From the NCBI GenBank assembly GCA_017416805.1, contig JAFQBB010000016.1:1-52206 (forward strand): a stretch of DNA of 52,206 nucleotides, read 5' to 3'. A program made the position numbers and the translations under genes. The stretch's first letter is position 1. The number at the start of each line of letters is the position of its first letter. Source of the stretch: Bacteroidaceae bacterium. Its GTDB lineage: Bacteria; Bacteroidota; Bacteroidia; Bacteroidales; Bacteroidaceae. This document shows positions 1 through 52,206 of this stretch, one piece after another. The notes beneath the pieces were generated by a model that did no database searches, was not told the origin of the DNA, and was given only the letters and a program-made list of their open reading frames with translations.

Positions 1-6
1 AGCTGG

Positions 7-146
7 GGCTGTGTCAAAAATGCCACCATTTAATTCTTCATCCGCAGATGACGCAGATAAATTATAACCTATCGGGTATAATAGGAAGGAATAATCTGCG
101 TCATCTGCGCAATCTGCGGATGAAAAGTGAATTATGACACAGTCCC
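7..146. repeat. Dispersed palindromic repeat, family P, copy 1
   Basis: The termini are inverted: GGCTGTGTCA at the left and TGACACAGTCC at the right. Inside them, TTCATCCGCAGATGACGCAG on the left is mirrored by CTGCGCAATCTGCGGATGAA on the right. The element could fold into one long imperfect hairpin. An inverted, nearly identical copy lies at 15080-15219, a shortened copy at 17217-17284 and a diverged copy at about 40228-40422. No reading frame is evident. It resembles a MITE or REP/BIME-type element. Confidence 0.85.
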
Positions 147-268
147 TGACCAAAGGCCGGGGGATTTCGAATAGATGGCGTAGCAAAACCCAAAGGAGAG
201 AGTCCTATTCTCCTTATAAAAAAGACTTGTACAATCCTAACTCACGAAAGGCTAATTAAAAATACTAT

Positions 269-835
269 ATGATAATGGACACCATATCGGCTTTTATAGA
301 AGAGCACGCAACGACTATAGGATTGATTATCGGAATCGTTTTGAACCAAGGAATCTCCTATAGAGAAAAAAGAAAATTCCAAAAGGATACTGCGATGGCA
401 ACCTATGTATGGAAGGTGGAACAGACAAAAATCAAAACTCTTATACCCATTCTCCTGTTTCTCGTATTTCTGGGATTTGCCGGATTATTTGCATTTTCAC
501 CAATGAGCACAACGAAGGTTCAAGCAGGAGTATCGATAACGATAACCGTTGCGTTCTTTATGCTGGCGGTATATCTCTATCAGTTCTTCAAGCAACCCGA
601 CTCCCTTGTGTTTGCTGACGATAATCTGATTCTATACAAGGGAATAAGAACTAAGAAGTATCGCCTTGATTCGCTGACACGGATAGAGACAGAGAAACGG
701 AAAAATACTGTTGTCACCCTCTACAACTCAAGTGGGAAGCAAGTGGTGAAGCTTTGTACGGACGATTATGAATACCCGGACAAACTGTTGGAGCATCTCC
801 GGGCTATTCCTTTGAGCCAGAGAGGCGGAAGATAA
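269..835 (+). CDS. Small membrane protein with C-terminal PH-like domain
   Basis: Unrecognised 188-residue protein. Hydrophobic segments lie at about residues 14-28, 57-76 and 86-105. A polar, beta-rich stretch follows at about 111-180 (F-A-D-D-N-L-I-L-Y-K-G-I start, then alternating charged and hydrophobic residues), which has the look of a bacterial PH-like domain on the cytoplasmic face. There is no catalytic motif and no signal peptide cleavage site. The start at 269 is the first ATG; a second in-frame ATG two codons on (275) is equally possible. It is a single-gene unit between repeat copy 1 and the fadL-like gene. The domain guess is inference from residue pattern only; the reading frame itself is likely real. 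Confidence 0.6.
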   Translation: MIMDTISAFIEEHATTIGLIIGIVLNQGISYREKRKFQKDTAMATYVWKVEQTKIKTLIPILLFLVFLGFAGLFAFSPMSTTKVQAGVSITITVAFFMLAVYLYQFFKQPDSLVFADDNLILYKGIRTKKYRLDSLTRIETEKRKNTVVTLYNSSGKQVVKLCTDDYEYPDKLLEHLRAIPLSQRGGR

Positions 836-884
836 CGTATCGTTACGTCTGAAACCATTTTTATTATTGTTTCTTTTTACTCAT

Positions 885-917
885 TTTTTGCACAAAACAT
901 CAACTTTTGTGCAAAAA
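885..917. promoter_or_regulatory. 13-bp perfect inverted repeat at the fadL-like promoter (candidate operator)
   Basis: TTTTTGCACAAAA at 885-897 is mirrored by TTTTGTGCAAAAA at 905-917 across a 7-bp spacer. The right arm ends 1 bp before the -33 element of the following promoter, an operator-like position. It could also be a hairpin terminator for the preceding gene, although the A-rich side lies downstream in that direction. Confidence 0.5.
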
Positions 918-918
918 G

Positions 919-950
919 TTTGTCTATTCGCGTTTATTGTTGTACCTTTG
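919..950 (+). promoter_or_regulatory. Bacteroides-type promoter for the fadL-like gene
   Basis: TTTG at 919-922 and TACCTTTG at 943-950 are separated by 20 bp, which matches the Bacteroidota -33/-7 consensus. Transcription would start near 957, leaving a leader of about 25 nt before the ATG at 981. Confidence 0.8.
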
Positions 951-980
951 CAGCCGATTTTTAACAAAACATTATTAGAA

Positions 981-2441
981 ATGAACAAAAAACTGTTAAT
1001 TGGTGCTGCGGCACTTATCGTTTCAACTTCAACTTTTGCAGGAGGTCTCCTGACAAACACAAACCAGAATGCTACTTATTTACGTAACCCCGCTCGCGAT
1101 GCTGTCATCGCCATCGACGGTGTGTATAGCAACCCCGCAGGTATCGCATTCCTCCCCGAAGGTTTCCACTTCTCACTGAGCTGGCAGGCTGCATTTCAGA
1201 AGAGAGAGATGAATGCGACAAACAATCTCTTCAAGATGAACACCAACAATCCAAATGCTGACCGCAAATTCGTAGGTGAATCTACAGCTCCCGTTATCCC
1301 CTCATTCCAAGCTGCATACGTATTCAACGACAAATGGTCAGTATCTGCCCAGTTTGCCATTGGTGGTGGTGGTGGCAAGTGCGAATTTGCTGATGGTCTT
1401 CCTATGTTTGAGGAAATGATAGGAGGTAAACTTGCAGGAGCAAAGGCTCAAAGCTATTCTTTAAATCAGAATTTAACAGGCGAACAATATTTCTATGGTA
1501 TCCAAGTAGGTGGAACATACAAAGTAACCGACAATGTTTCTGTATTCGGAGGCTTGCGTGGTGTTATCGCCAATTGCTCTTATGTGGGTCAGATTTCAAA
1601 TATGAAAGCTAATGATATGGAGGCTTCTGCTTATCTGACAGGCGTTTCCCAACAAGCTACAGCCGGTTCTCAGCAAGCTGCAGCTGCCGCGACCCAATAT
1701 GCACAAGCAGGTATGACAGCAGAAGCAGCTCAGTATAATGCTATGGCTCAAGGGTATGCCGATGCCGCAAAAGAAGCTGCAGCGGGTGCACTATTGATGG
1801 GTTCTCCTTTGGTTCTGGACTGCTCGCAAAAAGGTTTTGGTCTTACTCCCATTGTTGGTGTTGACGTAAACCTCGGCAACTTGAACTTGGCAGCCAAGTA
1901 TGAATTCCGTACCAAGATAGCATTGGAAAACGAATCAAACAACAGTGCAAACCTCGCAGCTTTGGCCACTCAAGTACCTGCTGTAGCCGTGTATGCCGAC
2001 GGTGCCGAAGTCCGTTCAGACATCCCCGCCCTCATGACACTCGGTGCACAGTACTCACTCTCTTCTGTCCGCATTGGTGCAGGCTTCCACTATTATTGGG
2101 ATAAGGACGCAAAGGGAAGTGCAACTGCTGTCAGCGACAACACTTGGGAAGCCCTCCTCGGTGTAGAATGGGATACAACAGACAAACTCACTCTGAGCTG
2201 TGGTGGATTGCGTACCCAATACGGCTTTGACGATGCCGATATGACAGACACAGGCTTTAACATCAGTTCATACGGTCTCTGCATTGGTGCCGCTTACCAA
2301 ATCAACGACATGCTGAAAGTGAATGCCGGTTATCTGCACTCGTTCTATGACAACCACGAGTTCACCAATGCCAATGGTACTGTTTGCGACTACACCCGCA
2401 AGAACGACGTGGTAGGTGTTTCACTCGACTTCAAGTTCTAA
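981..2441 (+). CDS. FadL/OmpP1/TodX-family outer-membrane transport protein
   Basis: A 486-residue outer-membrane beta-barrel that probably takes up long-chain or other hydrophobic molecules. Residues 1-20 form a signal peptide ending S-T-F-A. The mature N-terminus continues with N-Q-N-A-T-Y-L-R-N-P-A-R and Y-S-N-P-A-G, the conserved hatch segment of OmpP1/FadL proteins, and the protein ends in F-K-F, a C-terminal phenylalanine as expected of barrels handled by BAM. An in-frame extension upstream to 867 is rejected because it overlaps the promoter and operator-like repeat, and because the signal peptide starts at 981. An Ala/Gln-rich segment at residues about 222-271 is an unusual insertion between predicted strands. 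Monocistronic, with a strong terminator directly after it. The substrate is not deducible. Confidence 0.9.
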   Translation: MNKKLLIGAAALIVSTSTFAGGLLTNTNQNATYLRNPARDAVIAIDGVYSNPAGIAFLPEGFHFSLSWQAAFQKREMNATNNLFKMNTNNPNADRKFVGESTAPVIPSFQAAYVFNDKWSVSAQFAIGGGGGKCEFADGLPMFEEMIGGKLAGAKAQSYSLNQNLTGEQYFYGIQVGGTYKVTDNVSVFGGLRGVIANCSYVGQISNMKANDMEASAYLTGVSQQATAGSQQAAAAATQYAQAGMTAEAAQYNAMAQGYADAAKEAAAGALLMGSPLVLDCSQKGFGLTPIVGVDVNLGNLNLAAKYEFRTKIALENESNNSANLAALATQVPAVAVYADGAEVRSDIPALMTLGAQYSLSSVRIGAGFHYYWDKDAKGSATAVSDNTWEALLGVEWDTTDKLTLSCGGLRTQYGFDDADMTDTGFNISSYGLCIGAAYQINDMLKVNAGYLHSFYDNHEFTNANGTVCDYTRKNDVVGVSLDFKF

Positions 2442-2462
2442 TTATATAAATAGGTTTACATA

Positions 2463-2511
2463 AAAACGGTGTTCGAATGGGTTTCTATCCCCATTTGAAC
2501 ACCGTTTTTTT
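2463..2511 (+). terminator. Rho-independent terminator after the fadL-like gene
   Basis: A long stem, AAAACGGTGTTCGAATGGG (2463-2481) with CCCATTTGAACACCGTTTT (from 2489), is followed by a run of T. There is one mismatch and a short loop. Confidence 0.9.
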
Positions 2512-2564
2512 ATTCTTGGTGTCCGATAAAACTTCTATTGGTGTCCGGTCGAAAGAGAGACATC

Positions 2565-3155
2565 ACCTTACATTTTGTCAATTCAGAAATGTATATTCCC
2601 TCGTCAGGAATGAATAAATATACAAACCGACACTCTTCACATACCCATTCTTGCATATTTATACAGAGAATCCCTCTTTGTAAAGGACTCTTTTTATCTC
2701 TCCTGATAGCAGAAAGAGGCAGAAAAACACCTTTTCCACCCTCAGACCTGTCACTTCATCCCCACCATTCATCCCCGAAGGAAGCGATTCACCTATCCTA
2801 AACATCCGCTGAAACTCTCCTAAACATCTGCCGAAGGTCTCCTACACACCTATATTGTCCGCAGGAGAGCTCCTCCGGATGTTCTCCTACGCATCTGCGC
2901 TACCGCAGGAGAACGTTGGCTTTTACCCATCATCGCCACCTCCACTCCCCTTCTTATTCATCCCAGCTCCGGCCCATGCCGTCATGACCCAGATTTTCTA
3001 TTTTAAAGAAAGCAAGCAGAACCTATCCAATTGTAAATCTGAAGATTAAAGATTCCTTAACTAAAAATTCTGATGCATACGCCTCCATTTGTCCCTTTGT
3101 CCACAAATACAGAATCCTTGCACGACAAATATACAGATTTGACAAAATGTAAGGT
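2565..3155. repeat. Gene-free interval bounded by a 16-bp perfect inverted repeat
   Basis: ACCTTACATTTTGTCA at 2565-2580 is exactly mirrored by TGACAAAATGTAAGGT at 3140-3155. The similarity continues inward for a few more bases (TGTATATT against AATATACA). The interior of about 560 bp has only short, low-quality reading frames and holds one copy of repeat family Q (2791-2915). It looks like the remnant of a small non-autonomous element. Apart from the repeats I see nothing in the 2512-3215 gap. Confidence 0.5.
2791..2915. repeat. Dispersed repeat, family Q, copy 1
   Basis: The stretch beginning ACCTATCCTAAACATCCG contains iterated modules (TCTCCTAAACATCTGCCGAA, then CTCCTACACACC, then CCGGATGTTCTCCTACGC) that recur in the same order at 42159-42285. 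The shared order of modules, and not one short match, identifies it as a repeat family. Confidence 0.7.
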
Positions 3156-3215
3156 AAATTATGAGGTTGTGTCAAATATATTTTGAAGAATAGGACACAC
3201 CTTCATATAAAAAAA

Positions 3216-3268
3216 CATAAGAACAAGAGAAAAGAGACTTATGCCCTTATGTTCTTTTGTTCTTATGT
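3216..3268 (-). terminator. Terminator for serS
   Basis: CATAAGAACAA (3216-3226) pairs with TTGTTCTTATG (3258-3268). Read on the minus strand the stem is followed by a T tract (the A tract at about 3209-3215 on the plus strand). The loop is long and can form a smaller inner stem. Confidence 0.7.
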
Positions 3269-3292
3269 CCAAATAGAAGTAAGAAGAGAATA

Positions 3293-4567
3293 TCAGTCAA
3301 TCAGCTCGAAGCCGCAATAAGGAACAAGCACTTTAGGAATGCGGATACCCTCGGGAGTCTGGTTATTCTCCAACAAAGCTGCTACGATACGGGGCAAAGC
3401 CAAGGCCGACCCGTTCAGGGTGTGACACAATTCGGTCTTGCGTTCAGCTGTGCGATAACGGCATTTCAAGCGATTTGCCTGATAGTTGTCGAAGTTTGAC
3501 ACCGAACTCACCTCCAACCAGCGCTGTTGTGCTTCGCTATACACCTCGAAGTCAAAGCAGGTGGCGGCAGTGAAACTCATATCTCCTCCACACAGATGGA
3601 GTATGCGGTATGGGAGTTCCAACTTCTGGAGCAGTCCTTCCACATGTGCCAACATCTCTTTGTGGCTTTCCTTGCTGTGTTCGGGTGTATCAATACGTAC
3701 AATCTCCACCTTTGAGAACTCGTGCAGGCGGTTCAAACCGCGCACATCCTTACCGTAACTTCCGGCCTCACGACGGAAACACTGCGTGTAGGCGCAATTC
3801 TTGATGGGCAATTGTTTTTCGTCGAGGATGACATCACGATAAATGTTTGTCACAGGCACTTCGGCTGTAGGGATAAGGTAGAGGTTATCCAACTGGCAGT
3901 GATACATCTGTCCCTCTTTGTCGGGAAGCTGTCCGGTGCCATAACCACTGGCTTCGTTGACCACGGTAGGCGGCATTATCTCGGTATATCCGCTCTTGCG
4001 TGCTTCGTCGAGGAAGAAATTGATGAGGGCACGTTGCAATTGTGCTCCCTTTCCTTTATATACGGGAAATCCGGCACCGGTGATTTTCACACCAAGGTCA
4101 AAGTCTATGAGGTCGTACTTCTTTGCCAACTCCCAATGGGGAAGTGCATCTTTGGGAAGTTCTGTCTCCATACCTCCTGTCTTCACCACCACGTTTTCCT
4201 CGGCTGTACGTCCTTCAGGAACTTCATCGTATGGGATGTTAGGAATTGCATACAGGGCCAATTGCAGGTCGTTGATGGCCTGATCCATCTCCTGCTGCAG
4301 GGTTTTGTTTGTCTCTTTCAGTTCGGCCACTTGTGCTTTTACGGCTTCGGCCTCCTCCTTCTTTCCCTCTTTCATAAGTCCTCCAATAGCAGCGGCCAGT
4401 TTCTTCGACTCAGCCAGATTGGCATCCAACTGAGTTTGTGCAGCCCGACGTTTCTTGTCCAAATCAAGCACATTGGCTACAGCCTCGCGTGCGCCATTGA
4501 AGTGTTTCTTTTCCAGACCTTTGATAACCTGTTCGGTCTGTTCGCTGATAAGTTTGATTGTAAGCAT
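3293..4567 (-). CDS. serS: Seryl-tRNA synthetase
   Basis: Charges tRNA-Ser with serine in the cytoplasm; class II aminoacyl-tRNA synthetase. The 424 residues match the usual length. An N-terminal antiparallel coiled-coil arm (about residues 30-105, rich in K, E, A and Q) is followed by the catalytic core, with motif 2 (C-F-R-R-E-A-G-S-Y-G-K-D and R-L-H-E-F-S-K-V-E) and motif 3 (N-G-S-A-L-A-L-P-R). The start codon ATG (CAT at 4565-4567) gives the expected M-L-T-I-K-L N-terminus. It is transcribed alone towards the terminator at 3216-3268. A weak minus-strand -7 box (TACATTTG, 4618-4625) precedes it. Confidence 0.97.
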   Translation of the reverse strand: MLTIKLISEQTEQVIKGLEKKHFNGAREAVANVLDLDKKRRAAQTQLDANLAESKKLAAAIGGLMKEGKKEEAEAVKAQVAELKETNKTLQQEMDQAINDLQLALYAIPNIPYDEVPEGRTAEENVVVKTGGMETELPKDALPHWELAKKYDLIDFDLGVKITGAGFPVYKGKGAQLQRALINFFLDEARKSGYTEIMPPTVVNEASGYGTGQLPDKEGQMYHCQLDNLYLIPTAEVPVTNIYRDVILDEKQLPIKNCAYTQCFRREAGSYGKDVRGLNRLHEFSKVEIVRIDTPEHSKESHKEMLAHVEGLLQKLELPYRILHLCGGDMSFTAATCFDFEVYSEAQQRWLEVSSVSNFDNYQANRLKCRYRTAERKTELCHTLNGSALALPRIVAALLENNQTPEGIRIPKVLVPYCGFELID

Positions 4568-4697
4568 AGTTTATATGTATTTTTATTCCTTTATCTACTT
4601 TCCGGGTAAATTTTGTGCAAATGTAGATAAAATCTTCCGATTGTAGGCCTGTCGGGATAAATAATTTATTCTGTGGGCATCCTTTTCTGCCTGATTC

Positions 4698-4729
4698 TTT
4701 GCATATCATAAAAGAAGCCGTTATCTTTG
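4698..4729 (+). promoter_or_regulatory. Promoter of the Wzi-lipoprotein-pectinase unit
   Basis: TTTG at 4698-4701 and TATCTTTG at 4722-4729 have a 20-bp spacer. It lies 28 bp before the start codon at 4758. Confidence 0.75.
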
Positions 4730-4757
4730 CATCCAATAGAAAACAAAACAGGGAGTA

Positions 4758-6347
4758 ATGAAATACACACTTTGCGCCATCGGGCTCACCTTATGCCTTG
4801 CCAGCATCACAGCCCGACCATTGCACAGGGGAATCAAATACAGGATAGAAAGCAGCGCCGCATGGAGCGGCAAAGAGGGAGTTTCCCCCTTCTGGCTGAC
4901 CAGCAACCGGCATGGACTGCTTTCAACCGAAACATCGAACGGCTATCTGCGTGCCGGACTTTTCCGTAAGACGAGTCTGGACAGCGACCGTAACTGGCGA
5001 CACGGCTATGGCTTGGACCTGGCTGTACACTACAACCACCAGTCCATATTCTTCGTCCAGCAAGCCTACTACGACATAGCATGGCGATGGATCCAGCTGA
5101 GCATAGGCAGCAAGGAACGGCCGTCCGAACTGAAGAACCCGATATTGAGCAGCGGCGGACTGACATTCGGCACCAACGCACGCCCTATCCCACAAGTCAG
5201 GATAGAAGTACCTGAATATGTCACCCTACCCTTTTGGAACGAATGGGTACACCTGAAAGGGCATTTCGGATACGGCATATATACGGACAACAACTGGCAG
5301 GCTGACTTCGTCGCACCGGGAAATCACTACACCCAAAACACCTTGCTGCACAGCAAAGCCGGATTCATCAAGATTGGTAACGAAAAGAAGTTCCCCCTCT
5401 ACTTCGAAGGAGGAGCTGAAATGGGAACCCAGTTTGGCGGAAAGGCATACAACGTATGGTATGGCGACCGTGCAAATGGAGGAATGGAAGTAAAACAAAA
5501 TGACTTTGAAGATTTAGGACATGGCTTCAAAGACTTCATAAAAGCCATCTTCCCTTTCAAATACGAAGGAGACCCCACGGACGGCGAGGGATATACCAAC
5601 GTGACCGGCAACCACTTGGGAAGCTGGCACGCCGCATTCACCTGGCAAGCCAAGACATGGAAAATACGTGCCTACTACGAGCACTACTTCGAGGACCACT
5701 CCATGATTATCGATGAATATGCATGGAAAGACTATGTGGACAACTTCGGCAACGATGGCATAGGTTCGTACATTCCACCTATTATCCCGACTTCTTATTA
5801 TTGGAAGGATGGTTTGTACGGATTGGAAGTGGAATTTCCCAAGAATCCCTTTGTCACGACTTTCCTGTACGAATTTATGAGCACCAAGGAGCAATCCGGC
5901 CCTATCTACCACGACCATACCGACCCGATAAGTGACCAGATAAGCGGTATTGACAACTATTACAACCACACCATCTACACCGGTTGGCAACATTGGGGCA
6001 TGGGCTTGGGAACCCCGTTCGTCACCTCCCCTATTTACAATACAGACGGTGTCATAGACTTCAAGAGTAACCGCGTACACACACATCATTTCGGATTGTG
6101 TGGCAATCCTACCGAAGAAGTGGCATACCGCCTGCTACTCTCCCACTCCAAACATTGGGGCACATACAACCGGCCACTGATTGACACCCAAGAACAGACA
6201 AGCGGCATGTTGGAAATATCGTATGCCCCACACTGTTGGAAAGGATGGAACTTTAAGGGGACCGTGGCATGGGATCATGGCAAAGTGCTTGGAAACCAAT
6301 GTGGTGGCATGCTGACCATCAGCAAAAGCGGAATACTGACAAAATAA
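4758..6347 (+). CDS. Wzi-like outer-membrane beta-barrel (capsule assembly Wzi family)
   Basis: A 529-residue protein with a short signal peptide (residues 1-19, ending A-S-I-T-A). The body has many aromatic and alternating beta-strand segments, for example F-G-Y-G-I-Y-T-D-N-N-W-Q and Y-F-E-G-G-A-E-M-G-T-Q-F-G-G, as in Bacteroidota proteins annotated as capsule assembly Wzi family. In enterobacteria Wzi anchors capsule polysaccharide at the cell surface; in Bacteroides the role is not settled. It sits 33 bp before a lipoprotein gene and appears cotranscribed with a pectinase, so it may handle a surface polysaccharide or a plant glycan. No capsule cluster is nearby, although a WecA-like transferase lies 4 kb downstream on the other strand. 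Confidence 0.8.
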   Translation: MKYTLCAIGLTLCLASITARPLHRGIKYRIESSAAWSGKEGVSPFWLTSNRHGLLSTETSNGYLRAGLFRKTSLDSDRNWRHGYGLDLAVHYNHQSIFFVQQAYYDIAWRWIQLSIGSKERPSELKNPILSSGGLTFGTNARPIPQVRIEVPEYVTLPFWNEWVHLKGHFGYGIYTDNNWQADFVAPGNHYTQNTLLHSKAGFIKIGNEKKFPLYFEGGAEMGTQFGGKAYNVWYGDRANGGMEVKQNDFEDLGHGFKDFIKAIFPFKYEGDPTDGEGYTNVTGNHLGSWHAAFTWQAKTWKIRAYYEHYFEDHSMIIDEYAWKDYVDNFGNDGIGSYIPPIIPTSYYWKDGLYGLEVEFPKNPFVTTFLYEFMSTKEQSGPIYHDHTDPISDQISGIDNYYNHTIYTGWQHWGMGLGTPFVTSPIYNTDGVIDFKSNRVHTHHFGLCGNPTEEVAYRLLLSHSKHWGTYNRPLIDTQEQTSGMLEISYAPHCWKGWNFKGTVAWDHGKVLGNQCGGMLTISKSGILTK

Positions 6348-6380
6348 AAACAGATTAATCACACCAATCCGGCAAACATT

Positions 6381-6800
6381 ATGAAAAGAACTATAATTCT
6401 ACTCCTCGCGGGAATAGTGGCAGCAGCCTGCGGTGACTATCCCACTAACGGAGACTTGGACGGGATGTGGCACTTGCGGACTACAGAATCTATGGCCGAC
6501 AACCGAATAGAGGATGTCAAGGAGGAACGCATCTACTACTCCGTGGCACAGAATCTCATCAGCCTGCACAAGGTCGATTCTTCTGTCAAGAGATATATCG
6601 GACGGTTCGACCACACGGGCGATTCACTCATACTACACAGTTTTGTCGTATATCAAAATGAATCCAAACCAGCACCTGTCGCAGAACTGCTTGAATACAA
6701 ACTGGAAGGAGAGGTATCGCGTTATGCTGTGAGGAAATTGGACAGCAAGCAGCTGGTATTACGGTCAGCAGACACAGAACTGACATTCAAGAAATTCTAA
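6381..6800 (+). CDS. Lipocalin-like lipoprotein
   Basis: A 139-residue predicted lipoprotein. The signal peptide carries a lipobox, V-A-A-A-C, with the lipidated cysteine at residue 17. The remainder is a compact run of beta strands starting G-D-L-D-G-M-W-H-L-R-T, the glycine-x-tryptophan entry typical of lipocalin-like domains in Bacteroides lipoproteins. The spacing of 33 bp from the Wzi-like gene and 15 bp to the pectinase gene points to one operon. Ligand unknown; the fold assignment is from pattern only. Confidence 0.7.
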   Translation: MKRTIILLLAGIVAAACGDYPTNGDLDGMWHLRTTESMADNRIEDVKEERIYYSVAQNLISLHKVDSSVKRYIGRFDHTGDSLILHSFVVYQNESKPAPVAELLEYKLEGEVSRYAVRKLDSKQLVLRSADTELTFKKF

Positions 6801-6815
6801 ACGCAATACATATAT

Positions 6816-9800
6816 ATGGATATGAAACTGAAAGGCATAAGCCTACGTGCCGCGTTACTCATAGCAGTAACAGCCATGTTTTCACAAACTGCAGCAACAG
6901 AAACGGATGCGGCCAACTATTTTACCAATCGCCCCTTCGGTTGGGGAACTTGTAGCAACGCGAATGGAAGTGCCTACACACTTGATGGCGGAGCACGGGC
7001 CGAAGAACCGAAGACCTTTGTGCTGTATGCCAGCGGCAGTGATGACCGCAAAGCCATACAGAAAGCCATTACGGACAATGACATAATTGTCTTCGATGGT
7101 TCGAAGGGGGATTTTATCGTCTCTAAAAGTATTTCACTCTACGGCTTGAAGAACAAGACCATTGTGGGACGAAATAACGCACGCCTCTGCACCCAATGGT
7201 ATATCACCCCAGAACTGAAACAGATTCTGGTGGATGCCAACTTAGGACAATACTCAAGCAGTTCAGGTACGGGCGGCACGCTGAGCAACGGCAAAGAAGT
7301 GGATGAGGAACGCGAGTGGAAAACCCGCCAGACCATTATCGACCACACGGGCGATGAGACAGAAGCGTACCGGAACTCGGGATTCTTCCAGATAAATACG
7401 ACCAATGAGAATATGATTTTCCGCAACCTGGTGTTCGTAGGCCCCGGCAGTGTGGATGTGGGCGGTGCGGACATCATCAGCAACAACGGGGCTACCCACG
7501 TATGGATTGACCACTGCGAGTTCATTGACGGCATGGACGGAAACCTTGATAGTGGCAAGCGCGAAGGCAGCGAACAGTTCGTCACCTATTCATGGAACAT
7601 CTTCCATTACACCGACCGCAGCTATTCACACCCCTACTCCAACGGTGTGGGATGGAATAAAGGTTATCTGCAGTATATCACCTACGCTTATAATATATGG
7701 GGAGCCGGTTGCATGAATCGCCTTCCGCAGGCCGATTGGGTATATATCCACTTGGCAAATAACTACTACAACTGCCCGAATAACAGTGTGGCCATTGCCA
7801 TCAATGCCAACTCTCATGCATTGGTGGAGGGAAACTATGCCGCCAGCGGAGTTAGGAATGCTTTCAAGCCAGGCAACCAGAGTGACCTGTACTACGTGGC
7901 TCGCAACAACTATGGTTTCGGTTCATACAACGACAAAACCAATACAGAACTTTCGTTGGAAGTTCCTTATACTTATTCTTATATCCCTGTAGAGAGTGTT
8001 CCTTCCGTATTGCAAAGCAAGCATGGAGCGGGAGCTACCATCGATGACCTGATTGACAGTTTCCTGAATGCTGACAAGGTGCTGACAGCTCCTGCCGAAT
8101 ATTATTCACGGCGTATGGTGGAGTCGCAAGGCAAAGCCTGGTCTGCCGACAAGAGTTGGGACTACGTGAGCGGACTGGTGACCAAGTCGCTGCTGAAAGC
8201 TGCAACCCAATACCCCGAGGATGCTTGGAGCCTCACAGCCTATGACTGGTGCAAATATTATGCCGATGCAGCCCTAAACAGCGACGGTTCATTCAAGAAT
8301 TTCAAGAAGGGAAACATTGACAACATTGCTTCGGGCAAGGTATTCTTTGAACTTTACCACCGCGAATTGAGCAAAGGAACAGACGAGGGCAAAGCTAATG
8401 CTACAAAATACAAAGCTGCGGCCGATTACCTCTACAATTACCTGCGCAACGAATATTCACGCATCCAGTTGGAGGATGGAAGAAACTGCTTCTTCCACAA
8501 AGACATATATCCCAACCAAATGTGGTTGGATGGTCTCTACATGGGGGCCGCCTTCTATGCCGAATACTTGGCCAACTTTGCTCCCAATGATGCGGAAGGT
8601 TGGAGTGATATAGCCAATCAGTTCATCACCATTCATCGCCATACTTACGACCCGACCAAACAATTGAATTACCACGGATGGAGTGCTGACCCTGAAGATA
8701 CCAATTCTTTCTGGGCCAACCGCGAAGGCGATTTTAAGGGATGCTCCAGCGAGTTTTGGGGGCGCGGCATGGGATGGTTCTTTGCCGCATTGGTGGATGT
8801 ATTGGAGGTGATGCCACAAACACATGCCAATTATGCAGACTTGAAGAATATCCTCGCCCAAGTGGCCGAAGGATTGAAACGGTGGCAAGACGAAGCAAGT
8901 GGTGTATGGTATCAATTATTACAATATGATGCAAGTTTTATCGGAGAGTGTGGCAAAAGCAACTATCTCGAGGCTTCGGCTTCATGTATGTTCACTTACT
9001 CCTATTTGAAAGCGCTCCGTTTGGGACTGATTGACGAAAGTTACCGCCCCGTAGCAGAGAAAGCATACGCCGGTGTGCTGAAAACTTTTGTCACTGAAAA
9101 CGAGGACAAGAGCTTGAACCTCAACTTCAGCTGCAAGTCGGCAGGATTAGGACCTGCCAAGTCCCCCCAACGTGACGGCAGTGCCAGCTACTACCTCTGC
9201 GGCAGTGATGTCACCGTGGTAAGCAACGAAGGCAAGAGTATAGGCCCTTTCATCATGGCCAGCCTTGAGTGGGAATTAATCAGTTCTGATGAGGACAGTT
9301 CTCCAGAAGAACCCGAGAATCCTGAAGAACCTGAAGAGCCAGAACTCCCGGAAGAGGTCTTTTACAAACAGATTGACGACGATTGGGTATTCCTGACCAC
9401 TGCTGACAACATTGCCGCTATCATAACTGACAATTGGATCCGTGGCGGTGAAACCTCTTCCACCAAAGCCGGAACCATTGACCCTACGACAGGAGAGACG
9501 GTAGAAAAGTACAGTGGTGGCGGCATCATGCTGAAAAAAGGAAACAGTGCCAAGGCTTTTGAGACTTATATTACCGGCGTAAAGGAGGTGACGGCTTATG
9601 CTTGCACAGCAGGAGGTTCTGACCGCACTCTGCTTGTCACGGCCACTCCTACCGAAGGAGATGCAGTGCAGGCAAAAGCGATTTCTTCAGGCTACAAATC
9701 AGTAGCAGTCACACTACCCCTCGAAAGCGAAAAGAACTACTGCATAATCTACACCGGTGTGGAGGCTACAGACGAGAATAAAGGTGCAGATATGGTACTG

Positions 9801-9992
9801 CACGGCATCAAGTTTGTTGCAAAAAACAGCACTGTAAACCTGAAAGAGTTATGGACTAAAGAGTACGAACTGATAGATGTATATAATCTGCAAGGCATTT
9901 TAAGGAACAGCCAGTTACCGATTAACCAACTTGAAGAGCTTCTACCAAGTGGAGTCTATCTGATTAACGGACGTAAACTGTTTGTCAAATAG
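6816..9992 (+). CDS. Secreted PL1 pectate lyase-GH105 unsaturated uronyl hydrolase fusion
   Basis: A 1058-residue bifunctional pectin enzyme. After a signal peptide (about residues 1-32) comes a right-handed beta-helix of family PL1 (about 35-360) with the D-G-M-D-G-N-L-D segment and the N-R-L-P-Q-A-D-W-V-Y-I-H-L-A-N-N-Y-Y block that carries the catalytic Arg region. Next is a GH105-type (alpha/alpha)6 domain (about 430-825) with Q-M-W-L-D-G-L-Y-M-G, whose Asp matches the catalytic Asp of YteR. An E/P-rich linker (about 828-850) leads to a beta-rich module and a tail V-Y-N-L-Q-G...L-P-S-G-V-Y-L-I-N-G-R-K like secretion-sorting tails of Bacteroidota. The lyase would cut homogalacturonan and leave unsaturated ends, which the hydrolase would remove. 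Third gene of the Wzi-like operon. It ends 19 bp before a long-loop terminator. Confidence 0.93.
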   Translation: MDMKLKGISLRAALLIAVTAMFSQTAATETDAANYFTNRPFGWGTCSNANGSAYTLDGGARAEEPKTFVLYASGSDDRKAIQKAITDNDIIVFDGSKGDFIVSKSISLYGLKNKTIVGRNNARLCTQWYITPELKQILVDANLGQYSSSSGTGGTLSNGKEVDEEREWKTRQTIIDHTGDETEAYRNSGFFQINTTNENMIFRNLVFVGPGSVDVGGADIISNNGATHVWIDHCEFIDGMDGNLDSGKREGSEQFVTYSWNIFHYTDRSYSHPYSNGVGWNKGYLQYITYAYNIWGAGCMNRLPQADWVYIHLANNYYNCPNNSVAIAINANSHALVEGNYAASGVRNAFKPGNQSDLYYVARNNYGFGSYNDKTNTELSLEVPYTYSYIPVESVPSVLQSKHGAGATIDDLIDSFLNADKVLTAPAEYYSRRMVESQGKAWSADKSWDYVSGLVTKSLLKAATQYPEDAWSLTAYDWCKYYADAALNSDGSFKNFKKGNIDNIASGKVFFELYHRELSKGTDEGKANATKYKAAADYLYNYLRNEYSRIQLEDGRNCFFHKDIYPNQMWLDGLYMGAAFYAEYLANFAPNDAEGWSDIANQFITIHRHTYDPTKQLNYHGWSADPEDTNSFWANREGDFKGCSSEFWGRGMGWFFAALVDVLEVMPQTHANYADLKNILAQVAEGLKRWQDEASGVWYQLLQYDASFIGECGKSNYLEASASCMFTYSYLKALRLGLIDESYRPVAEKAYAGVLKTFVTENEDKSLNLNFSCKSAGLGPAKSPQRDGSASYYLCGSDVTVVSNEGKSIGPFIMASLEWELISSDEDSSPEEPENPEEPEEPELPEEVFYKQIDDDWVFLTTADNIAAIITDNWIRGGETSSTKAGTIDPTTGETVEKYSGGGIMLKKGNSAKAFETYITGVKEVTAYACTAGGSDRTLLVTATPTEGDAVQAKAISSGYKSVAVTLPLESEKNYCIIYTGVEATDENKGADMVLHGIKFVAKNSTVNLKELWTKEYELIDVYNLQGILRNSQLPINQLEELLPSGVYLINGRKLFVK

Positions 9993-10010
9993 AGATTCTA
10001 TAAGGATAGG

Positions 10011-10098
10011 AAAAAGCACTATGACCATGTCTGCCGGAATATTAATAAAAAGGAAAGCGAATGAACATATTCCTCCAAACAAAGCCATAGTGCTTTTT
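10011..10098. terminator. Bidirectional terminator-like structure between convergent genes
   Basis: AAAAAGCACTATG (10011-10023) is exactly mirrored by CATAGTGCTTTTT (10086-10098). A second nested stem is GGAATAT with ATATTCC (10036 and 10067). T tracts occur on both strands. The nested form is more elaborate than a usual terminator. Confidence 0.7.
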
Positions 10099-10148
10099 AT
10101 TTTATGAATCAGGGATAATCAATCAACCCTATATCTCTCTTTAATTTT

Positions 10149-11258
10149 TCATTTTTCGCCTGCTACTTTGCTGATACGTCTATCCAAATAAAGATGTAAT
10201 GCAATCCAGCATAAGACGTCCACACATACAATAAGACTTGATGAGACTTTAAAATATACCAATCCGACATACATCAATCCGACATTCAAAAAGCAGAAGA
10301 AGAGCGCAAGCAAAACAATCAGATAAAGTGCCGTACGTGGTGTATATCCTGCATGCATGAATTTGTGATGTATATGGTTCTTGTCAGGTTTGAATAAAGG
10401 TTTCCCCTTACGCAAGCGCAACAGGACAATACGCAGGACATCCAATGCCGGAACGGCCATAATAGTAAAAGCCACCAGCAAGGCATTCCTCCGATAAGGG
10501 ATTACAGTCGGGTCTTCCATTGCAAAACGGATACACAAGAATGTCAGGATATAGCCCAATGTCAGACTGCCGGTGTCACCCATAAATATCTTTGTATTCT
10601 TCTCTGTATCTCCCCACAGATTGAAACGTAGAAAAGCCAACAATACCCCTGCCAAAGCAAAAGAGAACAATGCATAAACAGGGAATCCGACAAGAATGAA
10701 CAGCACACCAAAAATCAATGCTGCCAGCAGAGATAAGCCTCCGGCCAAGCCATCTATTCCGTCAATAAGATTTACAGCATTCATTGTAAATACTGCAACA
10801 AAAATGGTAAGTGGCCAACTAATCCATGGAGCCAATTCATAAATGCCACAAAAGCCATACAAATTATTGATTAGCAAACCTGACAACGGGAATGCTATAC
10901 CACAAACTATCTGAATCATGAATTTGACTCCTGCCGACACATTTACCAAATCATCGGCCAACCCTGTCAGATACATGACAATCAGTCCACAAAGCAACAA
11001 TACCGCCCAAGTATCAGTCTGGAGATTCAATATATCCAAATCCAAAAAGCCAACTAAACAGCCCACGGAAATAATCAATGCCGGAACAAATGAAACGCCA
11101 CCCAAACGAGGAATGGCATTGCTATGCACTTTTCGTTCATCAGGCAAATCATAGAGTTTATTCTTTTTACATAACCGCAATATTTGAGGTATCAATAACA
11201 TGCCTACTGCTGCACTGATAAGGACTGCAGCCACATAAAGTATAAAATTCACATTCAT
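10149..11258 (-). CDS. WecA/MraY-family undecaprenyl-phosphate sugar-1-phosphate transferase
   Basis: A 369-residue polytopic inner-membrane protein of glycosyltransferase family 4. It would transfer a HexNAc-1-phosphate from UDP-sugar to undecaprenyl phosphate to start a surface polysaccharide. Family motifs are in order: D-E-R-K-V-H-S-N-A-I-P-R-L-G-G near residue 40, N-L-I-D-G-I-D-G-L-A-G-G (about 162-173), F-M-G-D-T-G-S-L (about 226) and the His motif K-N-H-I-H-H (about 296). About ten hydrophobic segments are present. The His motif and lack of a MurNAc-pentapeptide signature favour WecA/TagO over MraY. It is alone on its strand, not inside a polysaccharide cluster. Confidence 0.9.
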   Translation of the reverse strand: MNVNFILYVAAVLISAAVGMLLIPQILRLCKKNKLYDLPDERKVHSNAIPRLGGVSFVPALIISVGCLVGFLDLDILNLQTDTWAVLLLCGLIVMYLTGLADDLVNVSAGVKFMIQIVCGIAFPLSGLLINNLYGFCGIYELAPWISWPLTIFVAVFTMNAVNLIDGIDGLAGGLSLLAALIFGVLFILVGFPVYALFSFALAGVLLAFLRFNLWGDTEKNTKIFMGDTGSLTLGYILTFLCIRFAMEDPTVIPYRRNALLVAFTIMAVPALDVLRIVLLRLRKGKPLFKPDKNHIHHKFMHAGYTPRTALYLIVLLALFFCFLNVGLMYVGLVYFKVSSSLIVCVDVLCWIALHLYLDRRISKVAGEK

Positions 11259-11398
11259 TCGCTTTTCTTTTTATGCTTTTATAACTACAAAAAACAACAA
11301 ATATTGTACAGCAAGCCTATTTTTATCTTTAATTCCTGCAAATAATCATGAAGGTCTTGACAAACAAAGAAAGATAAAACACATTTTAGCACCCCACG

Positions 11399-11430
11399 TT
11401 TGGCAAGGCGACAAGAAAATACTATCTTTG
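11399..11430 (+). promoter_or_regulatory. Promoter of the DUF4835-recN-rlmB unit
   Basis: TTTG at 11399-11402 and TATCTTTG at 11423-11430 are 20 bp apart. They lie 48 bp upstream of the start at 11479. Confidence 0.75.
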
Positions 11431-11478
11431 CCCCGTTTATGTAGCCATTGTTTATCTTACGCCAAAGAGAAATAGCAG

Positions 11479-12399
11479 ATGAATAGATTCAAATATGGTA
11501 TCACCATGCTGATGCTGACTGTGTTGGCCACACTGGTCACTACGAACCTCCAAGCTCAGGAATTAGAGGCAAAGGTAGTCATCAATAGCCAAAAGATTCA
11601 AGGAACCAGCAAGGAGGTTTTCAAGACTTTGGAAACGGCACTGACCGAGTTCCTGAACACTCGTAAGTGGACAAACCAGCAATACAGCCTACAGGAACGC
11701 ATTACATGTTCTTTTAACATTACGGTCAACCAATATAGCGATGACGGTAGTTTTGTATGCGACATTATGGTACAAAGTAGCCGACCTGTATTCAATTCGA
11801 CATACAACACTACGGTATTCAATTTCAAAGACACCGATTTTGCTTTTAACTACAAAGAGTTCGACCAACTGGAATTCAAGGAAGACATTATCGACAACAA
11901 CCTGACCGCCGTCTTGGCTTACTATGCGCTACTAATCATCGGCTTGGACATGGATACTTTTGCGCCACAAGGAGGCACTGAGATTCTTCAGCGGGTAACA
12001 AATATTGTGAACAATGCTGAGATGCTGAATGCCACAGGATGGAAAGCCTTTGATAGTGACCGAAACCGACATGCCATCATCAACGACTACATGGACGGAG
12101 GCATGGCACCCTTGCGCCAACTGATGTATGACTACTACCGCAAGGGATTGGACGAAATGGCAACCAATGCCGAACGCGGACGCACCAACATCACTACAGC
12201 TTTGGCAAAACTGAAAGAGGCGAAGGAGAACAAACCGCTCTCGGCACTGCCCGTCATCTGGACAGATATCAAAAAGGACGAACTGGTGAACATCTATTCC
12301 AAAGGTTCCCAAAAGGAGAAAGAGGAAATATCAACCATGATGAGCAACATCAATCCATCGCAATCCACCAGTTGGAATAAGATAAAGAATGGCAGATAG
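11479..12399 (+). CDS. DUF4835 family protein (PorD-like)
   Basis: A 306-residue exported protein with a signal peptide ending L-Q-A-Q (about residue 26). The N-terminal half is beta-rich (Q-E-L-E-A-K-V-V-I-N, then C-S-F-N-I-T-V-N-Q-Y) and the C-terminal half is helical, which matches the DUF4835 family. In Bacteroidota with a type IX secretion system the homologue is called PorD; the gene is also kept in species without a full system, so the role here is open. It is placed before recN and rlmB as is common in Bacteroides, but the coaBC and dnaQ genes I would expect before it are absent, and it has its own promoter. Confidence 0.85.
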   Translation: MNRFKYGITMLMLTVLATLVTTNLQAQELEAKVVINSQKIQGTSKEVFKTLETALTEFLNTRKWTNQQYSLQERITCSFNITVNQYSDDGSFVCDIMVQSSRPVFNSTYNTTVFNFKDTDFAFNYKEFDQLEFKEDIIDNNLTAVLAYYALLIIGLDMDTFAPQGGTEILQRVTNIVNNAEMLNATGWKAFDSDRNRHAIINDYMDGGMAPLRQLMYDYYRKGLDEMATNAERGRTNITTALAKLKEAKENKPLSALPVIWTDIKKDELVNIYSKGSQKEKEEISTMMSNINPSQSTSWNKIKNGR

Positions 12400-12490
12400 T
12401 GACGAGCGACAAGTTACGAGTTACGAGTTACAAGCTACAAGCTACGAGTGACCAAATCACAAATCATAAATCATAAATCATAAATTAAAC
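12400..12490. repeat. Short degenerate tandem repeats between DUF4835 and recN
   Basis: The gap consists almost wholly of two iterated motifs: variants of ACGAGTTAC / ACAAGCTAC, then AAATCATA repeated about four times. A sequence of the first type also follows gdhA (26093-26130). No hairpin terminator is seen, so readthrough into recN is likely. Confidence 0.75.
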
Positions 12491-12496
12491 GAAGCC

Positions 12497-14161
12497 TTGC
12501 TTACCAACTTACACATACAGAACTACGCACTCATTGACCGCCTCGACATTGACTTCGAGCGCGGCTTTTCTGTCATTACGGGTGAGACGGGTGCGGGAAA
12601 ATCCATCATCCTCGGAGCTATCGGTCTCCTGCTTGGCCAACGTGCCGACTCGAAGAGCATCAAGGCAGGGGCGGCCAAATGTATCATCGAAGCACGCTTC
12701 GACTTGTCAGCATACGCCATGAAGGAGTACTTCGAGGAAAACGACCTGGAGTACGACGAAGAGGAATGCATCCTGCGTCGCGAACTTTCCGCCTCGGGCA
12801 AGAGCCGCTCGTTCATCAACGATGTGCCTGCCTCACTCAGTCAGATGAAGGAGTTAGGCGAACAACTTATCGACGTACATAGCCAACACCAGAACCTGTT
12901 GTTGGGCAAAGAGGGCTTCCAGCTGAGTGTTGTGGACATATTGGCGAACGATGCCAATGAGTTGGCCACCTACAAGGAGACGTTCAACCATTGGAAAGCC
13001 CTTACGGCCGAACTGGAAACCCTCACCGAGGAGGCCGAAAAGAGCCGTGCCGACGAGGATTACCTCACCTTCCAACTGAAGCAACTGGAGGAATTGAATC
13101 TGAAGGAGGGCGAACAGGAGGAACTGGAAACCGAAGCCGATCGTCTGAATCATGCGGAAGAGATAAAGAGCGGACTTTATGCTGCCAGCCAATGTTTTGC
13201 TCCTGACAATGGAAATGGGGTGATTGGCGCCTTGAAGGAGGTGCAACGCCACTTGCGCGATATTGCCCGCGTATATCCCGCGGCCGATGAGTGGCAAGAG
13301 CGCGTGGAGAGTTGCCTCATCGAACTGAAGGACATCAACGACGAGGTGGAGTCGGGCCTCGAACAAGTGGAGTTCAACCCTGCCCGTATGGAGCAAGTGA
13401 ACGACCGCCTGAACCAACTCTATACCCTCGAGCAGAAGCATCATGTGCAAACGGACACTGAGCTGCTGGCCTTAGCCGAAGAACTCAGCACCCGCCTCGA
13501 TGCCATCACCTCTTACGACGACCGCATAGCTGAATTGGAGAAGCAGAGACAGGCTGCCTTTGACCAACTGATGAAACAAGCCTCAATCCTCACCGGCCTA
13601 CGCAAGAAGGCGGCCACACGCATCGAGAAACAGCTGACCGAGCACCTCGTCCCGCTGGGTATGCCCAACGTACAGTTCCGCATCGACTTCGCCAACCGTC
13701 GCGAGCCGGATGCAACGGGCATGGACAGCCTTACCTTCCTCTTCTCGGCCAACAAGAATGCACCGCTTCAGGACATTGCCCACGTGGCATCGGGTGGAGA
13801 AATTGCTCGCGTCATGCTCTCTCTGAAGGCTCTGATTGCCGGAGCCGTGAAGCTGCCCACCATCATCTTCGACGAGATAGACACCGGTGTGTCGGGCAAG
13901 ATTGCCGAACGCATGGCACTCATCATGCAGGAGATGGGAGAAACCGACCGACAGGTCATCAGCATCACCCACCTGCCACAGATTGCCGCACGAGGCACCA
14001 CGCACTACCGCGTCTATAAGGAGGACACCGACACTGGCACAACCTCACACCTCATCCGCCTGACTCCCGACGAGCGCATCACCGAGATTGCCCACATGCT
14101 CAGCGGCGAGACACTGACCGAAGCGGCCATGGAGAATGCAAAGGAGTTGTTAAGGAATTAA
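12497..14161 (+). CDS. recN: DNA repair protein RecN
   Basis: A 554-residue SMC-like ATPase that acts in recombinational repair of double-strand breaks. Walker A G-E-T-G-A-G-K-S is at residues 29-36; D-V-H-S-Q-H-Q-N-L-L (Q-loop side) is near 130; a coiled-coil centre rich in E, Q, L and K spans about 155-370; the C-terminal half has I-I-F-D-E-I-D-T-G-V-S-G (Walker B and D-loop) and I-T-H-L-P-Q-I-A-A-R. The best start is TTG at 12497, because the protein family begins M-L-x-x-L-x-I-x-N-Y-A-L and no ATG lies in frame before the Walker A region. Second gene of the unit. Confidence 0.95.
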   Translation: MLTNLHIQNYALIDRLDIDFERGFSVITGETGAGKSIILGAIGLLLGQRADSKSIKAGAAKCIIEARFDLSAYAMKEYFEENDLEYDEEECILRRELSASGKSRSFINDVPASLSQMKELGEQLIDVHSQHQNLLLGKEGFQLSVVDILANDANELATYKETFNHWKALTAELETLTEEAEKSRADEDYLTFQLKQLEELNLKEGEQEELETEADRLNHAEEIKSGLYAASQCFAPDNGNGVIGALKEVQRHLRDIARVYPAADEWQERVESCLIELKDINDEVESGLEQVEFNPARMEQVNDRLNQLYTLEQKHHVQTDTELLALAEELSTRLDAITSYDDRIAELEKQRQAAFDQLMKQASILTGLRKKAATRIEKQLTEHLVPLGMPNVQFRIDFANRREPDATGMDSLTFLFSANKNAPLQDIAHVASGGEIARVMLSLKALIAGAVKLPTIIFDEIDTGVSGKIAERMALIMQEMGETDRQVISITHLPQIAARGTTHYRVYKEDTDTGTTSHLIRLTPDERITEIAHMLSGETLTEAAMENAKELLRN

Positions 14162-14306
14162 AGATCCCTGCGGACCCTCCCCCCCCGCAGAACCGCCCCC
14201 TACGGACCCTCCCCCTACCCCTCCGCATGGGAGGGGAGTAAATACTAAAAGCCCCATAATGCCCATAAAACCCATAATGCCCATAACCCCCATAAAGAAA
14301 CCACAA
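14162..14306. repeat. GC-rich hairpin and CCCATAA tandem repeats before rlmB
   Basis: The first half holds repeated CGGACCCTCCCCC and a small palindrome (CCCCTCCGCATGGGAGGGG). The second half is a run of CCCATAA / CCCATAATG units. Similar CCCATTA / CCCATAA units recur at about 15248-15296 before the next gene. No ORF is plausible here; an in-frame run of P-I-K-P-I codons before rlmB is repeat-derived. Confidence 0.7.
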
Positions 14307-15050
14307 ATGAACGAACAAAGCGAAATGATATTCGGCACCCGTGCCGTGATTGAGGCCATCGAAGCCGGAAAAGAGATTGACAAGATACTGGTGAAGCGCG
14401 ACATGCAGAGCGAGCTGTCGCGCGAACTGTTTGCCGCCCTGAAGGGTACGCTCATCCCCGTACAGCGCGTACCGGTGGAGCGACTCAACCGCATCACGCG
14501 GAAGAACCACCAAGGGGTGATTGCCTACATCAGCAGCATCACCTACCAACGCACTGAGGATTTGGTGCCTACTCTCTTTGAAGAGGGAAAGAACCCCGTC
14601 TTCCTGATGCTGGACGGAGTGACGGACGTGCGCAACTTCGGAGCCATTGCCCGCACCTGCGAGTGTGCCGGAGTGGACGCCATCATCATCCCCACCAACA
14701 ACAGTGCCAAGGTGAATGCCGACGCCATCAAGACTTCGGCCGGTGCGTTGCACACCCTGCCCGTATGCCGCGAGAAAAGCCTTACCAGCACCATCCACTA
14801 CCTGAAGCAATGCGGTTTCCGCGTGGTGGCCGCCACCGAGAAGGGCGACTACAACTACACCGACGGCCAGTACACCGACCCCGTATGCATCATCATGGGT
14901 GCTGAAGACAAAGGTGTGAGCTACGACCACCTGGCCCTCTGCGACGAGTGGATAAAGATACCCATGACGGGCAAGATTGAGTCGCTCAACGTCAGTGTAG
15001 CCGCCGGCATCCTCATCTACGAGGTGTTCCGTCAGAGAGGTTGGGAATAA
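14307..15050 (+). CDS. rlmB: 23S rRNA (guanosine-2'-O-)-methyltransferase, TrmH/RlmB family
   Basis: A 247-residue SPOUT-class methyltransferase that uses S-adenosylmethionine to 2'-O-methylate a guanosine in 23S rRNA. The N-terminal substrate-binding domain starts M-I-F-G-T-R-A-V-I-E-A-I. Conserved motifs follow: N-F-G-A-I-A-R-T-C (motif 1, about 112), I-I-M-G-A-E-D-K-G-V (motif 2, about 197) and I-P-M-T-G-K-I-E-S-L-N-V-S-V-A (motif 3, about 219). The start at 14307 (M-N-E-Q-S-E-M) is preferred over 14259, which would add repeat-encoded residues. Third gene of the recN unit. Confidence 0.93.
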   Translation: MNEQSEMIFGTRAVIEAIEAGKEIDKILVKRDMQSELSRELFAALKGTLIPVQRVPVERLNRITRKNHQGVIAYISSITYQRTEDLVPTLFEEGKNPVFLMLDGVTDVRNFGAIARTCECAGVDAIIIPTNNSAKVNADAIKTSAGALHTLPVCREKSLTSTIHYLKQCGFRVVAATEKGDYNYTDGQYTDPVCIIMGAEDKGVSYDHLALCDEWIKIPMTGKIESLNVSVAAGILIYEVFRQRGWE

Positions 15051-15079
15051 ACTGCCCCACCCCATCCCCTTCCTGTATG

Positions 15080-15219
15080 GGACTGTGTCATAATTCACTT
15101 TTCATCCGCAGATTGCGCAGATGACGCGGATTTTTCTTGATTATTATACCCGATAGGTTATAATTTATCTGCGTCATCTGCGGATGAAGAATTAAATGGT
15201 GGCATTTTTGACACAGCTT
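15080..15219. repeat. Dispersed palindromic repeat, family P, copy 2 (inverted)
   Basis: Reads as the near-exact reverse complement of the copy at 7-146, from GGACTGTGTCA to TGACACAGC. It lies between rlmB and the TPR gene, and its right end runs into an open frame continuous with that gene. Confidence 0.9.
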
Positions 15220-15306
15220 CCACTGCCCCTCGCCAAAGAAGGTAGTCCCCCCATTACCCCCATAAAGCCCATTAATCCCATTAACCCCATATATATAATA
15301 AGGTAT

Positions 15307-17082
15307 ATGACAACAAAACATACTCAAAGCCAGCTGACCCCCTCCCCTGCGGATGGACAGGGGGGAGGGATCTGTGCGATTCGCCATGCATGGATGCTCG
15401 CCCTTGTATTCATATCTTCCCTCTCCCTTTATGCACAACCCACTCCCAAGTGGGCAAAGAAGGCCCGTGCCGCGGTGTTCTCCATAGTGACGTATGATGG
15501 TGAGGAGAAGATACTTGCCACCGGAAACGGTTTCTTCATCGGGGAGACGGGCGAAGCGGTGGCCGACTACACGCTGTTTCGTGGTGCTGAACGGGCCGTA
15601 GTCATCACCACCGGGGGCAAGCAGTTGCCCGTGACACACATACTGGGAGCGAACGAGATGTACGACCTCGTGAAGTTCCGCGTCGATGCCGGACGCGAGA
15701 AACTGACGGCCCTGACCATCGACACCACCGGAGTGCAGGTGGGCGAGACGGTGTGGATGCTGCCCTACAGCACCAGCAAGGCTCTTGACTGCCCCACGGG
15801 AAAGGTGGAGGAGCGCGTCACTGCTGCCGAGCGATATGCCTACTACACCCTGCGCATGCCCATGACGGACAAGCTGGTGAGCTGCCCCGTGATGAACGAG
15901 GCCGGAACGGTGGTGGCCCTCGTGCAGAAGCCTTACGGCGGACAGGACAACATGACCGCCTATGCCGTGGATGCCCACTTTGCCGCCAGCCTCAGCATCG
16001 GCGCACTGACGGGAAACAATGCCGCCCTGCGTGCCATAGGCATCAAGAAGGCACTGCCCCCCACCGAACAGGAGGCGCTCGTCTATCTCTACATGAACAG
16101 CGGACGCCAGCCCGACGAATACCTGGAGATGCTCAACGACTTCATCACGGACTACCCCAACCATGCCGAGGGATATCAGCGCCGCGCGGCTCTCTACGTG
16201 CAGAGCTATCGCGACAGTGCCCACTTCCAGTTGGCCGAGGCCGACATGGCACGCGCCATGGAGCTGAACCCCGACAAGGCCGATGCCCACTACGCCATGT
16301 GCCGCCTCATCACCGCCAATGCCACTCACCAACAGCCCTTGGCCTACAAGGACTGGACGCTGCATAAGGCCATCGGCGAGATTGACCTGGCCATTGCCAT
16401 CGACACGCTGCCCCTCTACCAGCAAACAAAGGGTGACCTCCACTTTGCCCTCGCCCAATACCCCGAAGCCTACACGGCCTACTGCCAGGTGAACCGCACG
16501 AACATGGCCAATGCCACCACCTGGTATGCCGCCGCACAGGCCTTGCAGCTGACGGGCGACACGGCACGAACCGCCGAGGTGGTGACCCTCATGACCCGCG
16601 CCATCGAGACCTATGCCCGACCCTATCCGCGCGAAGTGGCCCCCTACATCTGGCACCGTGCACAGGCGCTCATGGCCGACGGCCGTCCGCGCGAAGCGGT
16701 GCGCGACTATAACGAGTACCACACACTGATGGGCGGACAGGTCAGCCCCAACTTCTACTACCTGCGCAGCCAGGCAGCACTGGCCGGACGCATGAACCAG
16801 ATTGCCGTGGACGACCTGCGGCGCGCCGTAGAACTCTCGCCCGACAATGCCGACTACCTCACGGAGCAGGCCTCCGTCTGCGCCCGCTTCAACCTGATGG
16901 ACGAGGCCATACAGGCGGCCCGCCGTGTGACGGAACTGTTGCCCGACTACCCCGATGCTCACCGCATACTCGGCGTATGCCTGGGCCAGCAGGGCAAGAA
17001 GGCCGAAGCACGCACAGCCCTGCTCCGCGCCAAGGAGCTGGGCGACCCGCAGGCCGAGGCTCTGATTGATAGGTACAGGTAA
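15307..17082 (+). CDS. Exported trypsin-fold plus TPR-repeat protein
   Basis: A 591-residue protein with a late signal-like segment (W-M-L-A-L-V-F-I-S-S-L-S-L-Y-A-Q). The first domain (about residues 50-235) looks like a degenerate trypsin-like serine protease fold (V-F-S-I-V-T-Y-D-G, G-N-G-F-F-I-G, Y-D-L-V-K-F-R-V); I cannot identify an intact catalytic triad. The rest (about 290-590) is a series of TPR helical hairpins (A-M-E-L-N-P-D-K-A-D-A-H-Y, A-V-E-L-S-P-D-N-A-D-Y). Start uncertain: 15307 is the first ATG after the repeat DNA, but its first 25 codons contain a GC-rich repeat-like insert, so the native start may lie nearer the signal segment. Codons are strongly G/C-ending. Confidence 0.75.
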   Translation: MTTKHTQSQLTPSPADGQGGGICAIRHAWMLALVFISSLSLYAQPTPKWAKKARAAVFSIVTYDGEEKILATGNGFFIGETGEAVADYTLFRGAERAVVITTGGKQLPVTHILGANEMYDLVKFRVDAGREKLTALTIDTTGVQVGETVWMLPYSTSKALDCPTGKVEERVTAAERYAYYTLRMPMTDKLVSCPVMNEAGTVVALVQKPYGGQDNMTAYAVDAHFAASLSIGALTGNNAALRAIGIKKALPPTEQEALVYLYMNSGRQPDEYLEMLNDFITDYPNHAEGYQRRAALYVQSYRDSAHFQLAEADMARAMELNPDKADAHYAMCRLITANATHQQPLAYKDWTLHKAIGEIDLAIAIDTLPLYQQTKGDLHFALAQYPEAYTAYCQVNRTNMANATTWYAAAQALQLTGDTARTAEVVTLMTRAIETYARPYPREVAPYIWHRAQALMADGRPREAVRDYNEYHTLMGGQVSPNFYYLRSQAALAGRMNQIAVDDLRRAVELSPDNADYLTEQASVCARFNLMDEAIQAARRVTELLPDYPDAHRILGVCLGQQGKKAEARTALLRAKELGDPQAEALIDRYR

Positions 17083-17143
17083 TGAATTCAGGCACGGATT
17101 GCACGGATTAACACGGATTTATTAGACAGAAGAATATAAGAAC

Positions 17144-17185
17144 AAAAGGACAGAAGAGCGGCTGTAATGGCTCTTCTGTCCTTTT
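17144..17185. terminator. Bidirectional terminator between the TPR and HU-like genes
   Basis: AAAAGGACAGAAGAGC (17144-17159) is exactly mirrored by GCTCTTCTGTCCTTTT (17170-17185) with a 10-nt loop. A and T tracts on the two sides allow use by both convergent genes. A short CACGGATT-type direct repeat (17094-17120) precedes it. Confidence 0.85.
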
Positions 17186-17216
17186 ATCTTTATATCATAC
17201 ACAGTTATCACCACTG

Positions 17217-17284
17217 GGACTGTGTCATAATTCATTTTTCATCCGCAGATGAAGAATTAAATGGTGGCATTTTTGACACAGCTT
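17217..17284. repeat. Dispersed palindromic repeat, family P, copy 3 (shortened)
   Basis: Has both termini of the copy at 15080 but lacks the central half: TTCATCCGCAGATG joins directly to AAGAATTAAATGGTGG. The deletion removes one arm of the inner palindrome. Its end is 13 bp from the stop codon of the HU-like gene. Confidence 0.85.
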
Positions 17285-17297
17285 CGAGGGTCTCTCT

Positions 17298-17774
17298 TTA
17301 CAGCGGATTGCCCTCATCGCCGCCGCCGCTGTCGTTATCCGGGTCGTCGGCGCCGGGAGTCGAGTCCTTCGTGTCGGGTGAAAGCTCTATCCACTCCAGT
17401 TCGTCGCTGTCAACGAGGGCGCGGGTATAGTGGTTGCCGCTGTTGCTCTTCTCGCGTTCGGGGATGAACTCCACGCGGATGGCCTGCACCTGTTTCTGGA
17501 AGTCAAACTCCTCGAGCGTCTTCACCCCCTTGCTGTTGATGGAGTAGCGGAAGTAGCCCAGCCCCTTGATGTGTACGCTCTTGCCGGCCGCCATGCGCGC
17601 ATGCATCACGCCGGCCAGGTCGCCCAGCACGGCCTGCACGTCCGAGTTGCTCACTGTGGAGATTTTGGCCAAGTCCTTGGCGATGGTCTCCGTTTCAACG
17701 GGTTTTCCCTGCACGATGGCATGGGGGTAATACACCTTTTCCTTCTTGTTGAATGCTTTTTTGTAGAATGCCAT
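17298..17774 (-). CDS. HU-family DNA-binding protein (Bacteroides type)
   Basis: A 158-residue protein whose first 120 residues match the HU/IHF-like family expanded in Bacteroides (M-A-F-Y-K-K-A, then T-E-T-I-A-K-D-L-A-K-I-S-T-V-S-N-S-D-V-Q-A-V-L-G-D-L, then G-K-S-V-H-I-K-G-L-G-Y-F-R-Y). Such proteins bind and bend DNA. The C-terminus is a low-complexity acidic tail (D-D-P-D-N-D-S-G-G-G-D-E-G), which might modulate DNA binding. Single-gene unit on the minus strand; its upstream region carries the 22-bp array at 17844-17926. Confidence 0.88.
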   Translation of the reverse strand: MAFYKKAFNKKEKVYYPHAIVQGKPVETETIAKDLAKISTVSNSDVQAVLGDLAGVMHARMAAGKSVHIKGLGYFRYSINSKGVKTLEEFDFQKQVQAIRVEFIPEREKSNSGNHYTRALVDSDELEWIELSPDTKDSTPGADDPDNDSGGGDEGNPL

Positions 17775-17843
17775 AATTGTAAGATTTTATGATTAAAATA
17801 CAAGACATTCACAACTCACTGATTATCAACCGTGTGCGCAGGG

Positions 17844-17926
17844 GCGTCACTTCGACGTTCCCGAAGCGTCGCTTTGAGCATCCCGAAGCGTCACTTCGAC
17901 CTTCCCGAAGCGTCACTTCGGCATCG
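17844..17926. repeat. 22-bp tandem array upstream of the HU-like gene
   Basis: Units start at 17844, 17866, 17888 and 17910 with consensus GCGTCACTTCGACNTTCCCGAA; the last is partial. Each junction forms an inverted pair CGAAG-N5-CTTCG. The period of 22 bp equals that of the arrays at 29866 and 44973. Confidence 0.8.
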
Positions 17927-18157
17927 CCTTTCCGGCACATAATCCAGTTTGTCGCAAATTTTCAAAATTCTCACAGTGCCGCACTACGGACTTCCGCTCC
18001 TTTCGACGGACTTGGCGGCGGGTCAGACAATCGGGTTAACTGTTCTCGGTATGTTTTTCCTTTTTTTATTCATTATTCGCCCGCAAATATATAGGAAATG
18101 AACGAAACCGCCATACGGACGGGACGTTTTTTTTCGGCAAAAGGGCCGCATCTGCCA

Positions 18158-18772
18158 TCAGATGGGGAACCATACGAAGACGGCGGCATCCCACAAGGCA
18201 TGGCTCAGGAGTATGGCCGGAAACCGGTGGGGAAAAAGCCGGTAGAGCCCGCCCCAGGCAATGCCGCACACCATGGAGGCCATGATGAGCATGAAGTTCA
18301 GCGATGCCACATGGACCAGCGTGTAGCAGGCAGTGGCAAGGAGGAAACCCACGTTGGGATTGTAGCGCAGGGAGAGGCGGCGCTGCACATATCCGCGCCA
18401 GAAAATCTCCTCGGCCGGCCCGATGAGGAAGAGCAGCAGGGAGCTGATGAGCCACGGACTCTCGCCCGCCTTCATGCCATAGATGAGGTTCACCTGCGGC
18501 CGGGCAAAGGGGAAGAGCCACTGGCTGACCTCGTTGCCTACCCAAAAGACACACCACAGGGCGATGGCGATGGCGAGACCTGACAAAATATTGGACACTG
18601 ACCACCGGAGATGCTTCCACCAGCCAGGACTAAAAACGGTAGAAAGCACCGTAAGGGTGCAAGCAGAGAATGTCATCGTCCACCAAAAAGGGAGATGGGG
18701 TGCCGTCCAAGGGGAGAACATCAGTGTCCACAGGAGGAAGGCCAGCAGGATGAGCAACCACACGCGCTTCAT
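18158..18772 (-). CDS. CPBP-family intramembrane metalloprotease (CAAX-protease-like)
   Basis: A 204-residue integral membrane protein. Motif 1, E-E-I-F-W-R-G-Y, is near residue 120, with a second conserved His (L-V-H) about 33 residues later and a third motif, S-H-A-L-W-D, near the C-terminus; together they form the glutamate-glutamate-histidine metal site of CPBP/Rce1-type proteases. The start (CAT at 18770-18772) overlaps the menA stop by four bases (ATGA), so translation is probably coupled. An upstream extension is rejected because it lies within menA. Substrate unknown. Last gene of the tilS-menA unit. Confidence 0.85.
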   Translation of the reverse strand: MKRVWLLILLAFLLWTLMFSPWTAPHLPFWWTMTFSACTLTVLSTVFSPGWWKHLRWSVSNILSGLAIAIALWCVFWVGNEVSQWLFPFARPQVNLIYGMKAGESPWLISSLLLFLIGPAEEIFWRGYVQRRLSLRYNPNVGFLLATACYTLVHVASLNFMLIMASMVCGIAWGGLYRLFPHRFPAILLSHALWDAAVFVWFPI

Positions 18773-19662
18773 GACAGTTGGCCGGCTATAAGGAACGACA
18801 CACTGAGCAGCAGGCTGAAGAGCAACTGCAATTGGGCCGTGCGCTCGTCGAGGCGGGTGATGGCAGAGGTGTCGCCCATGGTGCTCTGGCGCATCAGTTG
18901 CAGATTCTTCCACGCATTGGGAAGAGCCACAAAGGAGAGCAACGTCAGGTAGGGGAAGACTCCACACGCGGCACAGGCTGCCACACAGAAGAAGGGGGTC
19001 AGCATGTAGAAGCCATAGAGCGTCTGCGAACGGTCGTGCCCGATGTTCATCGCCAACGTGGAGATGCCCGCATCGCCATCAGTACGGACATCGCGCGTGT
19101 TGTTGCAATGCAGAATGGCAATGGTGATGCAGCCCAAGGGAATGGCCAAGAGCAGGGTGTCCGCCTGCAGACTGCCCGTAAACACCAGCGAAGTGCCCCA
19201 ACAAGGCAGCCAGGCATAGGCAATGCCAATGGCCACATCGCCCAAAGCGCGGTACTTCATGTAGGGATAGAGCAGCACACACAAGGCTCCTCCCAGGCCG
19301 TACCAGAAGAGCGTCCAGCTGGTAAGCAGCATCAGTCCCACCCCACCGGCCAAGGCCACAACAAGCAGTCCGATGGAGAGGCGCTTTATCTCCTCGGGAC
19401 GGAACATACCGGTGGTCAGCGTAGTGGCACCAGCCGTTTCATCCGTGTCAACTCCCCGCTTATAATCAAAGTAGTCACTCCACGTATTGCCAGCCGCATG
19501 GAAGACAACTATATTCACCAAGGCCCACACTCCGGCAAGCCAATTCAGATTCTCAAACCCTGCCCAATGGAGGTACATCAATGTCACCAACACAGGCATG
19601 GCACTGGCCGGGAAACTCCACGGCCGCACGGCAAAAAGCCACTCTTTGATTGAATGTTTCAT
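18769..19662 (-). CDS. menA: 1,4-dihydroxy-2-naphthoate prenyltransferase, UbiA superfamily
   Basis: A 297-residue polytopic membrane prenyltransferase. It would attach the polyprenyl side chain to 1,4-dihydroxy-2-naphthoate in menaquinone synthesis. The first Asp-rich motif is N-T-W-S-D-Y-F-D-Y-K-R-G-V-D (about residues 60-72) and the second is N-N-T-R-D-V-R-T-D (about 186-194). Eight or nine hydrophobic helices are visible. The start is 26 bp after the tilS stop. No other men genes are in the window, so the exact substrate rests on family resemblance. Confidence 0.88.
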   Translation of the reverse strand: MKHSIKEWLFAVRPWSFPASAMPVLVTLMYLHWAGFENLNWLAGVWALVNIVVFHAAGNTWSDYFDYKRGVDTDETAGATTLTTGMFRPEEIKRLSIGLLVVALAGGVGLMLLTSWTLFWYGLGGALCVLLYPYMKYRALGDVAIGIAYAWLPCWGTSLVFTGSLQADTLLLAIPLGCITIAILHCNNTRDVRTDGDAGISTLAMNIGHDRSQTLYGFYMLTPFFCVAACAACGVFPYLTLLSFVALPNAWKNLQLMRQSTMGDTSAITRLDERTAQLQLLFSLLLSVSFLIAGQLS

Positions 19663-19688
19663 ATCTTTTTCTTATAATCCAACTCACT

Positions 19689-21059
19689 CTAACTCCTATA
19701 AACATAACTCACTCTCATCTCCACCACCTCCCGTGTCTGCTCTGTCACCCGGGCACGTTCATCAGTGCGGCGTCCGACAACCCACAGAATGCGGTCGCGG
19801 GCATCGGTGACCACCAGCTGTTTCTCCTTTTCAAAGCGGGACAGTTTGAGGTCGGTCAGCAGGTCACTCACCAGTTTCTTCCGCCCCTTCATGCCGAAAG
19901 GGGCAAACTTGTCGCCCACCTGCCAAGGGCGCACAGTGAGGGGGAACTCTACACAGGAAGCATCCAGCGTGGCCACTTTTGGAGAACGGGAAATCCGATA
20001 GTCAGGAGCAAGAGGGAAACGACTCACCAGCAGCATTGATTCTCGGGTCAAGGCCACCTCAACCGGCGGTTGGGGAATGCTTATCCCTATCCTCTCCTCC
20101 TCCGCCTCCGACTGACGGGGACGGAGTATCAATGTATCCCTATCCTTCAGCACTTCCCACCCGCCATTGGCAAAGCGGCGACCCGACTCGCCCGTGAGGC
20201 TACGGAAGACATCCTCTACCTGCGCCGACACAAATCCGTATGGGCGCAACAGTTCAAAGAGCACGGTCTGCGGCTCCACCTCGCCAAGCAGAGCAGGAAT
20301 GCTTATCGTCCGGCCATCAACATCGGCCACACGGGCCACAGCCTCCTTCACAGCCTTGTCATAGATGGTCTCCACCCCACGAAGGTGGTGAATGGTCGAG
20401 GAAATTTTCTCCCTCACCTGCGGATTTATTTTCTCCAACAGGGGAAGAATCTGCAGACGTATCTTGTTGCGCACATACTCATCCTGCAGGTTGGTGCTAT
20501 CGGTCACATAATCCTGGGCAAGAGCCTTCAGGTAATCCACCACCTCCTCGCGGCTGACCTCAAGCAGGGGACGCACCACCCGCCCGTTCACAGGAGGGAT
20601 ACCCGTCAGTCCCGCAAGACCCGTACCACGCACCAGGTTGAGCAAAAGAGTCTCTACCGCATCGTCGCGATGATGGGCTACGGCCACATGGGCATATCCA
20701 TGTCCGCTACACAATTCGTCAAACCATGCATAGCGCAGTTCGCGGGCAGCCATTTCAATACTGATGCCCTGACGGGCTGCATACTCGTGTGTATCAAAGT
20801 GAGTGACATGAAGCTCTACGCCCAATGTCTGGCAAAGGGTACGGCAAAAAGCTTCGTCGCGATTGCTCTCCTCACCTCGCAAATGGAAGTTGCAATGGGC
20901 CGCATGACAGGCATATCCCAATCGAAGGAGCACACGCAAAAGGGCCACACTGTCGGCTCCGCCACTGAGAGCCACAAGCAATGTGTCCGTAGAAGCGAAA
21001 AGTGCTTCGCGTTGCACAAACTCTTCTATTTGCCGTTCAAAATGAGTTGTCAGTTTCAT
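19689..21059 (-). CDS. tilS: tRNA(Ile)-lysidine synthetase
   Basis: A 456-residue ATP-dependent ligase that makes lysidine at the wobble position of tRNA-Ile(CAU). The PP-loop S-G-G-A-D-S is at residues 32-37. It is followed by family segments H-C-N-F-H-L-R-G-E-E-S, A-V-A-H-H-R-D-D and T-L-L-L-N-L-V-R-G-T-G-L-A-G-L. The C-terminal half holds the TilS substrate-binding domains (V-R-P-W-Q-V-G-D-K-F-A-P-F-G-M-K-G-R-K-K). First gene of a minus-strand unit with menA and the CPBP protease; a mobile-element-like repeat lies 16 bp upstream of its start. Confidence 0.95.
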   Translation of the reverse strand: MKLTTHFERQIEEFVQREALFASTDTLLVALSGGADSVALLRVLLRLGYACHAAHCNFHLRGEESNRDEAFCRTLCQTLGVELHVTHFDTHEYAARQGISIEMAARELRYAWFDELCSGHGYAHVAVAHHRDDAVETLLLNLVRGTGLAGLTGIPPVNGRVVRPLLEVSREEVVDYLKALAQDYVTDSTNLQDEYVRNKIRLQILPLLEKINPQVREKISSTIHHLRGVETIYDKAVKEAVARVADVDGRTISIPALLGEVEPQTVLFELLRPYGFVSAQVEDVFRSLTGESGRRFANGGWEVLKDRDTLILRPRQSEAEEERIGISIPQPPVEVALTRESMLLVSRFPLAPDYRISRSPKVATLDASCVEFPLTVRPWQVGDKFAPFGMKGRKKLVSDLLTDLKLSRFEKEKQLVVTDARDRILWVVGRRTDERARVTEQTREVVEMRVSYVYRS

Positions 21060-21074
21060 ACCTTATTCTTAAAC

Positions 21075-21270
21075 AAGGTGGGTTCTATAAATTCGCTTTG
21101 TCGGAAAATCGGGGTTTAGCCGAGATATTTTTGTCAGTCGTAGAGGAAGTGTAGCGGGCTACACGACCGATTCGAGTGGCAAAAAGATCCGGATAAAGCC
21201 GATTTGGCGGCAAAAAGATTAAAGCACTCACCATCGTTGATAATCTGTGGGAATTTATAGAACCCACCTT
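21075..21270. mobile_element. 196-bp MITE-like element with 20-bp perfect terminal inverted repeats
   Basis: AAGGTGGGTTCTATAAATTC (21075-21094) is exactly mirrored at 21251-21270. The interior has no ORF but holds a second palindrome (GTGTAGCGGGCTACAC) flanked by mirrored ATNTTTTTG / CAAAAAGAT segments. No clear target-site duplication, although TTCTTAA-like sequence lies on both sides. It is inserted between divergent tilS and feoAB. Confidence 0.8.
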
Positions 21271-21340
21271 AAGAATGTGCAAAAATACACAGAATCACCG
21301 ACAGGACAAAGCGATGTAGAAATTACTTTCCATACAGAAT

Positions 21341-21356
21341 ACCTAAATATAGGTAT
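21341..21356. promoter_or_regulatory. Palindrome upstream of feoAB
   Basis: TACCTA-AATA-TAGGTA lies about 36 bp before the -33 element of the feoAB promoter. A metal-responsive regulator site is possible, but it does not match the classic Fur box or DtxR consensus closely. Confidence 0.35.
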
Positions 21357-21391
21357 ATACACACACGCGAGAGGCAAAAGCTCACCAACCG

Positions 21392-21423
21392 TTTGGATAC
21401 TTCGGAAAGAAAACGTACTTTTG
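21392..21423 (+). promoter_or_regulatory. feoAB promoter
   Basis: TTTG at 21392-21395 and TACTTTTG at 21416-21423 with a 20-bp spacer; the start codon follows 20 bp later. Confidence 0.75.
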
Positions 21424-21442
21424 CACACCAATAAAAAAACTT

Positions 21443-23947
21443 ATGCGCTTATCCGAACTGAAGACAGGTGAAAAAGGGGTCATCGTAAAGGTGCTTGGAC
21501 ACGGAGGCTTCCGCAAACGCATCGTGGAGATGGGTTTCATCAAAGGAAAAACCGTTGAGGTCATCCTGAATGCACCACTGAAAGACCCTATCAAATATAA
21601 AATCTTAGGATACGAAATTTCACTCCGCCGGCAAGAAGCCGAAATGATTGAAATAGTGAGTGAAGAGGAGGCACGCTTACAAGAAGACTCCCCTACAATA
21701 GCCCCACCCATCACCGAGACTTTCCCTGTGGATGAAGAGACCATGCAAAGGCTGGCACGCGGCAAGCGACGCACCATTAACGTAGCCCTCGTAGGCAATC
21801 CTAATTGTGGAAAAACGTCACTCTTCAACATTGCCAGTGGTGCACACGAGCATGTGGGCAATTACAGTGGCGTGACGGTAGATGCCAAAGAAGGATACTT
21901 CGAATTTCAAGGTTATCGCTTCCGGCTTATCGACCTGCCTGGCACCTACAGCCTGTCAACTTACACTCCTGAAGAACGCTATGTACGCAAATACATCATT
22001 GATGAAACACCTGACGTGGTCATCAATGTTGTGGATGCCAGCAACCTGGAGCGCAATCTCTATCTGACCACACAACTCATCGATATGAACGTGCGCATGG
22101 TCATCGCCTTGAACATGTACGATGAATTGGAAGCCAGCGGAAACACACTTGACCATAAGCAATTGGGAGAACTTCTGGGAGCCCCCATCACCCCCACCGT
22201 TTCACGTACAGGCCGGGGGATTGACCAGCTCTTTCACACCATAATCAGCATCTACGAAGGAGGCGACTTCTTGGACAAAGAAGGCCACCTCAGAGCCGAA
22301 GCCCTGAACGACCTGAGCGACTGGCACCGACAATATGTACCCGACCACACCTTCGATGCACGAAGCATGAAACACGAACATCCGCGTGGATTCTATCACC
22401 ACATCCATATAAACCATGGCCCCGAAGTGGAGCGAAGCATAGAGGAGGTAAAACAAGAAATCAGTCGTAACGAAGCAATCCGACACAAATACTCTACACG
22501 CTTTCTTGCCATCAAACTGTTGGAAAACGACAAAGAAGCAAAAGAGTTCGTAAAAACACTACCCAACGGGATAGACATCCTGACCACTCGCGACCACGAA
22601 GCCTCCCGCCTGCAAAAAGTATTGGGCGAAGATAGCGAACAGGCTATTACAGATGCCAAATATGGTTTTATCCAAGGAGCCCTGCGCGAGACTTTCACCG
22701 ATAACCATATAGAACGCCATCAACTTACCGAGGCCATTGACACCATTGTCACCCACCGCCTATGGGGATTCCCTATCTTTTTCCTCTTCCTATATGTCAT
22801 GTTTGAGAGCACCTTCGTGTTGGGTGAATACCCCATGATGGGCATTGAATGGATAGTAGAGCAGATAGGGAATATCGTAGAAGCCAATATGACCGAAGGC
22901 CCGCTCAAAGACATGATTATAGACGGTATCATTGGTGGCGTAGGAGGCGTCATTGTCTTCTTGCCGAATATCCTCATTCTCTATTTATTCATCAGTATCA
23001 TGGAAGATTCAGGCTACATGGCCCGTGCAGCCTTCATCATGGACAAATTGATGCACAAGATGGGATTGCACGGCAAATCATTCATCCCCCTTATCATGGG
23101 ATTCGGATGCAATGTGCCGGCCATTATGGCCGGACGAACCATCGAAAATCGCAAAAGCCGACTTATCACCATGCTCATCAATCCGTTGATGTCGTGCAGT
23201 GCCCGTCTTCCCATTTATCTGCTATTGGTCGGAGCCTTCTTCCATGACCATGCCAGTCTTGTCCTACTCAGCATCTATGCCGTCGGCATCATACTGGCCA
23301 TCCTCATGGCACGCCTCTTCAGCCGCATGCTGATGAAGGGAGATGACACTCCTTTCGTAATGGAACTTCCTCCCTACCGTATGCCCACAAGCAAAGCTAT
23401 CCTGCGCCACACATGGGAAAAAGGAGCCCAATATCTCAAAAAAATGGGAGGTATCATTATGATAGCCTCTATCCTCATCTGGTTCCTAGGCTACTATCCC
23501 CGCAATGAAGCACACGAAACACTGGCCGAACAACAAGAGAATTCTTACATAGGCCAGATAGGACGCGCCATCGAACCCATCATCAGTCCTCTTGGATTTG
23601 ACTGGAAACTGGGCATTGGCCTCATTTCGGGTGTAGGAGCCAAAGAATTGGTAGTAAGCACTATCGGCGTACTCTATCACGAAGACGAAGTTCAAGTAGC
23701 TGCCGCAACTGATGGCGAAAGTAGTACCTTATCAACCCGTATAGCCGAAAGCATCACCCCACTGACCGCCATCAGTTATATGCTCTTCGTGCTCATATAC
23801 TTCCCCTGTGTAGCCACCTTGGCCGCCATCCGACAAGAAAGCGGCCAATGGAAGTGGGCCATCTTCACCGCCCTCTACACTACGGGCCTCGCTTGGATTA
23901 TCTCTTTTGCCGTATATCAAATCGGAAGCCTTATAATCCTCCTTTAA
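21443..23947 (+). CDS. feoB: FeoA-FeoB fusion ferrous iron transporter
   Basis: An 834-residue inner-membrane Fe(II) importer. Residues 1-75 are an SH3-like FeoA domain (M-R-L-S-E-L-K-T-G-E-K-G). Residues about 112-270 are the FeoB G-protein domain with G1 G-N-P-N-C-G-K-T-S (118-126), G3 D-L-P-G (164-167) and G4 N-M-Y-D (224-227). After a helical linker, the membrane part holds two gate regions, including G-F-G-C-N-V-P-A and M-S-C-S-A-R-L-P. FeoA-FeoB fusion is common in Bacteroides. A small Cys-rich membrane protein gene follows 146 bp later. Confidence 0.96.
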   Translation: MRLSELKTGEKGVIVKVLGHGGFRKRIVEMGFIKGKTVEVILNAPLKDPIKYKILGYEISLRRQEAEMIEIVSEEEARLQEDSPTIAPPITETFPVDEETMQRLARGKRRTINVALVGNPNCGKTSLFNIASGAHEHVGNYSGVTVDAKEGYFEFQGYRFRLIDLPGTYSLSTYTPEERYVRKYIIDETPDVVINVVDASNLERNLYLTTQLIDMNVRMVIALNMYDELEASGNTLDHKQLGELLGAPITPTVSRTGRGIDQLFHTIISIYEGGDFLDKEGHLRAEALNDLSDWHRQYVPDHTFDARSMKHEHPRGFYHHIHINHGPEVERSIEEVKQEISRNEAIRHKYSTRFLAIKLLENDKEAKEFVKTLPNGIDILTTRDHEASRLQKVLGEDSEQAITDAKYGFIQGALRETFTDNHIERHQLTEAIDTIVTHRLWGFPIFFLFLYVMFESTFVLGEYPMMGIEWIVEQIGNIVEANMTEGPLKDMIIDGIIGGVGGVIVFLPNILILYLFISIMEDSGYMARAAFIMDKLMHKMGLHGKSFIPLIMGFGCNVPAIMAGRTIENRKSRLITMLINPLMSCSARLPIYLLLVGAFFHDHASLVLLSIYAVGIILAILMARLFSRMLMKGDDTPFVMELPPYRMPTSKAILRHTWEKGAQYLKKMGGIIMIASILIWFLGYYPRNEAHETLAEQQENSYIGQIGRAIEPIISPLGFDWKLGIGLISGVGAKELVVSTIGVLYHEDEVQVAAATDGESSTLSTRIAESITPLTAISYMLFVLIYFPCVATLAAIRQESGQWKWAIFTALYTTGLAWIISFAVYQIGSLIILL

Positions 23948-24093
23948 CTCCCTCAGAAAAGAAGAATCAAGAATAAACGGTATCTATTTCCACAATCATA
24001 CGAACAATATGAACATAGAATAGTTAAAACTAAAAAAAGAACCATATCCTCCATTCCTCCCCTTTGGAAGGAATTAGAGGAAACTAATATCAT

Positions 24094-24318
24094 ATGCAAG
24101 AAGCCCTCGTCATAGTCATTGTCCTATTGGCTGCAACAGCAGCTGTCTATCATTTGATATGCTCTCTTAGAGCTATAAATGGTGAAGACAATCCATGCCA
24201 CCATTGTGCATCGAATTGCAATTGCCGCCTCCTACAAGAGGAAAAAGAAGCGCGAAAAACCTGTAAAAACAGAAAAATACCTCCACCTTGTAAAAAAAGA
24301 GGCAAAAAGGGTTGCTAA
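24094..24318 (+). CDS. FeoB-associated Cys-rich membrane protein
   Basis: A 74-residue protein: one N-terminal membrane helix (about residues 4-24), then a Cys-rich cytoplasmic tail C-H-H-C-A-S-N-C-N-C-R and a basic C-terminus ending K-K-G-C. Proteins of this kind regularly follow feoB and are thought to assist or regulate it. The gap from feoB contains a small CTCCCC/GGAAGG hairpin-like stretch but no strong terminator, so cotranscription is likely. Confidence 0.75.
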   Translation: MQEALVIVIVLLAATAAVYHLICSLRAINGEDNPCHHCASNCNCRLLQEEKEARKTCKNRKIPPPCKKRGKKGC

Positions 24319-24370
24319 TTTCAAAATAAGTTGTACCTTTGCAACCGCAAACAGGGAAGCATCCCCACAG

Positions 24371-24441
24371 GGTACCCTGGCCGAGTGGCTAGGCAACGGT
24401 CTGCAAAACCGTCTACAGCAGTTCGAATCTGCTGGGTACCT
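24371..24441 (+). tRNA. tRNA-Cys (anticodon GCA)
   Basis: The acceptor stem GGTACCC (24371-24377) pairs with GGGTACC (24434-24440), followed by discriminator T, as in cysteine tRNAs. The anticodon stem ACGGT/ACCGT encloses loop CTGCAAA, giving anticodon GCA. The T arm reads CAGCAGTTCGAATCTGCTG. CCA is not encoded. A terminator follows directly. Confidence 0.96.
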
Positions 24442-24445
24442 CTAA

Positions 24446-24482
24446 AAAAAGTCCTTCAACTACATGTTTGAAGGACTTTTTT
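24446..24482 (+). terminator. Terminator after tRNA-Cys
   Basis: AAAAAGTCCTTCAA pairs with TTGAAGGACTTTTTT across an 8-nt loop, followed by a T-rich end. Confidence 0.9.
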
Positions 24483-24663
24483 CATATAGTAACCTTATAT
24501 TATCTCATCCCTGTCCAATCACACAATCATACCAGCAAATTCAATATTTACATTTTCCTAAAGAAATCAGCAAAAAAAGTTATCTTTTGCCGCTATTTTT
24601 ATTGTTTTTCTCTCAAAATGCCATTTTTTTTGCCATTTTATTAGAAATTTGCTGAACAAAATA

Positions 24664-24694
24664 TTGCACGATTCATTTTTTCACTATATCTTTG
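24664..24694 (+). promoter_or_regulatory. gdhA promoter
   Basis: TTGC at 24664-24667 and TATCTTTG at 24687-24694 have a 19-bp spacer. The leader to the ATG at 24760 is about 58 nt and A-rich. Between the tRNA terminator and this promoter the sequence is AT-rich without other signals. Confidence 0.75.
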
Positions 24695-24759
24695 CAGCGT
24701 TTTTAAAAAAGCAACGAATAAACTAAAAATTATATTACTAAAATTAAAAGAGTAAAAAG

Positions 24760-26094
24760 ATGAATGCAGCAAAAGTTTTGGAAGACTTGAAGCGTCGTTT
24801 TCCCAATGAGCCTGAATACCATCAGGCAGTAGAAGAGGTACTTGGTACTATTGAAGAAGAATACAACAAACACCCCGAATTTGATAAGGCAAATCTGATA
24901 GAGCGTCTCTGTATTCCCGACCGTGTGTTCCAGTTCCGTGTGACATGGGCTGATGATAAAGGCGAAATCCGCACCAACATGGGCTATCGTGTACAACATA
25001 ACAATGCCATCGGCCCCTACAAAGGTGGTATCCGTTTCCACTCATCTGTAAACCTTGGTATCTTGAAATTCCTCGCTTTCGAGCAGACTTTCAAAAATTC
25101 ATTGACTACCCTGCCTATGGGTGGTGGTAAGGGAGGTTCAGATTTCTCTCCTCGCGGTAAGAGTAATGCAGAAGTAATGCGTTTCTGCCAAGCTTTCATG
25201 TTGGAATTGTGGCGGCATGTGGGTCCTGATATGGACATCCCCGCCGGTGATATCGGTGTAGGCGGTCGTGAGGTTGGCTACATGTTTGGCATGTACAAGA
25301 AATTGACCCGCGAATTTACTGGAACATTCACAGGCAAGGGTCGCGAATTCGGTGGTTCACTTATCCGTCCTGAAGCTACAGGCTATGGTAACGTATATTT
25401 CTTAATGGAAATGCTGAAGACCAAAGGAATGGACTTGAAGGGCAAGACTGTACTCATCTCTGGCTCTGGAAACGTGGCACAATACACAGCCGAGAAAGTC
25501 CTTCAATTGGGTGGTAAGGTTCTCACTATGTCAGACTCTGACGGTTACGTGTACGATCCTGACGGAATCGACCGTGAGAAGCTCGATTACATCATGGAAT
25601 TGAAGAATCTCTACCGTGGACGTATCCGCGAATATGCCGAAAAATACAATGTAAAATATGTAGAAGGTGCCAAGCCTTGGGGCGAAAAGGCCGACATTGC
25701 TCTGCCTTCAGCCACTCAGAATGAGTTGAACGGTGAGCACGCACAGATGTTGGTCGACAATGGTGTCATCGCAGTAAGCGAAGGTGCCAACATGCCCTCT
25801 ACTCCCGAAGCTATCAAGATTTTCCAGGATGCCAAGATTCTCTATGCACCAGGTAAGGCTGCCAATGCCGGTGGCGTGTCAGTATCAGGCTTGGAAATGA
25901 GCCAGAACTCAGAGCGTCTCTCATGGAGCAGCGAAGAGGTGGACAACAAACTTCATTACATCATGGAAAATATCCACGAGAACTGTGTGAAGTACGGAAC
26001 CGAAGAAGATGGCTACGTGAACTACGTGAAGGGAGCCAACATCGCTGGCTTCATGAAGGTCGCCAAAGCCATGATGGCACAGGGTATCGTGTAA
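24760..26094 (+). CDS. gdhA: Glutamate dehydrogenase (hexameric, NADP-type)
   Basis: A 444-residue cytoplasmic enzyme that interconverts 2-oxoglutarate plus ammonium and glutamate; it is the main ammonium assimilation route in many Bacteroides. The N-terminal domain has P-Y-K-G-G-I-R-F-H and M-G-G-G-K-G-G-S-D-F (catalytic lysines) and the segment P-A-G-D-I-G-V-G-G-R-E. The Rossmann domain has S-G-S-G-N-V-A-Q-Y (about residue 237). Full length for the small hexameric class. Coenzyme preference is inferred from family resemblance. Monocistronic. Confidence 0.96.
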   Translation: MNAAKVLEDLKRRFPNEPEYHQAVEEVLGTIEEEYNKHPEFDKANLIERLCIPDRVFQFRVTWADDKGEIRTNMGYRVQHNNAIGPYKGGIRFHSSVNLGILKFLAFEQTFKNSLTTLPMGGGKGGSDFSPRGKSNAEVMRFCQAFMLELWRHVGPDMDIPAGDIGVGGREVGYMFGMYKKLTREFTGTFTGKGREFGGSLIRPEATGYGNVYFLMEMLKTKGMDLKGKTVLISGSGNVAQYTAEKVLQLGGKVLTMSDSDGYVYDPDGIDREKLDYIMELKNLYRGRIREYAEKYNVKYVEGAKPWGEKADIALPSATQNELNGEHAQMLVDNGVIAVSEGANMPSTPEAIKIFQDAKILYAPGKAANAGGVSVSGLEMSQNSERLSWSSEEVDNKLHYIMENIHENCVKYGTEEDGYVNYVKGANIAGFMKVAKAMMAQGIV

Positions 26095-26217
26095 GTGACG
26101 AGTTACAGGTAACAAGCAACAAGTGACAAATAAAAAAGAATGCACTCGTAGCCCACTGTTGGAAACTCGCAGTAAAAAAAGACTCCTTTTTTTTACACCA
26201 TAGTGATTTAATTGTGA

Positions 26218-26250
26218 ACCTGCGTTTCTCTGTGAAAGAGAGGCGCAGGT
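26218..26250 (+). terminator. Hairpin after gdhA
   Basis: ACCTGCGTTTCTCT pairs imperfectly with AGAGAGGCGCAGGT, then an AT-rich stretch. T-run weak, so moderate confidence. Before it, at 26093-26130, are ACGAGTTACAGGTAACAAG repeats like those before recN. Confidence 0.5.
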
Positions 26251-26369
26251 ATTATATTATATCCCATCCAACACTTTAGCCAACATTTTCTTCAACATAA
26301 TAAAAAACGTCTTTTTCCATCCATTTTATATGAATTATTTCTTTATTTCAAAAAAAGGCTCTATATTTG

Positions 26370-26536
26370 CAATTGAAAGAAAACAAAGCAATAAAAAAGA
26401 CAATATAAAAGAGACACAAATATCCTAAGTAAAAAAAAAAAAATAATAAGGTTGTGTAAATATTGAATACTAATAGGATATTTGTTAGAAAGCCGCACTA
26501 CAGCATAAAGCGTTATTCTTGTAGGCGGCTTTTGTT
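26370..26536 (+). ncRNA. Candidate small RNA between gdhA and the hemerythrin gene
   Basis: A -7 box TATATTTG (26362-26369) is followed by about 165 nt with no ATG. It contains a 13-A tract, a stem AAATATCCTA / TAGGATATTT (26418 and 26474) and a terminator-like stem AAAGCCGC...GCGGCTTTT (26489-26496 and 26525-26533). A -33 element is not clear. Confidence 0.4.
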
Positions 26537-26615
26537 TATATATACCAATAACTCAGAACTTTCAATTTACATCCGATAAAGAGGTACGAAAGTTTGAAAT
26601 ACCTACTTATAGTGA

Positions 26616-26646
26616 TTGTAAATATGATGCAAAAAGTGTACCTTTG
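26616..26646 (+). promoter_or_regulatory. Promoter of the hemerythrin-LuxR pair
   Basis: TTGT at 26616-26619 and TACCTTTG at 26639-26646, spacer 19 bp. This places the true start at 26669; an in-frame ATG at 26594 lies upstream of the promoter and is rejected. Confidence 0.8.
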
Positions 26647-26668
26647 CACGCATAATCAAATAAAGGAA

Positions 26669-27484
26669 ATGAACAACGAAATCAACAAATACCAACCAAA
26701 CAACCGCATGAGCGAACTCATACGCGACGACTACCGTTTGCTACAAGTTATAAGCCGTTTCGGCATACCATTGGGGTTTGGCGATAAAAGTGTACAAGAA
26801 ATCTGCCAGAACAACATGGTTGATTGTTATACTTTTTTAGCTGTTGCTAATTTCATGCAGGAGGAGAATGAGCAAATCCATCACGATGTTGGCACCTTGT
26901 CAATCCCCACCATGCTTAACTATTTGAAACGAGCACATAACTATTATTTGGATTTCTGCCTGCCAACTATACGCCATAAACTTACAGAAGCCATCAGCAG
27001 TCTGGAAGAGATGGAAATTGTGCCACTCATCCTGAGATTCTTTGACGAATACGCCCATGAAGTCCGCGAACACATGGAATTTGAAGACCGTCATGAATTT
27101 GCATACGTAAGCAATCTGATGACTGGTAATATTGAAGAAGCTGAGCGGATTACCCTCAACGCATGTCCGATGAAGATGCAACAATCAAAACCAAGCAAGA
27201 CACCCCTGACAACTCCCACTCATGTTTACCATACGGGAGACAACAGCAATATACTGCTTTTCACCCGCCAACAAGCATTGAAGCATAAGCAGATAGACAG
27301 CAAATTGTCCGAATTGAAGAATATAATTATCAAATATTGTCCCACTCGTCCCGACAACTACCTGCTAAATGCTGTTTTGTACGATATCTTCAATTGTGAG
27401 AAAGATTTGGAACTCCATTGCCGCATTGAAGATTGCTTGTTCGTCCCTGCAGTCCGTTTGATAGAAGAAAAGTTTGGATTATGA
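26669..27484 (+). CDS. Hemerythrin-like protein related to RIC/YtfE
   Basis: A 271-residue cytoplasmic protein. Residues about 14-60 resemble the ScdA_N segment of iron-centre repair proteins but lack its paired cysteines (F-G-I-P-L-G-F-G-D replaces the C-C-G-G region). The rest is a four-helix hemerythrin-like bundle with probable di-iron ligands H90, H103, H135 and E139, and a late H-x-x-x-E in the segment L-H-C-R-I-E-D-C. Family roles include oxygen or nitric-oxide sensing and Fe-S repair. Its stop overlaps the start of a LuxR-type regulator gene by four bases, so the two are translated together and probably act together. Confidence 0.8.
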   Translation: MNNEINKYQPNNRMSELIRDDYRLLQVISRFGIPLGFGDKSVQEICQNNMVDCYTFLAVANFMQEENEQIHHDVGTLSIPTMLNYLKRAHNYYLDFCLPTIRHKLTEAISSLEEMEIVPLILRFFDEYAHEVREHMEFEDRHEFAYVSNLMTGNIEEAERITLNACPMKMQQSKPSKTPLTTPTHVYHTGDNSNILLFTRQQALKHKQIDSKLSELKNIIIKYCPTRPDNYLLNAVLYDIFNCEKDLELHCRIEDCLFVPAVRLIEEKFGL

Positions 27485-28113
27485 AAAAACTTGAAAGTTT
27501 GAGAATAGCCGTAGCCGACACTTCTGTCATCATACGCAGTGGGGTAATAGTAGTTTTAAAGCGATTGCCAGGCTTACACATAAGACCCGTCGAAGTAACC
27601 TCGCCCACATCTTTGGAAAACTGCCTCCACATGGAAACTCCGGACATATTGATTATAAATCCGACTTTCGGCGGATGGTTCAATATAGAAGAGTTTCGTA
27701 ATGACACCATCCACGGAAGCGTAAAATGCATTGCGTTGAATTGTACCATCACCGACTCTTCTATCCTTCATGCCTACGATGAATGCATTACACTTTATGA
27801 AGATGCTGAAACTTTACGAAATAAAATTGTACGCCTGACTAATGAACCAAACGAAGACGAAGAAGAATCGGGCAATAATGAAACGGAAACTTTAAGCCAA
27901 CGCGAAAAAGAAATTGTCATCTGCGTAGTTAAAGGCATGACCAATAAAGAGATTGCCGACCGCCTATATCTGTCCGTCCACACAGTAAACACTCACCGAC
28001 GAAACATTGCCCGAAAATTGGAGATTCACTCTATAGCAGGACTCACCATTTATGCTATTGTCAACAAGCTTGTCAAATTGGACGAAGTAAAGCGATTAGC
28101 AATGAATGAATAA
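27481..28113 (+). CDS. LuxR/NarL-type regulator with degenerate receiver domain
   Basis: A 210-residue DNA-binding protein. Residues about 6-118 have the pattern of a response-regulator receiver, but the phosphoacceptor position after P-D-I-L-I-I is Asn60 instead of Asp, and the conserved Thr and Lys are not seen. After an acidic linker, residues about 138-200 form a LuxR helix-turn-helix (L-S-Q-R-E-K-E-I-V, then N-K-E-I-A-D-R-L-Y-L-S-V-H-T-V-N-T-H). Starts at the ATGA overlap with the hemerythrin-like gene. No histidine kinase is nearby, so the input is more likely protein contact or a ligand than phosphorylation. Confidence 0.85.
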   Translation: MKKLESLRIAVADTSVIIRSGVIVVLKRLPGLHIRPVEVTSPTSLENCLHMETPDILIINPTFGGWFNIEEFRNDTIHGSVKCIALNCTITDSSILHAYDECITLYEDAETLRNKIVRLTNEPNEDEEESGNNETETLSQREKEIVICVVKGMTNKEIADRLYLSVHTVNTHRRNIARKLEIHSIAGLTIYAIVNKLVKLDEVKRLAMNE

Positions 28114-28210
28114 AATCTAAAAGCAAGAAGAAAATTCTATAATCTGTACAAATCTTTCAAACGAAACGAAAAACTACATTCCAAAATCCATATTTTTCAG
28201 AAAATAATAT

Positions 28211-28349
28211 TACCTTTGTGCGCTCTTTTCATGTAGGGAGTGTCCAGATTCCTTACGTCAAAATGTTACGGGGCAAGAGAGACTTTATAAAACAAACTTG
28301 CAAACCGCTCCCGATCCAATGTGCGGACGGGGCTAAAAAAGAGAAATGT
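28211..28349 (+). promoter_or_regulatory. corA -7 box and long 5' leader
   Basis: TACCTTTG at 28211-28218 puts the transcript start near 28225, leaving about 125 nt before the preferred start at 28350. The leader has GGGAG and GTCC near its 5' end and CTCCC and GGAC near its 3' end, which could pair. A regulatory RNA is possible; no known class is recognised. Confidence 0.4.
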
Positions 28350-29282
28350 ATGCGTGCATTCTGGAAAATCAAACCGCAAATTGAACCACTGGAAAAGTGG
28401 GAATCAAACTGTTGGATACAGGTAACAAGTCCTTCAGAGGAAGATGCCGATTATCTGATCAACGAGCTTCAAATGCCCGACTATTTTTTGTCAGATATTG
28501 CCGATGTTGACGAACGTTCACGTGTAGAGACAGAAGACGGATGGACCATGATTATCCTCCGCGTCCCCTATATGAATCCAACCAAAGAGGCTTCGCGTTC
28601 ACCTTACACCACTGTTCCATTAGGAATTATTCTCAAAAAGGACATTTGCATTACCGTATGTTATTTCATCACCAAAATGATGAATGATTTTCTCGGCCAT
28701 TACCAACGCAAAGGGAAAGGATTTACCGATTCTGTAGATATGACCTTTCGTCTTTTCCTATCCTCTTCCGTATGGTATCTGAAGTTCTTGAAGAAAATCA
28801 ATTATGAAATAGACGAAGCCAAACGCGATTTGGACAAGAGCATTGATAACGAAGATCTTATCAACCTCAGTTCACTTCAAAACTCTTTGACTTATTTCAT
28901 GAACTCCATTCGTGGTAATGAGACACTGCTTGCACAAGTCAAGTTCAAACTCCCCGTCGATGAATTGGATGCCGAACTGATTGAAGATGTCAACATTGAG
29001 ATGAAACAGGCACGCGAAAGCGCTTACGTGTACAGCAACATTCTTGAAAGTGCCGTAAACACATATGCCAGTGTCATCAACAACAACATGAATACTGTGA
29101 TGCGACTTATGACTTCTGTCAGCATCGTACTCATGTTCCCTACGTTGATAGCGAGTCTTTACGGAATGAACCTGAAAAATGGCCTGGAAGACAACCCTTT
29201 AGGTTTCTACGAAGTTTTGGCCTTTTCCATTCTCGTCAGCGGTGCCATCATTTGGCTTTTCCGCCGCCGCCGTTGGCTATAA
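28350..29282 (+). CDS. corA: CorA-family divalent cation transporter
   Basis: A 310-residue Mg2+/Co2+ channel-type transporter. A large N-terminal cytoplasmic domain with long helices is followed by two C-terminal membrane helices. The signature Y-G-M-N is at about residues 270-273, and the protein ends in a basic tail (F-R-R-R-R-W-L). The start at 28350 (M-R-A-F-W-K-I) is chosen because an upstream frame opening at 28218 lies inside the promoter; 28263 is an alternative. Monocistronic, convergent with the FKBP gene 15 bp away. Confidence 0.9.
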   Translation: MRAFWKIKPQIEPLEKWESNCWIQVTSPSEEDADYLINELQMPDYFLSDIADVDERSRVETEDGWTMIILRVPYMNPTKEASRSPYTTVPLGIILKKDICITVCYFITKMMNDFLGHYQRKGKGFTDSVDMTFRLFLSSSVWYLKFLKKINYEIDEAKRDLDKSIDNEDLINLSSLQNSLTYFMNSIRGNETLLAQVKFKLPVDELDAELIEDVNIEMKQARESAYVYSNILESAVNTYASVINNNMNTVMRLMTSVSIVLMFPTLIASLYGMNLKNGLEDNPLGFYEVLAFSILVSGAIIWLFRRRRWL

Positions 29283-29297
29283 CCCCTCGCCATATTT

Positions 29298-29699
29298 TCA
29301 TGCTATCCCCTTCAGTTCGATTTCAAAGATCAGGGTCGAATGTTTGGGGATACCGGCTGTAGCCATAGCTCCATACCCTAAGTGTGAAGGGATGTAAATA
29401 CGCCATTTGTCTCCGACATGCATGCGTGTGAGGGCAATTTTCCATCCGTCAATCAGGTCGTTCAACCTGAAGGCATCGGGATACCCTTGGGTCATGTTAT
29501 CATCGAACACCTTCCCATTGGTCAGCATCCCTTTGTAATAGACAGAGACGATGTTTCCCAATGTTGGCGAACCTCCTTCGCCACTTTCCATTACTTCGTA
29601 CAACACTCCGGCATTCAGTGGAAGCACTCCCGGTTCAGTAGCTTTTTGTCGGAGGAATTCCTCATTCTCCTGTTTGTACATCAGCTGTTTTTTACTCAT
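29298..29699 (-). CDS. FKBP-type peptidyl-prolyl cis-trans isomerase
   Basis: A 133-residue protein-folding isomerase. The core has V-S-V-Y-Y-K-G-M-L-T-N-G-K-V-F-D, a G-W-K-I-A-L-T-R-M-H-V-G-D-K-W segment and the end I-P-S-H-L-G-Y-G-A-M-A-T-A-G-I-P-K-H-S-T-L-I-F-like pattern, all typical of FKBP domains. There is no signal peptide, so it should be cytoplasmic. A minus-strand -7 box TATCTTTG (about 29747-29754) precedes it. Upstream of that promoter lies palindrome array A. Confidence 0.92.
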   Translation of the reverse strand: MSKKQLMYKQENEEFLRQKATEPGVLPLNAGVLYEVMESGEGGSPTLGNIVSVYYKGMLTNGKVFDDNMTQGYPDAFRLNDLIDGWKIALTRMHVGDKWRIYIPSHLGYGAMATAGIPKHSTLIFEIELKGIA

Positions 29700-29795
29700 A
29701 TTATTTATACTTTAATTGGTGGATTAGTATCAAGTCAAGTCGCAAAGATATGTAAAATGCAGGGATACCCTCACGTCATATCAATGAAAAAAAAA

Positions 29796-29990
29796 TCACT
29801 TCTTCTAATTGTGATGGCTCTTTTGCAATTTGGTTGAAAAGGTATGAAAAACAGATTCGAAAAATGAACATATGTTCAAGTGCCTCTGAACATATGTTCA
29901 AGTGTCAACGAACATATGTTCGTGACCACTTGAACATATGTCCTTATTTTTTTCCTAATTTCAACCAAAATGCAGAAGTGCCATTGTGAT
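29796..29990. repeat. Palindrome-array element, copy A (GAACATATGTTC, 22-bp period)
   Basis: GAACATATGTTC is at 29866-29877, 29888-29899 and 29910-29921, with a near copy (GAACATATGTCC) at 29932-29943; starts are exactly 22 bp apart. Spacers begin AAGTG in two cases. The array is enclosed by inverted flanks: GCAATTTGGTTGAAAAGG (left) against CCTAATTTCAACCAAAATGC (right). A related element with the same kind of flanks but another palindrome lies at 44951-45090. Confidence 0.85.
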
Positions 29991-30000
29991 TCTTCAATTG

Positions 30001-32298
30001 TTATTCTTTTCGTATTCCGTACAGATAACCTAGCAGAGCCATTTTCCCCCGCATGGTTTCGCGTGGTGTGAATTCACCGTTCACCCACATATAGCGGATG
30101 TTAAAGAAAGACTCTTGGTGTGGCCATCCTCCGGTGTACCAGTCGGGATAGCATCGCGCAAGGATGATGCGGGCATCTCCACCATTGCCGGCCGACCAAG
30201 TTTCGGTGCCATTAAAGGGGGTCTGCCCTGGGTGTACACCCGGCACTCCGTCATCATGCCCTGTGGTGTAGCAATGTTCTATATGCCTTTCACCCAGTCC
30301 TGTCATCTCTACCGTATTCGACGGGTTCCGTCCCAATCCCCAACTGGCTTCCATATACATGGCCTTCTCAAGCCGTGCTTTGTCTGATGGTGTGGTAGCC
30401 GTATAGTGAGCCATCATCACCAGTTGAAGGTTTTCTGACACTTGCCAACGCGAGTCATTGGCTGTGCGTCGTGAAGGGCGGTTGTACATGTGGCATAGGT
30501 TATTCTCTTCGGCATGATGCTTTACGCTCTCTTTCATCCATGTGTATAGCTCGGGGTAATTCCGTTTGTACGGACAGGTGAGGTAAGCCGCCGTACCCCA
30601 TAGCTGGTAGTAGGCATTCCGTCCTTTGTCAAATAGAGGCGTCTGTCCGTTCCTGATGACACACTCCTCTGCCATCACCTGTTCCCATTCCTTCTCTCCC
30701 GTTACATTGTAGAGGAAAGCAGCGGCCATTTGCCGGAAGTCGCGTCCGCGCATACGGGCACTTCCGATGTCCTGCCGGTCATCCAGTTGCAGGTTCTCTT
30801 GCTTGCTAGCAAAGCGGAAAGCTTTGATAGCCTCTTCTGTATAATAGGTGCATAGCGAGTCATTGCCATAAATGCGGAAAGCCTCGGCTAGAATAGCACA
30901 ATTGGCAGCATTTGCCCATGCGGCCATGGTGGTGCATCCGGCTTGAAACATAATGCTCCACTCCTTTGACGGGTTGGTCACCCCTTGCGAATAGGCCTCG
31001 CCATCGCGTATGCTCAGGAAGAAATCCACTTCGTTGCGTGCCTCGTCAATGAGGTCGGGTATGCCGTTTCCGCTCTCCCGTATGCCCAGATTGTCCTTTG
31101 CCAATCGGCCGTGTGTGAGCAGGTAGGGGAGCAGCATATCGTAGATGTTGCTTACGTGCGCCAAATGGCGGTCCCAGTCGAATGCATCCGAGTGTCCGCC
31201 CCGTACTTCCGTATTTACAGGATTTCCTGGCAGACGGTGTGCCCAAAATGCCGATGTAAGTGCCGGTTTGAAGTGTGGTTCGTCCCACACGTCGCCCCGA
31301 ATCTTCCGCCAATCGGGATGCCATGGATGCAGGTCGGTCTTATAGACGGTGAATCCCACCGGATCCACTTCAGGAACAAACATCGGTTGGCGTGGGGCAG
31401 GAGATATATTGGAGTCTATCGGTTCGCCCAGACGCATGTAGTAATAGCCGCGCACCGAGTAGCGGTATGGTTGGAAATAGACCCCGTCAGCGATGTCAAA
31501 ATCCATGCTGCATCCTACATCTTCTACAACCAGCCGGTAGCGTCCGGGTACACTTCCCTTGAAATCAATATTCCATACGTCCGATCCCGTCATGTCTTTG
31601 CGGTTAGCCTCCTTGTCGGCCGATGCTCCCATCCAGAAACTTACCTTTCCTGCTTTGCGCGAGCGGCCTGTCTTTACATTGTACAGATATACATTTTTTC
31701 CTTCAAATGCCGCATAGTCACGCTGGCCACCATCTCCTAACCACAGGTAAAGGTCAGCCGGATGTACTGCTTCCTGGGGCGTGTAGCCGATGATGTTCAC
31801 ATGCACCGCCTCCGATTGTGTCCGCCAGATATCGAATGTCACGCTCGCTTCTTTCACGTCCGCTTTCATTTCTTCGGGCAATGTCACCGTATAGCTGCAC
31901 CCCTGCTTCATTTCTTGGGGCAGATGCAAGAATAGCCAATGGTCCAGTTCACTCGTCAGTGTATGGTCAGTATTCATCGGTTTCGATTTTCGCCATACGG
32001 CCAGCGGATGAACTTTCGTGAAGTTACGGTCGTCCTTTGAATAAATATTCCATTTGTCAGTTTTTGTAGCTATATCCGGTTGCAACCGTTTACCAAACAC
32101 CACCAGCGTATCCTCAGCCGATGTATGTCCCAGGTAAGCTCCTGGTCCTCTGCCGTCATCTTCGTAACGGACCTCTCCATCGCGCAGATGTACCATCAGA
32201 TACTCCTTGTCTATCACCCGTAGGCCCACGAATTTCACAGCCTTGATAGATGAAAAAGTGTATAGACAGAACAGCAGGAATAAAACAGCTTGTTTCAT
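30001..32298 (-). CDS. Secreted glycoside hydrolase family 9 endoglucanase-like enzyme
   Basis: A 765-residue exported enzyme with a signal peptide (M-K-Q-A-V-L-F-L-L-F-C-L-Y-T-F-S-S). An N-terminal immunoglobulin-like CelD_N-type domain (about residues 160-275, V-N-I-G-Y start region) precedes a GH9 (alpha/alpha)6 catalytic domain with R-G-G-H-S-D-A-F-D-W-D, G-I-P-D-L-I-D-E-A, G-R-N-P-S-N and a C-terminal E-S-F-F-N-I-R-Y segment bearing the likely acid Glu. The family hydrolyses beta-1,4-glucans, including xyloglucan. The start at 32298 gives the signal peptide; the longer frame to 32421 is rejected. Divergent from the GH31 gene. Confidence 0.9.
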   Translation of the reverse strand: MKQAVLFLLFCLYTFSSIKAVKFVGLRVIDKEYLMVHLRDGEVRYEDDGRGPGAYLGHTSAEDTLVVFGKRLQPDIATKTDKWNIYSKDDRNFTKVHPLAVWRKSKPMNTDHTLTSELDHWLFLHLPQEMKQGCSYTVTLPEEMKADVKEASVTFDIWRTQSEAVHVNIIGYTPQEAVHPADLYLWLGDGGQRDYAAFEGKNVYLYNVKTGRSRKAGKVSFWMGASADKEANRKDMTGSDVWNIDFKGSVPGRYRLVVEDVGCSMDFDIADGVYFQPYRYSVRGYYYMRLGEPIDSNISPAPRQPMFVPEVDPVGFTVYKTDLHPWHPDWRKIRGDVWDEPHFKPALTSAFWAHRLPGNPVNTEVRGGHSDAFDWDRHLAHVSNIYDMLLPYLLTHGRLAKDNLGIRESGNGIPDLIDEARNEVDFFLSIRDGEAYSQGVTNPSKEWSIMFQAGCTTMAAWANAANCAILAEAFRIYGNDSLCTYYTEEAIKAFRFASKQENLQLDDRQDIGSARMRGRDFRQMAAAFLYNVTGEKEWEQVMAEECVIRNGQTPLFDKGRNAYYQLWGTAAYLTCPYKRNYPELYTWMKESVKHHAEENNLCHMYNRPSRRTANDSRWQVSENLQLVMMAHYTATTPSDKARLEKAMYMEASWGLGRNPSNTVEMTGLGERHIEHCYTTGHDDGVPGVHPGQTPFNGTETWSAGNGGDARIILARCYPDWYTGGWPHQESFFNIRYMWVNGEFTPRETMRGKMALLGYLYGIRKE

Positions 32299-32326
32299 GT
32301 CGTTATTTTTTATTATTGACAGGTCG

Positions 32327-32334
32327 CAAAGATA
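32327..32334 (-). promoter_or_regulatory. -7 box for the GH9 gene
   Basis: CAAAGATA on the plus strand reads TATCTTTG on the minus strand, 28 bp before the start. A matching -33 is not clear. The rest of the 32299-32664 gap is AT-rich; TAAATTTG at 32599-32606 is a weak candidate -7 for the GH31 gene. Confidence 0.5.
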
Positions 32335-32664
32335 TGTAAAAACATTGGAATATCCGAAATTATGTACAATAAATATCGAGGCATCACTTTTAAATATTTC
32401 TGTAGGGAAAGATTTTGGCAATATCTGTCAGAATAACATGCATTCTGACATTTTCTCAATGTCAAGAACTAAATTTGAAGGCTTTGATGCAAGTGTAAAA
32501 ACGTGAAGAGTAATACTTCCCTTTATGGTTACAGCAACAAATTATGTCAGTTCTTCAATTTCTTCATCATGAATAGCTGTTAGTTGGCAGATTTTATCTA
32601 AATTTGCAGATTATGAGTAAATACATGAAAAATGGGAAATAATCATAGCCAAATAGTATAAAGC

Positions 32665-35600
32665 ATGAAAAAACAATTCTTATTTTTGTTGTGTCTGATG
32701 GCGGTAATGACCACCCAGGCGCAAACTGTGACACAGACAAAGTATGGAGTGAAGGTGGATGTCGCCAAAGAAGGTGTTCCTACTACGGAGGTGACCGTCT
32801 ATACTCCTTCCATCATTCGGGTGACCAAGTATGCTGATGGACTGAAGCAGATGCCCGAGAAGAAAAGCTACTCGGTGGTTCTTGAACCTACGGGTGCAGA
32901 ATTCCAAATGCGCGATGTCGAACCTTCGGTGGTCATTACGACAGAACAGATGACAGTGACCATTGACAAACAGACTGGTGCCGTATGTTTTGCCAAAGGA
33001 CAGAACATGTTGTTTCAGGAGGTTGCTGCTGGTGAAGTGAAAATGATTACTGCGGGTGCCGATAAGGGTAAGTATGAAATAGCCCAGAATTTCCGCTTGG
33101 ATAAAGACGAGGCCATCTTCGGATTCGGTCAGCGTGGAAGCAAGAACTTGAACCAACGTGGAGAGAAAATCAAGATGTGGAATACGAATGGAAACATTAC
33201 CATCCCTTACTTCGCTTCGGAGAAAGGTTATGGATTCTATTGGGACAATGCCGGACGTTCACGTTTTGAAGATAGTGAATATTTGACCCGTTTCACCTCT
33301 GAAGTGGCTCAATGCGTGGATTACTACTTCATCTACGGTGGTGGTTCACAAGATGCTGTGATGGCCTCGGTACGCCAGCTTTCGGGACAAGCCACCATGT
33401 TCCCTCTTTGGTCAATGGGCTTCTGGCAATGTCGTGAACGCTATAAGACAAGCGATGAGTTATGCGAGGTGCTGGATAAATACCGCGAGTTGGAGATTCC
33501 TCTCGACGGTATTGTGCAGGACTGGCAATACTGGGGATGCGATTCCAACTGGAATGCCATGAAGTTCATGAATCCCTATTATATTAATAAGGTGGGCGAT
33601 GAGAAGTGGGCAAAATATCTGCCCGACGACTTGAAACCTTTGGCCAAAGAATATGTCGAGAAGGGATTGGAACCACGCATCAAGAGTCCGCAGGAGATGG
33701 TGGATTATGTACATAGCAAGAATGCCCATCTGATGATCTCTATTTGGGCAAGCTTCGGTCCTTGGACTGAGCAGTACAAGGAGTTGGAAAAGATTGGAGC
33801 ACTGTACCCCTTCGACACATGGCCGCGTAATCGGGGGGTGAAACCTTATGACCCCTTCAATCCGAAGGCGCGCGACATCTATTGGAAGTACTTGAAGAAC
33901 CTCTACGACATGGACATTGATGCCTGGTGGAGCGACTCTACTGAGCCTGACCAATGGGACCAGCCGGGCGATGACGAACACATGACGCACGATGGTACAT
34001 GGCGGAGTGTGAAAAATGCTTTCCCACTGATGAGTAACAAGGGTGTGTATGAAAACCTGCGCAAACAGAAGAAGAACAACAAGCGCTCCTTCCAGATGAC
34101 ACGAAGCAGTTCGTTCGGTATCCAGCGTTATGCAACCTTCAGTTGGAGTGGCGACATCACCAGCAACTGGCAGGTGATGAAGAACCAGATTCCCTCGGGA
34201 TTGAACTATGTGACATGCGGTATCCCCTTTTGGAATACCGATATCGGCGGATTCTTCGGATGGGACATCAATAACGATACACATGACCCCTTCGCCAAAG
34301 AGTTGCAGGTGCGTTGGATGCAATGGGGATGCTTCATGCCCTTGATGCGTAACCATCGTTCTGGCCCTATGCTGAACGAACTTTATCACTATGGCAAACC
34401 GGGTGAATGGGCATTCGATGTGCAGAAGGACTTTATCGAATTGCGCTACCGCCTGTTACCTTATATATATAGTATGATGGGTGAGGTGGTACAACGTAGC
34501 GGTTCGATGATGCGTCCGCTCTTCTTCGATTTCGCTCATGACAAGCGTGCCATCAACCTGACGGATGAGTACCTCTTCGGACGTTCTATTCTCGTGAAAC
34601 CGGTGACCGACCCACTCTATACCTTCCAAGAGGGAAAGAAAGGTTTTGCAATCTATCCTGAATTGGAGAAAGCTGCTGCTCCCGTGAGTGTGTATCTGCC
34701 CTCGGGTGCAGACTGGTACGACTTCTGGACAAACGAGCTGGTTGCCGGCGGACGCACAGTCAAGCGATTGGCTCCCATCAGTCTGATACCCGTATATGTG
34801 AAGGCCGGTAGCATTTTACCCTTCGGCCCTGCTGTGCAGTACTCGACAGAGAAATCCTGGGACAATCTTGAAATTCGTGTCTATCCTGGCGCCAACGGAG
34901 AGTTTATACTTTACGAGGACGAGGGTGACAACTATAATTACGAAAAGGGTGCCTTCACTGAAATACCCTTCCGTTGGGACAACGATCATGGTACGCTCAT
35001 CATCGGGGCACGTAAAGGCAAATTTAACGGCATGCTTGGAAAACGTAACTTCCGCATTCATTTGGTGACAGCCGATAGCCCTGCGGGCGATACAGAAGCT
35101 GCCACTTACAATACCGTAGTGACTTACGAAGGCAAGGAGGTGCGTGTGAAACTTTGCGAAGGCACAGTGCCTGACGGACGCGAGGATATGAGCCATCTGA
35201 TAGCCAATCCCAGTTTTGAAGCCGATGGGCGCTCAGGCGACAAGCTTGAGCCGCAAGGATGGATGGTGGACAGCCCTACCTCATGGTGGGGAGTCAATAG
35301 CCACGGAGGTGGGGAACCAAGACCTACGCACGGAAGCTACATCTTCGGTGTGTGGGACGAGGCTAATACCCATACAGCTACTATCAGTCAGGTATTGAAG
35401 AATCTTCCTGCCGGCAAGTATGAACTGTTGGTGGATATGCATGCATCAAATACTCCGTCCGCTATTCGTGTAGGCAATCAGCGCCTGTTTGCAGGAAAGG
35501 ATATTGCATATTTCCGTGACCAAGTGAAGCGTCCGGGTACTCGTGACAATTATCCGATGCAGACAGTCAAACTCGCTTTCACCCAGGTAGCCGATGATGA

Positions 35601-35691
35601 ACCTGTCACCATTGGTGTGACCACAGATGGCGCACCCACGGCCACATGGTTTAAGGTGGACAACTTCCGGTTGTACAAGGTGCAGGAATAG
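32665..35691 (+). CDS. Secreted glycoside hydrolase family 31 (alpha-xylosidase/alpha-glucosidase type)
   Basis: A 1008-residue exported enzyme with a signal peptide ending T-Q-A-Q (about residue 20). An N-terminal beta-sandwich (about 25-215) precedes the (beta/alpha)8 barrel, with nucleophile motif W-W-S-D-S-T-E-P (about 423-430) and the acid Asp in S-G-D-I-T-S-N-W (about 493). C-terminal beta domains follow, ending with a module (about 840-1005) starting L-I-A-N-P-S-F-E that resembles a carbohydrate-binding jelly roll. The divergent pair with GH9 suggests xyloglucan or a related beta-glucan with alpha-linked xylose, but this is inference; no SusC/SusD genes are present. Confidence 0.92.
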   Translation: MKKQFLFLLCLMAVMTTQAQTVTQTKYGVKVDVAKEGVPTTEVTVYTPSIIRVTKYADGLKQMPEKKSYSVVLEPTGAEFQMRDVEPSVVITTEQMTVTIDKQTGAVCFAKGQNMLFQEVAAGEVKMITAGADKGKYEIAQNFRLDKDEAIFGFGQRGSKNLNQRGEKIKMWNTNGNITIPYFASEKGYGFYWDNAGRSRFEDSEYLTRFTSEVAQCVDYYFIYGGGSQDAVMASVRQLSGQATMFPLWSMGFWQCRERYKTSDELCEVLDKYRELEIPLDGIVQDWQYWGCDSNWNAMKFMNPYYINKVGDEKWAKYLPDDLKPLAKEYVEKGLEPRIKSPQEMVDYVHSKNAHLMISIWASFGPWTEQYKELEKIGALYPFDTWPRNRGVKPYDPFNPKARDIYWKYLKNLYDMDIDAWWSDSTEPDQWDQPGDDEHMTHDGTWRSVKNAFPLMSNKGVYENLRKQKKNNKRSFQMTRSSSFGIQRYATFSWSGDITSNWQVMKNQIPSGLNYVTCGIPFWNTDIGGFFGWDINNDTHDPFAKELQVRWMQWGCFMPLMRNHRSGPMLNELYHYGKPGEWAFDVQKDFIELRYRLLPYIYSMMGEVVQRSGSMMRPLFFDFAHDKRAINLTDEYLFGRSILVKPVTDPLYTFQEGKKGFAIYPELEKAAAPVSVYLPSGADWYDFWTNELVAGGRTVKRLAPISLIPVYVKAGSILPFGPAVQYSTEKSWDNLEIRVYPGANGEFILYEDEGDNYNYEKGAFTEIPFRWDNDHGTLIIGARKGKFNGMLGKRNFRIHLVTADSPAGDTEAATYNTVVTYEGKEVRVKLCEGTVPDGREDMSHLIANPSFEADGRSGDKLEPQGWMVDSPTSWWGVNSHGGGEPRPTHGSYIFGVWDEANTHTATISQVLKNLPAGKYELLVDMHASNTPSAIRVGNQRLFAGKDIAYFRDQVKRPGTRDNYPMQTVKLAFTQVADDEPVTIGVTTDGAPTATWFKVDNFRLYKVQE

Positions 35692-35730
35692 GGAGATTTG
35701 TTTACTTCAACAAATCTTTCTCCTGTTCAT

Positions 35731-35761
35731 TTGTACTCCTGCAAAAGAATGACTACCTTTG
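35731..35761 (+). promoter_or_regulatory. Promoter of the pqqD-like operon
   Basis: TTGT at 35731-35734 and TACCTTTG at 35754-35761, spacer 19 bp, 37 bp before the start at 35799. It is the only strong promoter before the five-gene unit. Confidence 0.8.
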
Positions 35762-35798
35762 CGCCTTATAAAAACAATCCAAAAGAAAACAGAAGCAA

Positions 35799-36071
35799 AT
35801 GAAAATAAATCCAGACCATACCCTGCGCGACATTGCGGGGGAAACGATTATTGTTGACCAAGGAAGCACACACACCGATATGACACGCATTATCTCGCTC
35901 AACGCTTCGGCTCGCCTGTTATGGGAACGCCTTGCGGGAACTGAGTTCTGCATTGACGATGCCGCCCGTATCCTGACCGAGCAATATGGCATTGACAAAG
36001 AACAAGCAATGACCGATGCCACCCGTTGGGCCGAACGCTTACAGGCATGTGGCGGAATTTTGGACAAATGA
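35799..36071 (+). CDS. PqqD-family peptide-recognition protein
   Basis: A 90-residue protein with the PqqD/RRE winged-helix pattern: M-K-I-N-P-D-H-T-L-R-D-I-A-G-E, then I-S-L-N-A-S-A-R-L-L-W-E-R-L-A-G and a helical C-terminus. Proteins of this family bind the leader of a ribosomally made peptide and present it to modifying enzymes. First gene of a five-gene unit. Its stop overlaps the next start by four bases (ATGA at 36068). No precursor peptide gene is visible in the 107 bp before it. Confidence 0.88.
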   Translation: MKINPDHTLRDIAGETIIVDQGSTHTDMTRIISLNASARLLWERLAGTEFCIDDAARILTEQYGIDKEQAMTDATRWAERLQACGGILDK

Positions 36072-37213
36072 GACAAAGGACAATGAAGGGTGAAGAATTA
36101 AGCCTTCCTGCACGAATGCTATTGGCCCTGTTGGGACGTGCATTGGGAGGGAACGACATTTCAACGGCCTTGTTTGAAAAAGCAACCGAAGCCGATTGGA
36201 GAAGCTGTTACAGGCTTGCCATCGGACAAGGGGTAATGGCTATAGCATGGGACGGTGTGACAACATTGTCCCCCTCCATATTCCCACCACGCACATTGAA
36301 ACTGGAATGGGCTGTAGCGGTGGAAAGATATGAGCAACGCTATGCCCACTATTGCCATACAGTACACGAACTGACCGAGTTTTTCCGGCCATACGGTATT
36401 GGATTGATGCAACTCAAGGGAGTCGGTTTCTCAACTTATTATCCTATACCCGCACACCGCGAAGGTGGAGATATTGACATACGGCTCTACTCGTTGGACC
36501 TGTCCAACATGAGCGATGAAGAAGCACGCCTCAAGGGCGAGCAACTGATGAAGGAACAAGGCATCCATATAAGCAGCGACCACTCGGAAAAACACAACGA
36601 ATTCCACTACAACGGAATCCTCATTGAAAGCCACAAAAGCTTCCTCAACACCTACAACACCCCCGAAGCCCAAGCTATGGAAGAGTTCCTGCAGAAACAG
36701 AGCGAACCCGTAGAAACAGCACTCATGGAAGGGGAATACTCAATCAACGTGCCTTCTGATTCTTTCAATGCCGTATTCATTGGGTTTCATGCCGCCCAAC
36801 ACTATATCCAAGGACTGGCCCTGCACCATTTGTGCGATTGGGCATGCATGTTGAAACATGGGGGCCTACAACTTCTTCCCGCCGAAATAATGGATCCCAA
36901 GGTGATGCGCTTTATCCATGCCCTGACAGGACTTTCCTACGAATACTTGGGGACTTCTGACGTGGTAAACTTTGACAGGAAATATGCTCATGCCATCCTG
37001 CTCGAAATGATTAATCCCCCTTACTCTATTGAAAAGGGAGAAACCATAAAGAATAGTGCATGGCACACATTCGTCTTCAAGACAAAACGTTTCATACACC
37101 GCCACAAGAAAGTAAACACAGTGTTCACCATCAGTCTGGCAAACCGTCTGAAAGAGGTGTACAAGAACAACATAGGGAATCCTGCCCGACTATTCCACCT
37201 GACAGGAAAATGA
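36068..37213 (+). CDS. Nucleotidyltransferase-fold protein (NTP_transf_5-like)
   Basis: A 381-residue cytoplasmic protein. The active-site pattern of the family is present: L-K-G-V-G (116-120), then Y-Y-P-I-P-A-H-R-E-G-G-D-I-D-I (124-138) with the paired acidic residues D-x-D. Relatives occur beside lasso-peptide and capsule genes. The start at 36068 is chosen because it gives the ATGA overlap with the pqqD-like gene; 36083 is the next in-frame Met. It overlaps the following ABC gene in the same way, so the three are translationally coupled. The transferred group and acceptor are unknown. Confidence 0.85.
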   Translation: MRQRTMKGEELSLPARMLLALLGRALGGNDISTALFEKATEADWRSCYRLAIGQGVMAIAWDGVTTLSPSIFPPRTLKLEWAVAVERYEQRYAHYCHTVHELTEFFRPYGIGLMQLKGVGFSTYYPIPAHREGGDIDIRLYSLDLSNMSDEEARLKGEQLMKEQGIHISSDHSEKHNEFHYNGILIESHKSFLNTYNTPEAQAMEEFLQKQSEPVETALMEGEYSINVPSDSFNAVFIGFHAAQHYIQGLALHHLCDWACMLKHGGLQLLPAEIMDPKVMRFIHALTGLSYEYLGTSDVVNFDRKYAHAILLEMINPPYSIEKGETIKNSAWHTFVFKTKRFIHRHKKVNTVFTISLANRLKEVYKNNIGNPARLFHLTGK

Positions 37214-38841
37214 ATCTACTGAAACGAACATACCGTCTCCTGCTTCCCAAAGAGCGTAAGAATGCCGTCTGTGTGACAGGTATTGTCTTCCTTACGGCCT
37301 TGCTTGATTTTGTCGGGATAGCCTCTCTCCTACCCATCCTGTACCTCTTATTGGAAGAACGGAGCGACCGTTCAACGGTTTACCTTTTCTGTGCGTTGGC
37401 CTTCGTCGTAATCATAGTGAAGGGATTCGCCACCACCTATCTGCAGAAGGTACAGCACCGTTTCCTGCTCAATCTCTACAAACGGCTCAGCCTGACGCTT
37501 TATACAGCTTACTACCAACGCGGATTGCTCTTTATTCGCGAGCGGGGTGCCAGCCGTCTTGTTTTTGAAATCAACAACATCTGCTTCGGCTTCAGCCAAG
37601 GCATACTTATGCCCCTGCTACGCATGACCTCGGACGCCATGCTGTTGCTGCTCACCTCCATTGCTTTCCTCATTTACGACGGTGCTACAATGCTCCTGCT
37701 CTATGCCTCGTTCATTCCTTTCGTCGTAGTCTATCTTTTAGTTGTACGCAAACGCATCAGCCAATATGGGCGGGACGAACAAGAGGCCAAACGTGAACAA
37801 TCCCGAGTGGTCAACGACACTTTCCGCGGATATGTTGATGCCGAAGTTTATGGAGTTTTCCCTTCGTTATGGAAATCGTTTGAAAAGGGAGCTGACCACG
37901 TATCGGACACCCGGATGCAAATGATGACCATGCAACGCATCCCCATGGTAATGTCAGAACTGTCGGTAGTTATCGGATTGGCCCTATTGGCATTTACCGG
38001 GCAAGGGGACATGAGCCTGCTGACGGGTGCTTTTGCCCTCGTGGCATTGCGTTTGCTCCCGGCTTTGCGCAGTTTGTTGACAGGATGGACACAGATACAA
38101 CATGCCACCCATTGCCTGGATATCATTGAGGAAGGGTTGGCTGAGACAAACGGCTTGCAGAAGAGGGAAACCGAGCCGGACGACACACTGAGTTTCAAGC
38201 ATGAAATCAGCCTTTCAGGAATCACGTTTGCATACGAAGAGGGAACCAACGTCATCGAAAACTTCACCTGCACCGTCCGGAAAGGAGAGTTTGTAGGCAT
38301 AAGCGGACCAAGCGGAGTGGGAAAAACCACCTTGTTCAACATCCTGTTAGGGTTCATAAAACCACAAAAAGGAGAAATAAAAATAGATGGCTGCCCGCTG
38401 ACCAATGACAACATGCAAGTATGGCGCGGACAGATAGGATACGTACCACAAGATGTGTTCATCTTTGACACGACCCTGGCCGAAAACATCGCTTTAGGCG
38501 AAGAACATGCAGACGAAGAGAAAATAAAGAAGGTACTCGCACAAGTAGCGCTCGACTGCTGGCTGGAAAGCCTGCCTAAAGGATTGGACACACCGATGAA
38601 CGAAGCCGGCACACGCCTGTCAGGCGGACAGAAACAACGCTTGGGCATGGCACGGGCCTTGTACAAACAGTGCAATGTCCTGTTGCTGGACGAAGCAGCA
38701 TCAGCTCTCGACAAAGAGACCGAAAGCGAGATTAACGAAACAATAGCCCGAATGAGAAAGGCTGACCGGAATCTGACCATACTCTACATAGCCCATCACG
38801 AAACCGCATTGGCCATCTGTGACAGGGTGGTAAAATTATAA
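37210..38841 (+). CDS. ABC exporter, fused permease and ATPase
   Basis: A 543-residue half-transporter. About six membrane helices fill residues 20-280 and an ATPase domain fills 325-543 with Walker A G-P-S-G-V-G-K-T-T (about 365-373), Q-loop region G-Y-V-P-Q-D, signature L-S-G-G-Q-K-Q-R (about 470), Walker B L-L-L-D-E-A-A-S-A-L-D and H-loop I-A-H-H. It lacks the N-terminal C39 peptidase of bacteriocin exporters, so leader removal would need another protease, such as the one at 39736. The start at 37210 overlaps the stop of the nucleotidyltransferase gene; a longer frame to 37060 is rejected. Confidence 0.92.
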   Translation: MNLLKRTYRLLLPKERKNAVCVTGIVFLTALLDFVGIASLLPILYLLLEERSDRSTVYLFCALAFVVIIVKGFATTYLQKVQHRFLLNLYKRLSLTLYTAYYQRGLLFIRERGASRLVFEINNICFGFSQGILMPLLRMTSDAMLLLLTSIAFLIYDGATMLLLYASFIPFVVVYLLVVRKRISQYGRDEQEAKREQSRVVNDTFRGYVDAEVYGVFPSLWKSFEKGADHVSDTRMQMMTMQRIPMVMSELSVVIGLALLAFTGQGDMSLLTGAFALVALRLLPALRSLLTGWTQIQHATHCLDIIEEGLAETNGLQKRETEPDDTLSFKHEISLSGITFAYEEGTNVIENFTCTVRKGEFVGISGPSGVGKTTLFNILLGFIKPQKGEIKIDGCPLTNDNMQVWRGQIGYVPQDVFIFDTTLAENIALGEEHADEEKIKKVLAQVALDCWLESLPKGLDTPMNEAGTRLSGGQKQRLGMARALYKQCNVLLLDEAASALDKETESEINETIARMRKADRNLTILYIAHHETALAICDRVVKL

Positions 38842-38861
38842 CGACCAACACACACACGACA

Positions 38862-39734
38862 ATGAACAACCAGACAACCCGATATTACACCATAGGAAAC
38901 CATACATTCTCCGTCGGAGGTGAAAATCTGTGCGGCATACTGGCCGACAAATACCGGTTCGAGAAGTTTCTTGCCGACAATACGGACAAGGTTAAAGCAG
39001 AATTCCGCTTTATAGAAACGGCAGAAGTGCCACCTGCCTCCGGACAACTTATTTACCGGCTGAAGGACGAAGATACCCTGTTCCTCTTCACCCGCACGTC
39101 TGCGGGATACCGGTTGCACCAGCAGCAGGATTGCGGAAAGACGTTGGATTTGTGGTTGGACGAAGGAAACCGGAAGATGAAACTGGCCGGAGATTTGGAC
39201 CACCGGATGGTCTATTACGCCCTGTGGTTCGGCTATGGCATGCAGACACTGGGCAGGCAGACCGTCATGGTACACAGCAGTTGCATAGTGTGCCACGAAG
39301 GGGCCATCCTCTTTCTCGGCGAAAGCGGTACGGGGAAAAGCACCCACACCCGCCTGTGGCGCGAACACATAGCAGGAGCACACCTGCTGAACGATGACAG
39401 CCCCGTGCTGCGCATCGAGGAGGGCGAAGTATGGGTCTATGGAAGTCCGTGGAGCGGCAAGACCCCCTGTTACCGCACGGAGCGCTACAGGCTGAAGGCC
39501 TGCGTACGCCTTTCGCAAGCTCCACGAAACGAGATGAAGCGCCTCTCCGTGCTGCAAGGATACGCCGCCCTCCATCCCTCATTCCCCCCACCGTTTGCCT
39601 ACGAACGCTCGTTGTACAACCCCTTGAGCCGGATGCTGGGAGACATTCTTTCACAAGTGCCCTGCTACCACCTGGCCTGTCTGCCCGATGAAGAGGCCGC
39701 ACGCTTGTCGCACGACACGCTATTAAACCTATAA
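38862..39734 (+). CDS. HprK-like kinase
   Basis: A 290-residue protein with the P-loop kinase pattern of the HPr kinase family: V-H-S-S (137-140), Walker A G-E-S-G-T-G-K-S (153-160), L-N-D-D-S-P (176-181) and G-S-P-W-S-G-K-T (194-201). The N-terminal 110 residues are unlike HPr kinase and may bind the partner. Related stand-alone kinases phosphorylate the C-terminus of lasso peptides such as paeninodin. Here it lies 20 bp after the exporter and 1 bp before the peptidase gene. A role in modifying an exported peptide is inference. Confidence 0.85.
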   Translation: MNNQTTRYYTIGNHTFSVGGENLCGILADKYRFEKFLADNTDKVKAEFRFIETAEVPPASGQLIYRLKDEDTLFLFTRTSAGYRLHQQQDCGKTLDLWLDEGNRKMKLAGDLDHRMVYYALWFGYGMQTLGRQTVMVHSSCIVCHEGAILFLGESGTGKSTHTRLWREHIAGAHLLNDDSPVLRIEEGEVWVYGSPWSGKTPCYRTERYRLKACVRLSQAPRNEMKRLSVLQGYAALHPSFPPPFAYERSLYNPLSRMLGDILSQVPCYHLACLPDEEAARLSHDTLLNL

Positions 39735-39735
39735 C

Positions 39736-40182
39736 ATGAAGGAAATCCCCAACCATCTTTTTTTCGCTTGGGCTGAAGAGGAGATAGCCCAAGGCCGCTG
39801 CATCCGCATACGGATGAGGGGCATCTCCATGCGCCCCTTCCTGCGCGAAGGGAAGGACGAGATTACCATTGCCCCTTGCCGCCCGGACCGCCTGAAAAGG
39901 CTCGATGTGGTCCTGTTCCGCTACAAAGGCAAGCACCTTGTACACCGCATAGTGAATATTGACGGCGGACTATACACCCTGCAAGGCGATGGCGTATGGG
40001 CTTCGCAAGAACAGTGCCATGCCTGCGACATTGTGGGAAAGATGACCGCCATCCACCGCCCGTCAGGCAAGGCCATCTCCGTGACATCGCGCACCTGGCG
40101 CACCTATAGCCGCCTGTGGCACACGCTGCGCCCGCTCAGACAATGGGTGCTGCGCATTTTGCGCCATACATGGTGGTGGTAA
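39736..40182 (+). CDS. S24/S26-type signal-peptidase-like protease
   Basis: A 148-residue protein. The motif R-G-I-S-M-R-P-F-L puts the nucleophile at Ser31; L-V-H-R-I-V puts a His at 70; and L-Q-G-D-G-V-W puts an Asp at 85. This Ser-His-Asp arrangement is that of Sec11/SipW-type signal peptidases, not the Ser-Lys dyad of LepB. There is no clear N-terminal anchor; the C-terminus (about 121-148) is basic and Trp-rich and may associate with membrane. It begins one base after the kinase stop. It is the best candidate leader peptidase of this unit. Confidence 0.8.
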   Translation: MKEIPNHLFFAWAEEEIAQGRCIRIRMRGISMRPFLREGKDEITIAPCRPDRLKRLDVVLFRYKGKHLVHRIVNIDGGLYTLQGDGVWASQEQCHACDIVGKMTAIHRPSGKAISVTSRTWRTYSRLWHTLRPLRQWVLRILRHTWWW

Positions 40183-40227
40183 GAAAGAGAGAGAAAGGGT
40201 GAGAGAGCAAAAAAATATTTTTCGGAG

Positions 40228-40422
40228 GGTATGTCATAATTAACTTTTTAGACGCAGATGACGCGGATGACGCGGATTATTCCTTCCTATTATACCCAAC
40301 CATACCTTAAATAAATAAAAGAGGTTCTCGATGAGCCGAAAGGCGAATAAAGGTTATAATTTATCTGCGTCATCCGCGTCATCCGCGTCTAAAGAATGAA
40401 AAGAAAGCATCTTGACACATCC
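40228..40422. repeat. Dispersed palindromic repeat, family P, copy 4 (diverged)
   Basis: Termini ATGTCATAATTAAC and CTTGACACAT correspond to those of the other copies. The arms use CGCAGATGACGCGGATGACG / CGTCATCCGCGTCATCCGCG, and a central insert of about 60 bp separates them. It lies just after the five-gene unit. Confidence 0.75.
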
Positions 40423-40432
40423 ACAATGTAAA

Positions 40433-40460
40433 AGAGCGGGCTTCTCCTAATGCCCGCTCT
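40433..40460 (-). terminator. Terminator for the FISUMP lipoprotein gene
   Basis: AGAGCGGGC (40433-40441) pairs with GCCCGCTCT (40452-40460). On the minus strand a TTTTAC stretch follows. Confidence 0.75.
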
Positions 40461-40509
40461 AATAAATCAAATGAATCAAATAATCGGATGCGCGACACAA
40501 GGTCGCTCT

Positions 40510-41337
40510 TTATTCTGTGACGGGGCGAACGCTGTGTCCGTAGCAACGGCTGTAGAAGTGCCAACGGCGGTAGCCGTCGTAGAAGTAGAGGCCGTACGCG
40601 CCGCCGCTGTAGCCCTCGTTCAACGTAGCAGACCAGTAGTAGCCGTTCGAGCCACGGTTGTGGAGGCCCGCACCGTCGCGGTAGCCCGCAGCGGGAAGGA
40701 AGATTGATTTACCGTTGGGACCGGTAACTTTATTACCCTTTACTCCGTTTTGAGTAGTCCACGTCCAAGTACAGTTATTAAACAATTCCCCTATCTCATC
40801 TAAAGTAGGCATACGCCAACTGCCGCCCCAATTGGCTGTGGCAGCATCATAAGCAGCGGTCAGGTTGCCATCGGAACCAATGATGCCACGGGACTGCAAT
40901 TCGGAAGTGGAAAGGCCGTAGGTGGTGCTGTTACTATTTGTATAACTTGACTTGGTCGTGGTCTCGCCCCAAGCAAAGAAGTCACCGTACTCCTCGGGCG
41001 AAGAAGCACCCACGTTGCAGGTGGCCCACTTCACGGAAAGACCGAGGTCAACAGCTTCGTGGTATTCATTCTCGATACTGTCGGATACAATCGGACTGTC
41101 CTCTCCACCGGACGTGCTGTCATTCGGAAGTACAGGTTCATCTGCAGGAGGCATGATACTGTCTGTAGGGGTGGTTCCTCCGTTTTGACTGCCGCCACCA
41201 CCGTTGTCGTTCTGCTCTTGATTCGGGTCGTCAAACGGCTCGTCATCTTCATCATCGCCACAGGCGCATACAAAACTCAGCGAAAACGCCATCAACAGCA
41301 GAAAGAAGAGTTTCTGCAAATACTTTAAGTCTTTCAT
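40510..41337 (-). CDS. FISUMP-domain lipoprotein with NNC-rich C-terminus
   Basis: A 275-residue predicted surface lipoprotein. The signal peptide has a lipobox V-C-A-C with Cys26, followed by G-D-D-E-D-D-E, an acidic run like Bacteroides surface-export signals. A Gly/Pro/Asp/Ser-rich linker (about 30-90) leads to a domain of the Fibrobacter major paralogous type: A-V-D-L-G-L-S-V-K-W-A-T-C-N-V-G-A, then W-R-M-P-T-L-D-E-I, Y-Y-W-S-A-T and the end S-V-R-P-V. Such domains have a C-type-lectin-like fold. Codon use changes sharply in the last 60 codons (see findings): 24 of the 30 codons at 40531-40620 end in C. Function unknown; ligand binding at the surface is likely. Confidence 0.8.
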   Translation of the reverse strand: MKDLKYLQKLFFLLLMAFSLSFVCACGDDEDDEPFDDPNQEQNDNGGGGSQNGGTTPTDSIMPPADEPVLPNDSTSGGEDSPIVSDSIENEYHEAVDLGLSVKWATCNVGASSPEEYGDFFAWGETTTKSSYTNSNSTTYGLSTSELQSRGIIGSDGNLTAAYDAATANWGGSWRMPTLDEIGELFNNCTWTWTTQNGVKGNKVTGPNGKSIFLPAAGYRDGAGLHNRGSNGYYWSATLNEGYSGGAYGLYFYDGYRRWHFYSRCYGHSVRPVTE

Positions 41338-41389
41338 CTTGATAATTGTGTTTTTTAGGGAGACAGAAAAGGCGTAAACTATCCGTTAC

Positions 41390-41545
41390 TCGCCTTTCCA
41401 ATAGGTTACCGCCAAGCGACCTGCACGTTCAACAAGCACGAATAGTCCACACCTTGGCGGCGTGAACTTCCTTCTGCTTGTTCTCGAACGTGAATGTTTG
41501 GCGGTATTCATTGGAAAGAGAACAAGAGCCAAAAGCTCAAAATCC
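41390..41545. repeat. Large imperfect inverted repeat upstream of the FISUMP gene
   Basis: The left arm (about 41393-41440) has TTTCCAAT, TACCGCCAA, CACGTTC and AACAAGCA in order; the right arm (about 41484-41543) has all four as reverse complements in mirrored order. A minus-strand -7 box TACATTTG (41609-41616) lies beyond it, so the element could be the RNA leader of the lipoprotein gene. Confidence 0.65.
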
Positions 41546-41717
41546 ATATTTCAAGTACCGGACAGAGACGCTTCTCCTGCCTCAAATTAATATTGTTTTT
41601 ATCGGTGGCAAATGTACCGCCAAATTCCCGAAGGGGGCGGCATGCGGGCGTTAAACTTCGTTAAGGGGATGCAAATAACGCAAACCAACGGCCTTCTGCC
41701 CTTGTTCTAAGTCCGTA

Positions 41718-41761
41718 GTGACTCCGATGTGACTCCGATGTGAGTCCGATGTGACTCTTAT
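41718..41761. repeat. 11-bp tandem array (GTGACTCCGAT)
   Basis: Four units start at 41718, 41729, 41740 and 41751: two exact, one with GAGTCC, one diverged at its end (CTTAT). No other feature is seen between 41762 and 42158 apart from AT-rich DNA; a 130-codon open frame at 42017-42409 runs through repeats and is not believed. Confidence 0.75.
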
Positions 41762-42158
41762 TGGGAAACGGAATCAGACAGGAGCCACCACGAAGCCACA
41801 ACTATGCCCGAACGGAGGGAGATGGGAGCGGGCCGGGAAACAAATCGATTCCATTTGTAAATATTTTGCAATTTCAGATGTAAAGAAAAAGAAAAAAAGT
41901 ATTCTTCTGCAGGCATTCTCATACGGTTAAAGCCTCCTTGCTTTGGGCATGAGAATAGTTTTACTATATTATTAATTATCAGCTACTTAGAAGCAAATTA
42001 ACGTTTTACTGTTTTTTTGAGCAAAAGAAAATATTCGTCCATATACGCAATTCTCACGCGGTTTGTTCTGCATAATTATACAGATTGGTTGTATGATTAT
42101 GCATTTCAGGGTCGCATGAGGGCAGATGCAAACCTCGCCCGACTACGACCTTCGGGAG

Positions 42159-42285
42159 CACCTATCCTAAACGTCCGAAGAAGCGCTCCTAAACGTCTGC
42201 CGAAATTCTCCTGCACATCTTCCGATTCTCAGGTACGCACGGGCGGATGTTCTCCTACGCTTCTCCGGATGTTTAGGACAGGTAG
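42159..42285. repeat. Dispersed repeat, family Q, copy 2
   Basis: Begins CACCTATCCTAAACGTCCG and ends CGGATGTTTAGGACAGGTAG; the ends are inverted copies of one another. The internal module order (CTCCTAAACGTCTGCCGAA, TCTCCTGCACATC, GGATGTTCTCCTACGC) matches 2791-2915. Confidence 0.7.
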
Positions 42286-42457
42286 GGCGGAAACGGCTGT
42301 CTGCAACTGTTTTTCCAAACCGTTGCCTCTTTACTGTTATGCATATCTATGCAAGAATGTACCCGTTGCCGGACTTTCTTTTCCAACGATATGTGGAGGA
42401 AATAGATAATAAAGGATTTTTTACTTGTTTATGTCCGACTATTTCTTTTTTTATTTC

Positions 42458-42712
42458 AAACGCAAAGACGCGGAGGCGCAGAAGATTTGCATGTACCATT
42501 TTACAAGGTACAAATTCTTTTTTTGCAGAACACAGAGGCACAGAGACACAGAGGATTTTATAGGTTCCGATTAGCTTGATGACAAAATTTTCTCTGTGCC
42601 TCTGTGTCTCCGTGTTCTCAAATAAGGAGTAGTGCCGCATGACCCACTAATCACTAGTCGCTATTCACTCAAAAGAAAACTCTGCGCCTCTGCGCCTTTG
42701 CGTTTTTAAAGA
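42458..42712. repeat. Nested palindrome of CGCAAAGACGC and ACACAGAGGCACAGAG blocks
   Basis: Outer arms: AAACGCAAAGACGCGGAGGC (42459) against CTGCGCCTCTGCGCCTTTGC (about 42683). Inner arms: AACACAGAGGCACAGAGACA (about 42529) against CTGTGCCTCTGTGTCTCCGT (about 42594). One could fold inside the other. No ORF. Confidence 0.75.
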
Positions 42713-42773
42713 AAAAGATAGAGACTATATTTGTTAACATTTTATAAATTACAAACAATAATAGTCTGCATGT

Positions 42774-42804
42774 TTTGCATATATGGGAAATAGCACTACC
42801 TTTG
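42774..42804 (+). promoter_or_regulatory. Strong promoter driving a short transcript
   Basis: TTTG at 42774-42777 and TACCTTTG at 42797-42804, spacer 19 bp. A hairpin terminator lies only 45 bp later. Confidence 0.8.
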
Positions 42805-42810
42805 CACCGT

Positions 42811-42877
42811 GTTTTTCATGGTATTAGATTTAAGGTTAATGGAAGATTGGTTGTCGGGAGACAACCTTCTTTTTTTA
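42811..42877 (+). ncRNA. Short terminated leader or small RNA before the sulfatase-fold gene
   Basis: From the promoter, about 65 nt run to the stem GGTTGTC-GGGA-GACAACC (42849-42866) plus a T tract (terminator). The region to 43103 then has no gene. It may be a stand-alone small RNA or an attenuator of the gene at 43104; the distance of about 225 bp slightly favours the former. Confidence 0.5.
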
Positions 42878-43103
42878 TATCACCTTGATTAATCAGACAA
42901 GTTCAACTTCCGAAAGCAGAACCACTTATGTATCAACACCTTGCTAATCTCTTTCCATATAGTATCACAGACGGTTTCCTGTCACCCGAGCGTAGTCGGC
43001 CATACCTTAGTGGAAAAGTCAGAAGCGCTTTTCGTTGAAAGCTCTGCTCGACTTGCTTGCTTGATGAGAGGTTAGCTCGAACAAAACTAAAATAAGAATA
43101 AAG

Positions 43104-44921
43104 ATGAAAAAGGGCATTGCATTTTATTTCGTATCGACAATCATACTCAGTATCCAATTGTTTTACTTCATTGTAGGAAGCAGCGTCAGTGCTTACATGG
43201 ATTTCAGCGGATGGCTGTTCTACATCGCCTCGTGCCTGTCGCATGCCGCCACCATAAGCCTGATTCCGCTGATACTCTTTATCCTGCTGAAAGTATGCCG
43301 GTTGGGCAAGCTGGCTACAGGGGTATTTATCCTGACAAGTGCAACGCTCAGCACCATTGCCTACATCGACATGATTGTGTATAACCTCTACCGTTTCCAC
43401 ATCAACGGCATTGCACTGAGCATGTTTTTCGGAAAAGGAGGCAGGGAAATATTCAACTTCTCGTCTGCACAATATTGGCAGGCAGGATTGTCTGTAGCAG
43501 GTGTCATTGCCGCCTATTCCCTCATCTGGTGGCTGATAAGCCGGAAAAAGAGTCTGCTGAAGAAGAAACTGTTGGGGACAATCGCCCTCCTGCTTGTCGG
43601 GACCACGCTGTATGCCCACGGTTACCATATCTATGCGGCATTCAACAACCAGATTTCCGTACAGAAATGCCGCAGGTTGTTGCCCTACTACTTCCCGACA
43701 TCGGCCAACGGATTGCTGATGGATCTGGGTTTCCTGCCACCGACACAAGCCACCGGAGAAATGGATTTGGGCAACGGAAATGGCGAAATCAATTATCCGA
43801 TAAAGCCTTTGGAGATAACGGAGAAGGACAGCCTGACGAACATCGTGTTTGTCCTTATTGATTCATGGAATCCGCGGGCACTGACCGAAGAGTGTATGCC
43901 TAACATCTACCAGTATGCAGAGGAGAACCAACGGTTCGACAAGCATTGGAGTTGCAGCAACGGTACACGGAGCAGTGTCTTTGGCCTGTTTTTCGGTCTC
44001 TCCTCATACTATTGGGACATTTTCGAACCCAACCAAATCAGCCCGCTTCTCATAGACAGACTGCTTGCAAAGGATTACGAGGTAAACATCTATCCCAGCG
44101 CGTCGCTATACGACCCGCCCTTTGCCAGAGTCATATTCAACAAGGTCAAGGATGTCCGCCTGTCAACCGAAGGGAACAGTGCCTTGGAGCGCGACACGCA
44201 AATCACCAAAGACTTCATTGCCAGCCTGGAGGAAAAGAGTGAGGGAAGGCCCTTCTTCTCCCTTCTGTTCTACGACCTTCCCCACAGTTTCGAACTGCCC
44301 AAGGAGAAACTGAACAGATTCCAACCCACATGGGAATATGCCCAATACACCACGTTGGACAACGAGGAAGACCCCCTACCCTTCTGGAACCTGTACCGGC
44401 ACACTTGCTATCAGACAGACTCATTGGTTGGTATGGTCTTTTCCGCTTTGAAGGAACATGAAATGGAAAAGAACACCGTAGTTATCATTACGGGCGACCA
44501 TAGTCAGGAGTTCAACGAGAACAAAAAGAATTATTGGGGACACAACGGAAACTTCTCCAAATACCAGATACAGGTCCCCATGATTTGTCATTTCCCCGGA
44601 GAAGAGCCGAAACTGCACCGCCACCTTACGACGCACTACGACATAGTACCCACACTGATGAAAAACTACCTGGGAGTAACAAACCCCACGAGCGACTATT
44701 CAATGGGATACGCCCTTGAAGATACCACAGGCAGACATTGGCATATCGTAGGGAGTGAACTGAACTATGCCTTCATCACACCCGAAGGGGATATCATTGA
44801 GAAAAAGGCCGAAAGCACCATCGAAGTGACCGACTCAGCCTTGAATCCTATCACAGACTACCCAATGGATGCCATAAAAATGAAAGAATCGATTGACAAA
44901 CTCAACCGATTCTTGAAGTAG
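43104..44921 (+). CDS. YejM/PbgA- or LTA-synthase-like membrane protein with sulfatase fold
   Basis: A 605-residue inner-membrane protein: about five helices in residues 1-175, then a large periplasmic alkaline-phosphatase/sulfatase-fold domain. The nucleophile motif is N-G-T-R-S-S with Thr288, the position used by lipoteichoic-acid synthase; metal ligands appear in V-L-I-D-S-W (about 250) and T-G-D-H-S-Q-E-F with G-H-N-G later. The architecture matches DUF3413/YejM proteins, which in enterobacteria control LPS synthesis, and phosphoethanolamine-type transferases. Here the retained Thr suggests real catalysis. Monocistronic, ending before array element B. Confidence 0.85.
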   Translation: MKKGIAFYFVSTIILSIQLFYFIVGSSVSAYMDFSGWLFYIASCLSHAATISLIPLILFILLKVCRLGKLATGVFILTSATLSTIAYIDMIVYNLYRFHINGIALSMFFGKGGREIFNFSSAQYWQAGLSVAGVIAAYSLIWWLISRKKSLLKKKLLGTIALLLVGTTLYAHGYHIYAAFNNQISVQKCRRLLPYYFPTSANGLLMDLGFLPPTQATGEMDLGNGNGEINYPIKPLEITEKDSLTNIVFVLIDSWNPRALTEECMPNIYQYAEENQRFDKHWSCSNGTRSSVFGLFFGLSSYYWDIFEPNQISPLLIDRLLAKDYEVNIYPSASLYDPPFARVIFNKVKDVRLSTEGNSALERDTQITKDFIASLEEKSEGRPFFSLLFYDLPHSFELPKEKLNRFQPTWEYAQYTTLDNEEDPLPFWNLYRHTCYQTDSLVGMVFSALKEHEMEKNTVVIITGDHSQEFNENKKNYWGHNGNFSKYQIQVPMICHFPGEEPKLHRHLTTHYDIVPTLMKNYLGVTNPTSDYSMGYALEDTTGRHWHIVGSELNYAFITPEGDIIEKKAESTIEVTDSALNPITDYPMDAIKMKESIDKLNRFLK

Positions 44922-44950
44922 GTCGTAAGAGACAAGTTTTATGGTTCAGC

Positions 44951-45090
44951 TGAAATTAGGGAGGAAAATAAGTATCTTAAGATAAATGCCCCGAGAAGTT
45001 AAGATAAAGTGCCAAATATCTTAAGATACTTGGCCAATGAACCTATAATGCTGAAAACAAACAGTTTTTCAACTAAATTGCAGAAGAACC
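44951..45090. repeat. Palindrome-array element, copy B (TATCTTAAGATA, 22-bp period)
   Basis: TATCTTAAGATA is at 44973-44984 and 45017-45028, with a half-degenerate copy (GAAGTTAAGATA) at 44995-45006; starts are exactly 22 bp apart. Left flank TGAAATTAGG-GAGGAAAATAAG and right flank TTTCAACTAAATTGCAGAAG resemble those of element A, but the palindrome is different. Confidence 0.8.
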
Positions 45091-45106
45091 AGTTTTATCG
45101 TTAGAC

Positions 45107-45138
45107 AAATGCCTAAGTCATGCATGACTTAGGCATTT
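45107..45138. terminator. Bidirectional terminator between convergent genes
   Basis: AAATGCCTAAGTCATG at 45107-45122 is immediately followed by its exact reverse complement to 45138, a 32-bp perfect palindrome, then a T-rich run. Confidence 0.85.
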
Positions 45139-45182
45139 CTTTTTGTTTCTTATCGTTTTGTAAGCAAGCGGTCATCTGCTTG

Positions 45183-47159
45183 TTACTTATTCCACAGTTT
45201 CTCCAACATACGGGCTTCTTTCTTGGTGATATGGATGACGGCTCCGTGCTTCTGTTCACTGAAGCCTACGCGAGTCATTTTGCCCTTGCCAAAGTTGCCG
45301 AGCGGAGTGTAGTTGATGAAGTCACGTGTCTCGGTAAATCCGAAATTGTGGGGATTGATGCGGTAGTTGTCGTGCATCACCACCCAACAGTCTTCCCCGA
45401 TACGTTTCCAACAGTTGGGGGCTTCGTGTCCTTGACGTACGCCATCGTAGTAGTTCTCGTCCATCATGTAAGGTCCGGTGATAGCAGCAGCCGTAGCATG
45501 TTTTACTGTGGCACCCCCTTCGTGGGACACGTAGTAGAGGTGATAGGTCCCGTCGTGATACATGATGTCGCTGTCAATGACATTGTACTTTCCTTCGGGG
45601 GCTTCAAAAAGCAGTTTGGGTTCACTTTCCATCCGGGTGAAATCATCATTCATATAGACGTAATAGATGCGGTTGCGTCCGTTTCCGGTACGGGTGGTAA
45701 AGTGCAGGAAGAGTTTTCCCTTTTCTTCATCGTAGCATGTTTCGGGTGCCCATACGCATCCTACTTCGCTCCACTCGCCACCTAACTTCTGGAAGTCGAG
45801 GTTGGTACGTGTCCAATGTTTCAGGTCAGTACTCTTCATCAGTACGAGACCACGGTTGTTGCCCCATCCATATTTCTTTCCATCACGTTCCCATTCGGTG
45901 GTACGGTAACCGTCACGTACTCCAAAGACGTGGAGGTCTGTCATGGCCAAATAGAAGGCTCCGTCCGGACCACGGAAAATATGTGGGTCGCGGATTCCTT
46001 TCTGCTCGGCAATGGTATCGCCGGCAATAAGGGGCTTGTCGTTGTTCAATGCGATGAATTCGTAACCATCATAACTGATGGCCATGTGCAGGCCATGGTC
46101 GGCATCTTTGTGATAGACCATCAGGTAAGCGCCCATTTTACTCTCCATCTTCTTGACAGCTTTCTCTTCCTGAGCCTTGCGGTCATAATATGCTTGCATA
46201 TAGGGTACTCCATCGGTGGTGATATCGCACTTCAGGATATTTCCTTCCTTGTCATATTTCAACTCTTGTGCACACACCGAACGTGAATAGCTGGTGCCTG
46301 CATGAAGGCCGCCATTGTGGGTGAAGAGGATGGTCTTACCCTTGAACTCTACAATGGAGGGGTGGGTAGTGTTACTGTTTCCTGCTATCTCCGAGAAGAT
46401 TCCCTTGTAATCAAACGGACCTTCGGGAGAGTCACTCACGGCATAGCCTAATTTCTCTGGCCAGCCTTGTGCAAAGGTCAGGTAGTATTTCCCATTGTGC
46501 TTGTGCAGCCACGGAGCTTCGGTAAAGTTGCTTCCCGTCGGAGTAATGTCCTTCACCTCGCCATCAATCTCTATCATATTAGGTTTCAGTTTGGCCATGA
46601 AGCAACGGCGGTTGCCCCAATATATCCAAGCATTTCCCTCGTCATCCTGATAGATGGCAGGGTCGATGCAAGCCCATGAGTGGTCAGTACCGGGACAATT
46701 GGCGTTGGTGAGCAACGGCTTTTCTATGGCATCCTTGAAAGGTCCATAAGGGGAATCGGCCACGGCCACTCCGATGCCACACCAGTTGGTAGATACATAG
46801 AAGTAATATTTCCCATCCTTCTCGGCCACATGCCCGGCATATGCGGCATGAGAGTTTTGCCACTTGAATTCATCCACATGCAACGGGCTCTTATGTTCTG
46901 TCCATGTACGCATGTCGGTGGTGGTGAACAAGGCCCATTCGTGCATCTTGTAGCCGTTCTGGTTGCCGGCAAAATCGACACCTGTATATAGGAATAGGGT
47001 ATCACCCTTGACCAATGCTGCCGGGTCGGCCGTATGTTTGTGGGTGACAATAGGATTTTGGGTGGCATTCCAACGGTAAGGTTCACCATTAGGAATGATT
47101 TGTGCCATAGCACTTGCACTCATCAGACCGAGTGCGATAGCCAATGTCTGTTTTTTCAT
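45183..47159 (-). CDS. Secreted enzyme with two GH43-like five-bladed propellers
   Basis: A 658-residue exported protein with a signal peptide ending A-M-A-Q. The N-terminal propeller (about residues 25-310) has the GH43 entry H-T-A-D-P-A-A, the segment C-I-D-P-A-I-Y-Q-D-D-E-G and F-T-E-A-P-W-L. A second propeller (about 345-640) has R-D-P-H-I-F-R-G-P-D-G, V-G-C-V-W-A-P-E and V-I-D-S-D-I-M-Y. Each thus shows candidate Asp/Asp/Glu residues. Families of this kind are arabinofuranosidases or xylosidases. A minus-strand -7 box TACTTTTG (47204-47211) precedes it. Together with the nearby GH127/146 gene it suggests arabinose-containing glycans. Confidence 0.87.
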   Translation of the reverse strand: MKKQTLAIALGLMSASAMAQIIPNGEPYRWNATQNPIVTHKHTADPAALVKGDTLFLYTGVDFAGNQNGYKMHEWALFTTTDMRTWTEHKSPLHVDEFKWQNSHAAYAGHVAEKDGKYYFYVSTNWCGIGVAVADSPYGPFKDAIEKPLLTNANCPGTDHSWACIDPAIYQDDEGNAWIYWGNRRCFMAKLKPNMIEIDGEVKDITPTGSNFTEAPWLHKHNGKYYLTFAQGWPEKLGYAVSDSPEGPFDYKGIFSEIAGNSNTTHPSIVEFKGKTILFTHNGGLHAGTSYSRSVCAQELKYDKEGNILKCDITTDGVPYMQAYYDRKAQEEKAVKKMESKMGAYLMVYHKDADHGLHMAISYDGYEFIALNNDKPLIAGDTIAEQKGIRDPHIFRGPDGAFYLAMTDLHVFGVRDGYRTTEWERDGKKYGWGNNRGLVLMKSTDLKHWTRTNLDFQKLGGEWSEVGCVWAPETCYDEEKGKLFLHFTTRTGNGRNRIYYVYMNDDFTRMESEPKLLFEAPEGKYNVIDSDIMYHDGTYHLYYVSHEGGATVKHATAAAITGPYMMDENYYDGVRQGHEAPNCWKRIGEDCWVVMHDNYRINPHNFGFTETRDFINYTPLGNFGKGKMTRVGFSEQKHGAVIHITKKEARMLEKLWNK

Positions 47160-47272
47160 ATAATACTGATGTTATAGTTTCATTGCAGTTTCTCATGTCT
47201 TTGCAAAAGTAAGGCTTTTTCTCCTATTTTTTATTATTTTCCCCTCTCTTTTTAGAAAAAAGCACAATATGG

Positions 47273-47304
47273 TTGTTATTTTCAATAAAATCTTTGTAGC
47301 TTTG
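47273..47304 (+). promoter_or_regulatory. Promoter of the fic gene
   Basis: TTGT at 47273-47276 and TAGCTTTG at 47297-47304, spacer 20 bp; start codon at 47388 gives a leader of about 75 nt. Confidence 0.65.
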
Positions 47305-47387
47305 CGCGTGTTAAGCAACTGAAATAAAACAAGTCACCTCTATTTTTGGTTGCATCTCTGAGTGTCATTAATATCTCATAAACGGGC

Positions 47388-48173
47388 ATGTTTGAAAAAG
47401 AAATAAAGGAGTACGAAACAATATTGAGTGAGTATAGGCAGAAAGTTGCCGACCGCATGGCCAACGAAACTCTGAAAGAGTATAACGAAATACTCTTCTC
47501 GGCTCATAGTTGCGCCATTGAGGGAAACTCGTTCAGTGTGAACGACACCCGCGAATTGAAGGAAAAGGGACTTGGGCTGATACCACAGGGGAAGTCTCTC
47601 TACGAAGCCTTTGAGATATTGGGGCATTTCAAAGCATACGAATACCTGTTTGGGCAGAAGAAAGCACCATTGACGGAAACTTTGCTAAAAGAAACGCACC
47701 GTATCCTGATGGAGCAAACCTTGCCATACAAATGCCCGGGTGCAGTATCTGGCGAATATACTGATACGGACATGTGTGCCGGTGACACTATCTTTGGCGA
47801 ACATGAAGCCCTAATTGCCCGCGTACCCAAACTCTTGGAATCAACCCAACGGGCCATCGAAGAAGGTCAAGTATATCCAATGGTACTGGCCGCTCGTTTT
47901 CATGGATTCTTCGAATACCTCCATCCTTTCCGCGATGGCAATGGGCGCATCGGCCGTTTGTTCTCCAACTTCATTCTTCACAAGGCCGGCCATCCCATCG
48001 TTATCATCCGTCAGGAAAACAAGGGCGAATACCTCCATGCCCTTCATTGTATCCGTACTGATGGAACAGACGAATACCTCATTGCTTTCTTCTTCCGCAC
48101 AGCCATCGGACGCATGACACGCGAAATAGAGGAAAAGAAAAAAAACAGCAGACTCATGAATTTCTTGTTTTAA
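47388..48173 (+). CDS. Fic-family protein (probable AMP transferase), class II
   Basis: A 261-residue protein. The Fic motif H-P-F-R-D-G-N-G-R-I-G-R is complete (about residues 179-190), so catalysis is expected. The self-inhibitory motif S-x-x-x-E-G is at residues 41-46, before the Fic core, which places it in class II. It would transfer AMP from ATP to a target protein hydroxyl. There is no antitoxin-like partner beside it, as expected when the inhibitor helix is in the same chain. No DNA-binding domain follows. Target unknown. Confidence 0.92.
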   Translation: MFEKEIKEYETILSEYRQKVADRMANETLKEYNEILFSAHSCAIEGNSFSVNDTRELKEKGLGLIPQGKSLYEAFEILGHFKAYEYLFGQKKAPLTETLLKETHRILMEQTLPYKCPGAVSGEYTDTDMCAGDTIFGEHEALIARVPKLLESTQRAIEEGQVYPMVLAARFHGFFEYLHPFRDGNGRIGRLFSNFILHKAGHPIVIIRQENKGEYLHALHCIRTDGTDEYLIAFFFRTAIGRMTREIEEKKKNSRLMNFLF

Positions 48174-48337
48174 GGGAAGATTAAGCGCGTTTGAAACACA
48201 ACACACATTAAGAACCGAGCGTATCCAGATACTCTATACCCATGATTTCTGCGTTACAAACACGAAAGGATGAGATTCGGATATCTGCATTCTTTACAAT
48301 CCCCCAATCAGTCAATTCAAACTTTCCACATTCATTC

Positions 48338-48381
48338 AAAAAAGTCTGGACGCTTTTTCGATTAAGCATCCAGACTTTTTT
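48338..48381. terminator. Bidirectional terminator between fic and GH127/146 genes
   Basis: AAAAAAGTCTGGACGC (48338-48353) pairs with GCATCCAGACTTTTTT (48366-48381) with one mismatch; A and T tracts serve both directions. Confidence 0.9.
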
Positions 48382-48407
48382 ATTGATAATAAAAGGAATC
48401 AACCTCT

Positions 48408-50738
48408 TTATTTCACCAACCGTACTTCATAAATATGTGGGGTGATGCGGCCTTCGCCCTTGCCAACCTTAATGGTCAGGACCTCTTGTGAACGCAGGTC
48501 AACAGGGATTTCAAATTCGGCTACACGTTGGTTGGTCAGTGTACCAATTTCGATATCATTTACATAGATGCGGGCATCCCGACGGTTTTCAGGACGGAAC
48601 AGGATACGCACCTTGACCGGTTGTTGTCCGTGAGTCTTCATCTGATAACTGAACCATTCGCGAGTTTCACGCCAATGGACACCTTCGTCATCACCGGCAT
48701 TGCTCTGTTCCATTTTTACAAAATGGTCGCTCTCAGGCTGTTGCTCACCACAGATAACCTTGTCTGTAGTGATGGCATCCAATGCCAGACGCTCCTGCTC
48801 TTCGCGAGCCAGACGCTCTTGGCGGGCAGCCAATTCCTCCTTGGAGATAAGTGGCCAATAGACCATATAACGGCATTCGTGGAGACTGTAGAAAGGACGC
48901 AGTGTCATACCTTCGTAGTTGGCGGGATATACGCCACCCAGCTTGAAGGTCAGCGGCTGGCCTGCAACCTTTTGGATATGTGAGATGATTTCATCCTTCT
49001 CACCTACGATAACAGGCATATCTTGCAAAGGCAGACGAGGACCACCAGCAATGTGGCCGCCCCGGCTATCGTCGGCATACATACCGTCCTGAGCCTGTTT
49101 GCCAAGCGAAGCACCCAGTACGATGGGGCCATACATAATGGAGTAGTTGGCCGAACCGTCGGGCAAGCCCATTACGTGCAGATTCATCGGGAGGCTGATG
49201 TGTACCTTGTCACCCTTCTGCCACGTACGGTTGATAGTGGCATACCCATCCTTTACGGCAGGTTGCTCAGCTTTTCCGTTGACGGTGAACTTCATGTCGC
49301 CCTGTTTCAACCATTCAGGCACGCGCACATTCAGTGCGAACTGCTGCTTGCTCTTCTTGGGAGTGATGACAAGGGTTGTCCCTTCCTCTTCGGGGAAAGC
49401 TGTCTGCTGTTCGATGGTGGTACCATTCCATTGCAGGGTAGAAGGAATGAAAAGGTTTACGTAGAGGTTGGCATCCTTGTGCCCGTAAATCATTTCACCA
49501 TAACGGGCGTGGTTCTCCATGCCGGAACCTACACAACACCAGAAACTCGTCTGTGGTTGTGAATAGACGCGGTAGTGACCTGAACGCATGGGGGTGAAAT
49601 ATACGAATCCGCCCTGTATGGGGTTGATGGTCGAGAGGATGTGATTGTAGAGTGCCCGCTCATAGAAGTTCATGTAGTCAGCATCGCCACTTGTTTCGTA
49701 AAGCATCTTGGTAAGGCGCAGCATGTTGTAAGTATTACATGTCTCAGGGCCTTGTTCACTGGTAAGCATACTGCTGAAGTCGGTGTCGGGGTGGAAGTGT
49801 TCGCGTACGCTGTTTCCACCGATACTGATGCTTCGGCGTTCTACTACAGTTTCCCAGAAGTAGCGGGCTGCTTCGCTCCAATCTGTATTACCTTCCAGGT
49901 CGGCCATCCGCTTGTATCCGATAACCTTTGGTATCTGTGTGTTGGCATGCATGCCTGTCAGACGGTCTTCCTTCTTGAGCAAGGGTTCCAGTACCAAGTT
50001 GTGCGAGAATTTGTGAGCCAGTTTCAGGTAACGTTCATCACCAGTGATAGCTGCCACATCAGCAAAAGTCTCATTCAAACCTCCATGCTCACTTCGTAGC
50101 ATATCTTGCATCTGAGCCTCGCTCAGGTTCTCTACAAGGCGGATCATCCAGTCGGTCAGTTTGATGAGCATCTCCTTGGCATCCTTACTGCCTGCATGGA
50201 GGTAAGCGTCGCGAAGACCGGCATAAATCTTATGGATGTTGTAAAGGGGCACCCACCGGTCGTTCAATCCGAAGCCCGAAGCCCGGATGTTACCTTCCTT
50301 GATTTCCTTCCATATCTGTCGGCCGTGAGGCACACCGCTCAGGTATCCATCCTTGTCCTGACACCGCTTCAGTTCACTGATCATGTAGTCCAACCGGCGC
50401 TTGATTTCCTCATTACCGGTCGAAGCATACATATAGGCCAATGCCGATACGTAGTGTCCGCCGATGTGTCCGTCAAGTCCTGTATTTTCCCAGTTGGTAT
50501 AGTTGTCTGCCTTAGGAGTAAGTCCGGCCTCTTTCAGGTAGGGAGCCAACAAACGGTCAGGGTTGATGCCCAACAGGTACTGTATGTCCATCTCCTCGGC
50601 ATGTTTGAACGGACTTTTCGTCAGCCGCACGTTGCTGATAGGGAAACTTTCCACCTTTTGCGTAATCTGTGCTGTCGCACTCAGGGCGGCCATTCCTAAC
50701 AAGGAAGCCAGTCCCCATAATTTCAAATAGTTTTTCAT
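48408..50738 (-). CDS. Secreted GH127/GH146 beta-L-arabinofuranosidase-like enzyme
   Basis: A 776-residue exported enzyme with a signal peptide M-K-N-Y-L-K-L-W-G to S-A-T-A-Q. The (alpha/alpha)6 domain has H-I-G-G-H-Y-V-S-A, P-L-Y-N-I-H-K, G-P-E-T-C-N-T-Y and F-W-C-C-V-G-S-G; the Glu and three Cys of these motifs correspond to the zinc site and the cysteine nucleophile of the family. C-terminal beta domains follow. Start 50738 is preferred because it opens the signal peptide; 50753 is possible and 50873 lies upstream of the -7 box TACCTTTG (50770-50777). Likely removes beta-L-arabinofuranose from plant glycans. Confidence 0.9.
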   Translation of the reverse strand: MKNYLKLWGLASLLGMAALSATAQITQKVESFPISNVRLTKSPFKHAEEMDIQYLLGINPDRLLAPYLKEAGLTPKADNYTNWENTGLDGHIGGHYVSALAYMYASTGNEEIKRRLDYMISELKRCQDKDGYLSGVPHGRQIWKEIKEGNIRASGFGLNDRWVPLYNIHKIYAGLRDAYLHAGSKDAKEMLIKLTDWMIRLVENLSEAQMQDMLRSEHGGLNETFADVAAITGDERYLKLAHKFSHNLVLEPLLKKEDRLTGMHANTQIPKVIGYKRMADLEGNTDWSEAARYFWETVVERRSISIGGNSVREHFHPDTDFSSMLTSEQGPETCNTYNMLRLTKMLYETSGDADYMNFYERALYNHILSTINPIQGGFVYFTPMRSGHYRVYSQPQTSFWCCVGSGMENHARYGEMIYGHKDANLYVNLFIPSTLQWNGTTIEQQTAFPEEEGTTLVITPKKSKQQFALNVRVPEWLKQGDMKFTVNGKAEQPAVKDGYATINRTWQKGDKVHISLPMNLHVMGLPDGSANYSIMYGPIVLGASLGKQAQDGMYADDSRGGHIAGGPRLPLQDMPVIVGEKDEIISHIQKVAGQPLTFKLGGVYPANYEGMTLRPFYSLHECRYMVYWPLISKEELAARQERLAREEQERLALDAITTDKVICGEQQPESDHFVKMEQSNAGDDEGVHWRETREWFSYQMKTHGQQPVKVRILFRPENRRDARIYVNDIEIGTLTNQRVAEFEIPVDLRSQEVLTIKVGKGEGRITPHIYEVRLVK

Positions 50739-50931
50739 AAAGTCAAAGTTCATATACTGATTAGGCCGGCAAAGGTAAGAAACTTTTCTGAGATTCCCTC
50801 TATTATATATAATAAGGTATAAGAATGAAACATCTGGAACAGATAATGAAACAAAATCAGTAATGCAAATCACTTATAAGACGCGGGGATATAACATCAG
50901 AAGGAGGAGGAGAAGAAGAAGAAGGACCGCT

Positions 50932-51135
50932 TCAATTGTCATATTCAATGAGAAGTTCATGAACGGCACCAATAGTAAAAAGAATTGATAGTCCCCAAAA
51001 CAATGATTTTGAGAGGAAATTCCACTTGTCCATATCGAAATCAAGGCTCAACAAGGAGGCTCCAAAGTAGCACGCAGTCCAAACGAACAAAAGGCACAAC
51101 AATATCTTGATCTTATTTACTATCCGTTTTTTCAT
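50932..51135 (-). CDS. Small two-helix membrane protein
   Basis: Unrecognised 67-residue protein: basic N-terminus M-K-K-R-I-V-N-K-I-K, hydrophobic helices at about residues 10-30 and 42-60, charged end H-E-L-L-I-E-Y-D-N. Codon pattern and the K-rich start look genuine. It lies just downstream of the 6S-like RNA on the same strand and may have no promoter of its own. Confidence 0.5.
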   Translation of the reverse strand: MKKRIVNKIKILLCLLFVWTACYFGASLLSLDFDMDKWNFLSKSLFWGLSILFTIGAVHELLIEYDN

Positions 51136-51152
51136 AGTCTTAAAAGATTTGT

Positions 51153-51379
51153 CCTAAAAAGCAAGAAGCGCGGAACCGTATGCCACGTCCTTGTGTACAG
51201 GTGCTAGGAAAACCTTTATGAACAGATGTGGGACAACAGCTCCACGCATACGCGCGGAGACCATCATACCTTCTCTTGTCCAATGTGTGTGTGTGTAAAG
51301 TTTCCTAGGCTTTGTACACGCAAGATGAAGACATAACGCCTCTTTTTCTAACAATGTCTTTGGACGGAGATTCCCCAAT
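51153..51379 (-). ncRNA. ssrS: Candidate 6S-like RNA
   Basis: A rod-like fold of about 200 nt is visible on the minus strand. The closing stem is CTTGCGTGTACA-n5-TAGGAAA (51300-51323) against CTAGGAAA and TGTACACAAG partners (51190-51211). An outer stem AAAAAGAGGCG pairs with CGCTTCTTGCTTTTT (51156-51170). An unpaired middle holds a TGTG repeat, and the apex is CTCCGCGC-loop-GCGTGGAG (51239-51260). A -7 box TATATTTG (51386-51393) would start it near 51379. This is the shape of 6S RNA; the identity is inference from shape. Confidence 0.5.
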
Positions 51380-51453
51380 CCGCTGCAAATATATCAATAA
51401 AATCATTAAGTCGGAAAGACAAAGGGGAAAATTACAAGAACAGTCTCTTAAAA

Positions 51454-51510
51454 TGTAACATTTCTGTAACATCTTTGTAACACTTCCATCACAAATGTGT
51501 TATACTTTTG
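51454..51510 (+). promoter_or_regulatory. Pho-box-like array and promoter of the phosphate transporter
   Basis: TGTAACA occurs at 51454, 51465 and 51476, exactly 11 bp apart, ending where a -33 element should be. The -7 box TACTTTTG is at 51503-51510. Direct 7-bp repeats at 11-bp period replacing the upstream promoter element are the hallmark of PhoB/PhoP activated promoters. Confidence 0.7.
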
Positions 51511-51543
51511 CAGCCGAAAAGAAACATTTATCAACAAAACTGT

Positions 51544-52206
51544 ATGGAAACAATCTATCTGGGAATTATCATTTTCCTGTTTGCACTTGCCATCTTCGAC
51601 CTGAGTGTGGGGGTGAGCAACGACGCTGTGAACTTCATGAACTCTGCCGTAGGAGCAAAAGCTGCAAAGGTAAAGACCATCATCATTATTGCCGCTATCG
51701 GTGTGTTCTGTGGAGCGGCCATGAGTAACGGTATGATGGACATTGCGCGGCATGGCATCTTCCGGCCCGAGCAGTTCTACTTCAACGACCTCATGTGTAT
51801 CTTCCTGGCCGTAATGGTTACTGATGTCGTGCTGCTCGATGTATTCAACACCTTAGGAATGCCTACTTCCACAACCGTATCAATGGTGTTCGAACTGTTA
51901 GGCGGCACCTTTGTACTGGCTCTTATCAAATTGGCAGCCGATGAGACGGGGCTTTTAGGGTTTGACGACCTGCTGAACACCGAGAAGGCGCTGTCCGTCA
52001 TCTTCGGTATTTTCCTCAGCGTGGCTATTGCATTCTTCTTCGGAACATTGGTGCAGTGGCTCTCGCGCCTCATATTCACCTTCAACTATAAGCCGCGCCT
52101 GAAGTGGACCATCGGTCTGTTCGGCGGACTGGCGGCTACGGCCATCATCTACTTCATGCTCATCAAGGGACTGAAGGACTCTTCCTTCATGACGAAGGAG
52201 AACAAG
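51544..52206 (+). CDS. Inorganic phosphate transporter, Pit family (partial, runs off the end)
   Basis: The first 221 residues of a polytopic membrane protein. It starts M-E-T-I-Y-L-G-I-I-I-F and contains V-G-V-S-N-D-A-V-N-F-M-N-S-A-V-G and T-L-G-M-P-T-S-T-T-V-S-M-V-F-E-L-L-G-G, the signature of PitA/PiT sodium- or proton-coupled phosphate transporters. About five helices are visible before the window ends. The upstream Pho-box-like array agrees with a phosphate role. Confidence 0.92.
   Translation, partial: METIYLGIIIFLFALAIFDLSVGVSNDAVNFMNSAVGAKAAKVKTIIIIAAIGVFCGAAMSNGMMDIARHGIFRPEQFYFNDLMCIFLAVMVTDVVLLDVFNTLGMPTSTTVSMVFELLGGTFVLALIKLAADETGLLGFDDLLNTEKALSVIFGIFLSVAIAFFFGTLVQWLSRLIFTFNYKPRLKWTIGLFGGLAATAIIYFMLIKGLKDSSFMTKENK

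What the first reader, a model, noticed from the sequence alone, without database searches (positions are those of the whole stretch)
35799..40182. Five-gene PqqD/nucleotidyltransferase/ABC/HprK-like/S26 peptidase operon without a precursor: candidate new RiPP-type system
Seen: one promoter, ATGA overlaps between genes 1-2 and 2-3, gaps of 20 and 1 bp afterwards. Known: PqqD-like proteins bind peptide leaders; HprK-like kinases and nucleotidyltransferases tailor lasso peptides such as paeninodin; ABC half-transporters export peptides. Missing: the lasso cyclase, the transglutaminase-like leader peptidase, and any precursor gene. The S26-type protease is the obvious substitute for leader cleavage because the exporter has no C39 domain. 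Inference: the unit modifies and exports a peptide encoded elsewhere or too small to see, by phosphoryl and nucleotidyl transfer and no macrocyclisation.
Basis: partly seen in the sequence, partly recalled or inferred. Interest (0 to 1): 0.78.

Follow-up and report, generated by a model that had tools for sequence, protein, structure and literature searches.

The report
Likely peptide-phosphorylating operon, scattered precursors
This five-gene operon of a gut-type bacterium looks like a machine that phosphorylates, trims and exports small peptides whose genes lie elsewhere in the genome, often beside genes for large surface or secreted proteins; it closely resembles a peptide family described only in 2026 from another phylum.

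Summary
The five genes are real and as described. The set (PqqD-like RRE, NTP transferase, MsbA-like ABC exporter, HprK-like kinase, Sec11/SipW-type S26 peptidase) is the core set of linear polyphosphorylated peptides (LPP; PMC13381572, May 2026), which its authors call restricted to Bacillota. The eight lasso-kinase motif residues are invariant in 60 aligned kinases; the peptidase keeps Ser31/His70 at the LppS spacing.

None is in the window, but five short ORFs lie on other contigs of the same genome: leader YxxPx[V]E...VE-G[FY]A-x-[S/T], then a variable acidic tail. The Ser/Thr sits at Tyr+19, the register of phosphorylated Ser3 in lasso precursor BsfA. In 301 family genomes the peptides track the kinase (148/240 with, 9/61 without); an order-wide sample agrees (6/26 vs 2/171, own genome left out). 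Of 83 distinct peptides 50 lie just upstream of a lipoprotein gene (control 69/1604).

Verdict: new variant of a known kind, not filed as an LPP member. New here, as far as my searches show: the Bacteroidales branch, precursors used in trans, their pairing with surface-type proteins. Phosphorylation, cleavage and export are inferred; many kinase-positive genomes gave no peptide.

The parts
35730..35761 (+). promoter-like TTTG-N20-TACCTTTG (Bacteroidales consensus, recalled)
   Evidence: pattern match; background 61 of 5000 random 250-bp stretches
35799..36071 (+). PqqD-like discrete RiPP recognition element (LppB-like)
   Evidence: PF05402 E 7.7e-12; closest solved relative the lasso RRE TfuB1, 6jx3, profile E 1.4e-5
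36068..37213 (+). NTP_transf_5 nucleotidyltransferase (LppN-like)
   Evidence: PF14907 E 1.4e-37; K117, G118, R131, D135, D137 in 18 of 18 aligned rows
37210..38841 (+). MsbA/PglK/CydD-like ABC exporter, no C39 peptidase domain found (LppD-like)
   Evidence: PF00005 E 9.2e-34, no C39 match; NCBIfam CydD/PglK/MsbA best, below cut-offs
38862..39734 (+). HprK-like peptide kinase (LppK-like)
   Evidence: H138, G153, G156, G158, K159, S160, D178, D179 in 60 of 60 aligned rows, corresponding to the BsfK motif in PMC10368454; PEPCK-type fold
39736..40182 (+). S26 signal-peptidase-like leader peptidase, Ser/His type (LppS-like)
   Evidence: S31 and H70 in 45 of 45, D85 in 44 of 45, D98 in 28 of 45 aligned rows; SEC11C profile E 2.4e-6

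Best explanation
The operon encodes an LPP-like RiPP maturation machine acting in trans. Inferred order of events: (1) a dispersed precursor of roughly 34-74 aa is made; (2) its leader binds the PqqD-like RRE as a beta strand through the YxxPx[V/I/L] motif; (3) the HprK-like kinase phosphorylates, possibly repeatedly, the near-invariant Ser/Thr at Tyr+19 (core position 3 of A-x-S/T); (4) the S26 peptidase, to which the RRE presents the precursor, removes the leader, most likely between [F/Y/I] and A1; (5) the NTP transferase adds a further group, perhaps onto the phosphate; (6) the ABC exporter passes the linear acidic peptide out. Precursor genes often sit next to genes for large lipoproteins or other secreted proteins, so the product probably acts at the cell surface with that protein. 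Shown by sequence here: gene set, catalytic residues, precursor family, its register, co-occurrence and gene pairing. Shown by others for LPP of a Bacillota species: steps 2-4. Inferred for this organism: all steps; 5 and 6 are the least certain.
For: Same gene set as LPP. Kinase motif 60/60 and peptidase Ser/His 45/45. RRE closest to lasso RREs, which read YxxP. Five precursors in the window's genome, E 1.3e-13 to 1.1e-8. Ser/Thr at Tyr+19 in 71/82 family peptides and 22/23 out-of-family peptides, equal to BsfA Tyr(-17) to Ser3. Nine paralogues of one genome: leaders 90% identical (84% over residues 11-26), tails 10%. Co-occurrence: 148/240 kinase-positive vs 9/61 kinase-negative; window genus 10/10 vs 1/5; order-wide 7/27 vs 2/171, own genome included. 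Peptide gene 13, 22, 40 bp before the kinase gene in L138, L116, L143 and 39 bp in L303. Codon differences in the leader favour synonymous changes: 9 to 0 between L045 and L091, 9 to 1 between L046 and L091, 138 to 91 among the nine paralogues, but about even against L036 (6:7, 7:6, 7:7) and 0:1 between L045 and L046. No lasso B2 in 19/19 genomes.
Against: 92 of 240 kinase-positive family genomes and 20 of 27 kinase-positive order genomes gave no peptide at E 0.01: limited sensitivity, other precursors, or none. 38 of 121 loci, many of them Alistipes and some cut by contig ends, have no PqqD within 6 kb. G737 has a peptide match but neither kinase nor PqqD, though that frame has no ATG/GTG/TTG start. 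16 of 79 tails have no Ser/Thr, so phosphorylation would rest on the junction residue alone. LppK did not phosphorylate S3T, yet Thr stands at the site in 9/82 and 2/23 peptides here. The Tyr-to-Ser spacing is 19 here, 18 in LPP. The RRE profile did not list LppB among 6 matches up to E 10 (whether 9x8z is in that copy is unknown). The peptide genes lack the operon's promoter pattern (1 of 75). Glycoside hydrolase genes lie near the operon. No expression data.
Confidence: 0.76

Rival explanations
1. The short ORFs are regulatory uORFs or leader peptides of the adjacent surface-protein genes, and the operon acts on something else; co-occurrence reflects shared lineage.
For: 50 of 83 lie just upstream of a lipoprotein gene, gaps -61 to 133 bp with uncertain starts; peptide and kinase were both seen mainly in one order.
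Against: Conservation is at protein level, with the YxxP motif read by RREs, while tails vary freely. Eleven of 83 lie directly downstream of secreted-protein genes, where an uORF makes little sense. Some sit directly before the kinase gene. The contrast holds inside the window's genus, 10/10 vs 1/5.
Confidence: 0.1
2. The operon is a true lasso system whose cyclase is encoded elsewhere.
For: Leader motif, RRE, kinase, NTP transferase and exporter all resemble paeninodin/Bsf lasso systems; the PadeA model matches 4 of 25 peptides weakly (best E 0.023).
Against: Lasso B2 (PF13471) in 0 of 19 genomes. In the window's genome (91% complete) PF00733 matches only 28 model positions in one 442-aa frame; eight other genomes of the 19 have stronger matches, seven of them in frames of 562-609 aa, the size of asparagine synthetase (recalled; not checked further), and one (G060) of 358 aa.
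Confidence: 0.03
3. Kinase and NTP transferase act on a sugar, glycan or lipid carrier, and the ABC protein is a flippase.
For: The ABC protein matches PglK/MsbA models; LPP and paeninodin loci often lie in capsule loci of Bacilli; a GH31 gene lies directly upstream, and GH9, GH43 and GH127 genes nearby.
Against: The kinase carries the lasso-peptide-kinase motif; an RRE has no known role in sugar pathways (recalled); precursors that track the kinase are found; the nearby sugar genes are hydrolases, and no glycosyltransferase was among the nine neighbours scanned.
Confidence: 0.08

Closest known systems
Linear polyphosphorylated peptides (LPP; lppA-K-B-S-D-N), Popov et al. 2026, PMC13381572 (abstract, sections 6, 7, 8, 11, 12 and passages read)
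   Same: RRE, HprK-like kinase, signal-peptidase-like leader peptidase with Ser and His 39 residues apart, NTP transferase, MsbA-like exporter; no cyclase needed; YxxPxV in the leader; variable C-terminal part; A-x-S at the (here inferred) core start.
   Different: There 1-3 precursors per cluster, nearly all from Bacillota, loci often near capsule genes. Here Bacteroidales, precursors dispersed and apparently used in trans, often paired with lipoprotein or secreted-protein genes; the leader lacks the HQxIxFET part; Tyr-to-Ser spacing 19 instead of 18.
Phosphorylated lasso peptides: paeninodin (PMC9266682, passages) and Bsf (PMC10368454, passages and section 22)
   Same: YxxPx[L] leader, RRE, kinase with the H-G-G-G-K-S-D-D motif, NTP transferase, exporter; BsfK acts on Ser3, the same Tyr+19 register.
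   Different: No lasso cyclase seen in the window's genome and no B2 protease; an S26 peptidase instead.
NCBIfam HprK-related kinase A (TIGR04352)
   Same: Weak kinase similarity (E 0.0011).
   Different: 18 bits against a cut-off of 200.

Membership tests
LPP | discrete RRE (PqqD-like) | tested here: met
   PF05402 E 7.7e-12; lasso RRE closest
LPP | HprK-like kinase with intact motif | tested here: met
   eight motif residues in 60 of 60 rows; fold
LPP | signal-peptidase-I-like leader peptidase, catalytic Ser and His | tested here: met
   S31 and H70 in 45 of 45, spacing 39 as LppS S29/H68
LPP | catalytic Asp of the peptidase (LppS D93) | tested here: inconclusive
   D85 in 44 of 45, D98 in 28 of 45; which one corresponds is not settled
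LPP | NTP transferase and MsbA-like transporter | tested here: met
LPP | no macrolactam cyclase or B2 of its own | tested here: met
   PF13471 in 0 of 19 genomes; only a 28-position PF00733 match in the window's genome
LPP | one to three precursors inside the gene cluster | tested here: not met
   none in the window; five elsewhere in the genome
LPP | precursor motif YxxPxVLxHQxIxFETxxS | tested here: not met
   YxxPxV and the Ser are shared; the middle differs and the spacing is 19, not 18
LPP | RRE falls in the LPP clade | not tested
   LppB sequence not at hand; the RRE profile did not list 9x8z
LPP | polyphosphorylated Ser3 in the product | not testable with these tools
   needs mass spectrometry
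lasso peptide | macrolactam (Asn synthase-like) cyclase | tested here: not met
   window's genome: only a 28-position match
lasso peptide | B2 transglutaminase-like leader peptidase | tested here: not met
   PF13471 in 0 of 19 genomes
lasso peptide | YxxPx[L/V/I] leader | tested here: met

The most novel reading that the evidence does not exclude
One conserved maturation operon serves many dispersed precursors, each paired with its own large surface protein, and the phosphorylated peptide becomes a working part of that protein or of its export (a prosthetic or co-secreted phosphopeptide) instead of a free natural product. This would be a general surface-modification system of Bacteroidales rather than an antibiotic-type RiPP pathway.
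Probability: 0.35. Interest if true: 0.88.

Novelty: new variant of a known kind. Interest (0 to 1): 0.72.

Why it matters
LPP was described in 2026 as restricted to Bacillota, patchy and of unknown role. Here a homologue of the kinase is found in 240 of 301 sampled genomes of the window's family, and beside an S26 gene in 117 of 121 fetched loci. A precursor family that mining by gene cluster would largely miss goes with it, because the precursors mostly do not lie beside the enzymes. The pairing with surface-type proteins gives a testable idea of the role, and the many natural leader/core pairs are material for studying RRE, kinase and peptidase specificity.

Tried and rejected
Precursor inside the window: profile search of window ORFs of 18 aa or more gave nothing better than E 0.79. 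Pfam: no match to 25 peptides. NCBIfam: weak PadeA, 4 of 25 and 4 of 34 (E 0.023), plus one single-member match. PHROGs: weak RDF match, 4 of 34, E 0.026, plus one single-member match, taken as chance. Large lipoprotein directly before PqqD as the main partner: seen in several loci, explained better by the peptide gene just before it. Shared promoter pattern before the peptides: 1 of 75 (background 61 of 5000), not supported. Sequence search of the PDB with the kinase profile gave weak P-loop-type matches, PEPCK among them, and with the NTP transferase profile one chance match at E 0.79. PMC10352776, PMC12710340, PMC7470986, PMC10885120 (passages read): none of the passages shown describes this Bacteroidales system. 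The statement that it is not in print rests on searches of an open-access library only.

Rows dropped and biases: one peptide with X residues (L084) left out; one unparsed peptide; five of 84 peptides without the E-x-G anchor left out of the 79. In one search one of the 11 peptides counted as lacking S/T at Tyr+19 (L199) was misparsed. G733 (E 0.003, inside a long frame, L279) counts as a peptide hit in the order-wide test but is not in the set; G737 (L274) is not in it either. The leader/tail figures used ten peptides picked by an identical first ten residues, so repeats them for the nine of one genome. Loci L031/L071, L036/L075, L038/L078, L044/L083, L048/L087 appear to be the same contigs (equal contig lengths), so locus counts include duplicates. 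In one search, 33 of 120 loci hold a peptide; the Poisson value there assumes five peptides per 3 Mb and is a rough guide. The 121 loci are the best kinase matches plus 20 chosen by me across genera. A4 rows came from loci beside the kinase, so (18 of 19 vs 4 of 282) is biased; the non-training count is 7 of 8 vs 4 of 282. A5 holds peptides of the window's genome; without its training genomes one search gives 138/230 vs 9/61. A10, used order-wide, holds rows from other families of the order; there the kinase threshold was E 1e-10. The genomes are related, so Fisher values overstate independence. Lipoprotein and signal-peptide calls rest on my own regular expressions. My notebook says 10 peptides around the G149 operon; the calls show nine.
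Full report
Observation. The five ORFs, their ATGA overlaps, the 20 and 1 bp gaps and one promoter-like site are present. Domain searches give PqqD, NTP_transf_5, an ABC exporter without C39, an HprK-like kinase and an S26 signal-peptidase-like protein, the last two only weakly by sequence. Nine window neighbours were scanned: GH31 directly upstream, further GH9, GH43 and GH127 glycoside hydrolases, CorA, a sulfatase-type protein, a Fic protein, and two without a match.

Spread and gene order. A kinase homologue (E up to 0.001) is found in 240 of 301 family genomes and, with a profile at E up to 1e-10, in 27 of 198 genomes drawn across the order. In 121 loci fetched by kinase similarity, S26 lies within 6 kb of the kinase in 117 and PqqD in 83; the exact five-gene order occurs in 19, window included, some contigs counted twice. 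NTP transferase and ABC exporter are variable; kinase, S26 and PqqD form the core.

The missing precursor. Clustering of short ORFs around homologous loci gave a short-peptide family. No member was found in the window, but five lie on contigs C10, C5, C48, C61 and C11 of the same genome. In 83 distinct peptides the length is 31-74 aa, median 45, with uncertain starts. The family has two parts: a leader rich in E, V and K with Y-x-x-P-x-[V/T/L/M/I], G at Tyr+15 (78 of 82), F or Y at +16 (78 of 82), A at +17 (63 of 82) and S/T at +19 (71 of 82; nine of the 11 others have Ser at +20, one was misparsed), then a variable tail rich in G, D and E with W within the last six residues in 40 of 79. In peptides from other families of the order S/T stands at +19 in 22 of 23. 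In nine paralogues of one genome leaders are 90% identical (84% over residues 11-26) and tails 10%. Leader codon differences are mostly synonymous in some comparisons (9:0, 9:1, 138:91) and about even in others (6:7, 7:6, 7:7; 0:1 in one), which still argues for coding constraint, as most random changes are nonsynonymous. This is typical of RiPP precursors.

Link between peptide and operon. Peptide hits (E up to 0.01) occur in 148 of 240 kinase-positive and 9 of 61 kinase-negative family genomes; without training genomes 138 of 230 vs 9 of 61; among high-quality genomes 86 of 136 vs 2 of 33 (from the tallies). In the window's genus it is 10 of 10 vs 1 of 5. Of the nine exceptions three have a PqqD match and seven are under 90% complete. 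Order-wide it is 7 of 27 vs 2 of 171, or 6 of 26 without the own genome. In L138, L116, L143 and L303 the peptide gene lies 13, 22, 40 and 39 bp before the kinase gene. Many kinase-positive genomes still lack a hit, so either the profile is not sensitive enough or other precursors exist.

Pairing with surface-type proteins. Of 83 distinct peptides, 50 lie just upstream of a lipoprotein gene on the same strand (gap under 150 bp), 10 upstream of another secreted-protein gene, 11 downstream of one, 3 downstream of an unclassified same-strand gene and 9 neither; for 1604 control ORFs the first number is 69. By my reading, 17 of 23 out-of-family peptides also precede a lipoprotein gene. The lipoproteins are 100-1274 aa (some cut by locus ends). 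Of those scanned, some match PARCEL/DUF285, GLUG, LRR_5 or pectate-lyase-like adhesive models, or (below cut-off) the fimbrillin-like model, and several gave no match. In the window's genome the C5 and C48 peptides precede lipoproteins by 22 and 20 bp; C10, C61 and C11 follow secreted-type proteins of 1240, 561 and 718 aa by 93, 89 and 6 bp, C11 also preceding another secreted-type protein by 47 bp. Those three end in similar sequences of the type ...YI-x-x-G-[KQ]-K-V, which I take, from recall, for a surface-sorting domain.

Mechanism. Popov et al. 2026 (PMC13381572; sections 6, 7, 8, 11, 12 and passages read) report LPP: SpI-like peptidase, RRE, HprK-like kinase, NTP transferase, MsbA-like exporter, linear product, kinase-dependent phosphorylation of Ser3 of a core beginning A-Q-S, and RRE-dependent cleavage just before A1. 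In the lasso system Bsf, Tyr(-17) to Ser3 is 19 residues, exactly the Tyr-to-Ser/Thr distance here; in LPP it is 18. I therefore propose phosphorylation of the Ser/Thr at Tyr+19 and a cut before A1. A cut after A-x-S, as the signal-peptidase -3/-1 rule (recalled) would allow, is not excluded; Gly was not seen at Tyr+19 and Ala only where Ser follows at +20 or in the misparsed row, which favours a hydroxyl requirement and hence the kinase site.

Comparison and novelty. It works like LPP and shares its enzyme set, but two descriptors of LPP were tested and not met: precursors inside the cluster, and the full precursor motif. I therefore do not file it as an LPP member. The paper's own searches found mostly Bacillota, its discussion calls LPP restricted to Bacillota, and its main text has no word beginning with 'Bacteroid'. 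I rate it a new variant of a known kind. My literature searches covered an open-access library only.

Noticed in passing
window 40240-40277 and 40363-40400: 38-nt inverted repeat, 87% complementary, 85 nt apart, just downstream of the S26 gene; possibly a terminator or a small mobile element.
   Followed up: no
window 40510-41337 (-): Lipoprotein-like ORF with a weak Lcl_C match (below cut-off), convergent with the operon.
   Followed up: no
window 30004-50873: Glycoside hydrolase genes GH9, GH31, GH43 and GH127 around the operon.
   Followed up: no
window 41712-41755: Four tandem units of about 11 bp (direct repeat family D1).
   Followed up: no
L039 689-1528 and L043 10833-11687: Papain-like C1 peptidase gene (Pfam match for the L043 copy) overlapping the end of the S26 gene, perhaps a second protease of that branch.
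   Followed up: partly
L054, L055, L061, L062, L066, L070: A secreted-type protein of about 144-205 aa lies directly before the kinase gene, and a gene that looks by eye like sigma factor RpoD lies before it (the name is recalled).
   Followed up: no
26 loci, many Alistipes (e.g. L096, L106, L118): ABC-kinase-S26 operons with no PqqD within 6 kb.
   Followed up: no
L093, L094, L095, L097, L102, L103, L112: S26 ORFs there are about 270 aa instead of 150, with an unidentified extra region.
   Followed up: no
L052, L056, L058: Loci with two PqqD and two ABC genes around kinase and S26.
   Followed up: no
L221-L223: One genome (G149) has nine peptide genes in about 51 kb around the operon, each 7-90 bp before a 744-1104 aa lipoprotein gene.
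   Followed up: partly
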